Part shown: positions 1 to 64,000 of the stretch, one piece after another
Position numbering within the stretch: the first letter of the stretch is position 1
Layout of the letters: the number at the start of each line of letters is the position of its first letter
Source of the DNA: Nocardia sp. BSTN01
GTDB taxonomy: Bacteria > Actinomycetota > Actinomycetes > Mycobacteriales > Mycobacteriaceae
Assembly: GCF_015354405.1 (NCBI RefSeq)
Contig: NZ_JADKYP010000034.1
Location: 1-64,000 of the forward strand
Length of the DNA: 64,000 nucleotides
Reading direction: 5' to 3'
The notes under the pieces: model-generated
Told to the model about the DNA's origin: nothing
Seen by the model: the letters and a program-made list of their open reading frames with translations, nothing else
Database searches by the model: none
Translations under genes and position numbers: made by a program

Positions 1-1
1 C

Positions 2-571
2 CCGCACGCTGCCGGCGCCCGCCGCGACGGTGACCGGCAGGCCGAACCACCGGCCGGGACCGGTGAGCACGAGCCGGCCGATCACGGGCTGGGACGTTCG
101 CGGGGCGGGTGGACCAGCAAGCTGCATGTGGCCTGCGACCGGGACTGCCGGGTGTTGTCGGTGGTGCTCACCGCTGGTCAGGTCGGTGACAGTCCGCAGT
201 TCACCGCAGTGCTCGACGGGATCGAGGTGCCGAAACTCGGTGGCGGCCGGGCGCGGGTGCGCCCGGAGCGGGTGCTGGCCGATAAGGCGTATTCCAGTCG
301 CGCCAATCGGGAGTGGTTGCGTCGTCACGGGATCCGGGCGACGATCCCGGTCCCTGCCGATCAGGCCGCGCATCGGCGCCGCCGCGGTCGTGGCGGTGGC
401 CGGCCCCCGGCGTTCGACCCGGTGCTCTACCGGGACCGCAATGCCGTCGAGCGTGGCATCAACCAGCTCAAACAGCATCGGGCGGTGGCTACCCGGTTCG
501 ACAAACTCGCAGTCCGCTACCAGGCCACGATCCACATCGCGGTGATCAACCAGTGGCTGCGGCACTCCTGA
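2..571 (+). CDS. IS5-family transposase, C-terminal part (5' end outside window)
   Basis: The frame is open from the first bases of the window to a TGA at 569-571, so the N-terminus lies outside. The visible 189 residues include the stretch LGRSRGGWTSKLHVACD typical of IS5-type DDE transposases, the second catalytic Asp in LADKAYSS, and the final catalytic Glu in RNAVERGINQLKQ near the C-terminus, followed by the usual helical tail ending QWLRHS. It would catalyse cut-and-paste transposition of its element. Whether the element is intact cannot be seen here. An overlapping open frame at 30-545 is a shadow; some IS5 elements use frameshifting upstream, which cannot be judged from this fragment. 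Confidence 0.85.
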   Translation, partial: PHAAGARRDGDRQAEPPAGTGEHEPADHGLGRSRGGWTSKLHVACDRDCRVLSVVLTAGQVGDSPQFTAVLDGIEVPKLGGGRARVRPERVLADKAYSSRANREWLRRHGIRATIPVPADQAAHRRRRGRGGGRPPAFDPVLYRDRNAVERGINQLKQHRAVATRFDKLAVRYQATIHIAVINQWLRHS

Positions 572-594
572 GGGCAGGCCGCTGACCCGCCCTC

Positions 595-616
595 AACACT
601 TCGAGACAGAACCTAG
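595..616. mobile_element. Right terminal inverted repeat and target duplication of the IS5-type element
   Basis: The bases around 598-613 (cttcgagacagaacc) look like the outer end of actinobacterial IS5 elements, whose tips often read GGTTCTGTCTC inward. They are followed at 613-616 by ctag, which fits the YTAR-type target used by the IS427 subgroup. The left end is outside the window, so the repeat cannot be paired. Confidence 0.45.
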
Positions 617-1044
617 CCCTGCCCCAGGCGCAGAGCCACATCGATGATCACCGCCTCGCGCGGCGCCACGGCATCCCGGCGCGGTTCGTTCACCCACAGC
701 ACCGACCGGCCGGCGCCGTCGTGGCGGGGCAGCGCCACGCAGCGCCCCGGTGCGACCACCACGACACCGTGCAGCCCGAGCAGATGCAGCAGCGCCAGCG
801 GCGGGTCGAGGGCGGGCGATGCCACCACGAAAGCCAGGCGCCGCGACCGCGGCTGCCCCAGTACCGGACCGCAGACCGGCAGGGCGTCGATCACCCTGTG
901 CCCCAAATGATTCGGCATGGCCACCAGACCGAATCGGCCACCGGTGACCAGATGCGGCCGCGGACCGATCATCGTGACCGGCAGTCCGCGTTCGGCGTAG
1001 ACCGAGCGGATGCCGTCCGGGTTGTGGACGTCGGCGAACATCAT
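613..1044 (-). CDS. Hypothetical protein next to the IS end
   Basis: This is a 143-residue protein starting MMFADVHNPDGIRSV and ending DVALRLGQG. I do not recognise the family. It is hydrophobic in its middle (around residues 70-100) but shows no clear signal peptide. Its TAG stop at 613-615 lies inside the presumed ctag target duplication of the neighbouring insertion sequence, so the present C-terminus may have been created by the insertion. Codon use fits the host. The gene is divergent from the MFS gene at 1213. The start could be either of two adjacent ATG codons. Confidence 0.5.
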   Translation of the reverse strand: MMFADVHNPDGIRSVYAERGLPVTMIGPRPHLVTGGRFGLVAMPNHLGHRVIDALPVCGPVLGQPRSRRLAFVVASPALDPPLALLHLLGLHGVVVVAPGRCVALPRHDGAGRSVLWVNEPRRDAVAPREAVIIDVALRLGQG

Positions 1045-1212
1045 GAGCGTCGCGCCACCTCACCCGTCTCCCTGTCGGCCCCTCAGCTCAACAGCCGCGC
1101 GATCGCCGAATCAGAGCCGAAAGTCCCCACCGAGCGGGACCTTGGTCATCGATGCCGGATTTGTAGGATTGCCGGAAAGTAGCAGGAGCTGCTTCAGCAA
1201 TCGGGAGGCCCG

Positions 1213-2736
1213 ATGATCGACCGGAACCGGACGGCGACACCGGTACGCGGCCGCTGGGGAATGCTGGCGGTGCTGTGCGCGAGCCTGCTCCTCGTCGCGA
1301 TGGACGCCACCGTGCTCAACGTCGCGCTCCCCTCGCTGATCGAGGATCTGCAGCCGGGCGCGGTCGCCCAGTTGTGGATCGTCGACATCTACGGTCTGGT
1401 CCTGGGCGGCCTGCTCATCACCTTCGGCGCGATCGGCGACCGGATCGGCCGCAAGCGGCTGTTCCTGACGGGATTCGCGCTGTTCGGCGTTGCTTCGGTG
1501 GTCGCGGCCACCGCTCAGGTCACCGCTCAGCTCATCGGCGGGCGTGTGCTGCTGGCGGTGGGTGGCGCGATGGTGATGCCCTCGACGCTCTCGCTGATCC
1601 GCAACATCTTCGACGATCCGCACGAACGCACCCGGGCCATCGCGATCTGGGCGGCCATCGCCGGGGTCGGCGCGGCGGTGGGTCCGATCGTGGGTGGCGT
1701 TCTGGTCGAACATTTCGGCTGGGCGGCGGCGTTCTGGATCAATGTGCCGGTGGTGGTGCTGACGCTGGCGGCCGGCCTCGGTTTGCTGCCCGAATACCGG
1801 GCGCCGTCGACCACTCCGTTCGACTGGCCGAGTGTCCCGCTGTCGGTGCTCGGCATCGTCGGATTCGTCTGGGGCGTCAAACATCTCGCGCGCGGTGAGG
1901 ACATCGTGATGAACGTGTGCGTCCTGCTCGCCGGACTCGCCATGCTGTTCTGGTTCGCGCGACGGCAACTACGGCTGACCGATCCACTGCTCGACATCCG
2001 ATTGTTCCGGCGCCCGGTCTTCCTCGCCGCGGCCCTGGCGACCCTCATGGCGATGATCGCGATCGGCGCCGCCCTGTTCCTGATCTCGTTGTGGCTGCAA
2101 TACATTCACGGCTACTCCCCCGCCGAGGCCGGTATCCGTACGGCACCCGCCGCGGTCGCGACCCTGATCGGCTCGCTGACCACGCCGGCGCTGCTGCGCC
2201 GGACCGGGGTACGCGGGGTGATGGTCACGAGCCTGCTCATCCTCGCCGCCGGGTTCGCGGTGCTGGCGATCTCGCCCGAGCCCACCAGCTATGCCGTGGT
2301 GGCGCTGGTGCTGGTCTGCCTGGGCATCGGCGACGGGATCGCGGTCACCGCCGCCGCGGCGGTTCTGGTTTCCTCGGTGCCGGCCGAACGCGCGGGGCAG
2401 GGCGGCGCGGTCGAGGAAACCAGCTACGAATTGGGCAACGGACTGGGGGTGGCGCTGCTCGGCAGTGTGCACGGCGCGCTGTTCACCCACTACATGAGCG
2501 ACGTTCCGCTAGCCGGTGCTCAGGGCGAGACGGCTCGTGAATCGGCCGGCGGCGCCATCGCGGTGGCCGGCGACATCGGCGGCGAACTCGGGGCCCGAGT
2601 GCACGAGATGGCCTCGGCGGCATTCGATTCCGCGCTCACGATCACCTCGTACGCGGCCGCGGGGGTGGTGGCGGCGGTCGCGGTCCTCACCGCGATCCTG
2701 ATCCCGCGGCACACCAGCGTGACATCGCGGCACTGA
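1213..2736 (+). CDS. MFS drug transporter, DHA2 (QacA/LfrA/SmvA-like) family
   Basis: This 507-residue integral membrane protein is of 14-helix drug:proton antiporter type. The first helix carries LLLVAMDATVLNVALPSL, the DHA2 hallmark with the membrane Asp, and the loop between helices 2 and 3 has GAIGDRIGRKRLF, the MFS motif A. The length suits QacA/LfrA-like pumps, which export cationic antiseptics and antibiotics; the substrate here is unknown. A GGGAGG ribosome site at 1203-1208 supports the ATG at 1213. No regulator gene is adjacent. The 168 bp upstream is shared with the divergent hypothetical gene. Confidence 0.9.
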   Translation: MIDRNRTATPVRGRWGMLAVLCASLLLVAMDATVLNVALPSLIEDLQPGAVAQLWIVDIYGLVLGGLLITFGAIGDRIGRKRLFLTGFALFGVASVVAATAQVTAQLIGGRVLLAVGGAMVMPSTLSLIRNIFDDPHERTRAIAIWAAIAGVGAAVGPIVGGVLVEHFGWAAAFWINVPVVVLTLAAGLGLLPEYRAPSTTPFDWPSVPLSVLGIVGFVWGVKHLARGEDIVMNVCVLLAGLAMLFWFARRQLRLTDPLLDIRLFRRPVFLAAALATLMAMIAIGAALFLISLWLQYIHGYSPAEAGIRTAPAAVATLIGSLTTPALLRRTGVRGVMVTSLLILAAGFAVLAISPEPTSYAVVALVLVCLGIGDGIAVTAAAAVLVSSVPAERAGQGGAVEETSYELGNGLGVALLGSVHGALFTHYMSDVPLAGAQGETARESAGGAIAVAGDIGGELGARVHEMASAAFDSALTITSYAAAGVVAAVAVLTAILIPRHTSVTSRH

Positions 2737-2750
2737 CGCCCGGTGCGCGG

Positions 2751-2978
2751 TCAGCCGCGCTTGCGGCGATGACGGCGATGGGTGGTGTCGCAGAGCGGAT
2801 AGATTCCGGAGCGGCGGCAGGTGCACACCGCGACCACGAACCGATCGCAGCGCACGACGCGGCCGTCGTCGGTCACCAGCTCCACCGGACCCTCGACGAG
2901 CGCCGGGCCGTCCTTGGTCAGCGTCACCCGGGTGCGGCGGCCCGGGCCGGACGTAGGGTCGTCATTCTCGATCGGCAC
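2751..2978 (-). CDS. CDGSH iron-sulfur domain protein
   Basis: This is a 75-residue protein. The C-terminal half carries the mitoNEET-type motif, read as CTCRRSGIYPLCDTTH: Cys52, Cys54, Cys63 and His67 would bind a 2Fe-2S cluster through three Cys and one His. Such clusters are redox active and transferable, and the usual roles are electron or cluster transfer. The start overlaps the 3' end of the methyltransferase gene upstream by 17 bp, so the two are probably one transcript. The basic tail RRHRRKRG is a local feature. Confidence 0.88.
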   Translation of the reverse strand: MPIENDDPTSGPGRRTRVTLTKDGPALVEGPVELVTDDGRVVRCDRFVVAVCTCRRSGIYPLCDTTHRRHRRKRG

Positions 2979-3612
2979 GGATCACCACCAGCTCCTCTTG
3001 CCGCGCCCCCGGTTCGATGAGGCGCTGTTGCTCCAGCCAGTCCGCGCGCCGGCGCAGAACGGGCCCGAATTCGCACGTTTCGCGGACGACGATCGCGGCC
3101 TTGAGCCCACCGTCGCGCAGTTGACGCACGGTCAGATCCGGATCGCACAGCGACGAATGCACGATCAGCGCGATTCCCTTGGCCCGCAACAGCTCCGGCA
3201 TCAGCCGGCACAGTGGATCCAGCAGCGCCCGCCCGTGCGGTCCGCCCTCCCAGGCCCGCGCCCGGCCGTGGGCCGGAATGACCGAAGGCCCCGGCACATA
3301 GGGCGGATTCGCCAGCACCGCGTCGAAGGTCCGCCGGCGCAGCACCCGACCGAAATCGCCGTGCAACAGTTCCAGCGGTACCCCGTGCAGCCTGCTGTTG
3401 AGCCACGCCGAGGCCAGCGCGCGGCGCGAGATGTCCACCGCGGTGACCGCGGACGCACCGGCCCGTCCCGCCTCGATAGCCACCGCACCGGTGCCGGTAC
3501 ACACGTCCACCACCTTGGACCCCTCCGGGATGGCGGCGGACCCCAGCGCTCTGATCAGCAGTCCGGTATCGGCTGTCGGGGCGTAGACACCCGGTGCGCG
3601 GAACAGTCTCAT
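2962..3612 (-). CDS. SAM-dependent methyltransferase, HemK/PrmC-related (NPPY type)
   Basis: This 216-residue class I methyltransferase has the SAM-binding loop VVDVCTGTGAVAIEAG near residue 35 and the catalytic NPPYVPG motif near residue 103. NPPY is the signature of enzymes that methylate glutamine side chains or amino groups, as in HemK/PrmC and Mtq2. It lacks the N-terminal domain of true PrmC, so it is closer to the short Mtq2-like branch. The target is unknown. It is translationally close to the CDGSH gene downstream and follows the diiron-protein gene, all on the minus strand. Confidence 0.82.
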   Translation of the reverse strand: MRLFRAPGVYAPTADTGLLIRALGSAAIPEGSKVVDVCTGTGAVAIEAGRAGASAVTAVDISRRALASAWLNSRLHGVPLELLHGDFGRVLRRRTFDAVLANPPYVPGPSVIPAHGRARAWEGGPHGRALLDPLCRLMPELLRAKGIALIVHSSLCDPDLTVRQLRDGGLKAAIVVRETCEFGPVLRRRADWLEQQRLIEPGARQEELVVIRADRE

Positions 3613-3639
3613 GATCGCCGAATACCCGCCTTCCGATGA

Positions 3640-4734
3640 TCAACCCGCGCGATCTCGCGGAATCGCCTCCGGGTCGCGCAGCGAACTGTGCCCGGCCGAC
3701 CAGCTGTCGAGCATGTGCCGCTCGATGGCGTTCTCCAGCAAGGTCGTCGCCTGGATGCCGAAGACCATCGGTGCGATCAGCTCGGGCTCGCGCGCCGACA
3801 GATCCCCGATGACGTCGCGGCGCATCACCTGCTCGTGCACGGCGTCGGCCTCCACATGCTCGGCGTAGAAGCGCACGCACGCCGGATGCGCGTCCAACCG
3901 CCGCAGCGTGTCGACCATCCGGCGCGAAGCGGGGGGCGAACTGATCTCCACGCTTGCGAAATGGCCGACCAACTCGCCCCGGAACTGCCGGTGCAGACCG
4001 AACAGCGACATCATGTTCACCAGCGCCAGCATCGGCGCGGGGACGGCGTCGAGGTAGTGCAGGTAGGTGTCGTCGAGGCCGGCGCCGGCCAGCAGGTCGG
4101 CGAACAGCTGAGCGTGGACGTCCTCACCACGACCGGCGCCGAACTCGTCGTATTCGACCGCGACCAGTGCGGCCTTCGCTTGACCGCGCAGCCGGGGAAT
4201 CACCCACGCGTAGGGGTCGGCCTCCTTGTGGTGGTAGATCGAGCGATGCGCGAAGTATTCGCACACCTGCCACCACTGGCCCTGCTCGTTCAGGAAATGC
4301 CCGACGCCCGCGCCCTCGACCGGCTCGACGAGCAGATCGTCGAGTTCACCGTCGAGGTCGTCGCCGCCGGGCACGTCGCGTCGCATCGCGGCCAGGAACC
4401 GGTCCTCGAGGTGGGCGCGCATGCGCAGCAACTTCGGGTCCCATTCCCACCGGGGATCGACGGAATCGAAACCGCGGTAATGCAATTCGTAGCACAGGTG
4501 CAACGCCAGCTGCAGGTCCTCACCGTACGGATCGGTGTTCGCGGTGTCGAAATCGACATGGCAGGCGGTGCCACCGAGCAGGGCGCAGATGCCTGCGGAG
4601 AGTTCGCCGCGCGGCTGCGGCAGCGGCGGCGCGCCGGTATTCGCCGTCACCGGCGCCGGGGTGGGCCGATGCCGGGACGCCGAGAGAGGGCGGTGGCCGG
4701 ATGTTCGGCGCACGTCGGGGTGCGGAATCTCCAT
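3640..4734 (-). CDS. Iron-containing redox enzyme family protein (heme-oxygenase-like fold)
   Basis: The protein has 364 residues from the ATG at 4734 (MEIPHP). The first 45 residues are low-complexity and the rest is helical. The segment EYFAHRSIYHHKEADPYAW, with later VEYDEFGAG and HAQLF, provides the Glu/His pattern of the iron-containing redox enzyme family. These proteins belong to the heme-oxygenase-like diiron oxidase superfamily, whose members oxidise or cleave small molecules with O2. The same frame stays open to 5073, but that extension is arginine/serine-rich noise and overlaps the divergent FMN-reductase start. The substrate is unknown. Confidence 0.8.
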   Translation of the reverse strand: MEIPHPDVRRTSGHRPLSASRHRPTPAPVTANTGAPPLPQPRGELSAGICALLGGTACHVDFDTANTDPYGEDLQLALHLCYELHYRGFDSVDPRWEWDPKLLRMRAHLEDRFLAAMRRDVPGGDDLDGELDDLLVEPVEGAGVGHFLNEQGQWWQVCEYFAHRSIYHHKEADPYAWVIPRLRGQAKAALVAVEYDEFGAGRGEDVHAQLFADLLAGAGLDDTYLHYLDAVPAPMLALVNMMSLFGLHRQFRGELVGHFASVEISSPPASRRMVDTLRRLDAHPACVRFYAEHVEADAVHEQVMRRDVIGDLSAREPELIAPMVFGIQATTLLENAIERHMLDSWSAGHSSLRDPEAIPRDRAG

Positions 4735-4876
4735 GAGCGCCGCATACCCGGTGGCTGGCGCCTCAATCGGCGGCCCGCGCCGGTGCGATCGGTGGCGCCG
4801 GCTGCCCAGGTTCGACCGCGGATCGGCGGGTATGCGCGAAACAGAGCATCCTGTCGCCCGTCGAAAGGAGCACATT

Positions 4877-5524
4877 GTGAACGACCCGACCGGTTCCCGA
4901 GCTCCCGGGGACGACCTCACCGCCATCGCGATCAGTTGCACGTTGAAGAAGTCGCCGGATCGATCGAGCAGCGAGCTGATCGCCGAGCAGGTCCTGCGCG
5001 AACTGTCGGACCACGGCGTCACGGGCAAGACCGTGCGTGCCGTCGACCTCGATATCCGCCCCGGCATCACCACGGACGAAGGCGACGGCGATCAGTGGCC
5101 GCAGCTGCGCGAGCAGATCAGCGCCGCCGATATCGTGCTGATCGCCACGCCCACCTGGCTGGGCCACATGTCCTCGGTCGCCCAGCGCGTGCTCGAACGC
5201 CTCGACGCCGAACTCTCGGTCACCGACGACGAGAACCGGCCCGCCATGGTGGGCAAGGTGGGTATCGCCGCCGTCGTCGGCAACGAGGACGGCGCGCACA
5301 AGATCTGCGCCGATACGTTCCAGGCGCTCAACGACATCGGCTTCACCGTGCCGGCGCAGGGCTGCACCTACTGGAACGGCGAGGCCATGAGCGGCGTCGA
5401 CTATCTGGACCTGGACAACACTCCCGAGGCCGTCGCGACGACCACCGCGGGTGTGGCGCGCAATGCCGCTCACCTGGCGCGGACCCTGAAGGCCGCGCCC
5501 TACCCGGCCTATCCGTCGTCGTAG
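4877..5524 (+). CDS. NAD(P)H-dependent FMN reductase / flavodoxin-fold oxidoreductase
   Basis: The protein has 215 residues. The GTG start at 4877 is set by an AAAGGAG ribosome site at 4864-4870. The fold is that of flavodoxin-like FMN reductases: early strand TAIAISCTLKKSPDRSSS (phosphate-binding loop), then DIVLIATPTWLGHMSSVAQRVLERLD, and KVGIAAVVGNEDGAHKI. It probably reduces flavin or quinone using NAD(P)H in the cytoplasm. It is divergent from the diiron-type gene and leads a small group with the proline-rich gene, a short hypothetical gene and the DJ-1-like gene. A link to the neighbouring iron enzyme as reductant is only inference. Confidence 0.85.
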   Translation: MNDPTGSRAPGDDLTAIAISCTLKKSPDRSSSELIAEQVLRELSDHGVTGKTVRAVDLDIRPGITTDEGDGDQWPQLREQISAADIVLIATPTWLGHMSSVAQRVLERLDAELSVTDDENRPAMVGKVGIAAVVGNEDGAHKICADTFQALNDIGFTVPAQGCTYWNGEAMSGVDYLDLDNTPEAVATTTAGVARNAAHLARTLKAAPYPAYPSS

Positions 5525-5571
5525 CGCGCCGGCCACCGCGCGGCCGATCACCATCCGTTCGAGGAGTCGAC

Positions 5572-5982
5572 ATGTATACCGACCACGCCGGACCGCGACC
5601 GCGTGCCGGCGAGCCTCCGATTCCGGAACCGGTTCCGCCGCAGCCGGTTCCGGATCCCACACCCGAACATCCGATCCCGTCCCCGGATCCGCGCCCGCCG
5701 ATTCCGGAGCCCGATCCCGTGCCGGGCCGCCCGCCCGAACCGGGCCGGCCGATTCCGGGTCCGAGCCCCGATCCGATTCCCGGTCATCCGCCGCCCGATC
5801 CCGGACGGCCGGTCCCGCCGGAACCGACGCCCGATCCCCCTCCGGATCCCGGCCGGCCCATCCCCGGACCCGCACCCGATCCCGGCCCGGATGTACCCGG
5901 CCGCGACCCGCGGCCCCCGGTTCCCCAGGCCGGTGTTTCGCCCGCTGCCGGCCGGGCACCCGCCGGACATGACATCCGATGA
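5572..5982 (+). CDS. Very proline-rich protein (PxP repeats), function unknown
   Basis: This 136-residue protein is largely made of short PxPxP units such as PIPEPVPPQPVPDP, PIPGPSPDPIPGHP and DPGRPIPGPAPDPG. It has no signal peptide or membrane segment, and a short glycine/alanine tail ending AGHDIR. A GAGGAG ribosome site at 5561-5566 supports the ATG. The end overlaps the next gene's start by 14 bp, so the two are probably co-translated. Such a sequence would form extended polyproline helices and could be a spacer or an interaction scaffold. It could also be a low-complexity frame with no function, but the ribosome site and the overlap argue for translation. Confidence 0.6.
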   Translation: MYTDHAGPRPRAGEPPIPEPVPPQPVPDPTPEHPIPSPDPRPPIPEPDPVPGRPPEPGRPIPGPSPDPIPGHPPPDPGRPVPPEPTPDPPPDPGRPIPGPAPDPGPDVPGRDPRPPVPQAGVSPAAGRAPAGHDIR

Positions 5983-6232
5983 GCAGACCCCTGGAACGCA
6001 TCCGCAGGTCACCGCCGAGGATCTGCGGATGCTGCTGGACGCGGGCAGCCCCGGCACCCGCCTGGTGTTGTCGGAGGGCCGGGTACGGCTGGCCACCGAC
6101 AGCGGCGAGGACGGACTGGAGTTGATCCGGCGGCCCGAATTGGCCGACCGCATCGGCAACCACCCCGATCAGCACGAATTGGCCGAACAGGCCGAACTAC
6201 TCAACACGCTGATCCGCCTGCAGGGCGCCTGA
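5969..6232 (+). CDS. Small hypothetical protein
   Basis: This 87-residue acidic protein starts [26 protein letters not shown] and ends TLIRLQGA. I do not recognise it. It appears to have a short beta segment ([15 protein letters not shown]) between two helices, the last being amphipathic ([16 protein letters not shown]). Its ATG lies inside the 3' end of the proline-rich gene, which suggests translational coupling. The DJ-1/PfpI gene follows 29 bp later on the same strand. There are no Cys residues and no metal motif. Confidence 0.6.
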
Positions 6233-6261
6233 ACGTGCCCCGAACCCGAAGAGGAGACGAG

Positions 6262-6819
6262 ATGAGCCGACCCAACCGAGAGCCCGCCGTCCTGGTGGTG
6301 ACCTCGCAGACCGGTGTGGAACGTGACGAGCTGCTGGAGCCGCTGAAGCAGTTGCGCGACAACGGTATTCGCGTCACCCACGCCGCCCCGTCCACCGACG
6401 CGGTGCAGACCTTCGTTCACGACACCGACGCCGACACCACCGTCGACCCCGACACCGATCTGGCCTCGGTATCCGTGAGCGATTTCGACGCGCTGGTGGT
6501 GCCCGGCGGCACCGTCAACGCCGACAAGTTGCGCACCACGAAGGAGGCCGTCGACCTGGCGCGCGGATTCGCCGACGCCGGAAAGACGATCGCCGCGATC
6601 TGCCACGGCCCGTGGCTGCTGGTGGAGGCCGACCTGGTTCGCGGCAAGACCATGACCTCGTATCCGTCGCTGCAGACCGATGTGCGCAACGCGGGCGCGC
6701 AGTGGGTCGACGAGCAGGTGGTCCGGACGCAGGACGGCTGGACGCTGATCACCTCCCGCAATCCGCGCGATCTGGACGCGTTCTGTTCCGCGATCGAGAC
6801 CGAAGTGGGCGCGAAGTGA
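6262..6819 (+). CDS. DJ-1/PfpI family protein (class I glutamine amidotransferase-like)
   Basis: The protein has 185 residues from the ATG at 6262, which has GAGGAG at 6251-6256; an upstream start at 6235 lacks a ribosome site. The nucleophile elbow is [13 protein letters not shown], with Cys followed by His, and the following [23 protein letters not shown] is typical of PfpI/YhbO-like proteins. Members act as stress chaperones, glyoxalases or putative proteases; the exact activity cannot be told from sequence. It sits in a run of redox or stress genes and is followed 24 bp later by the UdgX gene. Confidence 0.88.
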
Positions 6820-6843
6820 CGAGAGAAAGATGAAGGCGCGGTC

Positions 6844-7455
6844 ATGGTGAAAGCCCCGGGCGCAGCGGAGTTCGTGCCGGACACCACCGATCTCGCGCGA
6901 CTGCGCGAGGCCGCCCGCGAATGTCACGGCTGCGATCTGTACAAGCATGCGAACCGGACCGTCTTCGGTGAGGGCCCGCCGCACGCTCCGATGGTGATGA
7001 TCGGCGAGCAGCCCGGCGACCGCGAGGATCTGGCCGGACATCCGTTCGTCGGCCCGGCCGGGGCGCTGCTGAACCGCGCCCTCACCGATGCCGGAATCGA
7101 CCGCGACGCCGTCTATCTCACCAACGCGGTGAAGCACTTCAAATTCACCGAGCGCGGTAAACGCCGCATCCATCAGAAGCCCGGGCGTACCGAGGTCGTC
7201 GCGTGTACGCCGTGGCTGACCGCCGAACTCGACGCGATCCGCCCGCAATTGGTGGTCTGCCTGGGTGCGGTGGCGGCGCAGGCCGTCTTCGGCCCCGACT
7301 TCCGGATCACTCGCGACCGCGGGCGGCTGATCGCGCACGACGATCTCCGTGCGCTGGCCACCATCCATCCGGCCGCCGCGCTGCGCGCTCCCGATCGTGC
7401 CGAGGCCTACGACGGTCTGGTCGCCGACCTCACCGAGGCGGCCACCGCACTGTGA
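6844..7455 (+). CDS. udgX: UdgX-type uracil-DNA binding protein (4Fe-4S, family 4-like UDG)
   Basis: This 203-residue protein has the family-4 uracil-DNA glycosylase fold. Cys27 and Cys30 (CHGC), Cys121 and probably Cys139 fit the 4Fe-4S ligands. Motif A is GEQPGDRED (residues 54-62), and HPAAALR (from His175) is the second uracil-site motif. The loop KRRIH at 106-110 is the diagnostic feature: in Mycobacterium smegmatis UdgX this His captures the deoxyribose of excised uracil, forming a permanent covalent link to DNA. It would act in uracil handling or damage tolerance rather than ordinary turnover. It is the last gene of the plus-strand run and is followed by a strong hairpin. Confidence 0.92.
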   Translation: MVKAPGAAEFVPDTTDLARLREAARECHGCDLYKHANRTVFGEGPPHAPMVMIGEQPGDREDLAGHPFVGPAGALLNRALTDAGIDRDAVYLTNAVKHFKFTERGKRRIHQKPGRTEVVACTPWLTAELDAIRPQLVVCLGAVAAQAVFGPDFRITRDRGRLIAHDDLRALATIHPAAALRAPDRAEAYDGLVADLTEAATAL

Positions 7456-7462
7456 CACGAGA

Positions 7463-7492
7463 CGGCCGCCGCCGGTCGTCCGGCGGCGGCCG
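7463..7492. terminator. Bidirectional hairpin terminator
   Basis: A perfect 13-bp GC stem (7463-7475 pairs with 7480-7492) with a TCGT loop lies between the convergent udgX and acyl-CoA dehydrogenase genes. No long T-tract follows, as is common in actinobacteria. Confidence 0.75.
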
Positions 7493-7522
7493 TTGCTGCC
7501 GGAGACGGTCAGCCCAGATGCG

Positions 7523-8668
7523 TCAGCTCAGCTTCAAGGAGCGGCCGATGATCTCCTTCATGATCTCCGTGGTGCCGCCGTAGATGGTTTGCACGCGCGC
7601 GTCCATGTACGCCTTGGCGATCGGGTATTCGCGCATGTAGCCGTAACCGCCGTGCAGCTGCAGGCATTTGGTGATCAGATCGAGCTGTTCCTCGGTGCTC
7701 CACCACTTGGCCATCGCGGCATCCTCGGCCGAGAGGGTGCCGGCGTTGAGGGCCTCGATGAAGCGGTCGACCAGCACGCGCACCGCGGTGGTCTTGGTGG
7801 CCAGCTCGGCCAGGACGAACCGCGTGTTCTGCTGGGCGCCGATCGGCTTGCCGAAGGCCTTGCGGTCGCGCACGTACTGGATGGTGGTCTCCAGGCAGCC
7901 TTCCATGGCGGCGGCGGCCATCACGGCGATCGACATCCGCTCCTGCGGCAGGTTCTGCATCAGGTGGATGAAGCCCATGCCCTCGGTGCCGAGCAGGTTC
8001 TTGCCGGGAACCCGTACGTCGGTGAAGCTGAGCTCGGCGGTGTCCTGCGCCTTGAGACCGATCTTGTCCAGGTTGCGGCCGCGCTCGAAGCCGGGCATGC
8101 CGCGCTCGACGACGAGCAGCGAGAAGCCCATCGCCCCCTTCTCGGGATCCGTCTGCGCGACCACGATCACGATGTCGGAGTTGATGCCGTTGGTGATGAA
8201 GGTCTTGGCGCCGTTGAGGACCCAGTCGTCGCCGTCCTTGACCGCGCGGGTCTTGATGCCCTGCAGATCCGAACCGGTGCCCGGCTCGGTCATGGCGATG
8301 GCGGTGATGATCTCACCGGAGCAGAACCCGGGCAGCCAGCGCTGCTTCTGCTCGTCGTTGGCCAGTTCCAGCAGATACGGCGCGATCACGTCGTTGTGCA
8401 GCGAGAAGCCCAACCCCGAGTACTGGCCCTTGGTGGTCTCCTCGGTGATCACCGCGTTGTAGCGGAAATCCTTGACGCCGCCGCCGCCGAACTCCTCGGG
8501 CACCGCCATGCCGAGGAATCCCTGCTTACCGGCCTCCAGCCACAGCTGCCGATCCACGACCCCGGACTGCTCCCACTCGGCATGGTGCGGCGCGACATGC
8601 TGATCCAGAAATTTACGGTAGGACTCCCGGAACAGATCGTGTTCGGGCTCGAAAAGGGTGCGCTCCAC
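7523..8668 (-). CDS. Acyl-CoA dehydrogenase, long-chain (LCAD)-like
   Basis: This 381-residue FAD enzyme carries out alpha,beta-dehydrogenation of acyl-CoA. Visible marks are AMTEPGTGSDLQGI (residues 125-138), DRKAFGKPIG and QLHGGYGYMREYPIAKAY. At the end it reads IYGGTTE, so the Glu base of the medium-chain type (YEGT) is absent. Instead LPQER (Glu243) occupies the place of the catalytic Glu of mitochondrial LCAD, so the enzyme is expected to be active. The GTG start at 8668 is preceded by AGGAGG. The gene stands alone; the 152 bp upstream shows no other gene. Confidence 0.92.
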   Translation of the reverse strand: MERTLFEPEHDLFRESYRKFLDQHVAPHHAEWEQSGVVDRQLWLEAGKQGFLGMAVPEEFGGGGVKDFRYNAVITEETTKGQYSGLGFSLHNDVIAPYLLELANDEQKQRWLPGFCSGEIITAIAMTEPGTGSDLQGIKTRAVKDGDDWVLNGAKTFITNGINSDIVIVVAQTDPEKGAMGFSLLVVERGMPGFERGRNLDKIGLKAQDTAELSFTDVRVPGKNLLGTEGMGFIHLMQNLPQERMSIAVMAAAAMEGCLETTIQYVRDRKAFGKPIGAQQNTRFVLAELATKTTAVRVLVDRFIEALNAGTLSAEDAAMAKWWSTEEQLDLITKCLQLHGGYGYMREYPIAKAYMDARVQTIYGGTTEIMKEIIGRSLKLS

Positions 8669-8820
8669 GCCAACCTCCTAGTGACCACATCGGCAACTCG
8701 CCTGCCACATACGGTACCCGGAAGGGGAATCGCGGTTCACTTCAGATCCGAAAAAAGTCGCTTACCTGTGCGAAAAGCTTCGGCAGGCGGTCTCTGCGCA
8801 CCCTGAACGCGGGTAAACCT

Positions 8821-9735
8821 TTAGAGCCCCACGGCGCCGCGTACCCGGCCCCAGAGCGTGCGGCCGCGGTCACGATCGCGCTCGGCCAGCAGAGCGGTGA
8901 TCTCTTCCTCCAGCGCCTTGTGCACCACCTGCTGCAATTCCTCGGCGGCGGCGTCCAGATCGGTGGCGTCCTGCCACGGCGTGGTCTCGATGGGCGTGCC
9001 GATCGAGTAGTAGAACCGTTCGGGCCGCGGCACGACGGTGGGGCCGATGCCGCGCATGAGCGGCGGGGTGAGGTTGCCGCGGATACCGAGCGCCTCGACG
9101 GTCCAGCGCAGCGGGCTCATCACCGGATGATCTCCGTCGAAGACCACGTCGAATACGTCGTCGGCGCCGATCATCGCGGTCGGCAGGATGGGGGCGCCGG
9201 CCTCGATCGCCATCCGCGCGAAGCCGGTGCGACCCTCCCACTTCAGGTGATACTTCTCGCCCTTGCGGCGCATCGCCTCGCGGCCGCCGCCGGGGAACAC
9301 GATGACCGCCTCGCCGTTGTCGAGCAGGGTGCGGCAGTTGTCGCGCGAGCCGCGCACGCTGCCGATCCGGTGCACGAGCTCGCGCACCGGCGGTACCCGC
9401 ATCAGCACGTTCTCCGCCAGGCCACGCACCACCCGGCCGGTGCGGTGGTAGATCTCGTGCACCAGCAGCGGCGCGTCCACGCCGCCGAGGAGCGTGTGGT
9501 TGCCGACGAGCATGACCGGACCCGTCTCGGGAATGTTGTCCAGGCCGTGGAAGACCGGACTGTTCCACAGCCGCACCGGTGTCGACAGCGCGTCGAAAAT
9601 CCGAAGATCAATGGGGGGCACCGTCATTCGCAACGGCGCGCCGTCACTGAGCTGCCGTACGGACTCCACCGCCGAGCGCTCGGCGGTGGAGTCGTCGGGC
9701 ATGACATCGACGGGCGTGAACTCGTTCCCGGACAT
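8821..9735 (-). CDS. Lysophospholipid acyltransferase family protein (PlsC-like)
   Basis: The protein has 304 residues. The ATG at 9735 is chosen because GGAGGG precedes it by five bases; a GTG two codons earlier is directly against that site. NHTLLGGVDAPLL holds the catalytic His and Asp of the glycerolipid acyltransferase motif, though spaced wider than the classic HX4D, and FPGGGREAMRRKGEKY is the substrate motif. It likely transfers acyl groups to lysophospholipid or diacylglycerol at the inner membrane face. The spacing recalls the DGAT2/TMEM68-like branch. It is transcribed away from the hflX side with 77 bp between. Confidence 0.85.
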   Translation of the reverse strand: MSGNEFTPVDVMPDDSTAERSAVESVRQLSDGAPLRMTVPPIDLRIFDALSTPVRLWNSPVFHGLDNIPETGPVMLVGNHTLLGGVDAPLLVHEIYHRTGRVVRGLAENVLMRVPPVRELVHRIGSVRGSRDNCRTLLDNGEAVIVFPGGGREAMRRKGEKYHLKWEGRTGFARMAIEAGAPILPTAMIGADDVFDVVFDGDHPVMSPLRWTVEALGIRGNLTPPLMRGIGPTVVPRPERFYYSIGTPIETTPWQDATDLDAAAEELQQVVHKALEEEITALLAERDRDRGRTLWGRVRGAVGL

Positions 9736-9812
9736 TTGCACCCTCCCTGCAGCCGTTCGGTGAAAGACGCGATTCTACCGAAAACGACTGTGGCACACAG
9801 ACTACGAAAGCT

Positions 9813-11414
9813 TCAGCGCGAAGGCCCCGCTGCTTCCGCACTGCCGATGGTGCCCGCATGCGCATACTGCGACAGGGTCGGCGCGAGCGCCCGGGGAACC
9901 CGGGCCCGCACCCGCGTCCCACCCTCCTCGTGCGAGGAGCTGATGATGCGGCCGTCGGAGTGGATGCGTGCGAGCAGATCACCACGAGTGTACGGGAGCA
10001 GCACACTCACCTCGACATCTAGCCCGCCGAGGATCTCGGCCAGCCGTTCACGCAACTGGTCGATGCCACGTCCGGTGCGGGCCGAGACGAACACCGCGCC
10101 GGGCAACTGAGCACGCAGATGCGCCAGCTGCGTCGCGTCCAGCGCGTCGATCTTGTTCACCACCAGCAACTCCGGCGGTCCGGAGCCTTCGCCCTGCTCA
10201 CGCAGCACATCGGTGATCACCTCCCGCACGGCCTTGATCTGCTGATCAGGCAGCGCGTCGGAACCGTCGACCACGTGCAGCAGCAGATCGGCGCCGGTGA
10301 CCTCCTCGAGGGTGGACCGGAACGCCTCCACCAGCTGGGTCGGCAGATGCCGGACGAATCCGACGGTGTCGGTGAAGACGACCTCACGGCCGTCGTCGAG
10401 CGCCGCGCGCCGGGTGGTGGGATCCAAGGTGGCGAACAGGGCGTCCTGCACCAGGATGCCCGCACCGGTCAGGGCGTTCATCAGACTGGATTTTCCGGCG
10501 TTGGTGTAGCCGACGATCGCGACCGCCGGAATGCCGCTGGAGGTGCGCCGCGACCGTTTGGTGTCGCGTGCGGTCTTCATCTCCTTGATCTCGCGGCGCA
10601 GTTTGGCCATGCGCTCGCGGATCCGGCGGCGATCTGTTTCGATCTTGGTCTCACCGGGGCCACGGGTACCCACACCGCCGCCCGCACCACCGGCCCGGCC
10701 ACCGGCCTGCCGCGACATCGATTCACCCCAGCCGCGCAGTCGCGGCAGCATGTACTCCATCTGTGCCAGCGACACCTGCGCCTTGCCCTCGCGGGAGGTG
10801 GCGTGCTGGGCGAAGATGTCCAGAATCAGCGCGGTGCGGTCGATGACCTTCACCTTGACGACCTTCTCCAGCGCGTTCAACTGCGCGGGGGTCAGCTCGC
10901 CGTCGCAGATCACCGTGTCGGCGCCGGTCTCGAGCACCACCGAGCGCAGTTCGTCGGCCTTACCCGAGCCGATGTAGGTAGCGGGATCGGGCTTGTCTCG
11001 GCGCTGGATCAGGGCGTCGAGCACCTGGGAGCCGGCGGTTTCGGCGAGCGCGGCCAATTCGGCCATGCTGGCGTCGGCCTGCGCGGCGCTACCCTCGGTC
11101 CACACGCCGACCAGCACGACCCGCTCGAGTCGCAGCTGCCGGTACTCGACCTCGGTGATGTCGGTGAGCTCGGTCGAGAGACCGGCGACACGACGCAGCG
11201 CGCTGCGTTCGTCGAGTTGCAGCTCACCGACCGTGGGCTCGGCGGCCCAGCCGTTGCCGGAGTAACCGCCGCCTTCGGTGTCGTCGGCGTCGTAATCGGT
11301 CACGCCGGTATCGGCGTCGTCATCGCCGATGCTGTAGTCCTGGTCCGCGTAGCCGTCCGTCTCCGAGTCGAGCTGCTCGATCGGGGTGAACTCGTACGTT
11401 TGTGATTTCCTCAT
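9813..11414 (-). CDS. hflX: GTPase HflX
   Basis: The protein has 533 residues from the ATG at 11414 (MRKSQTYEF), supported by a GGAGG just upstream. Residues 1-80 are acidic and low-complexity (many Asp), longer than in enteric HflX. The N-terminal HflX domain and the helical linker with its glycine-rich loop (GGRAGGAGGGVGTRGPGE) precede the G domain, which has G1 GYTNAGKSS, G3 DTVGF and G4 NKID. HflX binds the ribosome and splits stalled 70S particles in stress. It sits downstream of dapF as in mycobacteria. Confidence 0.95.
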   Translation of the reverse strand: MRKSQTYEFTPIEQLDSETDGYADQDYSIGDDDADTGVTDYDADDTEGGGYSGNGWAAEPTVGELQLDERSALRRVAGLSTELTDITEVEYRQLRLERVVLVGVWTEGSAAQADASMAELAALAETAGSQVLDALIQRRDKPDPATYIGSGKADELRSVVLETGADTVICDGELTPAQLNALEKVVKVKVIDRTALILDIFAQHATSREGKAQVSLAQMEYMLPRLRGWGESMSRQAGGRAGGAGGGVGTRGPGETKIETDRRRIRERMAKLRREIKEMKTARDTKRSRRTSSGIPAVAIVGYTNAGKSSLMNALTGAGILVQDALFATLDPTTRRAALDDGREVVFTDTVGFVRHLPTQLVEAFRSTLEEVTGADLLLHVVDGSDALPDQQIKAVREVITDVLREQGEGSGPPELLVVNKIDALDATQLAHLRAQLPGAVFVSARTGRGIDQLRERLAEILGGLDVEVSVLLPYTRGDLLARIHSDGRIISSSHEEGGTRVRARVPRALAPTLSQYAHAGTIGSAEAAGPSR

Positions 11415-11508
11415 ACACCTCCATGGTCCCACGCCACAACGACCGGGCGCACTCGGATATTTCCGGTCCCGGCCGGGCACGGCCCCATACGGCGCGGCTC
11501 ACACGGAT

Positions 11509-12426
11509 TCAGGCGCCGGCCCACCACTCACCGGCGAGGTGTCCGGAACCGACCAGCACCGAGGGGCCGCGCAACCACGCCTGCCCGTGTTCGATGCCCA
11601 CGGTGACCGCGCCGCCGGGCACCCGGACCCGCACCTGCGCGGACTCCGTCGCCGGATCGGTCCCCGCACGCGTGAGTGCCGCGGCGGCCGCGGCGACCGT
11701 GCCGGTGCCGCAGGAGCGGGTTTCGCCGACGCCGCGTTCGTAGACCCGCATGTCCACCGCGCCGTCCTCGCCGAGCGCCGTCAGGATCTCCACGTTCACG
11801 CCCTGCGGGAACAGCTCCGGATCGAATCCGGGCGGCACGGTGAGGTCGAGTGCGGCGAGACCCTCGGCGGTGAGTCCGGGATCGACACAGGCCAGATGCG
11901 GATTCCCGACGTCGACCCCGACTCCGGGCAGCGCGCTGCCCGCGACGGTGGCGGTGGAATCGCCGAGCATCCGCACCCGGCCCATACCGACGGTCACCTC
12001 GCCGAGCACCTCGTCGAAGGAGTGCACGACCACCGAACGCGCACCCGCGCGGGTGCCCACCACGAATTCGGTCTCCCGCTGCCAGCCGGTGGCGAGCAGA
12101 TAGTGGGCGAAGACCCGGACACCGTTGCCGCACATCTCCGCGATCGACCCGTCGGCGTTGCGGTAGTCCATGAACCAGTCCGCAGCCGCCACACCGTCGG
12201 GCAGGCCGGCGAGCTCGCCCCGCTCCACCAGCGCACCCGCCCGGGCGACGCGCAGCACACCGTCGGCGCCGATGCCCTGGCGCCGGTCACACAGCACGGC
12301 GACGGTGTCGGGCACCAGGCGCAGGCGCGCGTCGGAGTCCGGCAGCACCACGAAATCGTTCTGGGTCCCGTGGCCCTTGCTGAACTCGATATCGGCCGCG
12401 CCGGACACCCGCTGCTGCTCGCTCAT
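11509..12426 (-). CDS. dapF: Diaminopimelate epimerase
   Basis: This 305-residue PLP-independent epimerase converts LL- to meso-diaminopimelate for lysine and peptidoglycan synthesis. The two catalytic cysteines are Cys99 in MCGNGVRVF and Cys239 in [11 protein letters not shown]. The start [10 protein letters not shown] is followed by the conserved [14 protein letters not shown]. It lies between the SpoU-like gene (27 bp upstream) and hflX (94 bp downstream), matching Rv2725c-Rv2726c order. dapA and dapB are also in the window, well separated from it. Confidence 0.96.
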
Positions 12427-12453
12427 CGACGTCGATCCTCCACCCGTCCCGCA

Positions 12454-13284
12454 CTATTCGCCGACCGCGCCGGCGTTCACCCTCGTTACCGACACCCGGC
12501 GCTGCCGGGATATTTCGTACAGCACGACCGAGACGGCGCAGGGGGTGACCGGCATCGCACCCGCCGGAATTCGCACCATCTCGTCGCATGCGTCGCGCCA
12601 CCGCGCATCCAGCTCGCCGTCGTCGGCGAACACCATGATCGTCGCATCCGCGAAGGTGTGCTCGTCGACCGGCCGGTCACCGGGTTCGGTCCCGACACCG
12701 ACCACCCGGGCCGGGACTTTCGCGCCCGCCCGCAATTCGGCGACGGCCGCCGGCCCGGACACCCGCACCACCGGCACCGCGAACAGCGCCCCGGCCGAGG
12801 CGCGGACACACCGCGGGTCGTATTCGTCCGCGCCCGATCCGCTGATCACCACCGCGGCGGCACCGAAGGCCTGCGCGGTGCGCAGCACGCTGCCCAGCCG
12901 CAGCGCGGAGGACGGACGATCGACCACGACCACCGGATGTGCCGGATCGAGACGAACGTGCGACGGGTCCCGGCCGCGAGTGTGCGCCAGGGCCACCAGT
13001 TCCGGTGTGCCGGTATCGGGTTCGGCGAGTTCGTCGAGGGCGTCGCCGACCAGTCCGATCGCCCGCACCGCGTCGTTGTCGAGCACCTCGCGCGCCCACG
13101 GCGGCAGCGGTGCGCCGAGGCGGTACAGCACCGCTTCCAGCGGCCACCCGTTCGCCACCGCCGCGGTGATCGATTCCCGGCCGTGCACGAGAAAGCGGCC
13201 GTCGGTCCGGCGCCGGGCACGGTTGCCGAGATAGGCGCGCCACTCCCCGACGGAGGCGTTGCGGGTGGTCGATGGGCGGGTCAC
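12454..13284 (-). CDS. TrmH/SpoU-family RNA 2'-O-methyltransferase-like protein, motif 3 atypical
   Basis: The protein has 276 residues. The GTG start at 13284 overlaps the miaA TGA by four bases (GTGA), which indicates coupling; a longer frame to 13389 would run into miaA. The N-terminal substrate-binding region is [15 protein letters not shown], and the knot domain has the motif-1-like [18 protein letters not shown]. Motif 2 is degenerate (VFADDGEL) and motif 3 reads [13 protein letters not shown] instead of the usual LNVSVA, so the conserved Asn is missing. It may bind RNA with changed or lost catalysis. In Mycobacterium tuberculosis this position between dapF and miaA holds no such gene, as far as I recall. 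Confidence 0.72.
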
Positions 13285-14204
13285 TGCCGAATCGATTCCT
13301 GTTCGTCGAGCACATGGGCCAGTACCGAATCCGCGAGCCGCGGATCGGCGCCGTCGACCCAGTGCACACGCGGGTCGCGGCGGAACCACGAGCGTTGCCG
13401 GCGCACGTAGCGGCGGGTGCCGATCAGCGTGCGCTCACGCGCATGACTCAGGTCGTATTCGTTGTCGAGATGAGCCAGGACTTGTGCGTATCCGATGGCG
13501 CGGCGGGCGGTCAGGCCCGAACGCAGGCCGCGGCCGATCAGTTCTCGCACCTCGTCGACGAGCCCCTGCGCGAACATGGTCGCGGTGCGAGTCTCGATGC
13601 GCGCGTCGAGTTCGGCGGTCTCCCGGTCGACGCCGATGATCGTGGTGTTCCAACGCGGCGTACCGCGTTGCGGCTGGGAGGCGGCGAACGGGCGGCCGGT
13701 GAGTTCGACGACCTCGAGCGCCCGCACGATCCGCCGGCCGTCGGTCGGCAGAATGATCTGCGCCGCAACGGGATCGGCGGCCCGCAAGGCGGCGTGGACG
13801 GCCGCGACACCCTCGCGTTCGAGGACCCCCTCCCACTTCTCGCGAACGCGGATGTCGGTGGCCGGGAACTCCCACTCGTCGAGCAGCGCCTGCACGTACA
13901 TCATCGAACCGCCCACGATGACCGGCACCCGCCCGCGGGCGAGGATGTCCTCGACATCGGCGGAGGCCGCGGCCTGATAGGCGGCGACGGTGGCCGTTTC
14001 GGTCACCTCCAGCACGTCGAGCTGGTGGTGCGGGATGCCACGGCGCTGCTGCGGCGGCAATTTGGCGGTGCCGATATCCATACCGCGATACAGCTGCATG
14101 GCGTCGATGTTGACGATCTCGCCGTCCAGGCGAGTCGCCAATTCCAATGCCAGATCGGACTTTCCGGTCGCGGTCGGGCCGATGACGGCGATGGGCGCCC
14201 TCAT
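13281..14204 (-). CDS. miaA: tRNA dimethylallyltransferase
   Basis: This 307-residue enzyme adds a dimethylallyl group to A37 of tRNAs reading U-initial codons. The P-loop is GPTATGKS (residues 9-16), followed by [16 protein letters not shown] and PHHQLDV, all conserved in MiaA. The ATG at 14204 overlaps the TGA of the upstream dioxygenase-like gene by four bases, which decides the start against an arginine-rich extension. The product is the substrate of MiaB, also encoded in this window. Confidence 0.96.
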
Positions 14205-14962
14205 CGCGCCCCCGCCGGATACCAGACCGACGCGTGATATCCGACACCGAAAGGCGCTGCGCGATACAGGGTTTCGACCTTCGGATCGGCGGTGTCGATG
14301 CCGAACAGACCGGCCAGCACCTGAAAGCCGGGACGGCCGGCCACCTCGAGTTCGGCGCACAGCCGGGTGTCCAGCGCACCGAGTGCCGCGCGGTCACCGG
14401 CGTCGAGGGCGTCGTCGATCCGCCGTTGTTCGCCCTCGGCCCGGGGATCGAGATATCCGGGTGAGGTGGTGGACAGGGTGGCGGCGCCGTCGGCGACGAC
14501 CAGCACGCCGTGCGGATGCGGGTCGGTGTCCAGCTCACCGCGCAGCCGGGATCCCAGTTCCACGCAGCGCGCCGGCTCGGCGTCGGGATCGACCGGCAGC
14601 GCCCGCGCCTCGATGTCCTCGCCGTCCTCGGCCGCGATCCGGCCGCGCAGCCAAGCGCCCACCAGCAGTGCGGTCGGCCAGTCGAGTCGCGGCTCACCGC
14701 CGGGTCCGGCCGCCGACAAGGTGACCCGGACGTCCGCGCCGAAGCCCCGCACACTACCCACACCGGTCGCCGGCTCGGTCCCCGCGCCGACAATGGTCCA
14801 GTGCCGGGCCTGCCGGGCCAGCATCCGCCCGGCCGTCAGCACGGCCTCGCGCAGCTGCGGCACCTGCGCGGCCGGATGGGTGGAGTCGGTCAGCGGCGTC
14901 GCACCGCCCAGTTCGGGAATCAGCACGAGCGGCGAGGGAATCAACGCGGCGACACGAAACAC
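14201..14962 (-). CDS. Class III extradiol dioxygenase (LigB)-like protein
   Basis: The protein has 253 residues and starts [20 protein letters not shown]. The overall pattern (early [43 protein letters not shown]) matches the Rv2728c-type proteins next to miaA, which share the fold of LigB/MEMO enzymes. The metal-binding His pair normally near the N-terminus is not evident, so catalytic activity is doubtful. It is translationally coupled to miaA by a four-base overlap. The role of this conserved neighbour is unknown. Confidence 0.7.
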
Positions 14963-15160
14963 CCGTCAACGGTAGCGGCCGCCGGGAAACGGCAGCCGAG
15001 GCCGTCGCTCACCGCGGGTGAGCGTGTTCCCACCACTCTCAACCGTCACTCGCTGCACGCCACCGTTCGCAAGAGAGGGCAATTCTGTCTATTGGCTGGT
15101 TGAATGGGATCTGCTAGGGCGTAACCAGGCAGCCGTGACGCGCGGCAGGGATGAGGAGCG

Positions 15161-16669
15161 ATGACCGACAACAGCGGAACCGAGAAGGCAGTGCATCCGG
15201 AAACCGGCGCGGCGCAGCAGTCCAGCAATCCCGCCGCGAAGCGTCCGACTCCGGCCGATGCCGCCCCGAAACCCGGCGCGGCGCCACGCCCCGGAGTACC
15301 CAAGCCGGGGGCACCCAAACCCCCCGCGGCGCAGCGAACCGAACCGGCGGCGAAACCCGCGGCAACGCATCACGTCAAACCGGCTCCCATCCCCGGCCCC
15401 GCGCATGAGCATCCGCATCCGGTGGTCGTGCCTACCGTCAGCGATCCCAGCGAATGGGGCCGGGTCGACGACGACGGCACCGCCTGGGTCAAGACCGCCG
15501 GCGGCGAACGCGTCGTCGGCTCGTGGCAGGCCGGTGACGCCGCCGAGGGGCTCGCGCATTTCGGGCGTCGCTTCGACGATCTGGCCACCGAGGTCGCGCT
15601 GCTCGAGGCTCGCCTCGCGGCCGGCACGGACGCCCGCAAGACCAAGGCCGCGGCCGTCGCGCTCGCCGACTCCCTGCCCACCGCGGCCGTGATCGGCGAT
15701 GTGGACGGTCTGGCGCAGCGCCTGCAGGCGATCATCGAACATTCCGACGAGGCGGCCGCCCACGCCAAGGAGGAGAAGGAACGCACCCGGCACGAGCACA
15801 CCGAGCGCAAGGAGGCGCTGTGCGCGGAGGCCGAGCAGATCGCCGCCGAATCCACCCAGTGGAAGGCGGCCGGTGACCGGCTGCGCGAAATCCTCGAGGA
15901 GTGGAAGTCCATCCGCGGGGTGGACCGCAAGGTCGACGATGCGCTGTGGCGTCGCTTCTCCAAGGCGCGCGAGGCGTTCAACCGCCGCCGGGGCGCGCAC
16001 TTCGCCGAACTCGATCGCGAACGCGCCGCGGCGAAGGCTCGCAAAGAGGAGCTGTGCGCGCGCGCCGAGGAGCTGTCCGATTCCACCGACTGGGTGGGCA
16101 CGGCCGCGGTCTTCCGCGATCTGCTGACCGAATGGAAGGCGGCCGGGCGCGCCCCCCGCGAGGCCGACGAACAGCTGTGGCGGCGTTTCAAGAGCGCCCA
16201 GGACGTGTTCTTCGCCGCCCGCAATGCCGCCGCCTCCGAACGCGATGCCGAATTCGGGCAGAACGCGGCGGCCAAGGAGGAGCTGCTGCACCACTACGAG
16301 GACCGCATCCCCGAGCACATCGAACCCGACTCCGCGACACTGGATTCCGCCCGCGCGGCCCTGCGCGAACTGCAGGAGCGGTGGGACGCGATCGGCAAGG
16401 TGCCGCGCGAGCGCATGCACGAACTCGAGGGCAAACTGCGGTCGCTGGAGAAGCGGGTGCGCGAGGCGGTGGACGCCCAGTGGCGGCGCACCGATCCCGA
16501 AGCGATGGCGCGCGCGGCGCAGTTCCGTGAGCGGGTCGCCCAGTTCGAGGAGCAGGCAGCCAAGGCCGAGGCCGCGGGCCGCCCGCGCGATGCCGAGAAG
16601 GCGCTCGAACAGGCCAAGCAATGGCGTGAATGGGCCGATGCGGCGGAGGGCGCGGTCAGCCGGCGCTGA
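15161..16669 (+). CDS. DUF349 domain protein
   Basis: The protein has 502 residues. Residues 1-80 are a disordered Pro/Ala/Lys-rich segment with KPGAPK-type repeats. The rest is a series of helical DUF349 repeats, recognisable by [40 protein letters not shown] and [17 protein letters not shown]. This is the Rv2731-type gene found between miaA and miaB in mycobacteria. DUF349 proteins are long helical proteins of unknown biochemical role. TGAGGAG precedes the ATG. It is divergent from the dioxygenase-like gene across 198 bp. Confidence 0.88.
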
Positions 16670-16761
16670 GACGTTCGTCGCCGGTCGGCGGTGTCGAGTT
16701 CGCCGCCGACCGGCCGGTGTGAGCCGCATCTGCCCGCAGCGATCCGGACGAGGAGCCGACC

Positions 16762-17163
16762 ATGGATGTCCGCGAGATCAATCGAGGCGTCATCGAGCAG
16801 TTCCGGGCCGGGGGCCCGATCGAGGGGATGCACCGGGAGCGTCTGGTGCTGCTCACCACCACCGGCCGCCGGTCCGGGACGCCCCACACCACGCCGATGA
16901 TGTTCCATCCCGACGGCGACCGGCTGCTCGTCGTCGCCTCGAACGTGGGCGCCCCGCAGCATCCGGACTGGTATCTGAATCTCGTCGCCGATCCGGCGGT
17001 GACGGTCGAGGTCGACCGGGAGACCTATCCGGCCACCGCCCTACCGTTGCGGGGCCCCGACTACGACCGGGCGTGGACCGAGCTCACCGCGTTGTACCCG
17101 TTCTTCGCCGAGCACGCGAAGAAGACCGAGCGCACCATCCCCGTGGTGGCGCTGCAGCGCTGA
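16762..17163 (+). CDS. Deazaflavin (F420)-dependent nitroreductase family protein
   Basis: This 133-residue protein is of the Ddn / F420H2-dependent quinone reductase family. The signature is LVLLTTTGRRSGTPHTTPMMF followed by DRLLVVASNVGAPQHPDWYLNLVADPAVTVEV. Members use reduced F420 to reduce quinones or nitro compounds and sit at the membrane face. A GAGGAG-like site (cgaggagcc) stands upstream of the ATG at 16762. It is convergent with the membrane-protein gene that follows, with only 11 bp between. Confidence 0.9.
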   Translation: MDVREINRGVIEQFRAGGPIEGMHRERLVLLTTTGRRSGTPHTTPMMFHPDGDRLLVVASNVGAPQHPDWYLNLVADPAVTVEVDRETYPATALPLRGPDYDRAWTELTALYPFFAEHAKKTERTIPVVALQR

Positions 17164-17174
17164 CGGCCGGCGAG

Positions 17175-17885
17175 CTATTTGTCGTCGTCGCCGAACAGCC
17201 GGCGACGGTCCTGCTCTTCCTTTTCGGCGGCCGCGATACGCCGGCGCTCCTCGGCCTCGAGCTGGAGCGCGGTGCGGCTCCACACCACGCGTAACCAGTG
17301 GAAGGTCAGCACGACGATCGCGATCGTGGCCAGGATCAGTCCGATGCCGGGTCCCGCGCCGTGGTAGTTGCCGAGGCCGGGGGTCTGGCGGTGCCAGATC
17401 GAGAGAACTCCGAACACACTGCCCACCGCGGATCCGGCGACCGCCACCCACGCCAGCGCCCAGCGGCGGGTGACCAGCGCGAGCGACGAGAATCCGATTC
17501 CGAAGATCACCACGAACCATTCGAAGACCCGCGACGGCAGCCCGATGTGCTCGTCCTGCGCGTGGGTGTCGAAGGCCAGCACGTCGAGGCCCCGGGCGGC
17601 GCCGGCGTGCGGCAGGATCAGCGACAGCAGCAGCACGAAGACCGCGATCGCGACCACCATGGCGCGCGTCCCGGGGTCGATCTCGCCGGCGATCTTGCGT
17701 TCGACGGCCTCGAGGTCGCCGCGGAACTGTTCGAAGACCTTCGACTCGGCGGGGTTCATGCTCTCCTCATTCGGCTCGGTCGCGTCGTTCGGCTCGTCCG
17801 CCGGCTGCTGCGGCGCGGGCGAGGCGTCGCCGGAGCGCTCCGGCGTGACATCGCGATCGGCATCCTCGTTCCCGCGTTCGGCCAT
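17175..17885 (-). CDS. Membrane protein with four predicted helices (Rv2732c-type)
   Basis: The protein has 236 residues from the ATG at 17885, one base after the miaB stop, which sets the start. Residues 1-50 are acidic and disordered. Hydrophobic segments follow: MVVAIAVFVLLLSLILP, WFVVIFGIGFSSLALV, WALAWVAVAGSAVGSVFGVL and IGLILATIAIVVLTF. The C-terminal tail is a charged helix (EAEERRRIAAAEKEEQDRRR) ending FGDDDK. Position next to miaB matches Rv2732c of Mycobacterium tuberculosis. Function unknown; co-transcription with miaB is likely. Confidence 0.82.
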   Translation of the reverse strand: MAERGNEDADRDVTPERSGDASPAPQQPADEPNDATEPNEESMNPAESKVFEQFRGDLEAVERKIAGEIDPGTRAMVVAIAVFVLLLSLILPHAGAARGLDVLAFDTHAQDEHIGLPSRVFEWFVVIFGIGFSSLALVTRRWALAWVAVAGSAVGSVFGVLSIWHRQTPGLGNYHGAGPGIGLILATIAIVVLTFHWLRVVWSRTALQLEAEERRRIAAAEKEEQDRRRLFGDDDK

Positions 17886-17886
17886 G

Positions 17887-19518
17887 TCAGACCCCGCATC
17901 CGGTGTCACAACCGGCCGTCGCCGGCAGCGTCTCACAACCGGCGGCCGCCGGCAGCGGTTCCGGCGCGCCGATCCGCGGCAGCCCCAAACCCACTCCGAT
18001 CGGTGCGGTCTTGGGCAGCACACCGCGTTCGTGCGCGTCGCCGGCGCGGGTGCGTCGGTGGCTGTGGATCGGGCCGTCGGCGATGAGGTGGTGCGGCGCC
18101 GCCTCGGTGATGTCGACGGTGACGATATCGCCGGGCCGGATCGCCGCCTCGCCGGGCCGGAAGTGCACCAGGCGGCCGTCGCGCGCCCGGCCGCTCATCC
18201 GCGCGGTGGCCGCGTTCTTCTTGCCGGCCCCCTCGGCGACCAGCAGTTCGACCTCGGTGCCGATCAGCGCGCGATTGGCCTCCAGGGAGATCTGTTCCTG
18301 CAGCTCGATCAGCCGGTCGTAGCGCTCCTGGACCACCGCCTTGGGCACCTGATCGGCCATGGTGGCCGCGGGCGTGCCGGGACGGATCGAATACTGGAAG
18401 GTGAAGGCGCTGGTGAAACGGGCTTCCCGGACCACATCCAGGGTCTCCTGGAAATCCTCCTCGGTTTCCCCGGGGAAACCGACGATGATGTCGGTGGTGA
18501 TCGCGGCATGCGGCATCGCGGCGCGCACCTTCTCGATGATGCCGAGGTAGCGGTCCTTGCGGTAGGACCGGCGCATCGCCTTGAGCACCCGGTCCGAACC
18601 CGATTGCAGCGGCATGTGCAGCTGCGGGCATACGTTCGGGGTCTGCGCCATCGCCTCGATGACGTCGTCGGTGAATTCCGCCGGATGCGGCGAGGTGAAC
18701 CGCACCCGCTCGAGCCCGTCGATGCTGCCGCAGGCGCGCAGCAGTTTCGCGAAGGCGCCGCGATCGCGGTGTTCGGGCGAGAAGTCGGCCGGATGTCCGT
18801 GCGGCAGTGCGGGTTCGGCGAAGTTCACACCGTAGGAGTTGACGTTCTGCCCGAGCAGCGTCACCTCGAGCACGCCCTGATCCACCAGCGCCTGCACCTC
18901 GGCCAGCACATCGCCGGGCCGCCGGTCGACCTCCTTGCCGCGCAGCGAGGGCACGATGCAGAACGTGCAGGTGTTGTTGCACCCCACCGAGATCGACACC
19001 CAACCGGCGTAGGCGGATTCGCGGCGAGCGGGCAGCGTGGACGGGAACGCCTCCAGCGATTCCAGGATTTCGACCTGCGCCCGCTCGTTGTGGCGGGCAC
19101 GTTCGAGCAACACCGGCAACGAGCCGATGTTGTGGGTGCCGAAGACGACGTCCACCCAGGGCGCCTTGCGCACGACGGTGTCGCGGTCCTTCTGCGCCAG
19201 GCAGCCGCCGACCGCGATCTGCATACCGGGCCGCTCGGCCTTGATCGGCGCCAGATGTCCGAGCGTTCCGTAGAGTTTGTTGTCGGCGTTCTCGCGCACC
19301 GCGCAGGTGTTGAACACCACCAGATCGGCGGTCTGCCCGCCCGTGGCCTTGGTGTATCCGGCGTCCTCGAGCAGGCCCGACAACCGTTCGGAGTCGTGCA
19401 CGTTCATCTGGCAGCCGTAGGTGCGCACCTCGTAGGTCCGCGGCGACTGCGGATCGGTGGCCGAACCGGGGGCGCGTCCCGCAGCCGAATGTGCTGCAAC
19501 CTGCATGGACGAATTCAC
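17887..19518 (-). CDS. miaB: tRNA-2-methylthio-N6-dimethylallyladenosine synthase
   Basis: This 543-residue radical-SAM methylthiotransferase acts on the MiaA product i6A37. The N-terminal domain begins [18 protein letters not shown] and has further Cys in [10 protein letters not shown] and GGCLAQKD. The radical SAM motif is [22 protein letters not shown]-like domain follows ([11 protein letters not shown]...GRLVHF). The C-terminus carries an unusual tail of about 40 residues ending in a duplicated nine-residue unit ([16 protein letters not shown]) and GCGV, absent from the usual MiaB. Either Met1 or Met5 could be the start. Confidence 0.95.
17905..17958. repeat. 27-bp tandem duplication inside the miaB 3' end
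   Basis: Two adjacent imperfect 27-base copies, each beginning tcacaaccgg and containing gccggcagcg, encode the repeated Leu-Pro-Ala...Ala-Gly-Cys unit of the MiaB tail. Confidence 0.6.
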
Positions 19519-19686
19519 GGGTCCAGGGTAGACGCTGTGCGAATTCGGACGCCCACCCCGGTCGCCACGATCGGGACGTCGTGACGCCGGTCACTCGGCC
19601 GCGCGCCCAGGTCACCACCGGGTTAAGCGCAGGCGGCGACGGCGCGACGCACGCGCTAAAAGTGCGCATTTCGCGCAGGACCGCTC

Positions 19687-19692
19687 TAGGGT
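19687..19692 (+). promoter_or_regulatory. Predicted -10 box of gluA (leaderless start)
   Basis: TAGGGT at 19687-19692 lies eight bases before the ATG at 19701, so transcription would begin at or next to the start codon. No convincing -35 box was found. Confidence 0.45.
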
Positions 19693-19700
19693 CGACTGTC

Positions 19701-20522
19701 ATGACCGATGCTGCCGACGCAACACCCGGCATTGCCAGCGCTGGGAACACCTCCGACCCGGGCGCTGCCACCGCGTCGCCGACCGTTCCGCCGATGATCT
19801 CGATGCGCAACGTGGACAAGCACTTCGGTGATCTGCATGTGCTGCGTGAGGTGAATCTGGAAGTGCCGCGCGGCCAGGTGGTGATCGTTCTCGGCCCGTC
19901 CGGGTCCGGCAAATCCACGTTGTGCCGCACCGTCAATCGGCTCGAGCCGATCGATTCCGGCACCATCGCCGTCGACGGCGTCGAGTTACCCGCCGAGGGT
20001 CGCGCCCTGGCGAAGTTGCGCGCCGACGTGGGCATGGTGTTCCAGTCGTTCAATCTGTTCGCGCACAAGACGATTCTGGACAACGTGATGCTCGGCCCGG
20101 TCAAGGTCCGCCGCATCGACAAGAAGCAGGCCCGCGCGCGGGCGCTGGAACTGCTCGATCGGGTCGGCATCGCCGATCAGGCCGACAAGTATCCGGCGCA
20201 GCTGTCGGGCGGTCAGCAGCAGCGCGTGGCCATCGCCCGGGCATTGGCGATGAATCCGAAGGTGATGCTGTTCGACGAACCCACCTCCGCCCTGGATCCG
20301 GAAATGGTCAACGAGGTGCTGGAGGTGATGGTCGCCCTGGCCAAGGAGGGCATGACGATGCTGGTGGTCACGCACGAGATGGGATTCGCCCGCCGCGCCG
20401 GAGACCGCGTGCTGTTCATGGCCGACGGCCGGATCGTCGAGGACGCCGCGCCCGAAACCTTCTTCACCGCACCCGCTTCCGAGCGAGCCAAGGATTTCCT
20501 GGGCAAAATTCTGAGCCATTGA
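19701..20522 (+). CDS. gluA: Glutamate ABC transporter ATP-binding protein
   Basis: This 273-residue ABC ATPase has Walker [11 protein letters not shown]-loop MVFQSFNLF, signature [15 protein letters not shown] and Walker B VMLFDEP. It closely follows the Corynebacterium GluA pattern ([30 protein letters not shown] at the end). That protein begins at the equivalent of [11 protein letters not shown], about 32 residues in, so the N-terminal extension is either real, because of the leaderless ATG at 19701, or the true start is internal. It energises glutamate uptake with GluB, GluC and GluD encoded downstream. Confidence 0.93.
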
Positions 20523-20553
20523 TCGCTGTTCACGACGAGAGAGAAGGCATTCG

Positions 20554-21384
20554 ATGAGGATCACCCGAGCGCTGCGATTCGGCATCGGCGCGCTGGCCAT
20601 CGCGGTCGTCGCCGGCGGATGCGGCGGCGGCAGCAATAAAACCGCCACCGAACACGCGTCGGAAGGCAAACTCACCATCGGCATCAAATTCGATCAGCCG
20701 GGTCTGGGCCTGCGCAATCGGGACGGGTCGTTCTCCGGATTCGACGTGGACGTGGCGACCTACGTCGCCGGGAAACTCGGCGTGAGCCCGGACAAGATCA
20801 CCTTCAAGGAGGCGCCGTCCGCGCAACGCGAGACGCTGATCCAGAACGGGCAGGTGGATTATGTGGTCGCCACCTATTCGATCACCGATCAGCGCAAGCA
20901 GAAGGTCGACTTCGCCGGGCCGTATTACGTTGCGGGCCAATCCTTGCTGGTACGCGCCGACAACACCGAGATCACGGGTCCGGAATCGCTGAAGGGCGGC
21001 AAGAAACTCTGCTCGGTGAAGGGATCCACGCCGGCGCAGAACATTCAGAAGAATTTCGCCAACGATGTGCAGCTGCAGGAATACGACACCTATTCGCTGT
21101 GTGTGGAGGCGCTGAAATCCGGGGCGGTGGACGCGGTGACCACCGACAACATCATTCTGGCCGGTTACGCCGCGCAGTCGCCGGGCCAGTTGAAGGTGGT
21201 CGGACAGCCGTTCACGACCGAGAACTACGGCATCGGCCTGAAGAAGGGCGACAAGGACTCTCGCGACAAGATCAACAATGCGATCGAGTCGATGATCAAC
21301 GACGGGTCCTGGAAGGCCTCGCTGGAGAAGAACTTCGGCAACGCCTTCCCGATCCCGTCGCCGCCGCAGGTCGACCGCTACTGA
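20554..21384 (+). CDS. gluB: Glutamate-binding lipoprotein of the ABC transporter
   Basis: This 276-residue family-3 solute-binding protein has a signal sequence ending in the lipobox VAGGC, with Cys23 as the lipidation site. The mature part begins with a Gly/Ser linker. Binding-protein marks include TIGIKFDQPGLGLRNRDGSFSGFDVDVA and VDYVVATYSITDQRK. It captures glutamate outside the membrane and hands it to GluC/GluD. It starts 31 bp after gluA with a GAGAGAGAAGG ribosome region. Confidence 0.95.
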   Translation: MRITRALRFGIGALAIAVVAGGCGGGSNKTATEHASEGKLTIGIKFDQPGLGLRNRDGSFSGFDVDVATYVAGKLGVSPDKITFKEAPSAQRETLIQNGQVDYVVATYSITDQRKQKVDFAGPYYVAGQSLLVRADNTEITGPESLKGGKKLCSVKGSTPAQNIQKNFANDVQLQEYDTYSLCVEALKSGAVDAVTTDNIILAGYAAQSPGQLKVVGQPFTTENYGIGLKKGDKDSRDKINNAIESMINDGSWKASLEKNFGNAFPIPSPPQVDRY

Positions 21385-21450
21385 TTCGGCACGGGTTCCG
21401 GCAGCGCCGGAACCCCGTCCGGCACAGAGAAGTAGGAGGGCGCGTCCACC

Positions 21451-22137
21451 GTGTTCGACTTGATCTCCCGATACGACAATCAGCTGTGGGACGCCTTCTG
21501 GGTGACCATCAAACTGACCGTGTTCTCCGCGATCGGGGCGCTGATCATCGGCACCCTGGTGGCGGCGATGCGGGTGTCGCCGATTCCGGTGGCGCGGTGG
21601 ATCGGGACGGCGTATGTGACCATTTTCCGCAATACCCCGCTCACCCTCATTCTGGTGTTCTGTTCACTCGGCCTCTACACCACCCTCGGCATCAAGCTCG
21701 CAAGTGAGAGTTCGGGACTGGACTTCCTGCCCACCAACAACTTTCGCTTCGCCGTCCTCGGCTTGAGTGTGTATACGGCGTCGTTCGTGTGTGAATCGCT
21801 GCGCGCGGGAATCAACACCGTGCCGCTGGGGCAATCCGAGGCGGGACGGTCACTGGGCCTGACCTTCGGCCAGAATCTGCGACATGTGGTGTTGCCGCAG
21901 GCCTTTCGGTCGGTGATCGCGCCGCTGGGCAGCGTACTGATCGCGTTGACGAAGAATTCCACCATCGCCTCGGCGATCGGCGTGGCCGAGGCGGCGGCGC
22001 TGATGGCATCCATGAACGAGACCGAGGCCGATATTCTCGCCATCGGCGCGATCTTCGCCCTCGGTTTCGTCATTCTCACACTGCCCACCGGATTGCTGTT
22101 CGGCTGGCTGGCCAAGCGATTCGAGGTGAAGCGATGA
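21451..22137 (+). CDS. gluC: Glutamate ABC transporter permease GluC
   Basis: This 228-residue His/Glu/Gln-type permease starts at GTG. Hydrophobic helices include LTVFSAIGALIIGTLVAAM and FAVLGLSVYTASFVCESLRAGI. The coupling-helix loop is SEAGRSLGLTFGQNLRHVVLPQAFRSVIAPLGS, the EAA motif that docks on GluA. It pairs with GluD, whose gene overlaps its end by four bases. An AGGAGG-like site (gtaggagg) precedes the start. Confidence 0.95.
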   Translation: MFDLISRYDNQLWDAFWVTIKLTVFSAIGALIIGTLVAAMRVSPIPVARWIGTAYVTIFRNTPLTLILVFCSLGLYTTLGIKLASESSGLDFLPTNNFRFAVLGLSVYTASFVCESLRAGINTVPLGQSEAGRSLGLTFGQNLRHVVLPQAFRSVIAPLGSVLIALTKNSTIASAIGVAEAAALMASMNETEADILAIGAIFALGFVILTLPTGLLFGWLAKRFEVKR

Positions 22138-23039
22138 GTGCGAACGCCTCGGTCCTCTACGACGTCCCCGGCCCGAAGGCGCGCCGGCGGCATGCGATGT
22201 ATTCGGTGCTGGTGCTGGCGGTTCTGGTGGTGCTCGGCTGGCTGGTGTGGCGGGCGTTCGACGAGAAGGGCCAGCTCACCGCCGAGAAGTGGAAGCCGTT
22301 CGTAGAGTCGGAAGTCTGGCAGACCTATATCCTGCCCGGCTTGCGCGGCACCGTGGTCGCGGCCGCGCTGGCGATCGTGTTCGCGATGGTGATCGGCGTG
22401 ATCTTCGGCTTGCTGCGCCTGTCCGACCATCGCGTCGTGCGGTGGGTGGCGGGGACGATCGTCGAGGTGGCCCGGGCCATCCCGGTGCTGATCCTGATGA
22501 TCTTCCTCTACAACTGGTTCGCCAAGGACAATCTGTTCGCCTCCGACCAGCTGGCGCTGGCGGCCGTGGTGATCGCGCTGACCGTGTACAACGGGTCGGT
22601 GATCGCCGAGATCGTGCGCTCGGGCATTCGGTCGCTGCCGCGTGGGCAGACCGAGGCGGCGCAGGCCCTGGGATTGCGCAAAGGTCAGATGCTGCGAATG
22701 ATCCTGCTGCCGCAGGCGGTGACGGCGATGCTGCCGGCGCTGATCTCGCAGATGGTCGTGGCGCTCAAGGACACCGCGCTGGGCTACCAGATCACCTATC
22801 AGGAGATCGTGCGCCAGGGTCAGCAGCTGGGCGCGGCCGAACAGAACACCGTGCCGGCGCTGATCGTGGTCGCCGTCATCATGATCGCCCTGAACTGGGC
22901 GCTGACCTTCCTCGCCACCAGGGTGGAGCAGCGGCTGCGGTCGCGCCGCCGAGGACGGACGGTGCTGGGTGTGAACTCGGTTCTCACCGATGCCGCGCCG
23001 GGCGTGGATCTGTCGCTGAACCGGACCGCGTCCTCGTAA
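22134..23039 (+). CDS. gluD: Glutamate ABC transporter permease GluD
   Basis: This 301-residue second permease is coupled to gluC by an ATGA overlap. The N-terminal helix YSVLVLAVLVVLGWLVW and a soluble insert precede the transport domain. The EAA loop is TEAAQALGLRKGQMLRMILLPQAVTAMLPALIS. It is longer than GluC, as in Corynebacterium. The C-terminal about 40 residues are Arg-rich then polar and may be cytoplasmic. It is the last gene of the transporter operon; recX lies about 1.4 kb further on the opposite strand. Confidence 0.95.
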   Translation: MSANASVLYDVPGPKARRRHAMYSVLVLAVLVVLGWLVWRAFDEKGQLTAEKWKPFVESEVWQTYILPGLRGTVVAAALAIVFAMVIGVIFGLLRLSDHRVVRWVAGTIVEVARAIPVLILMIFLYNWFAKDNLFASDQLALAAVVIALTVYNGSVIAEIVRSGIRSLPRGQTEAAQALGLRKGQMLRMILLPQAVTAMLPALISQMVVALKDTALGYQITYQEIVRQGQQLGAAEQNTVPALIVVAVIMIALNWALTFLATRVEQRLRSRRRGRTVLGVNSVLTDAAPGVDLSLNRTASS

Positions 23040-23118
23040 CCGGCAGTCCGGCACGAGCGGCGGATGTGGGGGCGCAGGCTGGACGCGGCGGCGGTGTCGT
23101 CGTCGTCCTCCGCGGGCA

Positions 23119-23145
23119 GGGTTGTGCTCGCACCGAGCGCAACCC
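23119..23145. terminator. Possible hairpin terminator after gluABCD
   Basis: An 11-bp stem (23119-23129 with 23135-23145, one G-T pair) and a five-base loop lie 80 bp after gluD. No T-tract is present. The rest of 23040-23259 shows no gene. Confidence 0.4.
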
Positions 23146-23259
23146 TCGCACCCGAGGGCTGGATGTTCGATCCTGGGACGCGCACCACCCCGGTCGCCGG
23201 GCCACGCCACTCACGGCGGCCGGGGATGGGTGTCCAATCGGCGGCGGCCTTCCCGCGGG

Positions 23260-23460
23260 CTACCTGGCCAGGAAATGCCAGCCGAGCCATGCCCACAGGA
23301 TCACCGCGACGAGGCGGGCGGTTCGGGTTCGGGTCAGAAAGCGCACGGTGTCGCCGAGGCCGGCGAACGACAGGCGGCCCACACGGGCCGCTATCGCCGT
23401 ACCGGTCACGATGACGGCCAGGACCGCGAACCCCGTAATCACCAGTGCACGATCAGTCAT
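23260..23460 (-). CDS. Small two-helix membrane protein (DUF6186-like)
   Basis: This 66-residue protein starts MTDRALVITGFAVLAVIVTGTAI and ends with a second helix and GWHFLAR. Its ATG at 23460 overlaps the TGA of the gene upstream by four bases. The layout, one N-terminal helix, a loop with GDTVRFLTRTRTAR and a tryptophan-rich C-terminal helix, resembles small actinobacterial DUF6186 proteins; that assignment is from memory and tentative. Function unknown. It is convergent with gluD. Confidence 0.6.
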   Translation of the reverse strand: MTDRALVITGFAVLAVIVTGTAIAARVGRLSFAGLGDTVRFLTRTRTARLVAVILWAWLGWHFLAR

Positions 23461-23861
23461 TTCCGCACCAGCCACCATCCCGCGCCCAACCAGATCAGCC
23501 AACCGATGAAGCGTCCCGGCCCACCCTCCAGCGCGGGGCTGAGCAATGTCGACAGGCTCGGATGGGCAGGGTCCGGCACGAGCAGTGCGGGCTGGGACAG
23601 CCAGGCGTACAGCTCCCATGCCAGGACGGCTGCCAGCAGGGTCGACCACACCACAACCGCGCGCCGAACCGGCGGCGTGAACGACATTCGCCGTGTCCCG
23701 AGACGAACAGCGCGGACTGCGACCACGACAGCGACACCGGCGACCAGCACCGTCGCGGCAATGCTGAACGGGCGGGTGAACGACCCCGCCACCGCCACCC
23801 CGACCCAGACGGCCGCCGGACCGACGCGTCGCCATCCGTTGCCACGCACGTCGGTGGTCAT
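23457..23861 (-). CDS. Small integral membrane protein
   Basis: The protein has 134 residues from the ATG at 23861 (MTTDVRGNGWRR). It contains helices around VGPAAVWVGVAVAGSF, IAATVLVAGVAVVVAVRAV, AVVVWSTLLAAVLAWELYAW and FIGWLIWLGAGWWLVRK, so about four membrane spans. It probably forms a two-gene unit with the 66-residue protein downstream through the ATGA overlap. Paired small membrane proteins of this kind are seen in Nocardia and Rhodococcus genomes; no role is known to me. Confidence 0.6.
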   Translation of the reverse strand: MTTDVRGNGWRRVGPAAVWVGVAVAGSFTRPFSIAATVLVAGVAVVVAVRAVRLGTRRMSFTPPVRRAVVVWSTLLAAVLAWELYAWLSQPALLVPDPAHPSLSTLLSPALEGGPGRFIGWLIWLGAGWWLVRK

Positions 23862-24411
23862 CAGCGCAGCATAGGACCTGTGCTGGAGACCCGTCGAGCC
23901 GAATGCCCTCGGCGTTTTCGGCATGAGCGCGGTGTGCCGCCGAATCGAATTCGGGACCGGATCGAGGCCTACGGTGGTTGACCTGCGCGGCGATCGAAAA
24001 CGCGCCCGGCACGCGAACCGGCATCCCGGTATCGTCGGCGAGCGGCCGCTTCACGGCCGGCGCGGTGAGGGAGCCCGCCGGGGTGCCGATGTGACGCCGT
24101 CCATGATCCTGGCGACTCCGGGCCGGAACAGTCGCGGACGGATGCCAGTTGGCTACGGCGACAAGGTTTTCGGAGTCGACTGCCGAGCAAGCCCGCGACC
24201 CTCGCCGTCGTCTTTCGGATCGACGGGTATCGGCGCGGCAAGACGTCGCCGAGCACCGTCGCGGTGAAGCTCGTTCCGGCACGTGCGACCCGACGTGCTG
24301 AGCCATTGGCTCGCCAGGAAGTCGATGGGCGGGCGGCAGCCGCAGGATTACCCGCTCGGGCGCGGGGGCGACTTCACACCGGTCACTGCGAGCGAGGGGC
24401 GGGCTGCGGGT
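23862..24411. other. 550-bp stretch without a convincing gene
   Basis: The stretch separates the two small membrane-protein genes from the recX stop. Several short frames are open, but none has a ribosome site or a recognisable product. The minus-strand frame over about 23990-24110 has host-like codon use (third-position G/C) and could be a decayed gene remnant. No tRNA, terminator or repeat was found. Confidence 0.4.
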
Positions 24412-26430
24412 TCAGTCGGGCGGGTAGCCGTGCGCGAGTTCGGCGCGTACGGCGGCGTAGGCGGTCGACTGGCGAAATCCCTGGCGGGCCAGCATGCCGA
24501 CGAGGCGGTTGACCACCTTGTCCTCGGACAGGTTTCGCGGCATCGTGCGCAGTTTGCGGCGTACCAGTTCCGCGGCTCGCTCCGCCTCGTCGTCGGAATC
24601 AGCCGCTACCATATCCGCGTCGGCGCTGTCCTCGGCGACGTCGGCCTTCTCGGCCCGGTTCGGCTGTGGCGCAAAGGTTTGCGCGGTCGCGGCAATTTCG
24701 TCTTTCACCACGGCATACGCGATCGACTGCGGGTAACCGCGGCGGGCGAGCATGCCGACCAGCCGCGCCATGGCCTTGTCCTGCGGGATATCACGGGACA
24801 GCGATGCGAGCCTTTTCCGTACCAGCTGCGCGGCGTGCTCGGCGCCGGCTGGTGCGGATTGCCGCGACGCCGAGCCGGTCGCGGTGGAGCCGGCTCCTTC
24901 CCCGCTCCGGCCCTTTGGTGAATGTTGTTCCACTACAAGGGGATGGGAGCCGTCGGCGGGTTCGTCGCCCGCGACGTGATCTGTGTGCTGGGAGCCGTCG
25001 GGTCCACAGCTCTCGGTGGCAACTGCGGCGAGTTCGTCCTTGACGACGGCGTAGGCCATGGACTGGTTGTAGCCGCGGCGGGCGAGCATGCTGACCAGCC
25101 GGTTGATCGTTTTGTCGGCGGGGAGGTCCGGCGGCAGGGTGGTGAGTTTGCGGCGGACCAGTTCGGCGGCGCGGGCGCTTTCGTCGGCGGGAGTGATGGC
25201 GGCCAGTGCGGGCCCGGCATCGGCGTCGGACACTCCTTTACGTCGAAGTTCTTGCGCGAGAACCTTTTTCCCCTTGCCGGAGAAGGTGTGGCGGGAATGC
25301 ACCCACTGTTCGGCGAAGGCGGCATCGTCGATCAGTCCGACCTCGGCGAGGCGGTTCAGTGCCCGTTCGGCGACCTCGGGTGCGAACCCTTTGGCCGCCA
25401 GTTTGTCCGCCAGTTCGGCGCGGCTGCGCGCCCGATCGGTGAGCAAGCGCAGGCAGATGTCCTTGGCCTGTGCCTCGGTCCCCGCCTTCGGCGCGGCGGA
25501 CTGCGCGGCGTCGGAACGCTTCCCGCCGTCGGTGTCGGATCGACGCCGCGAACCCCGGCGCCCTCCCCCGTCGGCGCCGTCTCCGCGTGACCGTCTTCTC
25601 AAGCCGCGGTCGTTCGCCCCGTCGTCCGACCGCGTATACGCCACGGGGCTGTCGTCCGGATTGAACGAGCCGCTGTCACCACCCAGCGGCTGCCCCTCCG
25701 CCCGGTGGGTGCGGCCGGGCCGACGATCCCCGCCGGCACGCTCGTCCCACCCCCGCTGTAGCGCGTCGACCTCGGCCCGCAGTGCGCGAATTCGATTGCG
25801 CGCCTGGGAGTCCTGTGTCGCAGACCCTTCACCGGGACGACCGGAGATCGCGGCTTCGACACCCGCCTGTGTCCGCCCCTCAGGCCCGGAACCGTCCCGC
25901 GCCTCTAGCCCACCACGACACCGAGCGTCGAGCTCGGAACCGGACGAAACCTCCGGCCCACGACGCCGAGCATCGGGCGCGGAGCCAGAGCGCACCTCCG
26001 GCCCACCACGCCGAACCTCGGACTCGGAGCCGGAGCGAAGTTCAGGCGCACCACGACGCCGAGCATCGGGCTCGGAACCGGAGCGCACCTCCGACTCGAT
26101 GCGGGGCGGAAGCTCGGGCTCGAATACCGGCCGGTCCACGGGTGCGGATGTGTCCGTGTCATCGACCGAATCATGCTGGGGCACCGGGCCGTCATCGGAA
26201 CGCCATACGCCAGTGGGCGAATCCCCCGCTTCCGGCTTCAATCGGCGACGACGGGGCGAACGGTTCTGTCGGCGAACGGGTTTCGACCATGACTCGTCGT
26301 CCGGGTCGCCGGTGTGCCGGGAGCGGGATTCGATGTCTTCCAGTTGCCGCCGCAGGCGTTCGACGGCGTCGAGCCGAGAGGCGCCAGGGTCCGGGAGGGG
26401 TGTGGACCCCGGCGCTTCCCGGTGCGGCAT
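24412..26430 (-). CDS. recX: Giant RecX-like RecA regulator with triplicated C-terminal module
   Basis: The protein has 672 residues; typical RecX is about 150-200. The ATG at 26430 starts three bases after the recA stop. Residues 1-318 are mostly disordered, with Arg-Ser-Gly repeats (RSGSE, DARRRG) at 115-175, a helix at 208-229 and a basic RG-rich stretch. Residues 319-470 form a normal RecX core: AKDICLRLLTDRARSRAEL, GLIDDAAFAEQWVHSR, then the third helical module ending GYNQSMAYAVVKDELA. Two more copies of that module follow at 530-582 and 616-669, joined by flexible linkers. RecX caps or inhibits RecA filaments, so extra modules could lengthen contact with the filament groove. No stop or frameshift interrupts it. 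Confidence 0.93.
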   Translation of the reverse strand: MPHREAPGSTPLPDPGASRLDAVERLRRQLEDIESRSRHTGDPDDESWSKPVRRQNRSPRRRRLKPEAGDSPTGVWRSDDGPVPQHDSVDDTDTSAPVDRPVFEPELPPRIESEVRSGSEPDARRRGAPELRSGSESEVRRGGPEVRSGSAPDARRRGPEVSSGSELDARCRGGLEARDGSGPEGRTQAGVEAAISGRPGEGSATQDSQARNRIRALRAEVDALQRGWDERAGGDRRPGRTHRAEGQPLGGDSGSFNPDDSPVAYTRSDDGANDRGLRRRSRGDGADGGGRRGSRRRSDTDGGKRSDAAQSAAPKAGTEAQAKDICLRLLTDRARSRAELADKLAAKGFAPEVAERALNRLAEVGLIDDAAFAEQWVHSRHTFSGKGKKVLAQELRRKGVSDADAGPALAAITPADESARAAELVRRKLTTLPPDLPADKTINRLVSMLARRGYNQSMAYAVVKDELAAVATESCGPDGSQHTDHVAGDEPADGSHPLVVEQHSPKGRSGEGAGSTATGSASRQSAPAGAEHAAQLVRKRLASLSRDIPQDKAMARLVGMLARRGYPQSIAYAVVKDEIAATAQTFAPQPNRAEKADVAEDSADADMVAADSDDEAERAAELVRRKLRTMPRNLSEDKVVNRLVGMLARQGFRQSTAYAAVRAELAHGYPPD
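24424..24585 (-). repeat. RecX module copy 3
   Basis: This encodes residues 616-669, with AAELVRRKLRTMPRNL and NRLVGMLARQGFRQS. It is about 54 residues aligned without gaps to copies 1 and 2. Confidence 0.85.
24685..24843 (-). repeat. RecX module copy 2
   Basis: This encodes residues 530-582, with AAQLVRKRLASLSRDI and ARLVGMLARRGYPQS, followed by IAYAVVKDEIAA. DNA identity to copy 1 is visible but partial, so the duplication is not recent. Confidence 0.85.
25021..25182 (-). repeat. RecX module copy 1 (native C-terminal module)
   Basis: This encodes residues 417-470, with AAELVRRKLTTLPPDL and NRLVSMLARRGYNQS. It directly follows the RecX core and so is probably the ancestral copy. Confidence 0.85.
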
Positions 26431-26433
26431 CGG

Positions 26434-27477
26434 TTAGAAGTCGACGGGCGCCTCGGCACCCGCGTCTGCGGTGACGTCGGCACCGATGCCGAGCTTCTCC
26501 TTGATCTTCTTCTCGATCTCGTCGCGCACGTCGGTGTTCTCCAGCAGGAACTTGCGGGCGTTCTCCTTGCCCTGGCCGAGCTGATCGCCCTCGTAGGTGT
26601 ACCAGGAACCGGACTTACGGATGAAGCCCTGATCGACACCCATATCGATGATCGAGCCCTCCTTGGAGATGCCTGCACCGTAGAGGATGTCGAATTCGGC
26701 CTGCTTGAACGGCGGCGACACCTTGTTCTTGACGACCTTGACGCGGGTGCGGTTGCCCACCGCGTCGCTGCCGTCCTTCAGCGTCTCGATGCGGCGCACG
26801 TCCAGCCGCACCGAGGCGTAGAACTTCAATGCCTTACCACCCGTGGTGGTTTCGGGCGAGCCGAACATCACGCCGATCTTCTCGCGCAGCTGGTTGATGA
26901 AGATGGCGGTGGTGCCGGAGTTGTTGAGCGCACTGGTCATCTTGCGCAGCGCCTGGCTCATCAGGCGGGCCTGCAGACCGACGTGGCTGTCGCCCATCTC
27001 GCCCTCGATTTCCGCGCGCGGCACCAGGGCCGCGACGGAGTCGATGACGATGATGTCCAGCGCGCCGGAACGCACCAGCATGTCGGCGATCTCCAGAGCC
27101 TGCTCACCGGTATCGGGCTGCGACACCAGCAGGGCGTCGGTGTCGACGCCGAGTTTGCGGGCGTATTCCGGATCCAGCGCGTGCTCGGCGTCGATGAAGG
27201 CCGCGAGTCCGCCGTTGGCCTGCGCGTTGGCGATGGCGTGCAGGGCGACCGTGGTCTTACCGGAAGATTCCGGACCGTAGATCTCCACGACGCGGCCACG
27301 CGGCAGACCGCCGATGCCCAGCGCCACGTCCAGCGCGATCGAACCCGTCGGAATGACCGAGATGGGCTGATGCGCCTCCTCGCCCAGGCGCATGATCGCG
27401 CCCTTACCGAAACTCTTCTCGACCTGCGCCAGAGCGAGCTCGAGCGCCTTGTCACGGTCGTAGGCCTGTGGTGCCAT
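26434..27477 (-). CDS. recA: Recombinase RecA (no intein)
   Basis: The protein has 347 residues from the ATG at 27477 ([10 protein letters not shown]), with AAGGGGAA as ribosome site. Walker A is GPESSGKT (68-75), Walker [11 protein letters not shown], and the DNA loops follow ([38 protein letters not shown]). It forms filaments on ssDNA, drives strand exchange and triggers LexA self-cleavage. Unlike M. tuberculosis RecA, the frame has no intein. recX follows after three bases, so the two are surely co-transcribed. Two damage-responsive promoters are readable upstream. Confidence 0.98.
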
Positions 27478-27525
27478 CGTCTGTTCCCCTTCTGACGGGT
27501 AAGTCTCGTTGTGTGGTTGGCCCCC

Positions 27526-27548
27526 ACGGTAGAGGGCGGCACCGACAA
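27526..27548 (-). promoter_or_regulatory. recA P1: LexA-independent DNA-damage promoter (PafBC/RecA-NDp type)
   Basis: Read on the minus strand, TTGTCGGTG, eight bases, then TACCGT exactly fits the mycobacterial consensus tTGTCRgtg-N8-TAnnnT. It would start transcription about 40 bases before the recA ATG. Confidence 0.8.
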
Positions 27549-27560
27549 GTTCTGATGGCA

Positions 27561-27588
27561 AGCTTAGACGAACACGTGTTCGAGGCAA
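27561..27588 (-). promoter_or_regulatory. recA P2: LexA-controlled promoter with SOS box
   Basis: On the minus strand, TTGCCT (27583-27588) and TAAGCT (27561-27566) form -35 and -10 boxes 16 bp apart. The SOS box TCGAACACGTGTTCGT (27568-27583) fills the spacer and differs from TCGAAC-N4-GTTCGA only in its last base. LexA bound here would block RNA polymerase. Confidence 0.8.
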
Positions 27589-27760
27589 GCGACGCGCCCG
27601 CCGACACGCACAGCGACCGCGCAGCCGCACCCCGTGCCCGGCAATCGCCGCGTTATCCGGCCGCTCACACGCCGCGATCGCCTCGAGCTGCGGCTGTGAT
27701 CACCCCGGCGGCGCGGCCGCGATCTCGCCGGACGCGCGGCACCGAGCCGCTCTGCCACGA

Positions 27761-28795
27761 TCACCGAGTCGCCGTCGGCACCACCGCGATCCGGTCGGTC
27801 TGCATCAGCGCCTGCGCCTGTTTCAGCATCCGCAGTGTCGGCGTCACCTCCACGTCGACGATCCCGGCCAGAGCCCCCAGCCGCTCGGTGAGGTAGCGGT
27901 ACAGGTGCGAGCTGTCGCGGCAGACGATGGAGGAGACCAGATTGGTGGGCCCGGTGGTGGCCGCGACGAACGCCGTCTCCGGATGGGTCGCGATCGCCCG
28001 GCCGATGGCGTCGAGTTCGGCCGGATGCGTCCGCACCCACAGCGACGCCCGCACCGCGTATCCCATGCGCTCGACGGCGAAATCGAGATCGAAGTACAGC
28101 ACGCCCGCCGCCGTCAGCTCGGACATCCGCCGCGCGACCCGGGTTGGGCTCCAGCCGGTTTCGGCCGCCAGCCGGGCATAGGAGGCGCGCCCGTCGCGAG
28201 CCAGCAGGGCGAGCAACGCCTCGTCGGCCGCGGACAGCTCCATCGGCGCGTCGGGCCCGCGTCGATCGTTCATCGCGGGCCTCGGCCCCAGCTGTCGCAA
28301 CTGTTCCGCGGTCAGCAACCGGCTGTAGCGCGGCCACTCCTCCGCGAGCGGGAATCGGTGGATGATCTCGTAGGCCATCAATCCGGTGACCTGACTGGCT
28401 CGCGGAAGGACGTTGAGCAGCAACGCGTCTCGCTGTTCGATCGAGCGTGGGCGGCTCACGCAGGTGACCTCCGAACCGGTCGACAGCAGCGCCACCCAGC
28501 TCACGTCGGGCAGCCGCGCCAGCGATTCGGCGAGCCGCAGCGCCTTGTCCGGGGTGGACCGCACCCGCAGCATCCAGCGCGTATTCCCCAGCGGCATGGC
28601 GTTGACCTGGCCGGAGACGTGCAGGATGCCGCGTTGGCGCATCGACCGATAGCGGCGGGCCACGGTCTGTTCGGAGACACCGAGGATCGTGCCCAGGGTG
28701 GCGAACGGGATGCGGGCATCAGTGACCAAGCCGTGCACGATCTGCTTGTCGAGCGGATCGAGAACGGAGGATTCGAGTTCGTCTTCGGGGTTCAC
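27761..28795 (-). CDS. Lrp/AsnC-type regulator with two tandem Lrp units
   Basis: The protein has 344 residues. It has two HTH-plus-sensor halves: the first HTH is LDKQIVHGLVTDARIPFATLGTILGVSEQTVARRY and the second SAADEALLALLARDGRASYARLAAETGWSPTRVARRM. Each is followed by a RAM-like sensor region (LRVRSTPDKALRLAESLARLPDV; LWVRTHPAELDAIGRAIATHPE). It is divergent from an MFS exporter gene across 96 bp, the usual arrangement for a regulator of its neighbour. The ligand is unknown. The 177 bp downstream towards the recA promoters shows no gene. Confidence 0.88.
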   Translation of the reverse strand: MNPEDELESSVLDPLDKQIVHGLVTDARIPFATLGTILGVSEQTVARRYRSMRQRGILHVSGQVNAMPLGNTRWMLRVRSTPDKALRLAESLARLPDVSWVALLSTGSEVTCVSRPRSIEQRDALLLNVLPRASQVTGLMAYEIIHRFPLAEEWPRYSRLLTAEQLRQLGPRPAMNDRRGPDAPMELSAADEALLALLARDGRASYARLAAETGWSPTRVARRMSELTAAGVLYFDLDFAVERMGYAVRASLWVRTHPAELDAIGRAIATHPETAFVAATTGPTNLVSSIVCRDSSHLYRYLTERLGALAGIVDVEVTPTLRMLKQAQALMQTDRIAVVPTATR

Positions 28796-28891
28796 AGGCG
28801 GAATCTCACATCGACGGCCGGGTAGCTGGATGGATATTCAAACATCTCGCACGCTTGGCGTCGATATCGTTCGCCCTACCCGGAGGTCGCC

Positions 28892-30301
28892 ATGCGGAAA
28901 TGGCTCCCCTTGTTCGCGGCGTGCCTCGGCACGCTGATGCTGCTCATCGACGTCACCATCGTCAACGTCGCACTCCCCGACATCGCCGCCGATCTCGGCA
29001 CCGGACTGTCGGGCCTGCAGTGGGTCGTCGACGGCTATGCGCTGGGCTTGGCCGCACTGCTGCTGGTCCTGGGCTCGTTCGCCGATCGGTTCGGCGCCAA
29101 ACCCACCTATCTCGCGGGCCTCGCGGTCTTCGCCGCCGCCTCACTGGCCTGCGGACTGGCCCAGTCCTCGACCCTGCTGGTGGCCGCGCGGGCCGTGCAG
29201 GGCATCGGCGGTGCGGCCATGTTCGCGACCACGCTGTCGCTACTGCACGCCACCTACACCGGCCGTGATCGCGGCACCGCGTTCGGCGCCTGGGGTGCGG
29301 TCGCGGGTGCGGCCGCCGGTATCGGTGTGGTGCTCGGCGGGGTGCTGACCGACCTGCTGTCGTGGCGCTGGATCTTCCTGGTGAACCTGCCGATCGCGGC
29401 CGTCACCATCGCGCTGTCGCTGTACGCCTTCGGCCCCTCGCCACGCCGCCCCGGCCGCGGCGCGGACCTCGCCGGAATGGCCGCCTTCGCCGTCGCGGCG
29501 ACCGCGCTGACCTACGGCATCATCCGGGGCGGGGAGGACGGGTGGGGCGACGGCGCGGCAGTCGGCACGCTGATCCTCGGCGCGATCGCGATCGGCTGCT
29601 TCGTCCTCGTCGAAGCACGCAGCGCCACACCGATGTTCCCGCTCGCACTGCTGCGCAACCGGGAGTTCGCGGCCACCCTGGTGGCGGCGGCGGGCTTCAA
29701 TTTCGCCGCCTTCGCGAGCAGCCCCCTCATCTCCCTGTGGCTGCAGCAGTCGTTGCAGCTCAGCCCCCTGCGCGCGGGTCTGTCCATGCTGCCGATGGCG
29801 GCGACGGCGTTCGTGGTCTCGGGCGCGTTCGGGCGGTGGCTGCACGACGTGGCGCCCCGCTGGACCATCGGCGGCGGCTTGGTGATCACCGGCATCGGCG
29901 CGGGTCTGCTGGGCGTGATCGATGCCGGATCGACCTGGAGTGCACTACTTTTCGGCTACGTGGTCATCGGTGTAGGCATCGGCGTGCTCGCACCGCCGCT
30001 GGTGGCGGTCGCGATGGCCGCGGTGCCCCCGCAGCAGAGCGGCACGGCAGCCGGAGCGGTGAACACCGCCCGTCAACTGGGCCTGGCACTCGGGGTCGCG
30101 GTACTCGGCACGGTATTCCGCAGCTCGGCGGGTGAAGGCCGGATGACGGTGTCGCAGTTCGTGTCCGGACTGGACGCCGCCGTCGCGGTGGCAGCGGGGG
30201 TGGGCATCGTTCTCGGCCTCATCGCCTTCGCCCTGTTCCGTCCTCGTACCCGGACCGCCCAGACCGCGGAACCCGCCGCCACAGAGATCCCGGTCGGCTG
30301 A
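28892..30301 (+). CDS. MFS transporter, DHA2 (EmrB/QacA-like) family
   Basis: This 469-residue pump has MLLIDVTIVNVALPDIAADL in helix 1 and GSFADRFGAKPTYLAGL as motif A. The spacing fits 14-helix drug or metabolite exporters. A CGGAGG ribosome site stands just before the ATG. It is probably controlled by the divergent Lrp-type gene. The substrate cannot be read. The C-terminus ends in a short polar tail. Short GC palindromic repeats lie directly after the stop. Confidence 0.9.
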   Translation: MRKWLPLFAACLGTLMLLIDVTIVNVALPDIAADLGTGLSGLQWVVDGYALGLAALLLVLGSFADRFGAKPTYLAGLAVFAAASLACGLAQSSTLLVAARAVQGIGGAAMFATTLSLLHATYTGRDRGTAFGAWGAVAGAAAGIGVVLGGVLTDLLSWRWIFLVNLPIAAVTIALSLYAFGPSPRRPGRGADLAGMAAFAVAATALTYGIIRGGEDGWGDGAAVGTLILGAIAIGCFVLVEARSATPMFPLALLRNREFAATLVAAAGFNFAAFASSPLISLWLQQSLQLSPLRAGLSMLPMAATAFVVSGAFGRWLHDVAPRWTIGGGLVITGIGAGLLGVIDAGSTWSALLFGYVVIGVGIGVLAPPLVAVAMAAVPPQQSGTAAGAVNTARQLGLALGVAVLGTVFRSSAGEGRMTVSQFVSGLDAAVAVAAGVGIVLGLIAFALFRPRTRTAQTAEPAATEIPVG

Positions 30302-30309
30302 ATCGGCGC

Positions 30310-30378
30310 CGCCGCGGCGCAGTGGCGATTCCGCGCCGCGGCGCAGTGCTGATTCCGCGCCGCGCAGTACCGATTCCC
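30310..30378. repeat. 24-bp tandem repeat, about 2.9 copies
   Basis: Units at 30310-30333, 30334-30357 and 30358-30378 (the last shortened by three bases) share a GC palindrome (GCGCCGCGGCGC when complete) and the tail cgattcc. They lie between convergent genes and may act as a terminator. Confidence 0.7.
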
Positions 30379-30390
30379 GGAAAGGCGCGC

Positions 30391-30864
30391 TCACCCTTGG
30401 GGTCCGAGCCCCGCCGGAAGACGCGGCGGGGTGCCCTGAGTCCAGGTGATGCGCAGCGACGACGCCCGGATCCGCCAGCCCTCGGCCGTCCGGACCAATT
30501 CGGTGTCGGCATGGCCGGCAGAGATGAAAACCGCCTCGGAACCACCGGCGAGCACGTGGGTGCTGAGCTGAGCGCCGCGCGCCGTGGCGCGGTCGCCGTC
30601 GAGTTCGATCACCGCGTTGGTTCCCAGATGAACGGTCCGGTCGAACAGCGCCATCCCGCGCCGGATGTGCGCGAGCACGGCGTCGCGGCCGTGGACGGTG
30701 CCGATCGGCATCTCCGCGGTCGCGTCCTCGGTGTAGTAGGTCCGCGCCCACCGGTCGTCGAACACACCGTCGTCGAGCGAACGCAGGTAGCGGTCGAGGA
30801 GGCCGGTTATCTCGGACCGGTCCAGTAGTTCCCGAATCCTGTTCTCGGTGATCTCGGTATCCAT
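30391..30864 (-). CDS. NTF2-like / SnoaL-like domain protein
   Basis: The protein has 157 residues from the ATG at 30864 (MDTEITENR). The NTF2-like cone fold is suggested by an N-terminal helix (EITGLLDRYLRSLDDGVFDDRWARTYYTEDATAEMP), then HLGTNAVIELDGDRATARGAQLSTHVL and a final strand. The early Tyr/Asp set resembles the ring-hydroxylase-beta/SnoaL_4 group. It may be an isomerase, a hydratase or a binding protein. It is convergent with the MFS gene. No partner gene is obvious. Confidence 0.75.
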   Translation of the reverse strand: MDTEITENRIRELLDRSEITGLLDRYLRSLDDGVFDDRWARTYYTEDATAEMPIGTVHGRDAVLAHIRRGMALFDRTVHLGTNAVIELDGDRATARGAQLSTHVLAGGSEAVFISAGHADTELVRTAEGWRIRASSLRITWTQGTPPRLPAGLGPQG

Positions 30865-30931
30865 GCGACCACCCTGCAACCTCGAGCGAGCTCGAGGTCA
30901 AGGCCGGTGTGACGCAGTCGACCGCTACCGG

Positions 30932-31126
30932 TCACCAGCGGGTCTTCGGTACGTCGAATTCGGCGCACAGGGCACGCCAGACCTCGCGAGGGTCGATGCC
31001 GTCCTCGATCGCCTGGGCGCCGGTACGGCCGTTCATCGAGGGCAGGACATGATCGGCCAGCAGCAGGTCGCCGCGGGCTACGCCGAATTCGGTATGCAAG
31101 AGTTCCTGAAATTCAGTCAACCGCAC
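30932..31126 (-). CDS. DUF3046 protein
   Basis: This 64-residue protein has MRLTEFQELLHTEFG at the start and DPREVWRALCAEFDVPKTRW at the end, the hallmark of DUF3046. Such genes lie close to recA-recX in many actinobacteria (Rv2738c in M. tuberculosis). Here it is separated from recA by about 3.5 kb of inserted genes. Function unknown. Confidence 0.9.
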   Translation of the reverse strand: MRLTEFQELLHTEFGVARGDLLLADHVLPSMNGRTGAQAIEDGIDPREVWRALCAEFDVPKTRW

Positions 31127-31177
31127 CGTGCCGAGGGTACCGGTCGCCCAGCCTACGCACCGCCGACGGTGGCGCGG

Positions 31178-32341
31178 TCAGCTCGCGCGCGCCCGGTCCA
31201 GCGTGCGATGACAGATGTCGATCGGATCGGCGACATCGGAGGCGGTGGCCGCGGCCGCCGCAGCGGCCTCGCGGTAGGACTCGTCGCCGAGGACGGTGTG
31301 CACCGCAGCACGCAGCGATTCGGGGGTGAACGGCCGCACCAGCAGCGAACTTCCTTGGCGGACCACACGATTGGCGAGTTCCCATTGATCGCCACCACCG
31401 GGCACGGTCACGATCGGCACGCCGGCGAGCAGAGTTTTGGCCAGCAACCCGTGCCCTCCGCCGCCGACCACCACGGCGGCATGGCGCAACAGTTCGTCCT
31501 GCCGTCCCAGCCCGGCCGTCGCCCACGGCGGAAGGTCCCCCGGCGGCGTATCGAGCATCGAGATCGCCATGCGCACATCGCTGTCCGCGAGCGCCTCCAG
31601 CGCACCGGTGGCCAGATCACCGAATCCGGTCCGGGCCGTGGACGGCGCGACCACGACCAGCGGCCGGTCGCCGGGTGGCGGCGCCAGCACCTCCGACGTC
31701 GGCTCCCACAGCAGCGGCCCCACCACGTGCGCGTCCTCCGGCCAATCTGGCCGATCGACCTCCAGAGCGGGCAGTGTGGCGATCAACCGGGCATCCGGGC
31801 CCGGATCCAGCTCCGGCAGCCCCACGCTCGCCCGCGCCGCCCCCCGCTGCCGATCGCCGCGGGTGATCGCGCGCGCCGTCAACCCGCGCAGCACCGTATC
31901 GCGCATCCGCCCACGCAAACCCTCACCCGGCGCGAGCCCACTACCGATGGGCGGCAACGCTTTCGACGGCAGATACAGCGGATGCGGCGACAGCTCGACC
32001 CACGGCACCCCCAGCCGTTCCGCGGCCATCCCGCCGCCGGCGGTGAGCACATCCGAGACCACCAGCTCCGGCAACATCGCACTGAGATCGGGCAGGATCT
32101 CCGTGGAGATATGAGCCGCTCGGTCATGGATACGCGCACCCGCGTCGGCGTCGTCGTCCTGCGGGCGCGGCGCCAAACCCTTCAACCGCCGCACCGCGAT
32201 CCCCGCCTCGCGCGCCGCATCGAACCAGCGCGGACTGGTGAACAACACCGGATCATCGCCCGCCTGGAGAAACCGCAGGCACAGCGCGATCGCCGGAAAC
32301 GCGTGACCCGGATCCGGACCCGCGACGACAGCCACTCGCAT
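31178..32341 (-). CDS. GT-B glycosyltransferase (Rv2739c-like, GT1 type)
   Basis: The protein has 387 residues from the ATG at 32341 (MRVAVVAGPDPGHAFPAIAL). The C-terminal donor-binding part has VVVGGGGHGLLAKTLLAGVPIVTVPGGGDQWELANRV, the GT1-type HG...P...DQ motif. It would transfer a sugar from a nucleotide sugar to an unknown acceptor. The neighbour relation with DUF3046 is the same as Rv2738c-Rv2739c. No signal peptide, so it is cytoplasmic. Confidence 0.85.
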   Translation of the reverse strand: MRVAVVAGPDPGHAFPAIALCLRFLQAGDDPVLFTSPRWFDAAREAGIAVRRLKGLAPRPQDDDADAGARIHDRAAHISTEILPDLSAMLPELVVSDVLTAGGGMAAERLGVPWVELSPHPLYLPSKALPPIGSGLAPGEGLRGRMRDTVLRGLTARAITRGDRQRGAARASVGLPELDPGPDARLIATLPALEVDRPDWPEDAHVVGPLLWEPTSEVLAPPPGDRPLVVVAPSTARTGFGDLATGALEALADSDVRMAISMLDTPPGDLPPWATAGLGRQDELLRHAAVVVGGGGHGLLAKTLLAGVPIVTVPGGGDQWELANRVVRQGSSLLVRPFTPESLRAAVHTVLGDESYREAAAAAAATASDVADPIDICHRTLDRARAS

Positions 32342-32449
32342 GCGCCCCACCCTGCCATACCCCGCTACCACCCGATGCCGGGCGGGCACAGCTACCCGAC
32401 GGTCATGAACGCCGTCCGAGCCGATCGTGGCCGCTCACAGTACCGGCGA

Positions 32450-33160
32450 TCAGTCGGCGAAGTGGTACAGCTCGAACCCGACCGCCCGCTCGGCAGCGAA
32501 ACCGGCATGCGGCCCCGTGGCCCGATCCACGATGGCGCGAGCCTGTTCCGCCACCGGCTCGTCACTGAGCGCGCTCAGGTAGCGGCTGTGCTGCATCAGC
32601 GAATCCACCGCCGCCCGAACGGTATCGGTGACATCCACCGCATGCGTCACCACCGGACCCACCACCGCGGCCCAGCGCGGCGTCCAGATCGGCAATTCGG
32701 CCAGCTCCGGAAAGATCCACTCGTTGCCCGCATCCGAGATCGCGTCCAGCGCACTGCGCCCCACCGCGCGATGGTCGGCGCTGTTCGCAAATCCGGGCGC
32801 CCACGTGTCGCCGAAATTGAACAACACCACCATCTCCGGACGATGCCGCCGGATCGCCGCGGCCAGATCGCGGCGCAAACCGAGCCCACCCTCGATCCGC
32901 CCGTCCGGATAGCCCAGGAACTCCACCTCCTCGACACCGACCGCGCGTGCCGAAGCGATCTCCTCCTGCTGCCGCAACGGGCCACACTCGGCCGGCGGCA
33001 GGCCCGCTATCCCGGCCTCACCGCTGGTGGCCAGCAGATACCGGATGGCCTTACCCTGCTTCGTCCAGCGAGCCACCGCGGCCGCGGCACCGTACTCGAT
33101 ATCGTCGGGATGGGCGACGATCACCAGACCGCGCTCCCAATCCTCGGGTAGATGTAACAT
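32450..33160 (-). CDS. PIG-L family deacetylase
   Basis: The protein has 236 residues from the ATG at 33160, with GGAGG three bases before it. Zinc motif AHPDD at His17-Asp20, and a later SADHRAVG (His130) as third ligand. Actinobacterial relatives deacetylate GlcNAc-inositol (MshB) or mycothiol conjugates (Mca). This protein is shorter than MshB/Mca (about 290), so it is a different member of unknown substrate. An upstream in-frame extension to 33217 is possible but lacks a ribosome site. Confidence 0.88.
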   Translation of the reverse strand: MLHLPEDWERGLVIVAHPDDIEYGAAAAVARWTKQGKAIRYLLATSGEAGIAGLPPAECGPLRQQEEIASARAVGVEEVEFLGYPDGRIEGGLGLRRDLAAAIRRHRPEMVVLFNFGDTWAPGFANSADHRAVGRSALDAISDAGNEWIFPELAELPIWTPRWAAVVGPVVTHAVDVTDTVRAAVDSLMQHSRYLSALSDEPVAEQARAIVDRATGPHAGFAAERAVGFELYHFAD

Positions 33161-33253
33161 TCGCCTCCGCTTCGCTCCGGCGGGTTCGAGGTGCACCGTT
33201 TTCCGAAACGCTAACACGAGCGGGTTCTCGGCTCATCCACCGCGAAACAGCAA

Positions 33254-33285
33254 CGGGCCGTTCGGCTTTCGTACCGAACGGCCCG
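33254..33285 (-). terminator. Hairpin terminator
   Basis: A 12-bp perfect stem (33254-33265 with 33274-33285) and an eight-base loop lie 13 bp after the stop of the small membrane-protein gene. Few Ts follow. Confidence 0.7.
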
Positions 33286-33297
33286 GGTTGTGGCTCG

Positions 33298-33471
33298 CTA
33301 CAGTTTGGTGACCGTCGACTTGTTCGAGCCGGAGACGGCCTTGTACAGCAGGTACAGGCCGAAGACCACGACGCTGATCATCAGGATCGGGAACAGCGCC
33401 TTGACCAGCGCGCCGATCACGATCAGCGCCAGCCACACGAGCGCGACGACGCCCAGAATCTTCCAGAACAT
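33298..33471 (-). CDS. Small two-helix membrane protein
   Basis: This 57-residue protein starts MFWKILGVVALVWLALIV and has a second helix around ILMISVVVFGLYLLY, ending in SNKSTVTKL. A GGGAGGA site fits the ATG at 33471 (seven bases) better than the one two codons upstream at 33477 (one base). It has its own hairpin terminator. It lies at the end of the psp region on the same strand but about 200 bp from pspM. Function unknown. Confidence 0.65.
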   Translation of the reverse strand: MFWKILGVVALVWLALIVIGALVKALFPILMISVVVFGLYLLYKAVSGSNKSTVTKL

Positions 33472-33684
33472 GTCCATTCCTCCCGAAGGTTTCCGAACCG
33501 CCGTCAGCGCGATCCGACTCCTCCATACTGTCAACTCGGCGCCGGAAAATCACCAGGTCACGACCGATATCCGGGAAATCTCAGGGTGAACCCCTAGCCG
33601 GATCACCCGCGAGGATCGGTCCGCGAACCGGATATCGCTCCCGTGCGGTGCGCGAAGGACCGGATGCCGCCGAGGCGGCGGCGT

Positions 33685-34881
33685 TCAGTGCCGGTCGGCG
33701 AGGTCGGTCAGCGCCTGGGCCCAGCCGTCCAGGCGGTCGGCCGCCTCGCGCACGGTGAACATGGCCCAGCCGAAGTCGTCCGCCGGTGTCTCGGCTGCGC
33801 TCGCTCCGGCCGCCAGCATCTGCCCGGCGGCGGCGACGATCTGCTCGTATTCGGTCACGCCGGCTTCCAGCCGGTCGACCATCGCACCCGCCTGCTGCCG
33901 CAAGCCAGCCCCGGCATGCGAGGTCGCGACCACTTCGAGCGCCTTCTCCATCGCGGCGATGTCCCCGGCGAGAGCGTGCAGGGCGGCCGCCCCTGATTCC
34001 GCGGTCGCCACGGTGTCGGCGAAATCGTCGGCCGGCACTCGGCCGCTCGCCTCGATCTGACGGCCGAGAGCGTGAAAGGCCCGTTCCGCCCGGACCAGCC
34101 GGGCGATGGGCGCCCGCGCCGCGGACTGCACCGCGGGCAGCCGACGCGGTACGAACGTCGCGGGCGGCAACGGGTTTCGACGCAACTCCAGGTATCGGCG
34201 GGTGCTCACCGCCGCGCCGGTCACGAGGGCGGCCGCACCGCCACCGACCACGACAACCGCCCACACGGGCGCTGAGATCGCCACCAGTCCGGCCGTTCCC
34301 AGCGCGGTCACGCCCGAGGCCGCGCTCCAGCGGAGGCTGCGCCGCCGCACCCGCCGCCGGCGGCGAAGTTCCCGCTCCCGCGGGTCGGCCCATTTCCGGA
34401 CCGCATGTAAGGCGAATTCCCCGGCGTCGCGCAACGCACCCGGAACCCGCCTGGCGCGTGCGAGTTGATCGTCCACGGTCGGGCTGTGCGTCGACGGTTC
34501 CCGGAACGCGCTCGGGCCGGACGGACGACGGCGCTCGCGCGGGTTTCCACCGGCGTCGCGTGATCCGGTGTGTAACCGGGCAGCGGGCCCGCTGTTCGAT
34601 TCGCGGGGCGATGGAGGGTCCTCGCCTCCGGGCGCAGCGCTTTCCGCGGGAGCCGGCGAAGGCGGGACCGTACGGGAAATACGATGCCGCTCAATGGATT
34701 CGGCGATCGACTGCCATGCGGCGGCGTCGGCGACGGGTGGAGTGGTCGACAGTGGCGTCCGCGCCGCATCGGCCGACGGTGCGGCGGAGGCGGGCGGCGC
34801 GGACGCGGCGCTGCGAGCAGATCGCGACCAGGGCCGCGCACGGATCGGCGCGGGCTCGTTACCTGCCCGCGTTCGCCCCAT
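33685..34881 (-). CDS. pspM: PspM-like envelope-stress membrane protein (Rv2743c type)
   Basis: The protein has 398 residues. The first 150 are disordered (Ala/Pro/Ser). Two hydrophobic helices (about 190-205, ALGTAGLVAISAPVWAV, and 207-222, VVGGGAAALVTGAAVS) are followed by a long helical domain with AERAFHALGRQIEAS and DRLEAGVTEYEQIVAAAGQML. Assignment is by position immediately downstream of the pspA homolog, as for Rv2743c, which tethers PspA to the membrane; sequence alone would give only a membrane protein. The gap to pspA is 32 bp. No pspN (Rv2742c) homolog is next to it. Confidence 0.75.
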   Translation of the reverse strand: MGRTRAGNEPAPIRARPWSRSARSAASAPPASAAPSADAARTPLSTTPPVADAAAWQSIAESIERHRISRTVPPSPAPAESAAPGGEDPPSPRESNSGPAARLHTGSRDAGGNPRERRRPSGPSAFREPSTHSPTVDDQLARARRVPGALRDAGEFALHAVRKWADPRERELRRRRRVRRRSLRWSAASGVTALGTAGLVAISAPVWAVVVVGGGAAALVTGAAVSTRRYLELRRNPLPPATFVPRRLPAVQSAARAPIARLVRAERAFHALGRQIEASGRVPADDFADTVATAESGAAALHALAGDIAAMEKALEVVATSHAGAGLRQQAGAMVDRLEAGVTEYEQIVAAAGQMLAAGASAAETPADDFGWAMFTVREAADRLDGWAQALTDLADRH

Positions 34882-34913
34882 CTGCTCAGCCTTCCGATCG
34901 ACCCGCGACGCGC

Positions 34914-35726
34914 TTACTGCTGCGCGGCCTGGCCCTTGTTCACCTGCGGCTGAGCCGGGTTGGCGATGGACTGACCGGCGGAGTCCCCCGACGGCAGCGC
35001 GTCGCCACGCATGGAGGCGCGGATCTGCTCGAGACGGTTGTGGCCGGCCATCTGCACACTGGCCTGCTGCACCTCCATCATGCGGCCCTGCACGGTGTTC
35101 TGCGCGAGCTCGGCGGCGCCCAGCGCGTTGGCGTAGCGACGCTCGATCTTCTCGCGCACCGCGTCCAGGCTGGGGGTGCTGCCGGGGGCGGACAGCGTCG
35201 AATCCATCTGCTGCAGCGAGGCGGAGACCTGCTCCTGCATCTTGGCCTGCTCGAGCTGGCTGAGCAGCTTGGTGCGCTCGGCGACCTTCTGCTGCAGCAG
35301 CATGGCGTTCTGTTCGACCGCCTTCTTGGCCTGGGCGGCGGCCTGCAGCGACTGGTCGTGCAGCACCTTCAGGTCCTCGACGGACTGTTCGGCGGTGACC
35401 AGCTGGGCGGCGAACGCCTCGGCGGCGTTGGTGTACTGGATCGCCTTGTCGGTGTCGCCGGCGGCGTTGGCCTGGTCGGCCAACTGCACGGCCTGGCGGG
35501 CGTTGGCGTTGAGCTTCTCGACCTCGTCGAGCTGACGGTTGAGCTTCATCTCCAGCTGGCGCTGGTTACCGATCACCGACGCCGCCTGCTGCGACAGGGC
35601 CTGGTGCTGACGCTGGGCTTCCTCGATAGCCTGCTGAATCTGCACCTTCGGATCCGCATGCTCCTCGATCTTCGAATCGAAGAGGGCCATCAGGTACTTC
35701 CAGGCCTTCACGAACGGATTAGCCAT
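34914..35726 (-). CDS. pspA: PspA/IM30 family protein (35-kDa antigen type)
   Basis: The protein has 270 residues from the ATG at 35726 ([26 protein letters not shown]). It is a long coiled coil rich in Gln/Ala, typical of PspA/Vipp1/IM30; the tail is Pro/Gln-rich. It coats stressed membranes from the cytoplasmic side. It is homologous in position and sequence style to Rv2744c. It is downstream of clgR, with a hairpin in the 219-bp gap that could reduce read-through. Confidence 0.93.
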
Positions 35727-35896
35727 CGATTGATCCCGCCTCCATCTGACTACGCCGCGCCCCAGCACGGCGGCGGTGCGCGACCGTCACGCACCCCTGT
35801 GTCCCTATCCTCCACAGCATCGGATCCGGGCTGCCGAACCACCCGTAACCGACGCTTACAGAGAATCTATCGGTTTCCGCTCCGTCGTACAGCCTT

Positions 35897-35919
35897 GCCG
35901 GCGCCGATCCGGCGCCGGC
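35897..35919 (-). terminator. Hairpin between clgR and pspA
   Basis: A perfect 10-bp GC stem with an ATC loop begins 27 bp after the clgR stop. It may be a terminator or a partial attenuator of the clgR-psp transcript. Confidence 0.6.
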
Positions 35920-35945
35920 AGTCGTTATCGCCGGTTCGCGGCGAG

Positions 35946-36314
35946 TCACTTCGCTTGCACCAAGACCAGTTTCTCGGCCTTCGGGGCCGGAATCACGATC
36001 CGGGTGTCTCCGGCGATCGCGGCGCGCGCCGACACGCTCGCCGCAGGTACGGCAGCCGTCTCCGGCGCGGGTGCGGGGGTGTCGGCGTCGGCCATGGTGG
36101 CACTCACGTCGACCAGCACCTGCGACAGCGGCACGTCCAGCGCCTGGCAGATCGCGGCCAGCAGTTCGCTCGAGGCCTCTTTCCGGCCGCGTTCGACCTC
36201 GGACAGATAGCCCAGGCTCACGCGTGCCGACGTCGACACCTCGCGCAGGGTCCGGCTCTGGGCGATCCGAGCGCGCCGCAGACTCTCGCCGATGGCCTCT
36301 CGAAGCAGCGTCAT
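35946..36314 (-). CDS. clgR: Transcriptional regulator ClgR
   Basis: The protein has 122 residues from the ATG at 36314; GAGGAG stands six bases before it. The XRE-type HTH is [48 protein letters not shown], the ClgR signature. ClgR activates clp protease genes and, in mycobacteria, pspA. The C-terminal part is an Ala/Pro spacer ending KLVLVQAK, hydrophobic as in ClgR homologs that are degraded by Clp. Upstream is a SigE-type promoter. Confidence 0.93.
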
Positions 36315-36392
36315 CTCGTTCTCCTCACGTTCTCGCCTCACCGGGCCGAGCGCGACCGCCGTCGAGCGTGACGCACCCCTCCGTCTACAGTG

Positions 36393-36421
36393 CCAACGTC
36401 GCATGCCACCCCGTTGGTTCC
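36393..36421 (-). promoter_or_regulatory. SigE-type promoter of clgR
   Basis: On the minus strand GGAACC (36416-36421), 17 bases, then CGTTGG (36393-36398) fits the mycobacterial SigE pattern. Transcription would start about 70 bases before the clgR ATG. M. tuberculosis clgR is known to be SigE dependent. Confidence 0.7.
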
Positions 36422-36435
36422 CGCCCGCGGGAACC
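36416..36435 (-). terminator. Hairpin after cinA that contains the clgR -35 box
   Basis: A perfect inverted repeat of nine bases each side (36416-36424 and 36427-36435) separated by two bases lies 27 bp after the cinA stop. One arm is also the GGAACC -35 box of clgR. Confidence 0.5.
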
Positions 36436-36461
36436 GATCGGCATCCATCGGGCAGCCGTCG

Positions 36462-36998
36462 TCAGCCGGTGCCGTTCGGGTCGCCGCCACCGACGCGGCG
36501 CAACAGCTCCGCGACGGCCGTGCGCACCGCGTTCATCCTGATCGTCCACCGATCCCCGGTGAGCCGCAACCGCATCACCTCGGTCCCTCCGGGGCCGCTC
36601 AGCCCCAGGAAGACGGTGCCGACCGGGCAGCCGTTCTGCGCGTCCGGCCCGGCGACACCGGTGAGCCCGATCCCCCAGTCGGCCTGGCACTGCGTGCGCG
36701 CGCCGACGGCGAGCTGTTCGGCGGTCCCCGCCGCGACCGGCCCGTCCGCGGCCAGCGTGTGTTCGGTCACGCCGGCCAGGCGATGTTTGAGGTCGGTGGC
36801 GTAGACGATCAGTCCGCCGCGCAACACCACGCTGGCTCCCGGCACTCCCGCGATCGTGGCCGCGAGCAAACCGGCGGTCAGCGATTCGGCGGTGGCCACG
36901 GTCTGTCCGGTGCGGGTCAGCCTCGCCACCAGTTCGACGGCCTCGGGAGCAGCGCTCAGCGGATCGGCGGCGGCCACGTCGGTGCCCAGCGGGGTCAC
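36462..36998 (-). CDS. CinA C-terminal-domain protein (nicotinamide-nucleotide amidase type)
   Basis: The protein has 178 residues; the GTG start at 36998 overlaps the pgsA TGA (GTGA). Motif TVATAESLTAGLLAATIAGVPGAS and GLTGVAGPDAQNGCPVGTVFLGL are those of the CinA-C/PncC domain, which hydrolyses NMN to nicotinate mononucleotide in pyridine nucleotide salvage. The N-terminal MoaB-like domain of full CinA is absent, as in E. coli PncC. It is co-translated with pgsA and lies just before clgR, as in many actinobacteria. Confidence 0.92.
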   Translation of the reverse strand: MTPLGTDVAAADPLSAAPEAVELVARLTRTGQTVATAESLTAGLLAATIAGVPGASVVLRGGLIVYATDLKHRLAGVTEHTLAADGPVAAGTAEQLAVGARTQCQADWGIGLTGVAGPDAQNGCPVGTVFLGLSGPGGTEVMRLRLTGDRWTIRMNAVRTAVAELLRRVGGGDPNGTG

Positions 36999-37636
36999 CG
37001 CCGCTCGACCGGCCGCGCCCACAACCGGGCCGCCTGCACCACGTAATCCAGTCCGGTCACCACCGTCAGCACCACCGCGACGTACATCAGCGCCATGCCC
37101 GCGCTCGCCCACGCGTCGGCGAGCGGCAGCAGCAGGACGCCGATCGCCACCGACTGCACCAGGGTCTTGGCCTTACCACCGCGGCCGGCGGGGATCACGC
37201 CGCGGCGCACCACGGCCAGCCGCAGCAACGTCACGCCGATCTCGCGGGCACAGATCACGAGGGTGATCCACCACGGCAGATCGCCCAGTGCCGACAACCC
37301 GATCAGGGCCGCGCCGATCAACGCCTTGTCGGCGATGGGATCGGCCAATTTGCCGAAGTCGGTGACCAGTCCGTACTTGCGCGCGAGTTGGCCGTCGATG
37401 CGGTCGGTGACCGCCGCGATGCCGAACAGCGCGGCCGCGGCGATCCGCCATCCCGTGTCGTGGCCGCCCCCGGCGAACAATGCCAGCAGGAAGATCGGCA
37501 CGATCAGGATGCGCAGGACCGTGAGGATGTTGGCGATGTTCATCAGCGGCACCGCGGAGGGCTCGACCGTCCGGTTAGGTTGCGGCGGAACGAGATTCGC
37601 CCGCGCTCTGCCGGCCTCGGCCCAGGTCCGGTCCAT
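36995..37636 (-). CDS. pgsA: CDP-alcohol phosphatidyltransferase (PgsA-like)
   Basis: The protein has 213 residues from the ATG at 37636; a GTG nine codons earlier (37663) is also possible. The CDP-alcohol motif is seen in VTDRIDGQLARKYGLVTDFGKLADPIADK (DG..AR...G...D...D). Several membrane helices. It corresponds to Rv2746c (PgsA3), thought to make phosphatidylglycerophosphate from CDP-diacylglycerol and glycerol-3-phosphate. It is upstream of and coupled to cinA. Divergent from the argA-like gene. Confidence 0.92.
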   Translation of the reverse strand: MDRTWAEAGRARANLVPPQPNRTVEPSAVPLMNIANILTVLRILIVPIFLLALFAGGGHDTGWRIAAAALFGIAAVTDRIDGQLARKYGLVTDFGKLADPIADKALIGAALIGLSALGDLPWWITLVICAREIGVTLLRLAVVRRGVIPAGRGGKAKTLVQSVAIGVLLLPLADAWASAGMALMYVAVVLTVVTGLDYVVQAARLWARPVERR

Positions 37637-37763
37637 ATCGTCGCTCTGCACGCTCACCGGCACCCCCGGCCGGAACGCACGCAGCCGCGGCCCCCGGCGG
37701 ATCGAGGCAGGCGGGCGGACGAGATGTGCGGCACTCCACCAGACTATCGGTTAACGACCCGAC

Positions 37764-37769
37764 TACTGT
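37764..37769 (+). promoter_or_regulatory. Predicted -10 box of the argA-like gene (leaderless)
   Basis: TACTGT ends seven bases before the ATG at 37777, so the transcript would begin at about the start codon. Confidence 0.45.
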
Positions 37770-37776
37770 GCACCCC

Positions 37777-38319
37777 ATGACCACGCGGGCACATCACAGT
37801 GATTCGATCGGCGCCACCGACCCCGGCACCGTGCGAGTCCGACGCGCCCGCACCTCGGATGTGCCCGCCATCAAAAGCCTCGTCGACGCCTACGCCGGCC
37901 GCATCCTGCTGGAGAAGAATCTCGTCACGCTCTACGAGTCGGTGCAGGAATTCTGGGTGGCCGAGGTCGACGAGAACCTCGTCGGATGTGGCGCATTGCA
38001 CGTGCTGTGGGCCGACCTGGGCGAAGTGCGCACCGTCGCGGTCCACCCCGATGCCAAGGGCCGCGGCGTCGGGCGCCTGATCGTGGACCAGCTGATCGCG
38101 ACCGCCCGCGAACTCCAGCTGCAGCGACTGTTCGTGCTGACCTTCGAGGTGGAGTTCTTCTCCCGGCACGGGTTCGCCGAGATCGACGGCACGCCCGTCA
38201 CCGCCGAGGTCTTCGCCGAGATGTGCCGCTCCTACGACACCGGCGTGGCCGAATTCCTCGACCTCAGCTACGTCAAGCCGAACACCCTCGGCAATACTCG
38301 AATGCTGTTGACCCTCTGA
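37777..38319 (+). CDS. argA: Amino-acid N-acetyltransferase (ArgA-like, short GNAT type)
   Basis: The protein has 180 residues from the ATG at 37777. It is a lone GNAT domain: VRRARTSDVPAIKSLVDAYAGRILLEKN, then VRTVAVHPDAKGRGVGRLIVDQLI, which holds the acetyl-CoA loop (Q/RxxGxG/A). The pattern matches Rv2747, which makes N-acetylglutamate in arginine synthesis without the kinase-like domain of E. coli ArgA. It lies directly upstream of a YciI-like gene and divergent from pgsA, as in M. tuberculosis. Confidence 0.9.
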   Translation: MTTRAHHSDSIGATDPGTVRVRRARTSDVPAIKSLVDAYAGRILLEKNLVTLYESVQEFWVAEVDENLVGCGALHVLWADLGEVRTVAVHPDAKGRGVGRLIVDQLIATARELQLQRLFVLTFEVEFFSRHGFAEIDGTPVTAEVFAEMCRSYDTGVAEFLDLSYVKPNTLGNTRMLLTL

Positions 38320-38336
38320 ACCTTTCGGGAGCGCCC

Positions 38337-38639
38337 GTGCCGATCTTCGCCGTCCACTACACCTATTCCGATGCCACCGTCGCCGGGCGCGACGAGCATC
38401 GGCCCCGGCATCGGGAATGGCTGTCGAATCTGGTCGAGCGGGGTGTGGTCCTCACGACCGGGCCGTATGCCGACGGATCCGGCGCGCTGCTGCTGTTTCG
38501 CGCCGACGATGCCGCGGCATTGGACGAACTGCTCGCCTCCGATCCCTTCGCGCAGGAGGGGCTGATCGATGCGAGGCGATTCCTGGAGTGGACCCCGGTG
38601 ATGGGCGCCTTCTCGGCACAGGCGGCGCCGAACCCCTAG
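38337..38639 (+). CDS. YciI-like protein
   Basis: The protein has 100 residues from the GTG at 38337, with CGGGAG before it. VPIFAVHYTYSDATVAGRDEHRPRHREWLSNLVERGVVLTTGPYADGSGALLLF is the YciI fold: the conserved His of H..WL and the G(P/A) turn are present. YciI-like proteins are small ferredoxin-like-fold proteins, some acting as dehydrochlorinases or isomerases. Starts 17 bp after the argA-like gene, so co-transcribed. Function unknown. Confidence 0.85.
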   Translation: MPIFAVHYTYSDATVAGRDEHRPRHREWLSNLVERGVVLTTGPYADGSGALLLFRADDAAALDELLASDPFAQEGLIDARRFLEWTPVMGAFSAQAAPNP

Positions 38640-38704
38640 GCAGGGGCCGCGAGCGCCCGCTACGATGCTCGGCATAGTCAACCAGTTGCATATGCGAGGT
38701 GGCG

Positions 38705-39121
38705 ATGCAGGCATTCCGACAGGCCGTGGAGGCACGTGACAGCGCGGCGATCGAGGCGTTGCTCGCCGAGAACGTCGTGTTCACCAGTCCGGTGGCGTTC
38801 AAGCCCTATCCCGGCCGGGCCATCACCGCGGCGATTCTGCGCGGCGTCCTGCGGGTGTTCGAGGACTTCCGCTACATCCGCGAGATCACCGACGGCGGCG
38901 GGCACGACTCGACGCTGATCTTCGAGGCGACGATCGACGGCAAGCATGTGACCGGCGCCGACTTCATCCACACCGACGAGTCGGGCCGGATCGACGATCT
39001 GATGGTGATGGTGCGCCCGCTCTCGGCGGCCGATGCCCTGGCCGCGGCGATGGGTGCGCAATTCGAGCGCATCCAGGCGGAGGCGGCCGAGCAGATCGAG
39101 CGGGAGAACGCGACGCTGTAG
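38705..39121 (+). CDS. SnoaL/NTF2-like protein
   Basis: The protein has 138 residues from the ATG at 38705, with GAGG five bases before. It has the NTF2-like pattern: MQAFRQAVEARDSAAIEALLAENVVFTSPVAFKPYPGR, then strands with STLIFEATIDGKHVTGADFIHTDESGRIDDLMVMVRP. It is a pocket-type protein of unknown ligand. The C-terminal helix is Glu/Ala-rich. On the same strand as the F420 gene that follows after 36 bp. Confidence 0.85.
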   Translation: MQAFRQAVEARDSAAIEALLAENVVFTSPVAFKPYPGRAITAAILRGVLRVFEDFRYIREITDGGGHDSTLIFEATIDGKHVTGADFIHTDESGRIDDLMVMVRPLSAADALAAAMGAQFERIQAEAAEQIERENATL

Positions 39122-39157
39122 GCCACGCCGCCGCGGCCGGCGATCTACCGTGAACCG

Positions 39158-39583
39158 GTGCGATTGAATCCGGACACCGCGCTGGCGCGAGCACGCGCGG
39201 CCCGCGTGGCCCGGTTGGGTACGACCGACCCCACGGGCCGGCCCCATCTGGTGCCAGTGACCTTCGCGCTCTCGCCCTCGGGCCGGATCCTGGTGACCGC
39301 GGTCGATCAGAAGCCGAAATCGACGACCGACCTGCGGCGGCTGCGCAATATCGCGGCCGAGAACCGGGTTTCGGTGCTGGCCGACGATTACGACGAGGAC
39401 TGGACCCGGCTGTGGTGGGTCCGGCTCGACGGCATCGCCGCCGTCGCGACCACCGACACCGAGCGCGCCGAGGCGATCGCCTGGCTCACCGCGAAATACC
39501 CGCAGTACCGGGACAACGCCCCGCGCGGACCGGTCATCCGCGTCGAGATCCGGACCGTCACCGGTTGGGCCTTCACCGGCTGA
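39158..39583 (+). CDS. PPOX-class F420-dependent oxidoreductase (TIGR03668 type)
   Basis: The protein has 141 residues; the GTG start lies six bases after a -10-like TACCGT (39146-39151), suggesting leaderless expression. It has the split-barrel FMN/F420 fold: ARVARLGTTDPTGRPHLVPVTFAL, then VDQKPKSTTDLRRLRNIAAENRVSVLADDY and RLWWVRLDGIAAV. Mycobacterial relatives bind F420 and reduce unsaturated compounds. The neighbour ftsK is convergent. Confidence 0.88.
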   Translation: MRLNPDTALARARAARVARLGTTDPTGRPHLVPVTFALSPSGRILVTAVDQKPKSTTDLRRLRNIAAENRVSVLADDYDEDWTRLWWVRLDGIAAVATTDTERAEAIAWLTAKYPQYRDNAPRGPVIRVEIRTVTGWAFTG

Positions 39584-39600
39584 GGGCCTACGCCGGAAGC

Positions 39601-42189
39601 CTAGGCGTCGATCGCATCGGGTTCGGCGGCTTCCTCCGCCTCTCCCCCGCCGCGGATCGAATACAGCAGCCCGTCCAGCTCATCGGGCTTGACGAGCACG
39701 TCGCGCGCCTTGGAGCCCTCGCTCGGGCCGACCACGCCGCGGGTCTCCATCAGATCCATCAGGCGGCCCGCCTTGGCGAATCCGACGCGCAGTTTGCGCT
39801 GCAGCATCGAGGTGGAACCGAACTGCGAGGTGACGACCAGTTCGACGGCCTGCAGGAAGACATCGAGATCGTCGCCGATATCCGGGTCGACGTCCTTCTT
39901 CTCCCCGGCCTTCGCCGTGGTGACGCCCTCCTGGTACTCGGGTTCGGCCTGGTTCTTGGCGAAGTCGACGACGGCCTGGATCTCCTCGTCGGAGATGAAC
40001 GCACCCTGCAACCGGGTCGGCTTGGACGCGCCCATCGGCAGGAACAGGCCGTCGCCCATACCGATCAACTTCTCCGCACCCGGCTGATCCAGGATGACCC
40101 GCGAGTCGGTGAGCGACGAGGTCGCGAACGCCAGCCGGGAGGGAACGTTGGTCTTGATCAGGCCGGTCACCACGTCCACCGAGGGCCGCTGGGTCGCCAG
40201 CACCAGATGGATACCGGCCGCGCGCGCCTTCTGGGTGATGCGCACGATGGCGTCCTCGACGTCGCGCGGCGCGGTCATCATCAGATCGGCGAGCTCGTCG
40301 ACGATCGCCAGGATGTAGGGATAGGGCCGGTACACGCGCTCGCTGCCCAGCGGTGTGGTGATCTGGCCCGATTTCACCTTCTTGTTGAAATCGTCGATAT
40401 GGCGGACCTTGCTGGCCTGCATGTCCTGATATCGCTGTTCCATCTCCTCCACCAGCCAGGCCAGCGCGGCGGCGGCCTTCTTCGGCTGGGTGATGATGGG
40501 CGTGATCAGATGCGGAATGCCCTCGTACGGCGTGAGTTCCACCATCTTCGGGTCGATGAGGATCATCCGCACCTCATCCGGCGTGGCGCGGCCCAGCAGC
40601 GAGACCAGCATCGAGTTGACGAAACTCGACTTACCCGAACCTGTCGAACCGGCGACCAGCAGATGCGGCATCTTCGCCAGATTCGCGGAGACGAATTCGC
40701 CCTCGATGTTCTTTCCGAGTCCGATCACCAACGGGTGGTGGTCGTTTCGCGTGGAAGGCGCCTTGAGCACATCCGCCAGCCGGACCAGTTCGCGGTCGGC
40801 GTTGGGCACCTCGATACCGACCGCCGACTTGCCCGGAATCGGTGCGAGCAAACGCACATTCTCGGTGGCCACCGCATAGGCGATATTGCGGGCCAGGGCG
40901 GTGATCTTCTCGACCTTCACACCCGGCCCGAGTTCGACCTCGTATCGGGTGACCGTCGGACCGCGGACGAAACCGGTGACCGCCGCGTCGATCTTGAACT
41001 GCACCAGCACCTCGGTGATCGCCTCGATCATCGATTCGTTGGCGGCACTGCGCTTCTTCGGCGGATCGCCGTCGGTCAGCAGCGTCAGCGGCGGCAACTG
41101 ATAGTCGCCGTCGACCTCGCGATCGGTGACGAATTCCAGCTGCTGCGCGGGCGGCGGCTCGGGTGTCTGATCGACGACCTTGGGTGCCTTACGCGTCTTG
41201 GGTTTGGCTGCGGGAGGCGGTGTTTCGTCCGCCTCGGCGATATCTTTCGCATCGCGCAGCGGCGGTTCGCCGAGGACCTCGGTGACCGCGTCGGCGCCGC
41301 CGAATTCGTCGGCCGGGTAGTTCTCCTCCGGGGTGCGGCCGCGCCGCGACGAACGGCTCTTGTGCACCGGAAAGCCGTCGGCGTCATAGTTTTCCGGGTC
41401 GTAGAGCCCGTATTGCCCGTCGTCGTCGGCGAATTCGGCATCGGGCAGGCCGAACAGTTCCCGCAGCCGATGCGGAACCTCACGCACGGTCGTACCGGTC
41501 ACCAGCAGCAGTCCGAAGAGCATGGCCAGCAACAGCAGCGGCACCGCCAGCCACGCGGTGAGCCCGTTGCGCAGCGGCCCGCCCAGCACATAACCGACGA
41601 AACCCGCCGCATGGGCGCGCCCGTGCGCATCGGCCGGCGCGCCCGCGAAAATGTGCCAGATTCCCAGCGCCGGCAGACCCACCAGCAACCCGCCCAGGAC
41701 CAGGCGAGGCCGGATCTCGGGCCGAGGTTCGGTACGCATCAGCACCACCGCGATACCGGAAGCCACGAAAGGCAGCACGGCCGCGGCGGATCCGGCGATC
41801 GCCCGTACCGCGGTGTCGACCCAGTGCCCCACCGGGCCGCCCGCCGACAACCAGACCGCTGCCGCGATGACGACGCTGAAAGCGACCAGCGCCAACGCGA
41901 TTCCGTCGCGGCGGTGACCGTGTTCGATCTCCCCCGCGCGGCTGATGGTGCGAGTGGTGGCGCCGAATCCGCGTGCCAGCACCGACCAGCCGTTGCCGAT
42001 TCCCCGGCCGATCACCGCCAGCGGTGCGGTCTGCGGTGACCGGCGCACCGGCCGGCGGGTCGCGGTGGTGCGGCCGCGCGGCGCCGATCGGGCGCGCGAG
42101 CCTCCCGAGCGAGTCCGCGCCGGAGCCCGCCCCCGGGTGGATCCCGCCCGCGAACTCGACGTCGTGGTGCCGCGGGACTTACCTGCCAT
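39601..42189 (-). CDS. ftsK: DNA translocase FtsK
   Basis: This 862-residue protein has an N-terminal Arg/Ser-rich tail of about 90 residues, then four membrane helices (about 97-116, 125-150, 162-181, 196-228) and an acidic/proline linker to about residue 365. The motor domain has Walker A GSTGSGKS (514-521) and Walker B ILAIVDELADLM. The C-terminal winged-helix gamma domain (LVVTSQFGSTSMLQRKLRVGFAKAGRLMDLMETRGVVGP) reads the polar DNA signals that guide translocation. It moves chromosome ends at the division or sporulation-like septum. In the usual position between argA and RNase J. Confidence 0.97.
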   Translation of the reverse strand: MAGKSRGTTTSSSRAGSTRGRAPARTRSGGSRARSAPRGRTTATRRPVRRSPQTAPLAVIGRGIGNGWSVLARGFGATTRTISRAGEIEHGHRRDGIALALVAFSVVIAAAVWLSAGGPVGHWVDTAVRAIAGSAAAVLPFVASGIAVVLMRTEPRPEIRPRLVLGGLLVGLPALGIWHIFAGAPADAHGRAHAAGFVGYVLGGPLRNGLTAWLAVPLLLLAMLFGLLLVTGTTVREVPHRLRELFGLPDAEFADDDGQYGLYDPENYDADGFPVHKSRSSRRGRTPEENYPADEFGGADAVTEVLGEPPLRDAKDIAEADETPPPAAKPKTRKAPKVVDQTPEPPPAQQLEFVTDREVDGDYQLPPLTLLTDGDPPKKRSAANESMIEAITEVLVQFKIDAAVTGFVRGPTVTRYEVELGPGVKVEKITALARNIAYAVATENVRLLAPIPGKSAVGIEVPNADRELVRLADVLKAPSTRNDHHPLVIGLGKNIEGEFVSANLAKMPHLLVAGSTGSGKSSFVNSMLVSLLGRATPDEVRMILIDPKMVELTPYEGIPHLITPIITQPKKAAAALAWLVEEMEQRYQDMQASKVRHIDDFNKKVKSGQITTPLGSERVYRPYPYILAIVDELADLMMTAPRDVEDAIVRITQKARAAGIHLVLATQRPSVDVVTGLIKTNVPSRLAFATSSLTDSRVILDQPGAEKLIGMGDGLFLPMGASKPTRLQGAFISDEEIQAVVDFAKNQAEPEYQEGVTTAKAGEKKDVDPDIGDDLDVFLQAVELVVTSQFGSTSMLQRKLRVGFAKAGRLMDLMETRGVVGPSEGSKARDVLVKPDELDGLLYSIRGGGEAEEAAEPDAIDA

Positions 42190-42193
42190 GACC

Positions 42194-42253
42194 TCAGGCT
42201 AGCCGCAACAGCCCCATCGCGACCATCCGCAACACCCATCCCAACCACATCAT
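42194..42253 (-). CDS. Candidate 19-residue hydrophobic peptide upstream of ftsK
   Basis: A 19-codon frame, MMWLGWVLRMVAMGLLRLA, starts at 42253 with GAGG six bases before it and stops four bases before the ftsK ATG. It could be a small membrane peptide or a translated leader coupled to ftsK. It may be chance. Confidence 0.35.
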   Translation of the reverse strand: MMWLGWVLRMVAMGLLRLA

Positions 42254-42303
42254 TGCCGACCTCACAACGCCGTCAGCGGCCGGAAACGACGCGCGCGACC
42301 GCC

Positions 42304-42927
42304 TCAGACGCTGCGATCGGAGGCGAAGACCGCGGCCACATCGTCGACGCCGCCGGCGGCGTCGACGCGGACCTCGTTGCGGCCGAACGCGTGAAGCAGC
42401 AGTTCGGAGGGCCGGCCGGTGAGTACCACCGCATCGCCGCCGACGTTGTGCGCCGTCACGCGTTCGCCCTCCGGCGTCGCCAGCACGACGGTGACCGGCG
42501 ATTTGCGATACGCCATCCGCGCCATCCGCCGCGTGGCCGACCACAACTTGCGCTCGTCCTCGGCCGGCAATGTGCGCGGCTTCCATTCGGGGTCGGCGCG
42601 GCGCACGTCCTCGTGGTGGACGAACATCTCGGTCAGGTTGACCACGGCGTCGACCGGCTTCAGCGGCGACCACCACGGCGGCCCGGTGCGGATCTGCTCC
42701 AGCAGTCCGGTGAACGGCTGCTCGGACACCTTCGCCTGCACCGAATCCAGGTATCCCGCAAGGGGTTTCAGCAGGATTCCCGGTGCGGCCGCGGGACGGC
42801 GCTCGCGTACCACCAGATGCGCGGCCAGGTCGTGCACCGTCCACGTGCCACACAGGGTCGGGGCGTCGGGACCGACCGCCGTCATGGTCGAGACCAGAGC
42901 CCGGCGTTCCCGTTGAGCCATACTCAT
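42304..42927 (-). CDS. TIGR03085-type protein (maleylpyruvate isomerase-like, DinB fold)
   Basis: The protein has 207 residues from the ATG at 42927 (MSMAQRERRALVSTMTAVG). The fold is the DinB/MDMPI four-helix bundle: LCGTWTVHDLAAHLVVRERRPAA near the N-terminus, then VNLTEMFVHHEDVRRADPEW, whose His/Glu/His set would bind a metal. The C-terminus matches the TIGR03085 family of actinobacterial metal-binding proteins. The thiol or other cofactor is unknown. Located between ftsK and RNase J. Confidence 0.85.
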   Translation of the reverse strand: MSMAQRERRALVSTMTAVGPDAPTLCGTWTVHDLAAHLVVRERRPAAAPGILLKPLAGYLDSVQAKVSEQPFTGLLEQIRTGPPWWSPLKPVDAVVNLTEMFVHHEDVRRADPEWKPRTLPAEDERKLWSATRRMARMAYRKSPVTVVLATPEGERVTAHNVGGDAVVLTGRPSELLLHAFGRNEVRVDAAGGVDDVAAVFASDRSV

Positions 42928-42965
42928 GGGCCGAGCGTAATGGGTCGGGGCCACATCCGGCAGTC

Positions 42966-45997
<3,032 letters not shown>

Positions 45998-46040
45998 TCA
46001 CATTCCAGCAATGACAGCAACAGTGACGGCATTCCGATGC

Positions 46041-46077
46041 TTGCGCGATGTCATATATGACGCCATAATGATGTCAT
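46041..46077 (+). promoter_or_regulatory. Promoter and palindromic operator of the ribbon-helix-helix gene
   Basis: TTGCGC (46041-46046) and CATAAT (46064-46069) are spaced by 17 bp. The palindrome GTCATATATGAC (46050-46061) fills the spacer, and TGTCAT occurs again at 46072-46077 over the start codon, 23 bp from its first copy at 46049. Autoregulation by the encoded protein is inferred. Confidence 0.6.
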
Positions 46078-46522
46078 GGATCTCAACAAGTACACCGCCC
46101 GGCTGCGCGACGATCTGATCGCCGCGGCCGCCCTGGGCGACGAGAAGACCCAGGCCACCGCCGCCGCATTGGCCGCCGCCACCGAGAATTCGCTGCGGCT
46201 GACGTTGCTGGCCGCGCTCTCGGATCTGGCGGACGAGGTCAACGCGACCCTCGACGATCGCACCGTGCACGTCTCCCTGTCGGGGACCGACGCCCAGGTG
46301 GAGGTGCGCCGCACGGCGTCGGAGGAGTCGCATCCGACCTTCGAGGAGATGACCGGCGACATCAGCCGCGTCACACTGCGCATGGTCGAGAATTTGAAGG
46401 CCCGCGCCGAGGAGGCCGCCACCCAGAGCGGTCAGTCGCTGAACTCCTGGCTCGCCGGTGCCGTACAAGGCGCCCTGCGCGACCAGATGCGCAAGGGCGG
46501 CCCCGGCCGCTGCGACAGCTGA
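46076..46522 (+). CDS. Ribbon-helix-helix / HicB-antitoxin-like protein
   Basis: The protein has 148 residues; its ATG lies six bases after a -10 box, so it is likely leaderless. The C-terminal part ISRVTLRMVENLKARAEEAATQSGQSLNSWLAGAVQGALR has the strand-helix-helix of RHH DNA-binding proteins. The N-terminal 70 residues are a helical domain (NKYTARLRDDLIAAAALGDEKTQATAAALAAATENSLRLTLLAALSDLADEV) shared with actinobacterial HicB-like proteins. No toxin gene is adjacent, so it is more likely a self-regulated transcription factor. Confidence 0.7.
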   Translation: MDLNKYTARLRDDLIAAAALGDEKTQATAAALAAATENSLRLTLLAALSDLADEVNATLDDRTVHVSLSGTDAQVEVRRTASEESHPTFEEMTGDISRVTLRMVENLKARAEEAATQSGQSLNSWLAGAVQGALRDQMRKGGPGRCDS

Positions 46523-46523
46523 G

Positions 46524-47564
46524 TCAGTCCATCACCGTCACGGTGCCGGTGGGACCGATCTCGATGCGGCGGTCCCGATCGGGCGCCTGCGCGAGCACCG
46601 TCGACAGCACCCGCCGCCCCGGCGGCAGGATGCGCACCGTCAACGAGCCGGCGTTCGCCGCGTCCAATTCCCTGGTGGCGACGTCGATGACGCGCTCGCG
46701 CAACCATTTCGGCGCATCGGTGAAACCGCCGTCGTCGAGGAGCACGACCTCCACCCCGCGCGCTCGCGCACCCCGCGCGGCCCCGCTGAGTTCCTCGGTC
46801 ATCAGCTGCGGGGCGCGCAGTCCGTCGCGCAGTTCCGCCTCCAGCAGCCGGCACTGTTCGCGTTCACCGACGGTGAGGACCGCGCCGTCGGCGATGCGTT
46901 CCAGAATCGGGCGGGCCACCCGGTCCAGGCGCTCCAGCTGCCGGGTGCGTTCGCCGTCGGCGGCCGCCATCGTCGCCTCGGCGGCGGCCTGGGCGCTCGC
47001 CTCCTCGCGCAACATCCGCAGCGAACGCTGCGTGGGCCGCATGATCTGCGCGAACACCGAGATGGCGATGACGGTGCCGATGGGCACGATCGCGGCGACG
47101 ATCGCGCTCGCGCTCAGCCAGGCCCGCGCGCCGTCGACACCGATGACAACCGCGACTCCGGCCACGCCCAGCCACGCCGTGCCCATCCGGCCCCGCAGTA
47201 CCAGCAGGGCCAGCACATACGAGGTCGCGAAGGTGGTCCACACCATGTGCCCGGTTTCCGGTGTGCCGGAATCGGCCGAGGTCAGTGCGGTGGCGACCGG
47301 CCCGGCGGCGGCGACGAAGATCGTCACGGTCCACGGCAGCGGATCACCGGGGGCCACCAGCACCAGCGCACCGGCCACCACCATCACGATCAGCGCGGTC
47401 ACCGCCGGCAGCGCATTCGTGGTGTCGAGGTTGCGGACCATGTAGAGGGTGATGGTCACTTCGAGCAGCACCAGGAACAGCCACGCGGTACCACCACGCA
47501 GCCCCAGCAGCTCGCGCAACCCGAACGCTTGCTCCCGGCCGGTTTCAGTGCGCACCGTCACCAC
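46524..47564 (-). CDS. Six-helix membrane protein, degenerate sensor-kinase-like
   Basis: The protein has 346 residues with a GTG start (47564 or 47561) that overlaps the sensor kinase end by about 20 bases. Six hydrophobic spans fill residues 25-175. A coiled coil (LREEASAQAAAEATMAAADGERTRQLERLDRV) and an alpha/beta tail follow. The tail resembles a histidine-kinase region but has no DHp His and no N, G1 or G2 boxes, so it cannot phosphorylate in the usual way. It is the third gene of a response regulator-kinase operon and may modulate the kinase. Confidence 0.7.
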   Translation of the reverse strand: MVTVRTETGREQAFGLRELLGLRGGTAWLFLVLLEVTITLYMVRNLDTTNALPAVTALIVMVVAGALVLVAPGDPLPWTVTIFVAAAGPVATALTSADSGTPETGHMVWTTFATSYVLALLVLRGRMGTAWLGVAGVAVVIGVDGARAWLSASAIVAAIVPIGTVIAISVFAQIMRPTQRSLRMLREEASAQAAAEATMAAADGERTRQLERLDRVARPILERIADGAVLTVGEREQCRLLEAELRDGLRAPQLMTEELSGAARGARARGVEVVLLDDGGFTDAPKWLRERVIDVATRELDAANAGSLTVRILPPGRRVLSTVLAQAPDRDRRIEIGPTGTVTVMD

Positions 47565-48813
47565 CCCAGACCAGCGTCACCGCGGTGCCCTCCCCCGGTT
47601 GCGATTCCACGAATCCGGCGCCGCCGGCCAGCTGGCGCATGCGGCCCAGAATGCTCACCGAGATGCCGAGCCGGTCCGCGGAGACCGCGTTCACATCGAA
47701 TCCCGCACCGTCGTCGGCGAAGACGACCCGGATGCTGCCCGCACTGATCGTGCAGGTCACCGTGCGCGTCACCGCGCGACCGGGCACCGGGGCGTGGCGC
47801 AGACTGTTGCGGACCGCCTCGGCCAGGGCGGCCGCGAGGGTGCGCGCGGCGGCGGCGGGCATGCGCAGGTCGTCGAAGCCCGGCCAGGTCCTGGTGGTGA
47901 AGCGAATGCCGGCGTTCACCTCGTGCACCGAGGCGCGCAGGAAGTTCACGGCCGCACGGGCGTCGAGCACATCGGGTTCGCGCGATTCGACCCGGATCTC
48001 GTCGAGTTGGTCCAGGGTGCGTTCGGCCTGCCGTCGCAACACGTCCGAGGGTTCGCTACCGCGCGAGGCGTCCAGCAGCGTGGACAGGACGGCGTCGTGG
48101 ATGAGGGCGGCGAAGCGGGCGCTCTCGTTGTCGCGCGCCGCGGCCGCGGCGGCTTCGGCGGCCTGTCTGCTCGCCGCCACCGATTCCCGATCCACCCGGG
48201 CCGCGGCCGACAGCGCCGAGACCACACACCACAGGAACAGCGCCGACAACCCGACCGCGCGAGCGAACGCGCTGAGCACCGACCCTGCCGTGAACTGTTC
48301 CGCCAGATAGATATTCGTCAACGCGACGGCCGCGGACCCGATCAGCAGATAGGCCACCGCGACCAGCGCCGGCCACGCCAACGTGGCCGCGAGCACCCCG
48401 AGCGGCAGCATCCGGTACAGCCATACCGAATTCGCGCCGATACTGTGGGTGTCCAGTCCGATCAGCATGGTCGCCACCGCGGACAGGAAGGCCACCGCGG
48501 CGCAGCCCGACACGAGCCGGATGGTGCGCGGGCTCGACCGGATCGAGAGCAGGGCCAGTACCGGGAACAGTCCGAATGCGAGCGCGCCGGCGGCCGGCGT
48601 CCACCAGGCGGGGGTGAACCGCGCCTGCTCGGTGATCTCGGGAACGTCGGCGAGGCCCATGATGACTCCGCCCGCGCCGACCGAGAGCCCGAGCCGGCGC
48701 ATGACGCGCTCCACCGCGGGAGTGCCGGTGCGCACCTGGGCTCGGCCGGGAACCCGGATGCGGGCCGCGGCCGCGGTGCGGGCGAAGACTCCGGGTGCGT
48801 CGACCGCGATCAT
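47545..48813 (-). CDS. Sensor histidine kinase, NarL-partner type
   Basis: The protein has 422 residues from the ATG at 48813, which overlaps the response-regulator stop (ATGA). About five membrane helices lie at 75-200. The DHp region reads FAALIHDAVLSTLLDAS with His239 as phosphorylation site, a divergent HisKA_3. The catalytic domain has the N box EAVRNSLRHAP and G box DDGAGFD. It senses an unknown signal and phosphorylates the LuxR-type regulator encoded upstream. Confidence 0.88.
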   Translation of the reverse strand: MIAVDAPGVFARTAAAARIRVPGRAQVRTGTPAVERVMRRLGLSVGAGGVIMGLADVPEITEQARFTPAWWTPAAGALAFGLFPVLALLSIRSSPRTIRLVSGCAAVAFLSAVATMLIGLDTHSIGANSVWLYRMLPLGVLAATLAWPALVAVAYLLIGSAAVALTNIYLAEQFTAGSVLSAFARAVGLSALFLWCVVSALSAAARVDRESVAASRQAAEAAAAAARDNESARFAALIHDAVLSTLLDASRGSEPSDVLRRQAERTLDQLDEIRVESREPDVLDARAAVNFLRASVHEVNAGIRFTTRTWPGFDDLRMPAAAARTLAAALAEAVRNSLRHAPVPGRAVTRTVTCTISAGSIRVVFADDGAGFDVNAVSADRLGISVSILGRMRQLAGGAGFVESQPGEGTAVTLVWGGDGAH

Positions 48814-49466
48814 GCCTGGTTGTTGCGCTCGGGCACCGGCAGCCACCCGTCCTCCACCGCACGTTTGTAGAGGTCGGTCTTGGTGGGCGCCGGGCGACCG
48901 GCGTCGGCGTACTTCTGGCGGATCCGGCCCAGGTAGTCGTTGACGGTCTGTTCCGAGAGCCCGGTCAACCGCGCCACCCGCGAAGCCTTCTCGCCGGAGG
49001 CGTAGAGGGTCAGCACCTCCTGCTGGCGTGGGCTCAGGCCGACATCGGGCAGCTGCGGATCCCCGTCGATGGCGGCGGCCCAATCGGTGGTGACCACCTG
49101 TTCACCGCTCGCGGCGGCGCGCACCGCGGCGACCACGGTCTGCACATCCTCGGATTTACGCACCACGCCCAGCACCCCGGCCCGCGCGGCCGAGCGCACC
49201 AGGAACGGATTGTCGGCTCCGGTGAACACCAGCACCTCGAGCCCGCGCTCGCGCAGGGCCTGCACGTTGGACTGCGGGGTGGAACCGTCGGCGAGCCGCA
49301 GATCGAGGATCACCAGATCCAATTCCGGTGCCGCCGACAGCAATTCGGATACCGTTGCGGCGGTGATGACCAGTTCCAGATCGCTTTCGCCGGCCAGCAT
49401 GCTGGCCAGGCCGAGCGCGACCGACTCGTGGTCCTCGACCAGACCGATCCGCCGCGATGGCGTCAT
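48810..49466 (-). CDS. LuxR/NarL-family response regulator
   Basis: The protein has 218 residues from the ATG at 49466 (MTPSRRIGLVEDHESV); the acidic pair is Glu11-Asp12 and the phosphoacceptor Asp55 in DLVILDLRLAD. The C-terminal HTH is LSPRQQEVLTLYASGEKASRVARLTGLSEQTVNDYLGRIRQKYADAGR. It is the first gene of a three-gene operon with the kinase and the degenerate kinase-like membrane protein. Target genes unknown. The 122 bp upstream contains no gene. Confidence 0.9.
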   Translation of the reverse strand: MTPSRRIGLVEDHESVALGLASMLAGESDLELVITAATVSELLSAAPELDLVILDLRLADGSTPQSNVQALRERGLEVLVFTGADNPFLVRSAARAGVLGVVRKSEDVQTVVAAVRAAASGEQVVTTDWAAAIDGDPQLPDVGLSPRQQEVLTLYASGEKASRVARLTGLSEQTVNDYLGRIRQKYADAGRPAPTKTDLYKRAVEDGWLPVPERNNQA

Positions 49467-49588
49467 ATGGTCCTCACCCTTCCCGAAACCCGAACACCAC
49501 ATCGCGCCCCCGGGAGCGCGACGTCCTGCCGTCGAGTATGACGGTGCCGGTGATATCCGTGTGAGACACCAGAAATCGGGTCATCGGC

Positions 49589-50041
49589 TCACGCGGTCAA
49601 CTGCGCCGCGATCGTCGCCCCCAGTTCCCAGCACTTCTCCCGGTCGTCCTTGCCGGGCTGACCGGTGACGATCACCGGTGCGGCGGCCTGCTGCCATCCC
49701 ATCCCGGTCGTCACGGTCGTGATGCTGCGCTCGGCCCCCTCGGTGCCTTGATTGCCGTGGATGTACACCCCGAACGGCCGGCCGCGGGTGCTGTCCAGAC
49801 ACGGGTAGTAGAAGGTGTCGAAGGCGTGTTTCAGCGCGCCCGACATGTAGCCCAGATTGGCCGGCGTGCCCAGGACGTAGCCGTCGGCGGCGAGCACATC
49901 GCTCGCGGTCACCGCCAGCGCCGCCCGCCGCACCACCTCGACCCCCTCGATCTCGGGGTCGGTCGCGCCCGCGACCACCGCTTCGAACATGTCCTGCAGG
50001 AACGGCGAAGGCGTGTGGTGGATGATCAGCAACGTCGGCAC
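49589..50041 (-). CDS. Flavodoxin-like NAD(P)H-dependent oxidoreductase
   Basis: The protein has 150 residues. The flavodoxin pattern is MPTLLIIHHTPSPFLQDMFEAVVAGA with VLAADGYVLGTPANLGYMSGALKHAFDTFYYP and PFGVYIHGNQGTEGAERSI, the last near the FMN ring. It likely reduces FMN, quinones or similar substrates with NAD(P)H. It is on the same strand as the dapB group and 30 bp before the tetratricopeptide-like gene. It is the second such protein in the window, with low resemblance to the first. Confidence 0.82.
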   Translation of the reverse strand: MPTLLIIHHTPSPFLQDMFEAVVAGATDPEIEGVEVVRRAALAVTASDVLAADGYVLGTPANLGYMSGALKHAFDTFYYPCLDSTRGRPFGVYIHGNQGTEGAERSITTVTTGMGWQQAAAPVIVTGQPGKDDREKCWELGATIAAQLTA

Positions 50042-50071
50042 CCAGGCGAGCCTAGTGGGGCCGACGGGGTG

Positions 50072-51390
<1,319 letters not shown>

Positions 51391-51498
51391 TCACCCGGAA
51401 GTCGCGTGCGTCACCCGGCGCGACCACCGAGAGCCGATGGCAGCCGCGCGGGCGTGTCGTCGTCTCGACCCGATCGGCGAGCCGCAGCGTCCGGCGCG

Positions 51499-52614
51499 TC
51501 AGTCGAAGATGATCACCTGACGCAGGGCGTGCCCGGCGGCGAGCTCGTCCATGGCATGGTTGATCTCGTCGAGCCGGATGCGCGAGGACACCAGCCGTTC
51601 GACGGGCAGCCGGCCCTCCCGCCACATCCGCACGTACTCGGGGATGTCGCGCGCCGGAACCGCCGAGCCGAGGTAGCTGCCCACGATCGACCGTCCCTGT
51701 GCGACCAGACCGAGCGGTGAAATAGTCGCGCGCGCTTCGGGATTCGGCAGCCCGACGGTCACCGTGGTGCCGCCGGGCGCGGTGGCGGCCACCGCGGTCT
51801 CGAAGGCCCGCACATTGCCCGCGGCCTCCACCACGACCTCCGCCGCGATTCCCCGCTCGGCCACCTCCGCCGGGGTGTAGACCTGCGTGGCGCCCAATTC
51901 CTTTGCCAGCGTGAGCTTTTCGGGCACAGTGTCGACGGCGATGACCTCGGCGCCGAGGCTGTCCCGCAGCGATGCGGCCACCAGCACGGCGGCCATACCG
52001 ACGCCACCGAGACCGACGACCATGATGCGGTCTCCCGCACCGGGCCGGGCCGAATTCAGCAGCGCTCCCCCGCCGGTGAGGACCGCGCAGCCGAGGACGG
52101 CGGCGACCTCCGGGGGCACATCGTCGTCGACCGGCACCACCGAGCGCCGATCGACCACGGCGTGAGTGGCGAATCCGGAGACGCCGAGATGGTGGTGCAC
52201 GGGCCCGTTCGCATCGTGCAGCCGCCGCCCGCCGCCCAGCAACTCGCCCTCGTTGTTGGCGACGCTGCCCGGGACGCACGGGGTGCGGCCCTCGGTGGCG
52301 CAGCCCTCGCACTGCCCGCAGCGCGGCAGGAAGGTCATCACGACGCGCTGACCGACCCGCAGATCACTGTCGCCGGGGCCCACCTGCTCGACCCGTCCGG
52401 CCGCTTCGTGCCCCAGCAGCATCGGCACCGGCCGCACCCGGTTGCCGTCCACCACCGACAGGTCCGAATGGCACAGCCCGGCCGCCTCGATCCGGACCAG
52501 CAACTCGCCCGGCCCCGGCTCCGCCAACTCCAGATCCTCGATCACGATGGGGGTCGAATCGGCGTAGGGAGCCGGGTCGCCGATCCGCTCCAGCACAGCA
52601 CCACGAATCTTCAT
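51499..52614 (-). CDS. Zinc-dependent alcohol dehydrogenase (MDR family)
   Basis: The protein has 371 residues from the ATG at 52614. Catalytic zinc ligands Cys48 and His69 (with Glu70) in GLCHSDLS and LLGHEAAG; structural zinc from Cys99, Cys102, Cys105 and Cys113. The nucleotide fold has VVGLGGVGMAA. Class III/mycothiol-dependent-like features (YVRMWREGRLPVERLVSSRIRLDEINHAMDEL at the end). The substrate is unknown. About 300 bp upstream (52615-52912) holds no gene that I can see. Confidence 0.9.
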   Translation of the reverse strand: MKIRGAVLERIGDPAPYADSTPIVIEDLELAEPGPGELLVRIEAAGLCHSDLSVVDGNRVRPVPMLLGHEAAGRVEQVGPGDSDLRVGQRVVMTFLPRCGQCEGCATEGRTPCVPGSVANNEGELLGGGRRLHDANGPVHHHLGVSGFATHAVVDRRSVVPVDDDVPPEVAAVLGCAVLTGGGALLNSARPGAGDRIMVVGLGGVGMAAVLVAASLRDSLGAEVIAVDTVPEKLTLAKELGATQVYTPAEVAERGIAAEVVVEAAGNVRAFETAVAATAPGGTTVTVGLPNPEARATISPLGLVAQGRSIVGSYLGSAVPARDIPEYVRMWREGRLPVERLVSSRIRLDEINHAMDELAAGHALRQVIIFD

Positions 52615-52912
52615 GGGACCGACGGTACCGGGCGAGCGCCGAGCCGAATACCGGTCGGCCCGACCCCACCGTCCGGAGCCGCCGCGGGGACGGTGCGGCG
52701 GGGGCCCGCCTGCACGGGAATCGTCTTCGGGTCCGGCGAATGCGCACGACCGGCGGCAGTCTCGATACCGGTGCCTCCGATTCACCGTCGGAGCCGGACG
52801 CATCGATCACTGGGCCGGATGACAGCGAAAGCCTCGCGAACACCGGGCCCGGACCAACCCGGACCGGTTAACCGAGCGCCGGAACGGACGGGGTGAGAAC
52901 CGGCGCAGTTAC

Positions 52913-54259
52913 TCATGCGTCCGGTTGTCCCGCCACGACCGGGCCGGCGCCGTCGGTATCTCGCGCGTCCCCCGGTGCCGGCGTCTCCTCCGGCGCCGCA
53001 AGACCGAACGGGCAGCCGGGAATCGCAGCACCCTCTGTCGACACGCTGCCGCGACAGGTGACGCCACGGAAGTCGGCGTGCACCGAACCGTGCTCGCTAC
53101 CGATGCGGGCGTTGTCGAATACCGTGCGGGTGGCATCGAAACGGGTGTTGGTGAACGTGATCCGCGACCCGCCGATCACGGTGTCGTCGAAGCTCGTGCG
53201 CTCGCCCACGAAGTGGACGTCGTCGAAGTACGTCCGGTCGCATGCGAAGTGGGTATCCCGGAAGGTCGTGGTGTCGGCCGCGAAGTGGGCCCCGGTGAAC
53301 GATGTGAGTTTCCCGGCGAAACGCGCGCGGGTGAATCTCGTTTCCGGCCCGGCGAATTCGGCTTTCCTGAAGTCGGCACGTCGATTGAACACGGCATCCA
53401 CGAAGCTCGTTCCGGCTCTGGAGCTATGGTCCGAATGTGCTGTGGTAACGAATCGAGCCTTCCGAAACACCGCATCACTGTCGAACGTCGCGGCATGGAA
53501 GGTGACGTGCTGGCCGGTGAACTCGGCTTCGGTGAAGTCCGCCGAGCGGCTGCCGGTGAAACGAGTGCCGCGGAAATGAGTGTGTTTTCCGACGAATCTC
53601 GCGCCACGGAAGTTCACATCTTCCAGCACGGCATCATCGAAATTGAAGTTGTACGTCGACCAGGAGATTTCGGCCTGGCGGCGCAGCCGCGACGCGATGA
53701 CCGCCACGATCGTGCGCCGCACCTCGCGATCGTTCTGACGCAGCTGATACAGCCGCTCTACCTCTGTACCCGCTGCGTCAACCTTCTCCTTGCGCGAGAT
53801 CAGATGTGTGCCACCGTCGGAGGGGTCGTAGGGCAACCGCAGATACCCGCACAGCACGTCGATACATTGCTGCCGCCGACCACCGGTCGAAAACTCGTCA
53901 GCAACGCCGGCCATAGCGTATGCACCCGCGATACGCACCGCCACATCGGCGCTGCCGAGTTGCGCGGCCGCCGCACCGAAGAGCTGGGCGAAGCGTCCGC
54001 GCTCGTCATCGCGCTGCTTCCGATAGGCAACCACCAAGGCCACAGCGGCGCCGACGCCGGCCGAGACCGACAACGCAATCTTGGTCAGATCCAATTGGTT
54101 CGGTGTATCGGCCTTCGCGCCGAGCACCAGCCACAGTGCCCACCAGACGATTCCCGCAATCGCCAAGCCGCCCAGAACAACCGAGACGACCGACACCAAC
54201 AGCGCCGAGCGCTGCATCCGCTGAGCTTGCCGCTGCAGAAATGTCCCCCGTCGAGCCAT
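52913..54259 (-). CDS. Membrane-anchored protein with 12-residue beta repeats (pentapeptide-repeat-like)
   Basis: The protein has 448 residues. Two N-terminal membrane helices (about 19-45 and 60-79), a helical middle region, then a repeat domain about 219-397. The repeats are regular 12-residue units, for example RARFAGKLTSFT, GAHFAADTTTFR, DTHFACDRTYFD and DVHFVGERTSFD (311-358), with Phe at positions 4 and 11. Canonical pentapeptide repeats have five-residue spacing; here F-x6-F alternates with F-x4-F. The C-terminal 40 residues are Pro/Gly/Asp-rich. Function unknown, perhaps a beta-helix scaffold. Confidence 0.75.
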   Translation of the reverse strand: MARRGTFLQRQAQRMQRSALLVSVVSVVLGGLAIAGIVWWALWLVLGAKADTPNQLDLTKIALSVSAGVGAAVALVVAYRKQRDDERGRFAQLFGAAAAQLGSADVAVRIAGAYAMAGVADEFSTGGRRQQCIDVLCGYLRLPYDPSDGGTHLISRKEKVDAAGTEVERLYQLRQNDREVRRTIVAVIASRLRRQAEISWSTYNFNFDDAVLEDVNFRGARFVGKHTHFRGTRFTGSRSADFTEAEFTGQHVTFHAATFDSDAVFRKARFVTTAHSDHSSRAGTSFVDAVFNRRADFRKAEFAGPETRFTRARFAGKLTSFTGAHFAADTTTFRDTHFACDRTYFDDVHFVGERTSFDDTVIGGSRITFTNTRFDATRTVFDNARIGSEHGSVHADFRGVTCRGSVSTEGAAIPGCPFGLAAPEETPAPGDARDTDGAGPVVAGQPDA

Positions 54260-54391
54260 GTGCGCATGGTAGCGAGAATTTCACTTCGTCACAGCCTGAT
54301 GCGACTCGGCCGAGGCCGCATACAGACAGTATGGCGCCCACGGTTCGGGTGAACGCCGCATCGTCTTGTCCGCCAACCTGTTTCGCGGCGA

Positions 54392-55597
54392 TCAGTTTGC
54401 CGCGCGACTCCCCCGCACACCGATCGCGGCCGCGGTCAGGCACGCCAGCGCGACCACCACGACGAACCACGGGAAGATCGTGCCCATCCCCCACCGGGTG
54501 GCGGCCCAGCCTGCCAGGACGGTCGGCAGCGCCATCGCGGTATAGGCCAGCAGGTAGTAGGCGGACATGGTCTCGCCGCGCTTGTGCTGCGGCACCACAT
54601 TCGACAGATGCCGCAGCGATCCGCCGAAGCCCAGGCCGAAGGTGGTGCCGAGCAGGACCCCGGCCAGCAGGACGACCACCCAGTTGTGGGTCGCCAGCGC
54701 CGGAATGGTCAGCAGCAGCGCGATCGCCATCCCGGTGTCACCGCCGACGGCCGCGCGACGCGCCGGAATCGCGGTCGCGAACAGCTGAGCCAGCGCCCCG
54801 GCCGTCGCGGTGGAGGCGACCACGGCACCGCCGAAGACCAGATTGTGCACGCCGGTCTTCTCCGCGGCCAGCGAGGGATACAGCGACAGCAGCACACCGA
54901 GCACCGACCAGGCCGCCATCACGCCGAGCGCCGAGAACCAGAAGTCGGCCCGGATCTCCTGCGGCACGGCGGGTTTCGCGATCCGGATCGGACCCGACAT
55001 CCGGGCGGTGTGAGTTTCGGTCATCACCACCACGCCGACGCCGATCAGCAGGCAGAACACCGTGATCACCACATACGGCGTGCGCAGCGGATGTGGGACG
55101 TACTGCGCCAGCAGTGCCGAACCCAGAATGGCCACGGCCATACCGACATTGAAGGCCACACCGGTCAGCTGTCCCGATCGCGCACCGTGCTGCGGACGCA
55201 GATCCAGCAGTGCCGCCGCCCCGGCGACCACGGTGGCGCCGACGGCCACACCGTGCAGCGCCCGGGCCACCAGCAGCATCGCGACGTTGTCGGCGAACAG
55301 GAAGACGACCAGCCCGATCACCATCGTGGCGAGCGCGCCCAGCAGCACCGGCTTGCGGCCGACCACGTCGGAGATCTTGCCCGATACCAGCACCGCGGCC
55401 AGGGCGGCGACGGCGTAGACGGCGAAGACGATGGTGGTGGTCAGCGGCGAGAAATGCCATTCCTTCTGGTACAGGCCGTAGAGCGGGGCGGGCACACCGG
55501 ACACACCGAGCGCTACTCCACTGGCGACCAGAATCAGTGCATAGGCCCAGGACTGCGTGGTCCGCTGGGCCGGTGCGACCGTGACAGTTGCGGCCAT
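54392..55597 (-). CDS. MFS exporter, DHA1-like
   Basis: The protein has 401 residues, about 12 helices. ILVASGVALGVSGVPAPLYGLYQKEW begins the first helix; the motif-A region reads SGKISDVVGRKPVLLGAL. It is divergent from an ArsR-family gene, with twin operators between, which suggests it exports a compound that the regulator senses. The length and motifs suit drug or metabolite exporters. Convergent with the repeat protein across 132 bp without features. Confidence 0.9.
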   Translation of the reverse strand: MAATVTVAPAQRTTQSWAYALILVASGVALGVSGVPAPLYGLYQKEWHFSPLTTTIVFAVYAVAALAAVLVSGKISDVVGRKPVLLGALATMVIGLVVFLFADNVAMLLVARALHGVAVGATVVAGAAALLDLRPQHGARSGQLTGVAFNVGMAVAILGSALLAQYVPHPLRTPYVVITVFCLLIGVGVVVMTETHTARMSGPIRIAKPAVPQEIRADFWFSALGVMAAWSVLGVLLSLYPSLAAEKTGVHNLVFGGAVVASTATAGALAQLFATAIPARRAAVGGDTGMAIALLLTIPALATHNWVVVLLAGVLLGTTFGLGFGGSLRHLSNVVPQHKRGETMSAYYLLAYTAMALPTVLAGWAATRWGMGTIFPWFVVVVALACLTAAAIGVRGSRAAN

Positions 55598-55617
55598 CGA
55601 TTCTCTCCATCAGGTAA

Positions 55618-55635
55618 GTTTGATTGCGATCGAAC
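55618..55635. promoter_or_regulatory. Operator 1, ArsR-type
   Basis: GTTTGAT-TGCG-ATCGAAC, an inverted repeat with seven-base arms and one mismatch, lies 21 bp from the MFS start. It matches operator 2 in arm sequence. Confidence 0.65.
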
Positions 55636-55653
55636 TCAACCACCGTAGCGATG

Positions 55654-55671
55654 GTTTGATTCCCATCAAAC
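55654..55671. promoter_or_regulatory. Operator 2, ArsR-type
   Basis: GTTTGAT-TCCC-ATCAAAC is a perfect inverted repeat with seven-base arms, centred 36 bp from operator 1 and 23 bp from the ArsR start. Confidence 0.7.
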
Positions 55672-55693
55672 CGAATTTCCCGTGAGAAAGATC

Positions 55694-56038
55694 ATGAGCG
55701 ATAGCAACAAGACCGTGGAATCTCATCCGGTCGCCACCGTGCAAGAGGTGCTCGGTGCCCTGCACGACCCGGTACGACTCGAGATGGTGCGCAGGCTCAG
55801 CAATGCCGGCGGCCCGGTGCGCTGCGGCATGCTCTACGACACCATCAACAAATCGACCGCGACCCACCACCTGAAGATCCTGCGCGAGGCCGGGGTCACC
55901 GAACGCATCGTCGCCGACGGCCAGACCTATGCCCGGCTGCGCTCCGAGGAGGTCGACCACGCCCTGCCCGGACTGCTCGCGGCGGTGGTGGGCGCCGCCA
56001 ATCGCGCGGGCGACTCCGGCGCCGCACCGCGCGACTGA
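55694..56038 (+). CDS. ArsR-family transcriptional regulator
   Basis: The protein has 114 residues from the ATG at 55694 (GAGAAAG before it; a GTG at 55682 is possible). The winged helix reads VLGALHDPVRLEMVRRLSNAGGPVRCGMLYDTINKSTATHHLKILREAGVTERIVADGQTYARLR, with the recognition helix KSTATHHLKIL. There are few Cys (only Cys near CGMLY), so it is not a classic metal sensor. It likely represses the divergent MFS gene and itself through the two operators between them. It is convergent with pepR, one base apart. Confidence 0.9.
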   Translation: MSDSNKTVESHPVATVQEVLGALHDPVRLEMVRRLSNAGGPVRCGMLYDTINKSTATHHLKILREAGVTERIVADGQTYARLRSEEVDHALPGLLAAVVGAANRAGDSGAAPRD

Positions 56039-56039
56039 C

Positions 56040-57533
56040 TCAGTCCACCAATCGCTTCACCGCACCGGGCAGATCGCGCGCGCGCCGATACGGGCCCGCC
56101 ACCGAGGCCGCGTACGGCCGCGCCAGCAGGGTGCGGGCGATCGCGGAGACCTCCGCGGTGGTGACGGCATCGATGCGGGCCAGCGTCTCCGAGACGCTGC
56201 GGTGATTGCCGTAGCTGAGTTCACTGCGGCCGATACGGTTCATCCGGGAGCCGGAATCCTCGAGACCCAGCACCAGCCCGCCGCGCAACGAGCCCTTGGC
56301 CCGTGCACATTCGGCGTCGGTGATCCCGTTCGCGGCCACCTCTTCGAGCACCTCGCGCGCCAACGTCGTCACCTCGGCCAGGTTCTCCGGCTGACACCCC
56401 AGATAGACCGAGAACGCGCCGGTGTCGGCGAAGGTGTCGACACTGGAGTACACCGAATACGCCAGGCCGCGTTCTTCCCGGATCTTCTGGAAGAGACGGG
56501 AACTGAGCCCGCCGCCGAGCACGGTGTTCAGCACCGACAGCGGCCAGCGCTTATGCCCTTCGTGCCGGCCGAACGCGCGCACCCCGAACACCAGATGCGC
56601 CTGCTCGCTGTCGCGGTAGGTCCACTGCAGCTGCGGTGAGGTGCGCTTGCGGAAGTGGCCCTCCCGGCGCGGCGCCGGTTCCCGCAACGGATCGAGCCGG
56701 TCGGCGAACGCGCGGTGCACCAGCTCCACGGTGTGTTCGTGCTCGATGTTGCCGGCCACCGCCACCACCATCCGGTCCGGACGGTAGCGCCGCAGATGGA
56801 ACCCGCGCAGCTGCGCGGCCGTCATCTGCTCGATCGAGTCGACGGTGCCGATCACCGGCCGCCCGATCGGATGATCGCCGAACAGCGCGGTCAGGAACGA
56901 GTCGCCGACCAGGTCCTCCGGATCGTCGTCGCGCATCGAGATCTCCTCGAGCACCACCTGGCGTTCCACGTCGACGTCGATCGGACGGCACAGTCCGTTC
57001 AGCACCACATCGGAGACGACGTCGACCGCGAGCGGCAGATCGTCGTCCAGCACGTGCGCGTAGTAGCAGGTCTGCTCCTTGGCGGTGAACGCGTTGAGTT
57101 CTCCGCCGACCGCGTCGACGGCCTCGGCGATGTCCAGCGCTGTCCGGGTCGGGGTCGCCTTGAACAGCAGGTGTTCCAGGAAGTGCGCGGCGCCGGCCAC
57201 GGTGGGGCCCTCGTCGCGCGAACCCACACCCACCCAGACACCGATCGATGCCGATCGCACGCCGGGCACATGTTCGGTGACCACCCGCAATCCGCCGGGC
57301 AGTACCGTACGCCGCACGCCCGTGTCGGAGAACGAACCGTCCTCGGCGAGCACCAGCGAAGAGCCCCCCTGCTCGAGGGCGAGCAAGGGGGCGTCGGCGC
57401 TGGGGGTCTTCGCCGGAGTCCTCGCGCGCGAGGCTTGCTTCGTCTTCGGCGCGCGAGCTGTGCTGCCCGGCGCGCGCGTCGAAACCGAGGGCTTCGCGGC
57501 GCGCGCCGAGGACTTCTTCTTCGTCACATCCAA
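56040..57533 (-). CDS. pepR: M16-family zinc metallopeptidase PepR-like
   Basis: The protein has 497 residues. Residues 1-50 form a Lys/Ala/Arg/Ser-rich tail like a histone H1 terminus. The peptidase domain has HFLEH (117-121), the inverted zinc motif, and the distal Glu in VVLEEISMRDDDPE. A second, inactive M16 half with the RGLAYSVYSSVDTF motif follows. It corresponds to Rv2782c. The usual role suggested is peptide or signal turnover. It is 4 bp after pnp, so co-transcribed with it. Confidence 0.93.
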   Translation of the reverse strand: MDVTKKKSSARAAKPSVSTRAPGSTARAPKTKQASRARTPAKTPSADAPLLALEQGGSSLVLAEDGSFSDTGVRRTVLPGGLRVVTEHVPGVRSASIGVWVGVGSRDEGPTVAGAAHFLEHLLFKATPTRTALDIAEAVDAVGGELNAFTAKEQTCYYAHVLDDDLPLAVDVVSDVVLNGLCRPIDVDVERQVVLEEISMRDDDPEDLVGDSFLTALFGDHPIGRPVIGTVDSIEQMTAAQLRGFHLRRYRPDRMVVAVAGNIEHEHTVELVHRAFADRLDPLREPAPRREGHFRKRTSPQLQWTYRDSEQAHLVFGVRAFGRHEGHKRWPLSVLNTVLGGGLSSRLFQKIREERGLAYSVYSSVDTFADTGAFSVYLGCQPENLAEVTTLAREVLEEVAANGITDAECARAKGSLRGGLVLGLEDSGSRMNRIGRSELSYGNHRSVSETLARIDAVTTAEVSAIARTLLARPYAASVAGPYRRARDLPGAVKRLVD

Positions 57534-57537
57534 CTAT

Positions 57538-59823
57538 TTACTCGGCCGCGGCCTCGGCTGCAGCCGGAGCCTCGTCGGCGGCCGGAGCAGCGGTCTCCGC
57601 GCTGTCCTCCTCCGACACCGGGACCAGCGAGATCTTGCCGCGGTTGTCGATATCGGCGATCTCGACGCGGATCTTGTCGCCGACGTTCACCACGTCCTCG
57701 ACCTTGCCCACCCGCTTGCCGTTGCCCAGCTTCGAGATGTGCACCAGACCGTCGCGGCCCGGCAGCAGCGAGACGAACGCGCCGAAGGCGGTGGTCTTGA
57801 CGACCGTGCCCAGGAAGCGCTCGCCGACCTTCGGCAGCTGCGGGTTGGCGATGGCGTTGATCGCGTCGATCGCGGCCTGCGCCGACGGGCCGTCGGTCGC
57901 GCCGACGAACACGGTGCCGTCGTCCTCGATGGAGATGTTGGCGCCGGTGTCCTCGGTGATCTGGTTGATGACCTTGCCCTTGGGCCCGATCACCTCGCCG
58001 ATCTTGTCGACCGGGATCTTGATCGCGGTGACGCGCGGCGCGTAGGGGCTCATCTCGTCCGGGGTGGCGATGGCCTCGGCCATCACGTCCAGGATGGTCA
58101 GGCGCGCGTCGCGAGCCTGGTTCAGCGCACCCGCCAGCACCTTCGACGGAATGCCGTCGAGCTTGGTGTCCAGCTGCAGCGCGGTGACGAAGTCACGGGT
58201 ACCGGCGACCTTGAAGTCCATATCACCGAAGGCGTCCTCGGCGCCGAGGATGTCGGTCAGCGCGACGTAGCGGGTCTCCGACTCACCGTTGTCGCCGGCG
58301 ACCTCGTCGGACACCAGACCCATGGCGATACCGGCGACCGGCGACTTCAGCGGCACACCCGCGTTCAGCAGCGACAGCGTCGAGGCACACACCGAACCCA
58401 TCGAGGTGGATCCGTTGGAGCCCAGCGCTTCCGACACCTGACGGATGGCGTAGGGGAACTCCTCCTGGCTCGGCAGCACCGGCACCAGCGCCCGCTCGGC
58501 GAGCGCGCCGTGGCCGATCTCGCGCCGCTTGGGCGAGCCGACGCGGCCGGTCTCACCGGTGGAGAACGGCGGGAAGTTGTAGTGGTGCATGTAGCGCTTG
58601 CTGGTCTCCGGACCGAGCGAATCGACCTGCTGGGCCATCTTCACCATGTCGAGGGTGGTGACGCCCAGGATCTGGGTCTCACCGCGCTCGAACAGCGCCG
58701 AACCGTGCGCCCGCGGCACCACGGCGACCTCGGCGGACAGCGCCCGGATGTCGGCCAGGCCACGCCCGTCGATACGGAAGCCGTCGGACAGGATGCGCTG
58801 GCGCACAAGCTTCTTGGTGACCGAGCGGAACGCCGCGCCGATCTCCTTCTCGCGGCCCTCGAAGTCCTCGGCCAGCGCCGAGAGCACCTCGAGCTTGATC
58901 TCGTCGATGCGCTCCTCGCGCTCCTGCTTGCCGGCGATCGACAGCGCCTCGCCCAGCGGGTTCTTCGCGGTGCCCTCGACCGCGGTGTAGACGTCGGCCT
59001 CGTACGGCGGGAAGAGCGGGAACTCCTCGGTGGGCTTGGAGGCCAGCGCCGCCAGGTCCGCCTGCGCCTTGCACAGTCGCGCGATGAACGGCTTGGCCGC
59101 CTCGAGGCCTTCGGCCACAACGGTTTCCGTCGGCGCCTGAGCACCGCCCTCGACCAGTGCGATGACCTTCTCGGTCGCCTCGGCCTCGACCATCATGATC
59201 GCGACATCGCCGGATTCGACGACGCGGCCGGCGACGACCATGTCGAACACGGCCTCTTCGAGCTGCTCGACGGTCGGGAACGCGACCCACTGGCCCTGGA
59301 TCAGGGCCACCCGCACACCGCCGACCGGACCCGAGAACGGCAGTCCCGCAATCTGAGTCGAGGCCGAGGCCGCGTTGATGGCGACCACGTCGTAGAGATC
59401 GTTGGGATCCAGGCTCATCACCGTGACCACGACCTGGATCTCGTTGCGCAGGCCGTCGACGAACGACGGGCGCAGCGGACGGTCGATCAGGCGGCAGGTC
59501 AGGATCGCGTCGGTGGAGGGGCGGCCCTCGCGACGGAAGAACGAGCCGGGGATGCGGCCCGCGGCGTACATGCGCTCCTCGACGTCGACCGTCAGCGGGA
59601 AGAAGTCGAACTGGTCCTTGGGGTGCTTACCGGCCGTGGTGGCCGACAGCAGCATGGTCTCGTCGTCCAGGTAGGCGACGACGGAGCCGGCGGCCTGCTT
59701 CGCCAGACGCCCGGTCTCGAACCGGACGGTGCGGGTGCCGTAGCTCCCGTTGTCGATCAGGGCCACCGATTCGAACACACCGGGTTCGACCTCGATGGCG
59801 GAGCTCGTCTGGGATTCGGTCAT
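57538..59823 (-). CDS. pnp: Polyribonucleotide nucleotidyltransferase (PNPase/GpsI)
   Basis: This 761-residue protein has two RNase PH domains, the second with [20 protein letters not shown]-like [34 protein letters not shown] and the catalytic [12 protein letters not shown] region, then a KH domain ([20 protein letters not shown]) and an S1 domain ([28 protein letters not shown]). It degrades RNA phosphorolytically and in actinobacteria can make (p)ppGpp. The C-terminal tail is Glu/Ala-rich. A structured leader upstream probably sets its level. Confidence 0.97.
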
Positions 59824-59881
59824 ATTTCTGTCTCAACCTCTCGTCTCGCCGGATCGAACGCCCTCGCGGCGCGATCCGGCT

Positions 59882-59992
59882 GGGTGTCCCTGCGCTGTTA
59901 CGCCCTGCCCGAAGGCAGCGGCTTCCCTGCACAGGGGCAGCCGTACCCGGGTTCGGGCGCGCGACAGCCCTCCTGGCTGTGGCGCGACACCC
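59882..59992 (-). ncRNA. Structured leader of pnp, Actino-pnp-type RNA
   Basis: The segment 59 bp upstream of pnp is closed by GGGTGTC (59882-59888) and GACACCC (59986-59992). Inside lie at least three short hairpins, among them CTGCC-CGAA-GGCAG (59905-59918) and ACAGCC-CTCCT-GGCTGT (59964-59980). A conserved Actino-pnp RNA is known in the leaders of actinobacterial pnp genes. The assignment is by position and structure, not by covariance search. Confidence 0.6.
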
Positions 59993-60131
59993 GGCCGATC
60001 CCCCATGGAACCGGCGACGCGGAGGCGGTCATCGATCGAAGCCCGCCGGCAACTCTCGCCGAAAGGCCACTACCGAAGACCGACGCCACGCGTGCGGGTG
60101 CATACGGCTGGTGCGGTGCCGATATACGACT

Positions 60132-60166
60132 AGCCGACGGGGAGATTCTATGCCTCCCCATCGGCT
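60132..60166 (-). terminator. rpsO terminator hairpin
   Basis: A 13-bp stem (60132-60144 with 60154-60166) fully paired on the minus-strand RNA if one G-U pair is allowed. It lies 62 bp after the rpsO stop. Confidence 0.65.
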
Positions 60167-60227
60167 GCGCGTTAACTACCTGTGATTGTCAGCGCGTCTG
60201 TCTCGCGTCCGTGCGGGCGCGAACAGA

Positions 60228-60497
60228 TCAACGCCGCAGCCCGAGCCGCTCGATCAGCGAACGGTAGCGCTCGATGTCCTTGTCCTGCAGGTACTTCGAC
60301 AGCCGCCGACGGCGACCGATCAGACCCAGCAGGCCGTGGCGGGTGTGGTGATCGTGCTTGTGCACCTTCAGGTGCTCGGTCAGGTCGGAGATCCGCTTGG
60401 ACAGCAGCGCGATCTGGGCCTCCGGCGAACCGGTGTCCTTCTCGTGCAGGCCGTACTCCTTGAGGATGGCCGACTTCTGCTCGGTGGTCAGAGCCAC
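60228..60497 (-). CDS. rpsO: 30S ribosomal protein S15
   Basis: The protein has 89 residues from the GTG at 60497, with AAGGAG in front. It reads [56 protein letters not shown], the conserved S15 sequence, and ends [11 protein letters not shown]. It binds 16S rRNA early in small-subunit assembly. Order rpsO-pnp is universal; pnp has its own leader here. Confidence 0.98.
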
Positions 60498-60669
60498 GAA
60501 ACACTCCTTGATTCTCAGTCCGCGCTCGAGGAAACCGGGAAATCCCGGGCGGGCGCCACCGCGGACCGCAGCAGACCCGACGAGCCAGCCTACCGGATCG
60601 GCGCGGCCGGACCGAATCGGGCCGACCCGGACCTCGATCCGGCCGGCCCGCCCTGTGCAGCGGATTCGC

Positions 60670-61653
60670 TCAGCGCTGGGCTTCGCCCGCCTCGGCGGCG
60701 GCGAGCACCTGCCGCGTCTGCTCGACGTCTTCGCCCATCGCGCGGACCAGATCGTCGATCGAGTCGAAGCGGCGCATACCGCGCAGATGCTGGACGAAAT
60801 CCACCGCGACATGCTGGCCGTACAGATCCGCCTCGGTGTCCAGGACGAAGGCCTCGACGGTACGGGTTCGGCCGGAGAAGGTCGGATTGGTACCCACCGA
60901 GATCGCGGCCATGGCCCGCTTGCCCGGACGCGTCACGCCGACCGTCTCACCGGCGGCCAGCACGGTGAACCACCCCGCGTACACACCGTCGGCCGGGATC
61001 GCCGCATGCATCGGCGGAGCCACGTTGGCGGTCGGGAAACCGAGTTCGCGACCGCGACCGTCGCCGTGGACCACGACACCCTCGACCCGGTGCGGACGGC
61101 CGAGCGCGTCGGCGGCCGCGGCCATGTCACCGGCGTCGACACAGGCGCGGATGTAGGTGGAGGAGAAGGTGACCGCGTGTTCGCCGATCAGCCTCACGCC
61201 GTCGACCTCGAAACCGAACCGGCCGCCCAGCTCGCGCATCGTCTCCACGGTCCCGGCCGCCTTCTTGCCGAAAGTGAAGTTGTCGCCCACCACGACCTCG
61301 GCGACATGCAGCTTCTCGACCAGCAGGTCGTGCACGTAGCGGCCCGGGGTGAGTTTCATGAAGTCCTGGGTGAACGGCATCACCAGGAACACATCGATAC
61401 CGAGTTCCTCGACCAGTTCCGCGCGCCGGGTCAGCGTGGTGAGCTGCGCCGGATGCGATCCGGGACGCACCACTTCCATCGGATGCGGGTCGAAGGTCAT
61501 GAGAACCGAGGGAACACCGCGCACCGCAGCGGATTTCACCGCACGGCTGATCAATTGGGCGTGACCGCGGTGCACACCGTCGAACACGCCGATGGTGAGC
61601 ACACACCGGCCCCAGTCCGGTGGCATTTCCTCGAGACTTCGCCATCTCTGCAC
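60670..61653 (-). CDS. ribF: Bifunctional riboflavin kinase/FAD synthetase
   Basis: The protein has 327 residues from the GTG at 61653, which lies seven bases after a -10-like TAGGCT, so leaderless. The adenylyltransferase domain begins [16 protein letters not shown] and has [14 protein letters not shown] with TFSSTYIR; the kinase domain has [13 protein letters not shown] and the [14 protein letters not shown] region. It makes FMN and FAD. The usual truB gene does not follow upstream. Confidence 0.96.
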
Positions 61654-61742
61654 ACACCGAAGCCTACGCAAGCACGGTCACGAACCGGGATTCGGCGGGG
61701 CGGTTGTTCACCCGACCGTCACCCACCCGCACCGGCCCGCGT

Positions 61743-61851
61743 GGTTACGCAGGCTGCCTTCTCCGGCCGCGTCGCTCCGGCTGACCTGATCGGCGAGGTG
61801 CGCGGCGGCCTCCGCGGTTACGCAGGCTGCCTTCTCCGGCCGCGTCGCTCC
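61743..61851. repeat. 36-bp perfect direct repeat upstream of the SirR-like gene
   Basis: The copies at 61743-61778 and 61816-61851 are identical and 73 bp apart. The second ends six bases before the -10 box of the regulator gene. It could be a binding site or a short duplication. Confidence 0.85.
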
Positions 61852-61857
61852 CCCCGC

Positions 61858-61863
61858 TAAGCT
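61858..61863 (+). promoter_or_regulatory. Predicted -10 box of the SirR-like gene (leaderless)
   Basis: TAAGCT lies six bases before the GTG at 61870. The -35 region would fall in the second copy of the 36-bp repeat. Confidence 0.45.
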
Positions 61864-61869
61864 CGATAC

Positions 61870-62625
61870 GTGCCCGGAAAACGTGATGTCGCCACCCGGC
61901 GTGAGCTGGCAGATTCCGCTGCGTCACAACCCGATGGGGGCGCGGCCGGGCGCGCGGCGAATGTGGCTCCCTCCCTGTCGTCGGTCGCTCAGGATTATCT
62001 GAAGGTGATCTGGAGCGCGCAGGAGTGGTCGCAGGAGAAGGTGTCGACCAAATTGCTGGCCGAGCGGATCGGGGTGTCGGCGTCGACGGTGTCGGAGGCG
62101 GTGCGCAAACTCGCCGATCAGGGCCTGGTCGAACACGCCCGCTACGGCGCCATCACCCTGACCGACAACGGCCGCCGGGCCGCCGTCGCCATGGTGCGCC
62201 GTCACCGGCTGATCGAAACGTTCCTGGTCAGCGAGCTCGGCTACGGCTGGGACGAGGTGCACGACGAGGCCGAGGTGCTCGAGCACGCGGTGTCGGAGAC
62301 GCTGGTCGAACGCATCGACGCCAAACTCGGCCATCCGGACCGCGATCCGCACGGCGACCCGATTCCCTCCGTCGACGGCGCGGTCCCCACCCCGCCCGCC
62401 CACCAGCTCAGCGACTTCCAGGCCGGACAATCCGGCCGGGTGGCGCGCATCTCCGATTTCGATCCCGCCATGCTGCGGTATTTCGATTCGGTCGGCATCG
62501 CATTGGACACCGTGATCACCGTGGTGGAGCGACGCGATTTCGCCGGCACCATCGCCGTGCGGATCGGCGAGCAGACCATCGACCTGGGAAGCCCTGCGGC
62601 AGAAGCGATCTGGCTGACATCCTGA
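61870..62625 (+). CDS. sirR: DtxR/MntR-family metal-dependent regulator (SirR type)
   Basis: The protein has 251 residues with a GTG start. The HTH is SSVAQDYLKVIWSAQEWSQEKVSTKLLAERIGVSASTVSEAVRKLADQGLVEHARYGAITL; the metal sites are in RRHRLIETFLVSELGYGWDEVHDEAEVLEHAVSETLVERID (His/Glu/Asp ligands). A FeoA-like SH3 domain follows at the C-terminus (LSDFQAGQSGRVARISDFDPAMLRYFDSVGI). It corresponds to Rv2788 (SirR). It probably senses Mn or Fe. Preceded by a 36-bp direct repeat that may be its own control region. Confidence 0.92.
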   Translation: MPGKRDVATRRELADSAASQPDGGAAGRAANVAPSLSSVAQDYLKVIWSAQEWSQEKVSTKLLAERIGVSASTVSEAVRKLADQGLVEHARYGAITLTDNGRRAAVAMVRRHRLIETFLVSELGYGWDEVHDEAEVLEHAVSETLVERIDAKLGHPDRDPHGDPIPSVDGAVPTPPAHQLSDFQAGQSGRVARISDFDPAMLRYFDSVGIALDTVITVVERRDFAGTIAVRIGEQTIDLGSPAAEAIWLTS

Positions 62626-62710
62626 CCGGCCACCGAAACGCACCGGCCATCGACACTCGCCGGACACCGCAGCGCCCCAGGACGGGATCTCCCCTTGCGT
62701 ATCGCCGCCC

Positions 62711-63775
62711 CTAGGGCGTGACGAGCGCCGCGGCCCGCTCCGCGATCGCGGTGCCGAGGTCGGCCGTCGTCGCCGTACCACCCAGATCCGGTGTGCGGGC
62801 CTTGCCCGCGGCCAGCACATCGCAGACCGCGCGGTCGACGGCCGCGGCCGCCGCGGATTCGCCCAGGTGATCGAGCATCATCGCGCCGGCGAGGATCTGC
62901 GCCACCGGATCGGCGATACCCATCCCCGCGATATCGGGCGCGCTGCCGTGCACCGCCTCGAACATCGAGGGCGCGTCGCGTTCGGGGTTGATGTTTCCCG
63001 ACGGGGCGAGCCCGAGCCCTCCGGTCACGGCGGCGGCGAGGTCGGAGAGGATGTCGCCGAACAGATTCGAACCGACGATCACGTCGAGCCGATCCGGATG
63101 CAGCACGATCTCGGCCGCCAGCGCGTCGACGTGCATCTGCCGCGTCTCGACGTCGGGATATTCGGCGGCGATCCGCTCGAACACGCTGTCCCAGTACGGC
63201 ATCGAATGAATAAGCCCGTTGGATTTGGTGGCCGAACACAATCTGCGGTCGCGGCGGCGTGCCTGTTCGAACGCGTACCGGATGATGCGTTCACATCCGG
63301 TACGGGTGAATATCGATTCCTGAACCACGAATTCGTCGGGCCGCCCCGGGTTGTGCATTCCGCCGATCGCGGAATACTCGCCCTCGGAATTCTCCCGCAC
63401 GATGAGAATGTCGAGATCGTCCGCGCCGCGCCCGCGCAACGCGGATTCGGTGCCGGGCAGCAGCCGGACCGGGCGCAGATTCACGTACTGCCCGAAGGCG
63501 CGGCGCAGCGGGATCAGCAGGCCCCACAGCGAAATATGGTCGGCGACACCGGGAAATCCCACGGCGCCGAGCAGAATCGCGTCGAAGTCGGCCAACTGCT
63601 GCGGACCGTCGTCGGGCATCATGGCGCCGGTGCGCAGATATTGCTCACAGGACCAGTCGAATTCGGTCCAGGCGATACCGGGCAGCACCGCGTCGAGAAC
63701 CTTGACCGCCTCGGCCGTGACGTCCACGCCGATACCGTCGCCGGGGATGGTGGCAATGCGATACATCGGCATCAC
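62711..63775 (-). CDS. Tartrate/D-malate/isopropylmalate-type dehydrogenase
   Basis: The protein has 354 residues. The start is GTG at 63775 (overlapping the upstream stop as GTGA), ATG at 63772, or ATG at 63766. Isocitrate/isopropylmalate dehydrogenase fold with [11 protein letters not shown] and [15 protein letters not shown] as metal/NAD sites. [25 protein letters not shown] is the loop typical of tartrate dehydrogenase/D-malate decarboxylating enzymes rather than LeuB. It oxidises a 2-hydroxydicarboxylate with NAD. Coupled to the upstream aldehyde dehydrogenase gene. Confidence 0.88.
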
Positions 63776-64000
63776 AGTGCCACACCGATGTATTTGGTCT
63801 CCAGGAATTCGTCGATACCGCCGAAGCCTCCCTCGCGTCCGAGACCCGATTCTTTCACCCCGCCGAACGGCGCCGCGGGATTGGACACCACGCCCTGATT
63901 GAGTCCGACCATTCCGGTGTCGAGCGCCTCGCTCACCCGCAATCCGCGCCGCAGATTCTCCGTGAACACGTACGCCACCAGTCCGTACGGGGTGTCGTCG
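63772..64000 (-). CDS. Aldehyde dehydrogenase (succinate-semialdehyde type), C-terminal part
   Basis: This runs off the right edge of the window; 75 C-terminal residues are visible. [58 protein letters not shown] is the conserved end of NAD(P)-dependent aldehyde dehydrogenases, and ETKYIGVAL is the usual C-terminus of the GabD-like group. With the tartrate-dehydrogenase-like gene it may be part of a pathway for organic acids. The catalytic Cys and Glu are outside the window. Confidence 0.88.

Follow-up and report, generated by a model that had tools for sequence, protein, structure and literature searches.

The recA-recX locus

The window, by which we mean the whole stretch of 64,000 nucleotides from Nocardia sp. 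BSTN01 that was analysed (contig NZ_JADKYP010000034.1), carries on its minus strand a recX gene of 672 aa, read there as one open reading frame with no internal stop (Table 1). The preceding recA gene ends in TAA, which is followed by CCG and then by the ATG of recX, leaving a gap of 3 nt, and strand and frame are common to both genes. A recX gene that adjoins recA in the same orientation is a common, though not invariable, neighbourhood trait of the RecX family, and it is present here. Though the recA frame can be read from a GTG, its true start is likely an ATG near 27477. About 90 bp upstream of this likely start sits a palindrome resembling a LexA box, which was scored against what we take to be the LexA-box consensus; with up to two mismatches allowed, the pattern has three matches in the window against 3.4 expected, and only the position of this one favours it as a recA site. 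The recA-recX pair may be under SOS control. Further along the same strand, at 27761-28795, lies an Lrp/AsnC-type regulator in which Pfam recognised two AsnC helix-turn-helix stretches within one protein. A profile search of the genome itself gave one RecX_HTH2 match above the cut-off.

Table 1. Features of the recA-recX locus in the window; residues are numbered along the 672-aa RecX, and dN/dS values refer to the N. nova complex (nine genes)
Feature	Position	Strand	Evidence
recX gene, 672 aa, three HTH3 modules	24412..26430	-	ORF, Pfam, NCBIfam, module model
HTH3 module 3, distal, residues 617-666	24433..24582	-	Pfam, module model; dN/dS 0.15
Linker 2, residues 581-616, 36 aa, net charge -8	24583..24690	-	dN/dS 0.76
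HTH3 module 2, residues 531-580	24691..24840	-	Pfam rescan, module model; dN/dS 0.27
Linker 1, residues 469-530, 62 aa, net charge -5	24841..25026	-	dN/dS 0.78
HTH3 module 1, core-attached, residues 419-468	25027..25176	-	Pfam, module model; dN/dS 0.28
RecX_HTH1 and RecX_HTH2 core, residues 319-418	25177..25476	-	Pfam; dN/dS 0.04
N-terminal extension, residues 1-318, low-complexity	25477..26430	-	dN/dS 0.57; composition
45-bp tandem repeat, 4.0 copies, coding, within the N-terminal extension	25913..26093	-	repeat search
Short motif, probably helical, residues 20-39 (LDAVERLRRQLE...)	26314..26373	-	motif model, E 1.7e-9
recA ORF, 398 aa from GTG, in frame with recX	26434..27630	-	ORF and profile matches
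LexA-box-like palindrome, one mismatch to the assumed consensus	27568..27583	+, upstream of recA	pattern search

Domain architecture of the 672-aa RecX

In the Pfam search, RecX_HTH1 (residues 322-361), RecX_HTH2 (368-406) and RecX_HTH3 (E 4.7e-24 for the whole protein) were matched in that order, all above the curated cut-offs. An earlier sequence-only reading had described this gene as a RecX with three copies of its C-terminal module in an unbroken frame of 2 kb, and our results agree with it on both points: a Pfam rescan resolved RecX_HTH3 into three stretches, each individually at E <0.01, and the frame is the uninterrupted one described above, for which no strand had been given. In the genome search the three HTH3 stretches reached E 7.5e-7, 2.2e-6 and 1.9e-5, and one NCBIfam RecX model (E 3.2e-97) likewise aligned in three stretches. 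Two NCBIfam models scored above their cut-offs, namely NF001064 (323.6 bits against 217) and NF001056 (244.7 against 237), and the remaining RecX models listed scored below their own; PRK14134 (NF010732) aligns with residues 321-566, that is, with the core and modules 1 and 2, at 52.8 bits, far below its cut-off of 351.

The limits of the three copies in Table 1 were set with a genus-specific module model that has these same copies among its training sequences. The copies align without gaps, as the sequence-only reading had observed, and its statement that their DNA has diverged is borne out by an identity of 63-72% between copies, with longest identical runs of 19, 11 and 11 nt. It had also recognised the two linkers, for which its lengths of 57 and 31 aa have to be replaced by 62 and 36 aa, since its module limits were wider.

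The N-terminal extension is probably disordered, judging from the composition pooled over the multi-module proteins. Across the N. nova complex, in nine genes among which the present one is counted, it measures 174-338 aa, and the 45-bp repeat may explain some of the variation in length between relatives. Within it lies a motif of the form DxVxxxRRxLxxL, which persists although much of the surrounding extension varies among the RecX proteins of the genus; a model made from 115 of these proteins, run with the permissive limit of E 0.5, matched 144 of 149. The motif is perhaps a binding peptide.

Comparison with described RecX proteins

A PDB search with an actinobacterial RecX profile, which distant chains could escape, yielded four RecX chain sequences, each from a single entry. 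The profile matched 3c1d, presumably E. coli RecX, at E 5.1e-6. Ordinary actinobacterial RecX, of the M. tuberculosis type, has the same HTH1-HTH2-HTH3 core and adjoins recA in the relatives examined, and 15 single-module relatives share 52-72% identity with residues 310-672 of this protein over the aligned positions. In the sections of the literature consulted, actinobacterial RecX is described as a protein of 171-188 aa in 15 orthologues (PMC3527212), whereas here we have 672 aa, three HTH3 modules instead of one, and an extension of 318 aa. The same sections describe E. coli RecX as three tandem three-helix repeats (PMC3527212); these are contiguous and make up the total, with no tethered copies. 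The long RecX of Firmicutes, with which the NCBIfam model PRK14134 is grouped here, 212-272 aa and in B. subtilis 264 aa (PMC3527212), likewise has a longer C-terminus, but its length implies that long linkers are absent.

No multi-module RecX was found described among the open-licence PMC papers listed, several of which make no mention of RecX; the sequence-only reading had likewise known of no RecX of this form. Length alone is not the novelty, since long N-terminal extensions occur elsewhere in the order: at the loci L283-L288, from the same order but outside the family, RecX has 477-569 aa with a long low-complexity N-terminal extension and a single HTH3.

Distribution of the modules

With the module model, the number of modules was assigned in 149 Nocardia recX genes, comprising 148 fetched recA-recX regions and the one in this window; 87 encode one module, 36 two and 26 three. 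Starts were taken as the first ATG, GTG or TTG from 20 nt before the end of recA onward, a rule that places the start within the conserved N-terminal motif for some single-module genes. A profile search gave an HTH3 match in 149 of the 151 genus genomes, and the remaining two (G054 and G107) gave no RecX match with this protein as query, which is likely due to assembly gaps; one of them is 99% complete yet lies in 1340 contigs. The closest named loci belong to N. mikamii, N. kruczakiae, N. cerradoensis, N. elegans, N. africana, N. nova and N. aobensis. Among 79 named loci, a set that overlaps the genus gene set, 58 bear the name Nocardia in their titles, of which 34 have one module, 11 two and 13 three, and the 21 from other genera all have one.

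In none of these relatives was the extra region found as a separate or frameshifted gene, the arrangement that the sequence-only reading had named as one that would refute its proposal: 62 of the 149 genus genes carry the extra modules in one frame. The other frames of the multi-module loci, read from stop to stop at a length of at least 50 aa, gave three weak partial matches (E 0.0024, 0.11 and 0.38), and a frameshift, a separate gene or a leftover module is rejected on these grounds.

Outside Nocardia, no second module was confirmed in samples of the family, order and phylum, in which weak matches could hide diverged copies. Three samples were searched with Pfam; they overlap, lie all within Actinomycetota, and for some genomes had only part of the candidates scored. 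The first contained 257 non-genus genomes among 309 with matches, each with one HTH3 match, many of them weak (E 0.001-0.01), so that a diverged second module could escape. In the second, 271 of 278 matching genomes were non-genus, 270 with one match and one (G1088) with two; in the third, 241 of 244 were non-genus, 239 with one match and two with two. None of these three exceptions was upheld: G1088 was rejected as a multi-module RecX because its RecX, when read directly, has one module, and second HTH3 matches in G772 and G859 were set aside as they lie in frames of 36-37 aa at contig starts. Direct reading of 24 further loci gave a RecX core in 22, each with one module at E <0.001. Two plasmid-borne RecX of Bacillota are annotated as coding sequences of 207 and 208 aa. 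A 52-kb Tsukamurella record filed as a plasmid (NZ_LR134457.1) holds recA, recX and glutamate transporter genes, and may be a chromosome fragment.

History of the array

The recA DNA tree was built from one gene with 1020 sites and 157 rows, 10 of them outgroup, two loci (L269 and L274) being omitted because their recA is incomplete. All 61 multi-module rows fall into one clade of 74 with support of 96/91; this clade also includes 13 single-module rows, and the genus rows elsewhere are all single. On the best recA tree the state changes between single and multiple six times, four of which are forced by supported branches, suggesting that some lineages can do without the extra modules or regain them easily. 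When gains and losses were given equal costs on a quick tree, a single-module ancestor of the clade was favoured by one step (six against seven, the stem gain included), and when a gain cost twice a loss, one gain with six losses became cheaper (eight against nine); parsimony thus leaves gain versus loss unsettled.

Although a module tree of 50 columns has little resolution, the nearest relative of each module in another genome was of the same class in 31/36, 28/36, 23/26, 23/26 and 21/26 cases. Modules are thus mostly closest to the module at the same position in other genomes, which indicates that the array predates many species splits. Recent copying is contradicted for this gene by the DNA divergence between its copies. 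In a few relatives, partial gene conversion within recX is suggested by identical DNA runs between modules 1 and 2, of 47 bp in L211 and 66 bp in L251, against a longest run of 23 bp in a close relative (L212). One middle module (L137) is partly degraded. All 87 single-module proteins end in an acidic C-terminal tail, with a mean of 13.7 aa and a net charge of -4.4, and the tail is short in multi-module proteins (5.7 aa, net -0.9), so the linkers may descend from the tail.

Selection on modules and linkers

Values of dN/dS were obtained as pooled Nei-Gojobori counts over related pairs and serve to compare regions, not as a significance test; the six groups cover 41 of the 62 multi-module genes, and this gene belongs to two of them. 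Besides the N. nova complex (Table 1), there are five other groups, and in these the dN/dS of every module is below that of every linker. Across the six groups the extra modules range from 0.04 to 0.36 and the linkers from 0.43 to 0.78, and the middle copies of three-module genes from 0.11 to 0.32 in four groups. The extra modules are under purifying selection and the linkers drift.

The proposal that the array is old and has been kept is supported by this pattern, together with its sharing across a clade and the closeness of most same-position copies between genomes. Two further facts alter the earlier picture: the copies are not equivalent over the genus, and module number varies from one to three with repeated switches inside the clade, which means that the array is not indispensable everywhere.

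Residue differences between copies and charge

Column 2 of the module is arginine in 87/87 single, 62/62 first, 2/26 middle and 22/62 last modules. Column 12 is arginine in 87/87 single, 21/62 first, 15/26 middle and 59/62 last modules, and column 46 is lysine or arginine in 85/87 single, 23/62 first and 58/62 last modules. When first and last modules are compared, 39 proteins retain R12 in the last alone and one in the first alone; at least one module has it in 61 of the 62 multi-module proteins. We drew ten groups from the tree, and in seven of them some or all members have lost R12 from the first module. This split is reported as a pattern, as it amounts to three independent contrasts on supported branches, too few for significance. 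It suggests that R2 may serve attachment to the HTH1-2 core, with R12 and K/R46 facing an outside partner.

In the group of 12 to which this gene belongs, nine retain R2 in the last module and ten retain K/R46 in all three, and only the shift of R12 is general. The gene itself shows the split in part: columns 2, 12 and 46 are R420, T430 and K464 in module 1, H532, A542 and K576 in module 2, and R618, R628 and R662 in module 3, such that R2 is found in module 3 too and K/R46 in all three modules.

Other basic positions persist in the majority of copies, whether first, middle or last, the 88 extra modules retaining R8 in 93%, K10 in 91%, R26 in 97% and R33 in 99%, and an alignment read by eye places R or K at these positions in the distant solved chain 3dfg also. 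The middle modules are less conserved elsewhere (R9 in 10/26, P15 in 6/26 and K22 in 16/26). The 88 linkers measure 11-180 aa and are net acidic in 86 cases; mean charges are +4.9, +5.7 and +6.0 for the modules and -5.6 for the linkers. In RecA, a comparison that does not control for phylogeny puts 4 of 340 columns above the shift threshold, two of which belong to the C-terminal tail, and a matching change in RecA was rejected because the signal is weak and confounded by phylogeny.

Interpretation of the tethered modules

RecX proteins bind RecA filaments and inhibit RecA. We hold with medium confidence that this protein is a multivalent regulator of the RecA filament, a RecX whose last three-helix module would have been duplicated on acidic, probably flexible linkers. 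The core (HTH1, HTH2 and module 1) would dock on RecA as ordinary RecX does. R8, K10, R26 and R33, the basic residues common to most copies, are retained in the distal modules, and R12 and K/R46 also in the last of them; these modules would extend outward to additional sites on the RecA lattice and bind there to adjacent protomers or to the ssDNA in the groove. The wide range of linker lengths makes a distal site at one fixed distance unlikely and fits a repetitive lattice. The acidic linkers, with a mean charge that roughly cancels the positive charge of one module, would limit stray DNA binding. The expected effect would be higher avidity and a longer dwell on the filament. The function proposed in the sequence-only reading, by which a chain of modules could span more RecA subunits or cap and bridge filaments, is compatible with these data. 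For E. coli RecX, the sections consulted give a Hill coefficient of 2.0, for which the authors hypothesise two RecX monomers (PMC9252578), and two or three tethered HTH3 modules would convert such cooperation into avidity. The sections consulted (PMC9252578, PMC4231760) treat the mode of action of RecX on RecA as unsettled between end capping, internal nicking and the trapping of inactive patches.

The main rival to the multivalent regulator is a neutral split of roles, by which module 1 docks, the last module keeps the outward role, and the total function equals that of an ordinary RecX with longer reach. We regard it as possible, on the doubtful side. The reciprocal retention over the genus, of R2 in first modules and of R12 and K/R46 in last ones, is what such a split would leave behind, and the labile module number, with single-module rows inside the clade, points the same way. 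However, a pure split would not require R8, K10, R26 and R33 to be kept in nearly every copy, selection acts on the middle copies where a gene has three modules, and the split is incomplete within this gene's own group. The multivalent reading is independent of the residue split.

We consider it unlikely that the extra modules bind DNA instead, holding ssDNA or dsDNA beside the filament, with RecX occupying vacated ssDNA or bridging DNA. The modules are strongly basic, and M. tuberculosis RecX above 500 nM is reported to mediate ssDNA folding in the sections consulted (PMC4231760). Matches to PriCT_1 (PF08708), which is a primase C-terminal family, were obtained in 19 of 40 RecX proteins at E <=0.01; in the rescanned proteins its best stretch lies on helices 2-3 of an HTH3 module, and its whole-protein score is above the Pfam cut-off in five of eight. 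No single PriCT_1 stretch passes alone, though, the score being summed over the repeated modules, and the sections of the literature consulted gave no defined DNA-binding residue of RecX. The PriCT_1 match may reflect remote relatedness to a helical domain of primases, or else a chance resemblance summed over repeats. A sequencing or annotation artefact, or a fused neighbouring gene, is extremely improbable, given that independent genomes, named species among them, share the array in frame and that selection has acted on it as on a coding frame.

The BRC repeats of BRCA2 are tandem recombinase-binding modules with disordered linkers that bind RAD51. The RecX array could tentatively be seen as a bacterial counterpart of such recombinase regulators in its layout, though not in its descent; the core-attached copy would lean to docking and the distal copies to gripping further protomers, and module number would be the valency. 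The resemblance is one of layout alone, and homology is not claimed.

The uneven retention of R2 against R12 and K/R46 suggests a division into core-serving and partner-facing residues, which is a testable prediction. Nocardia, where RecX occurs naturally with one, two or three modules, allows valency to be told apart from fold, and, if the tentative likeness to BRC-repeat regulators is true, the number of modules would set the valency of filament control.
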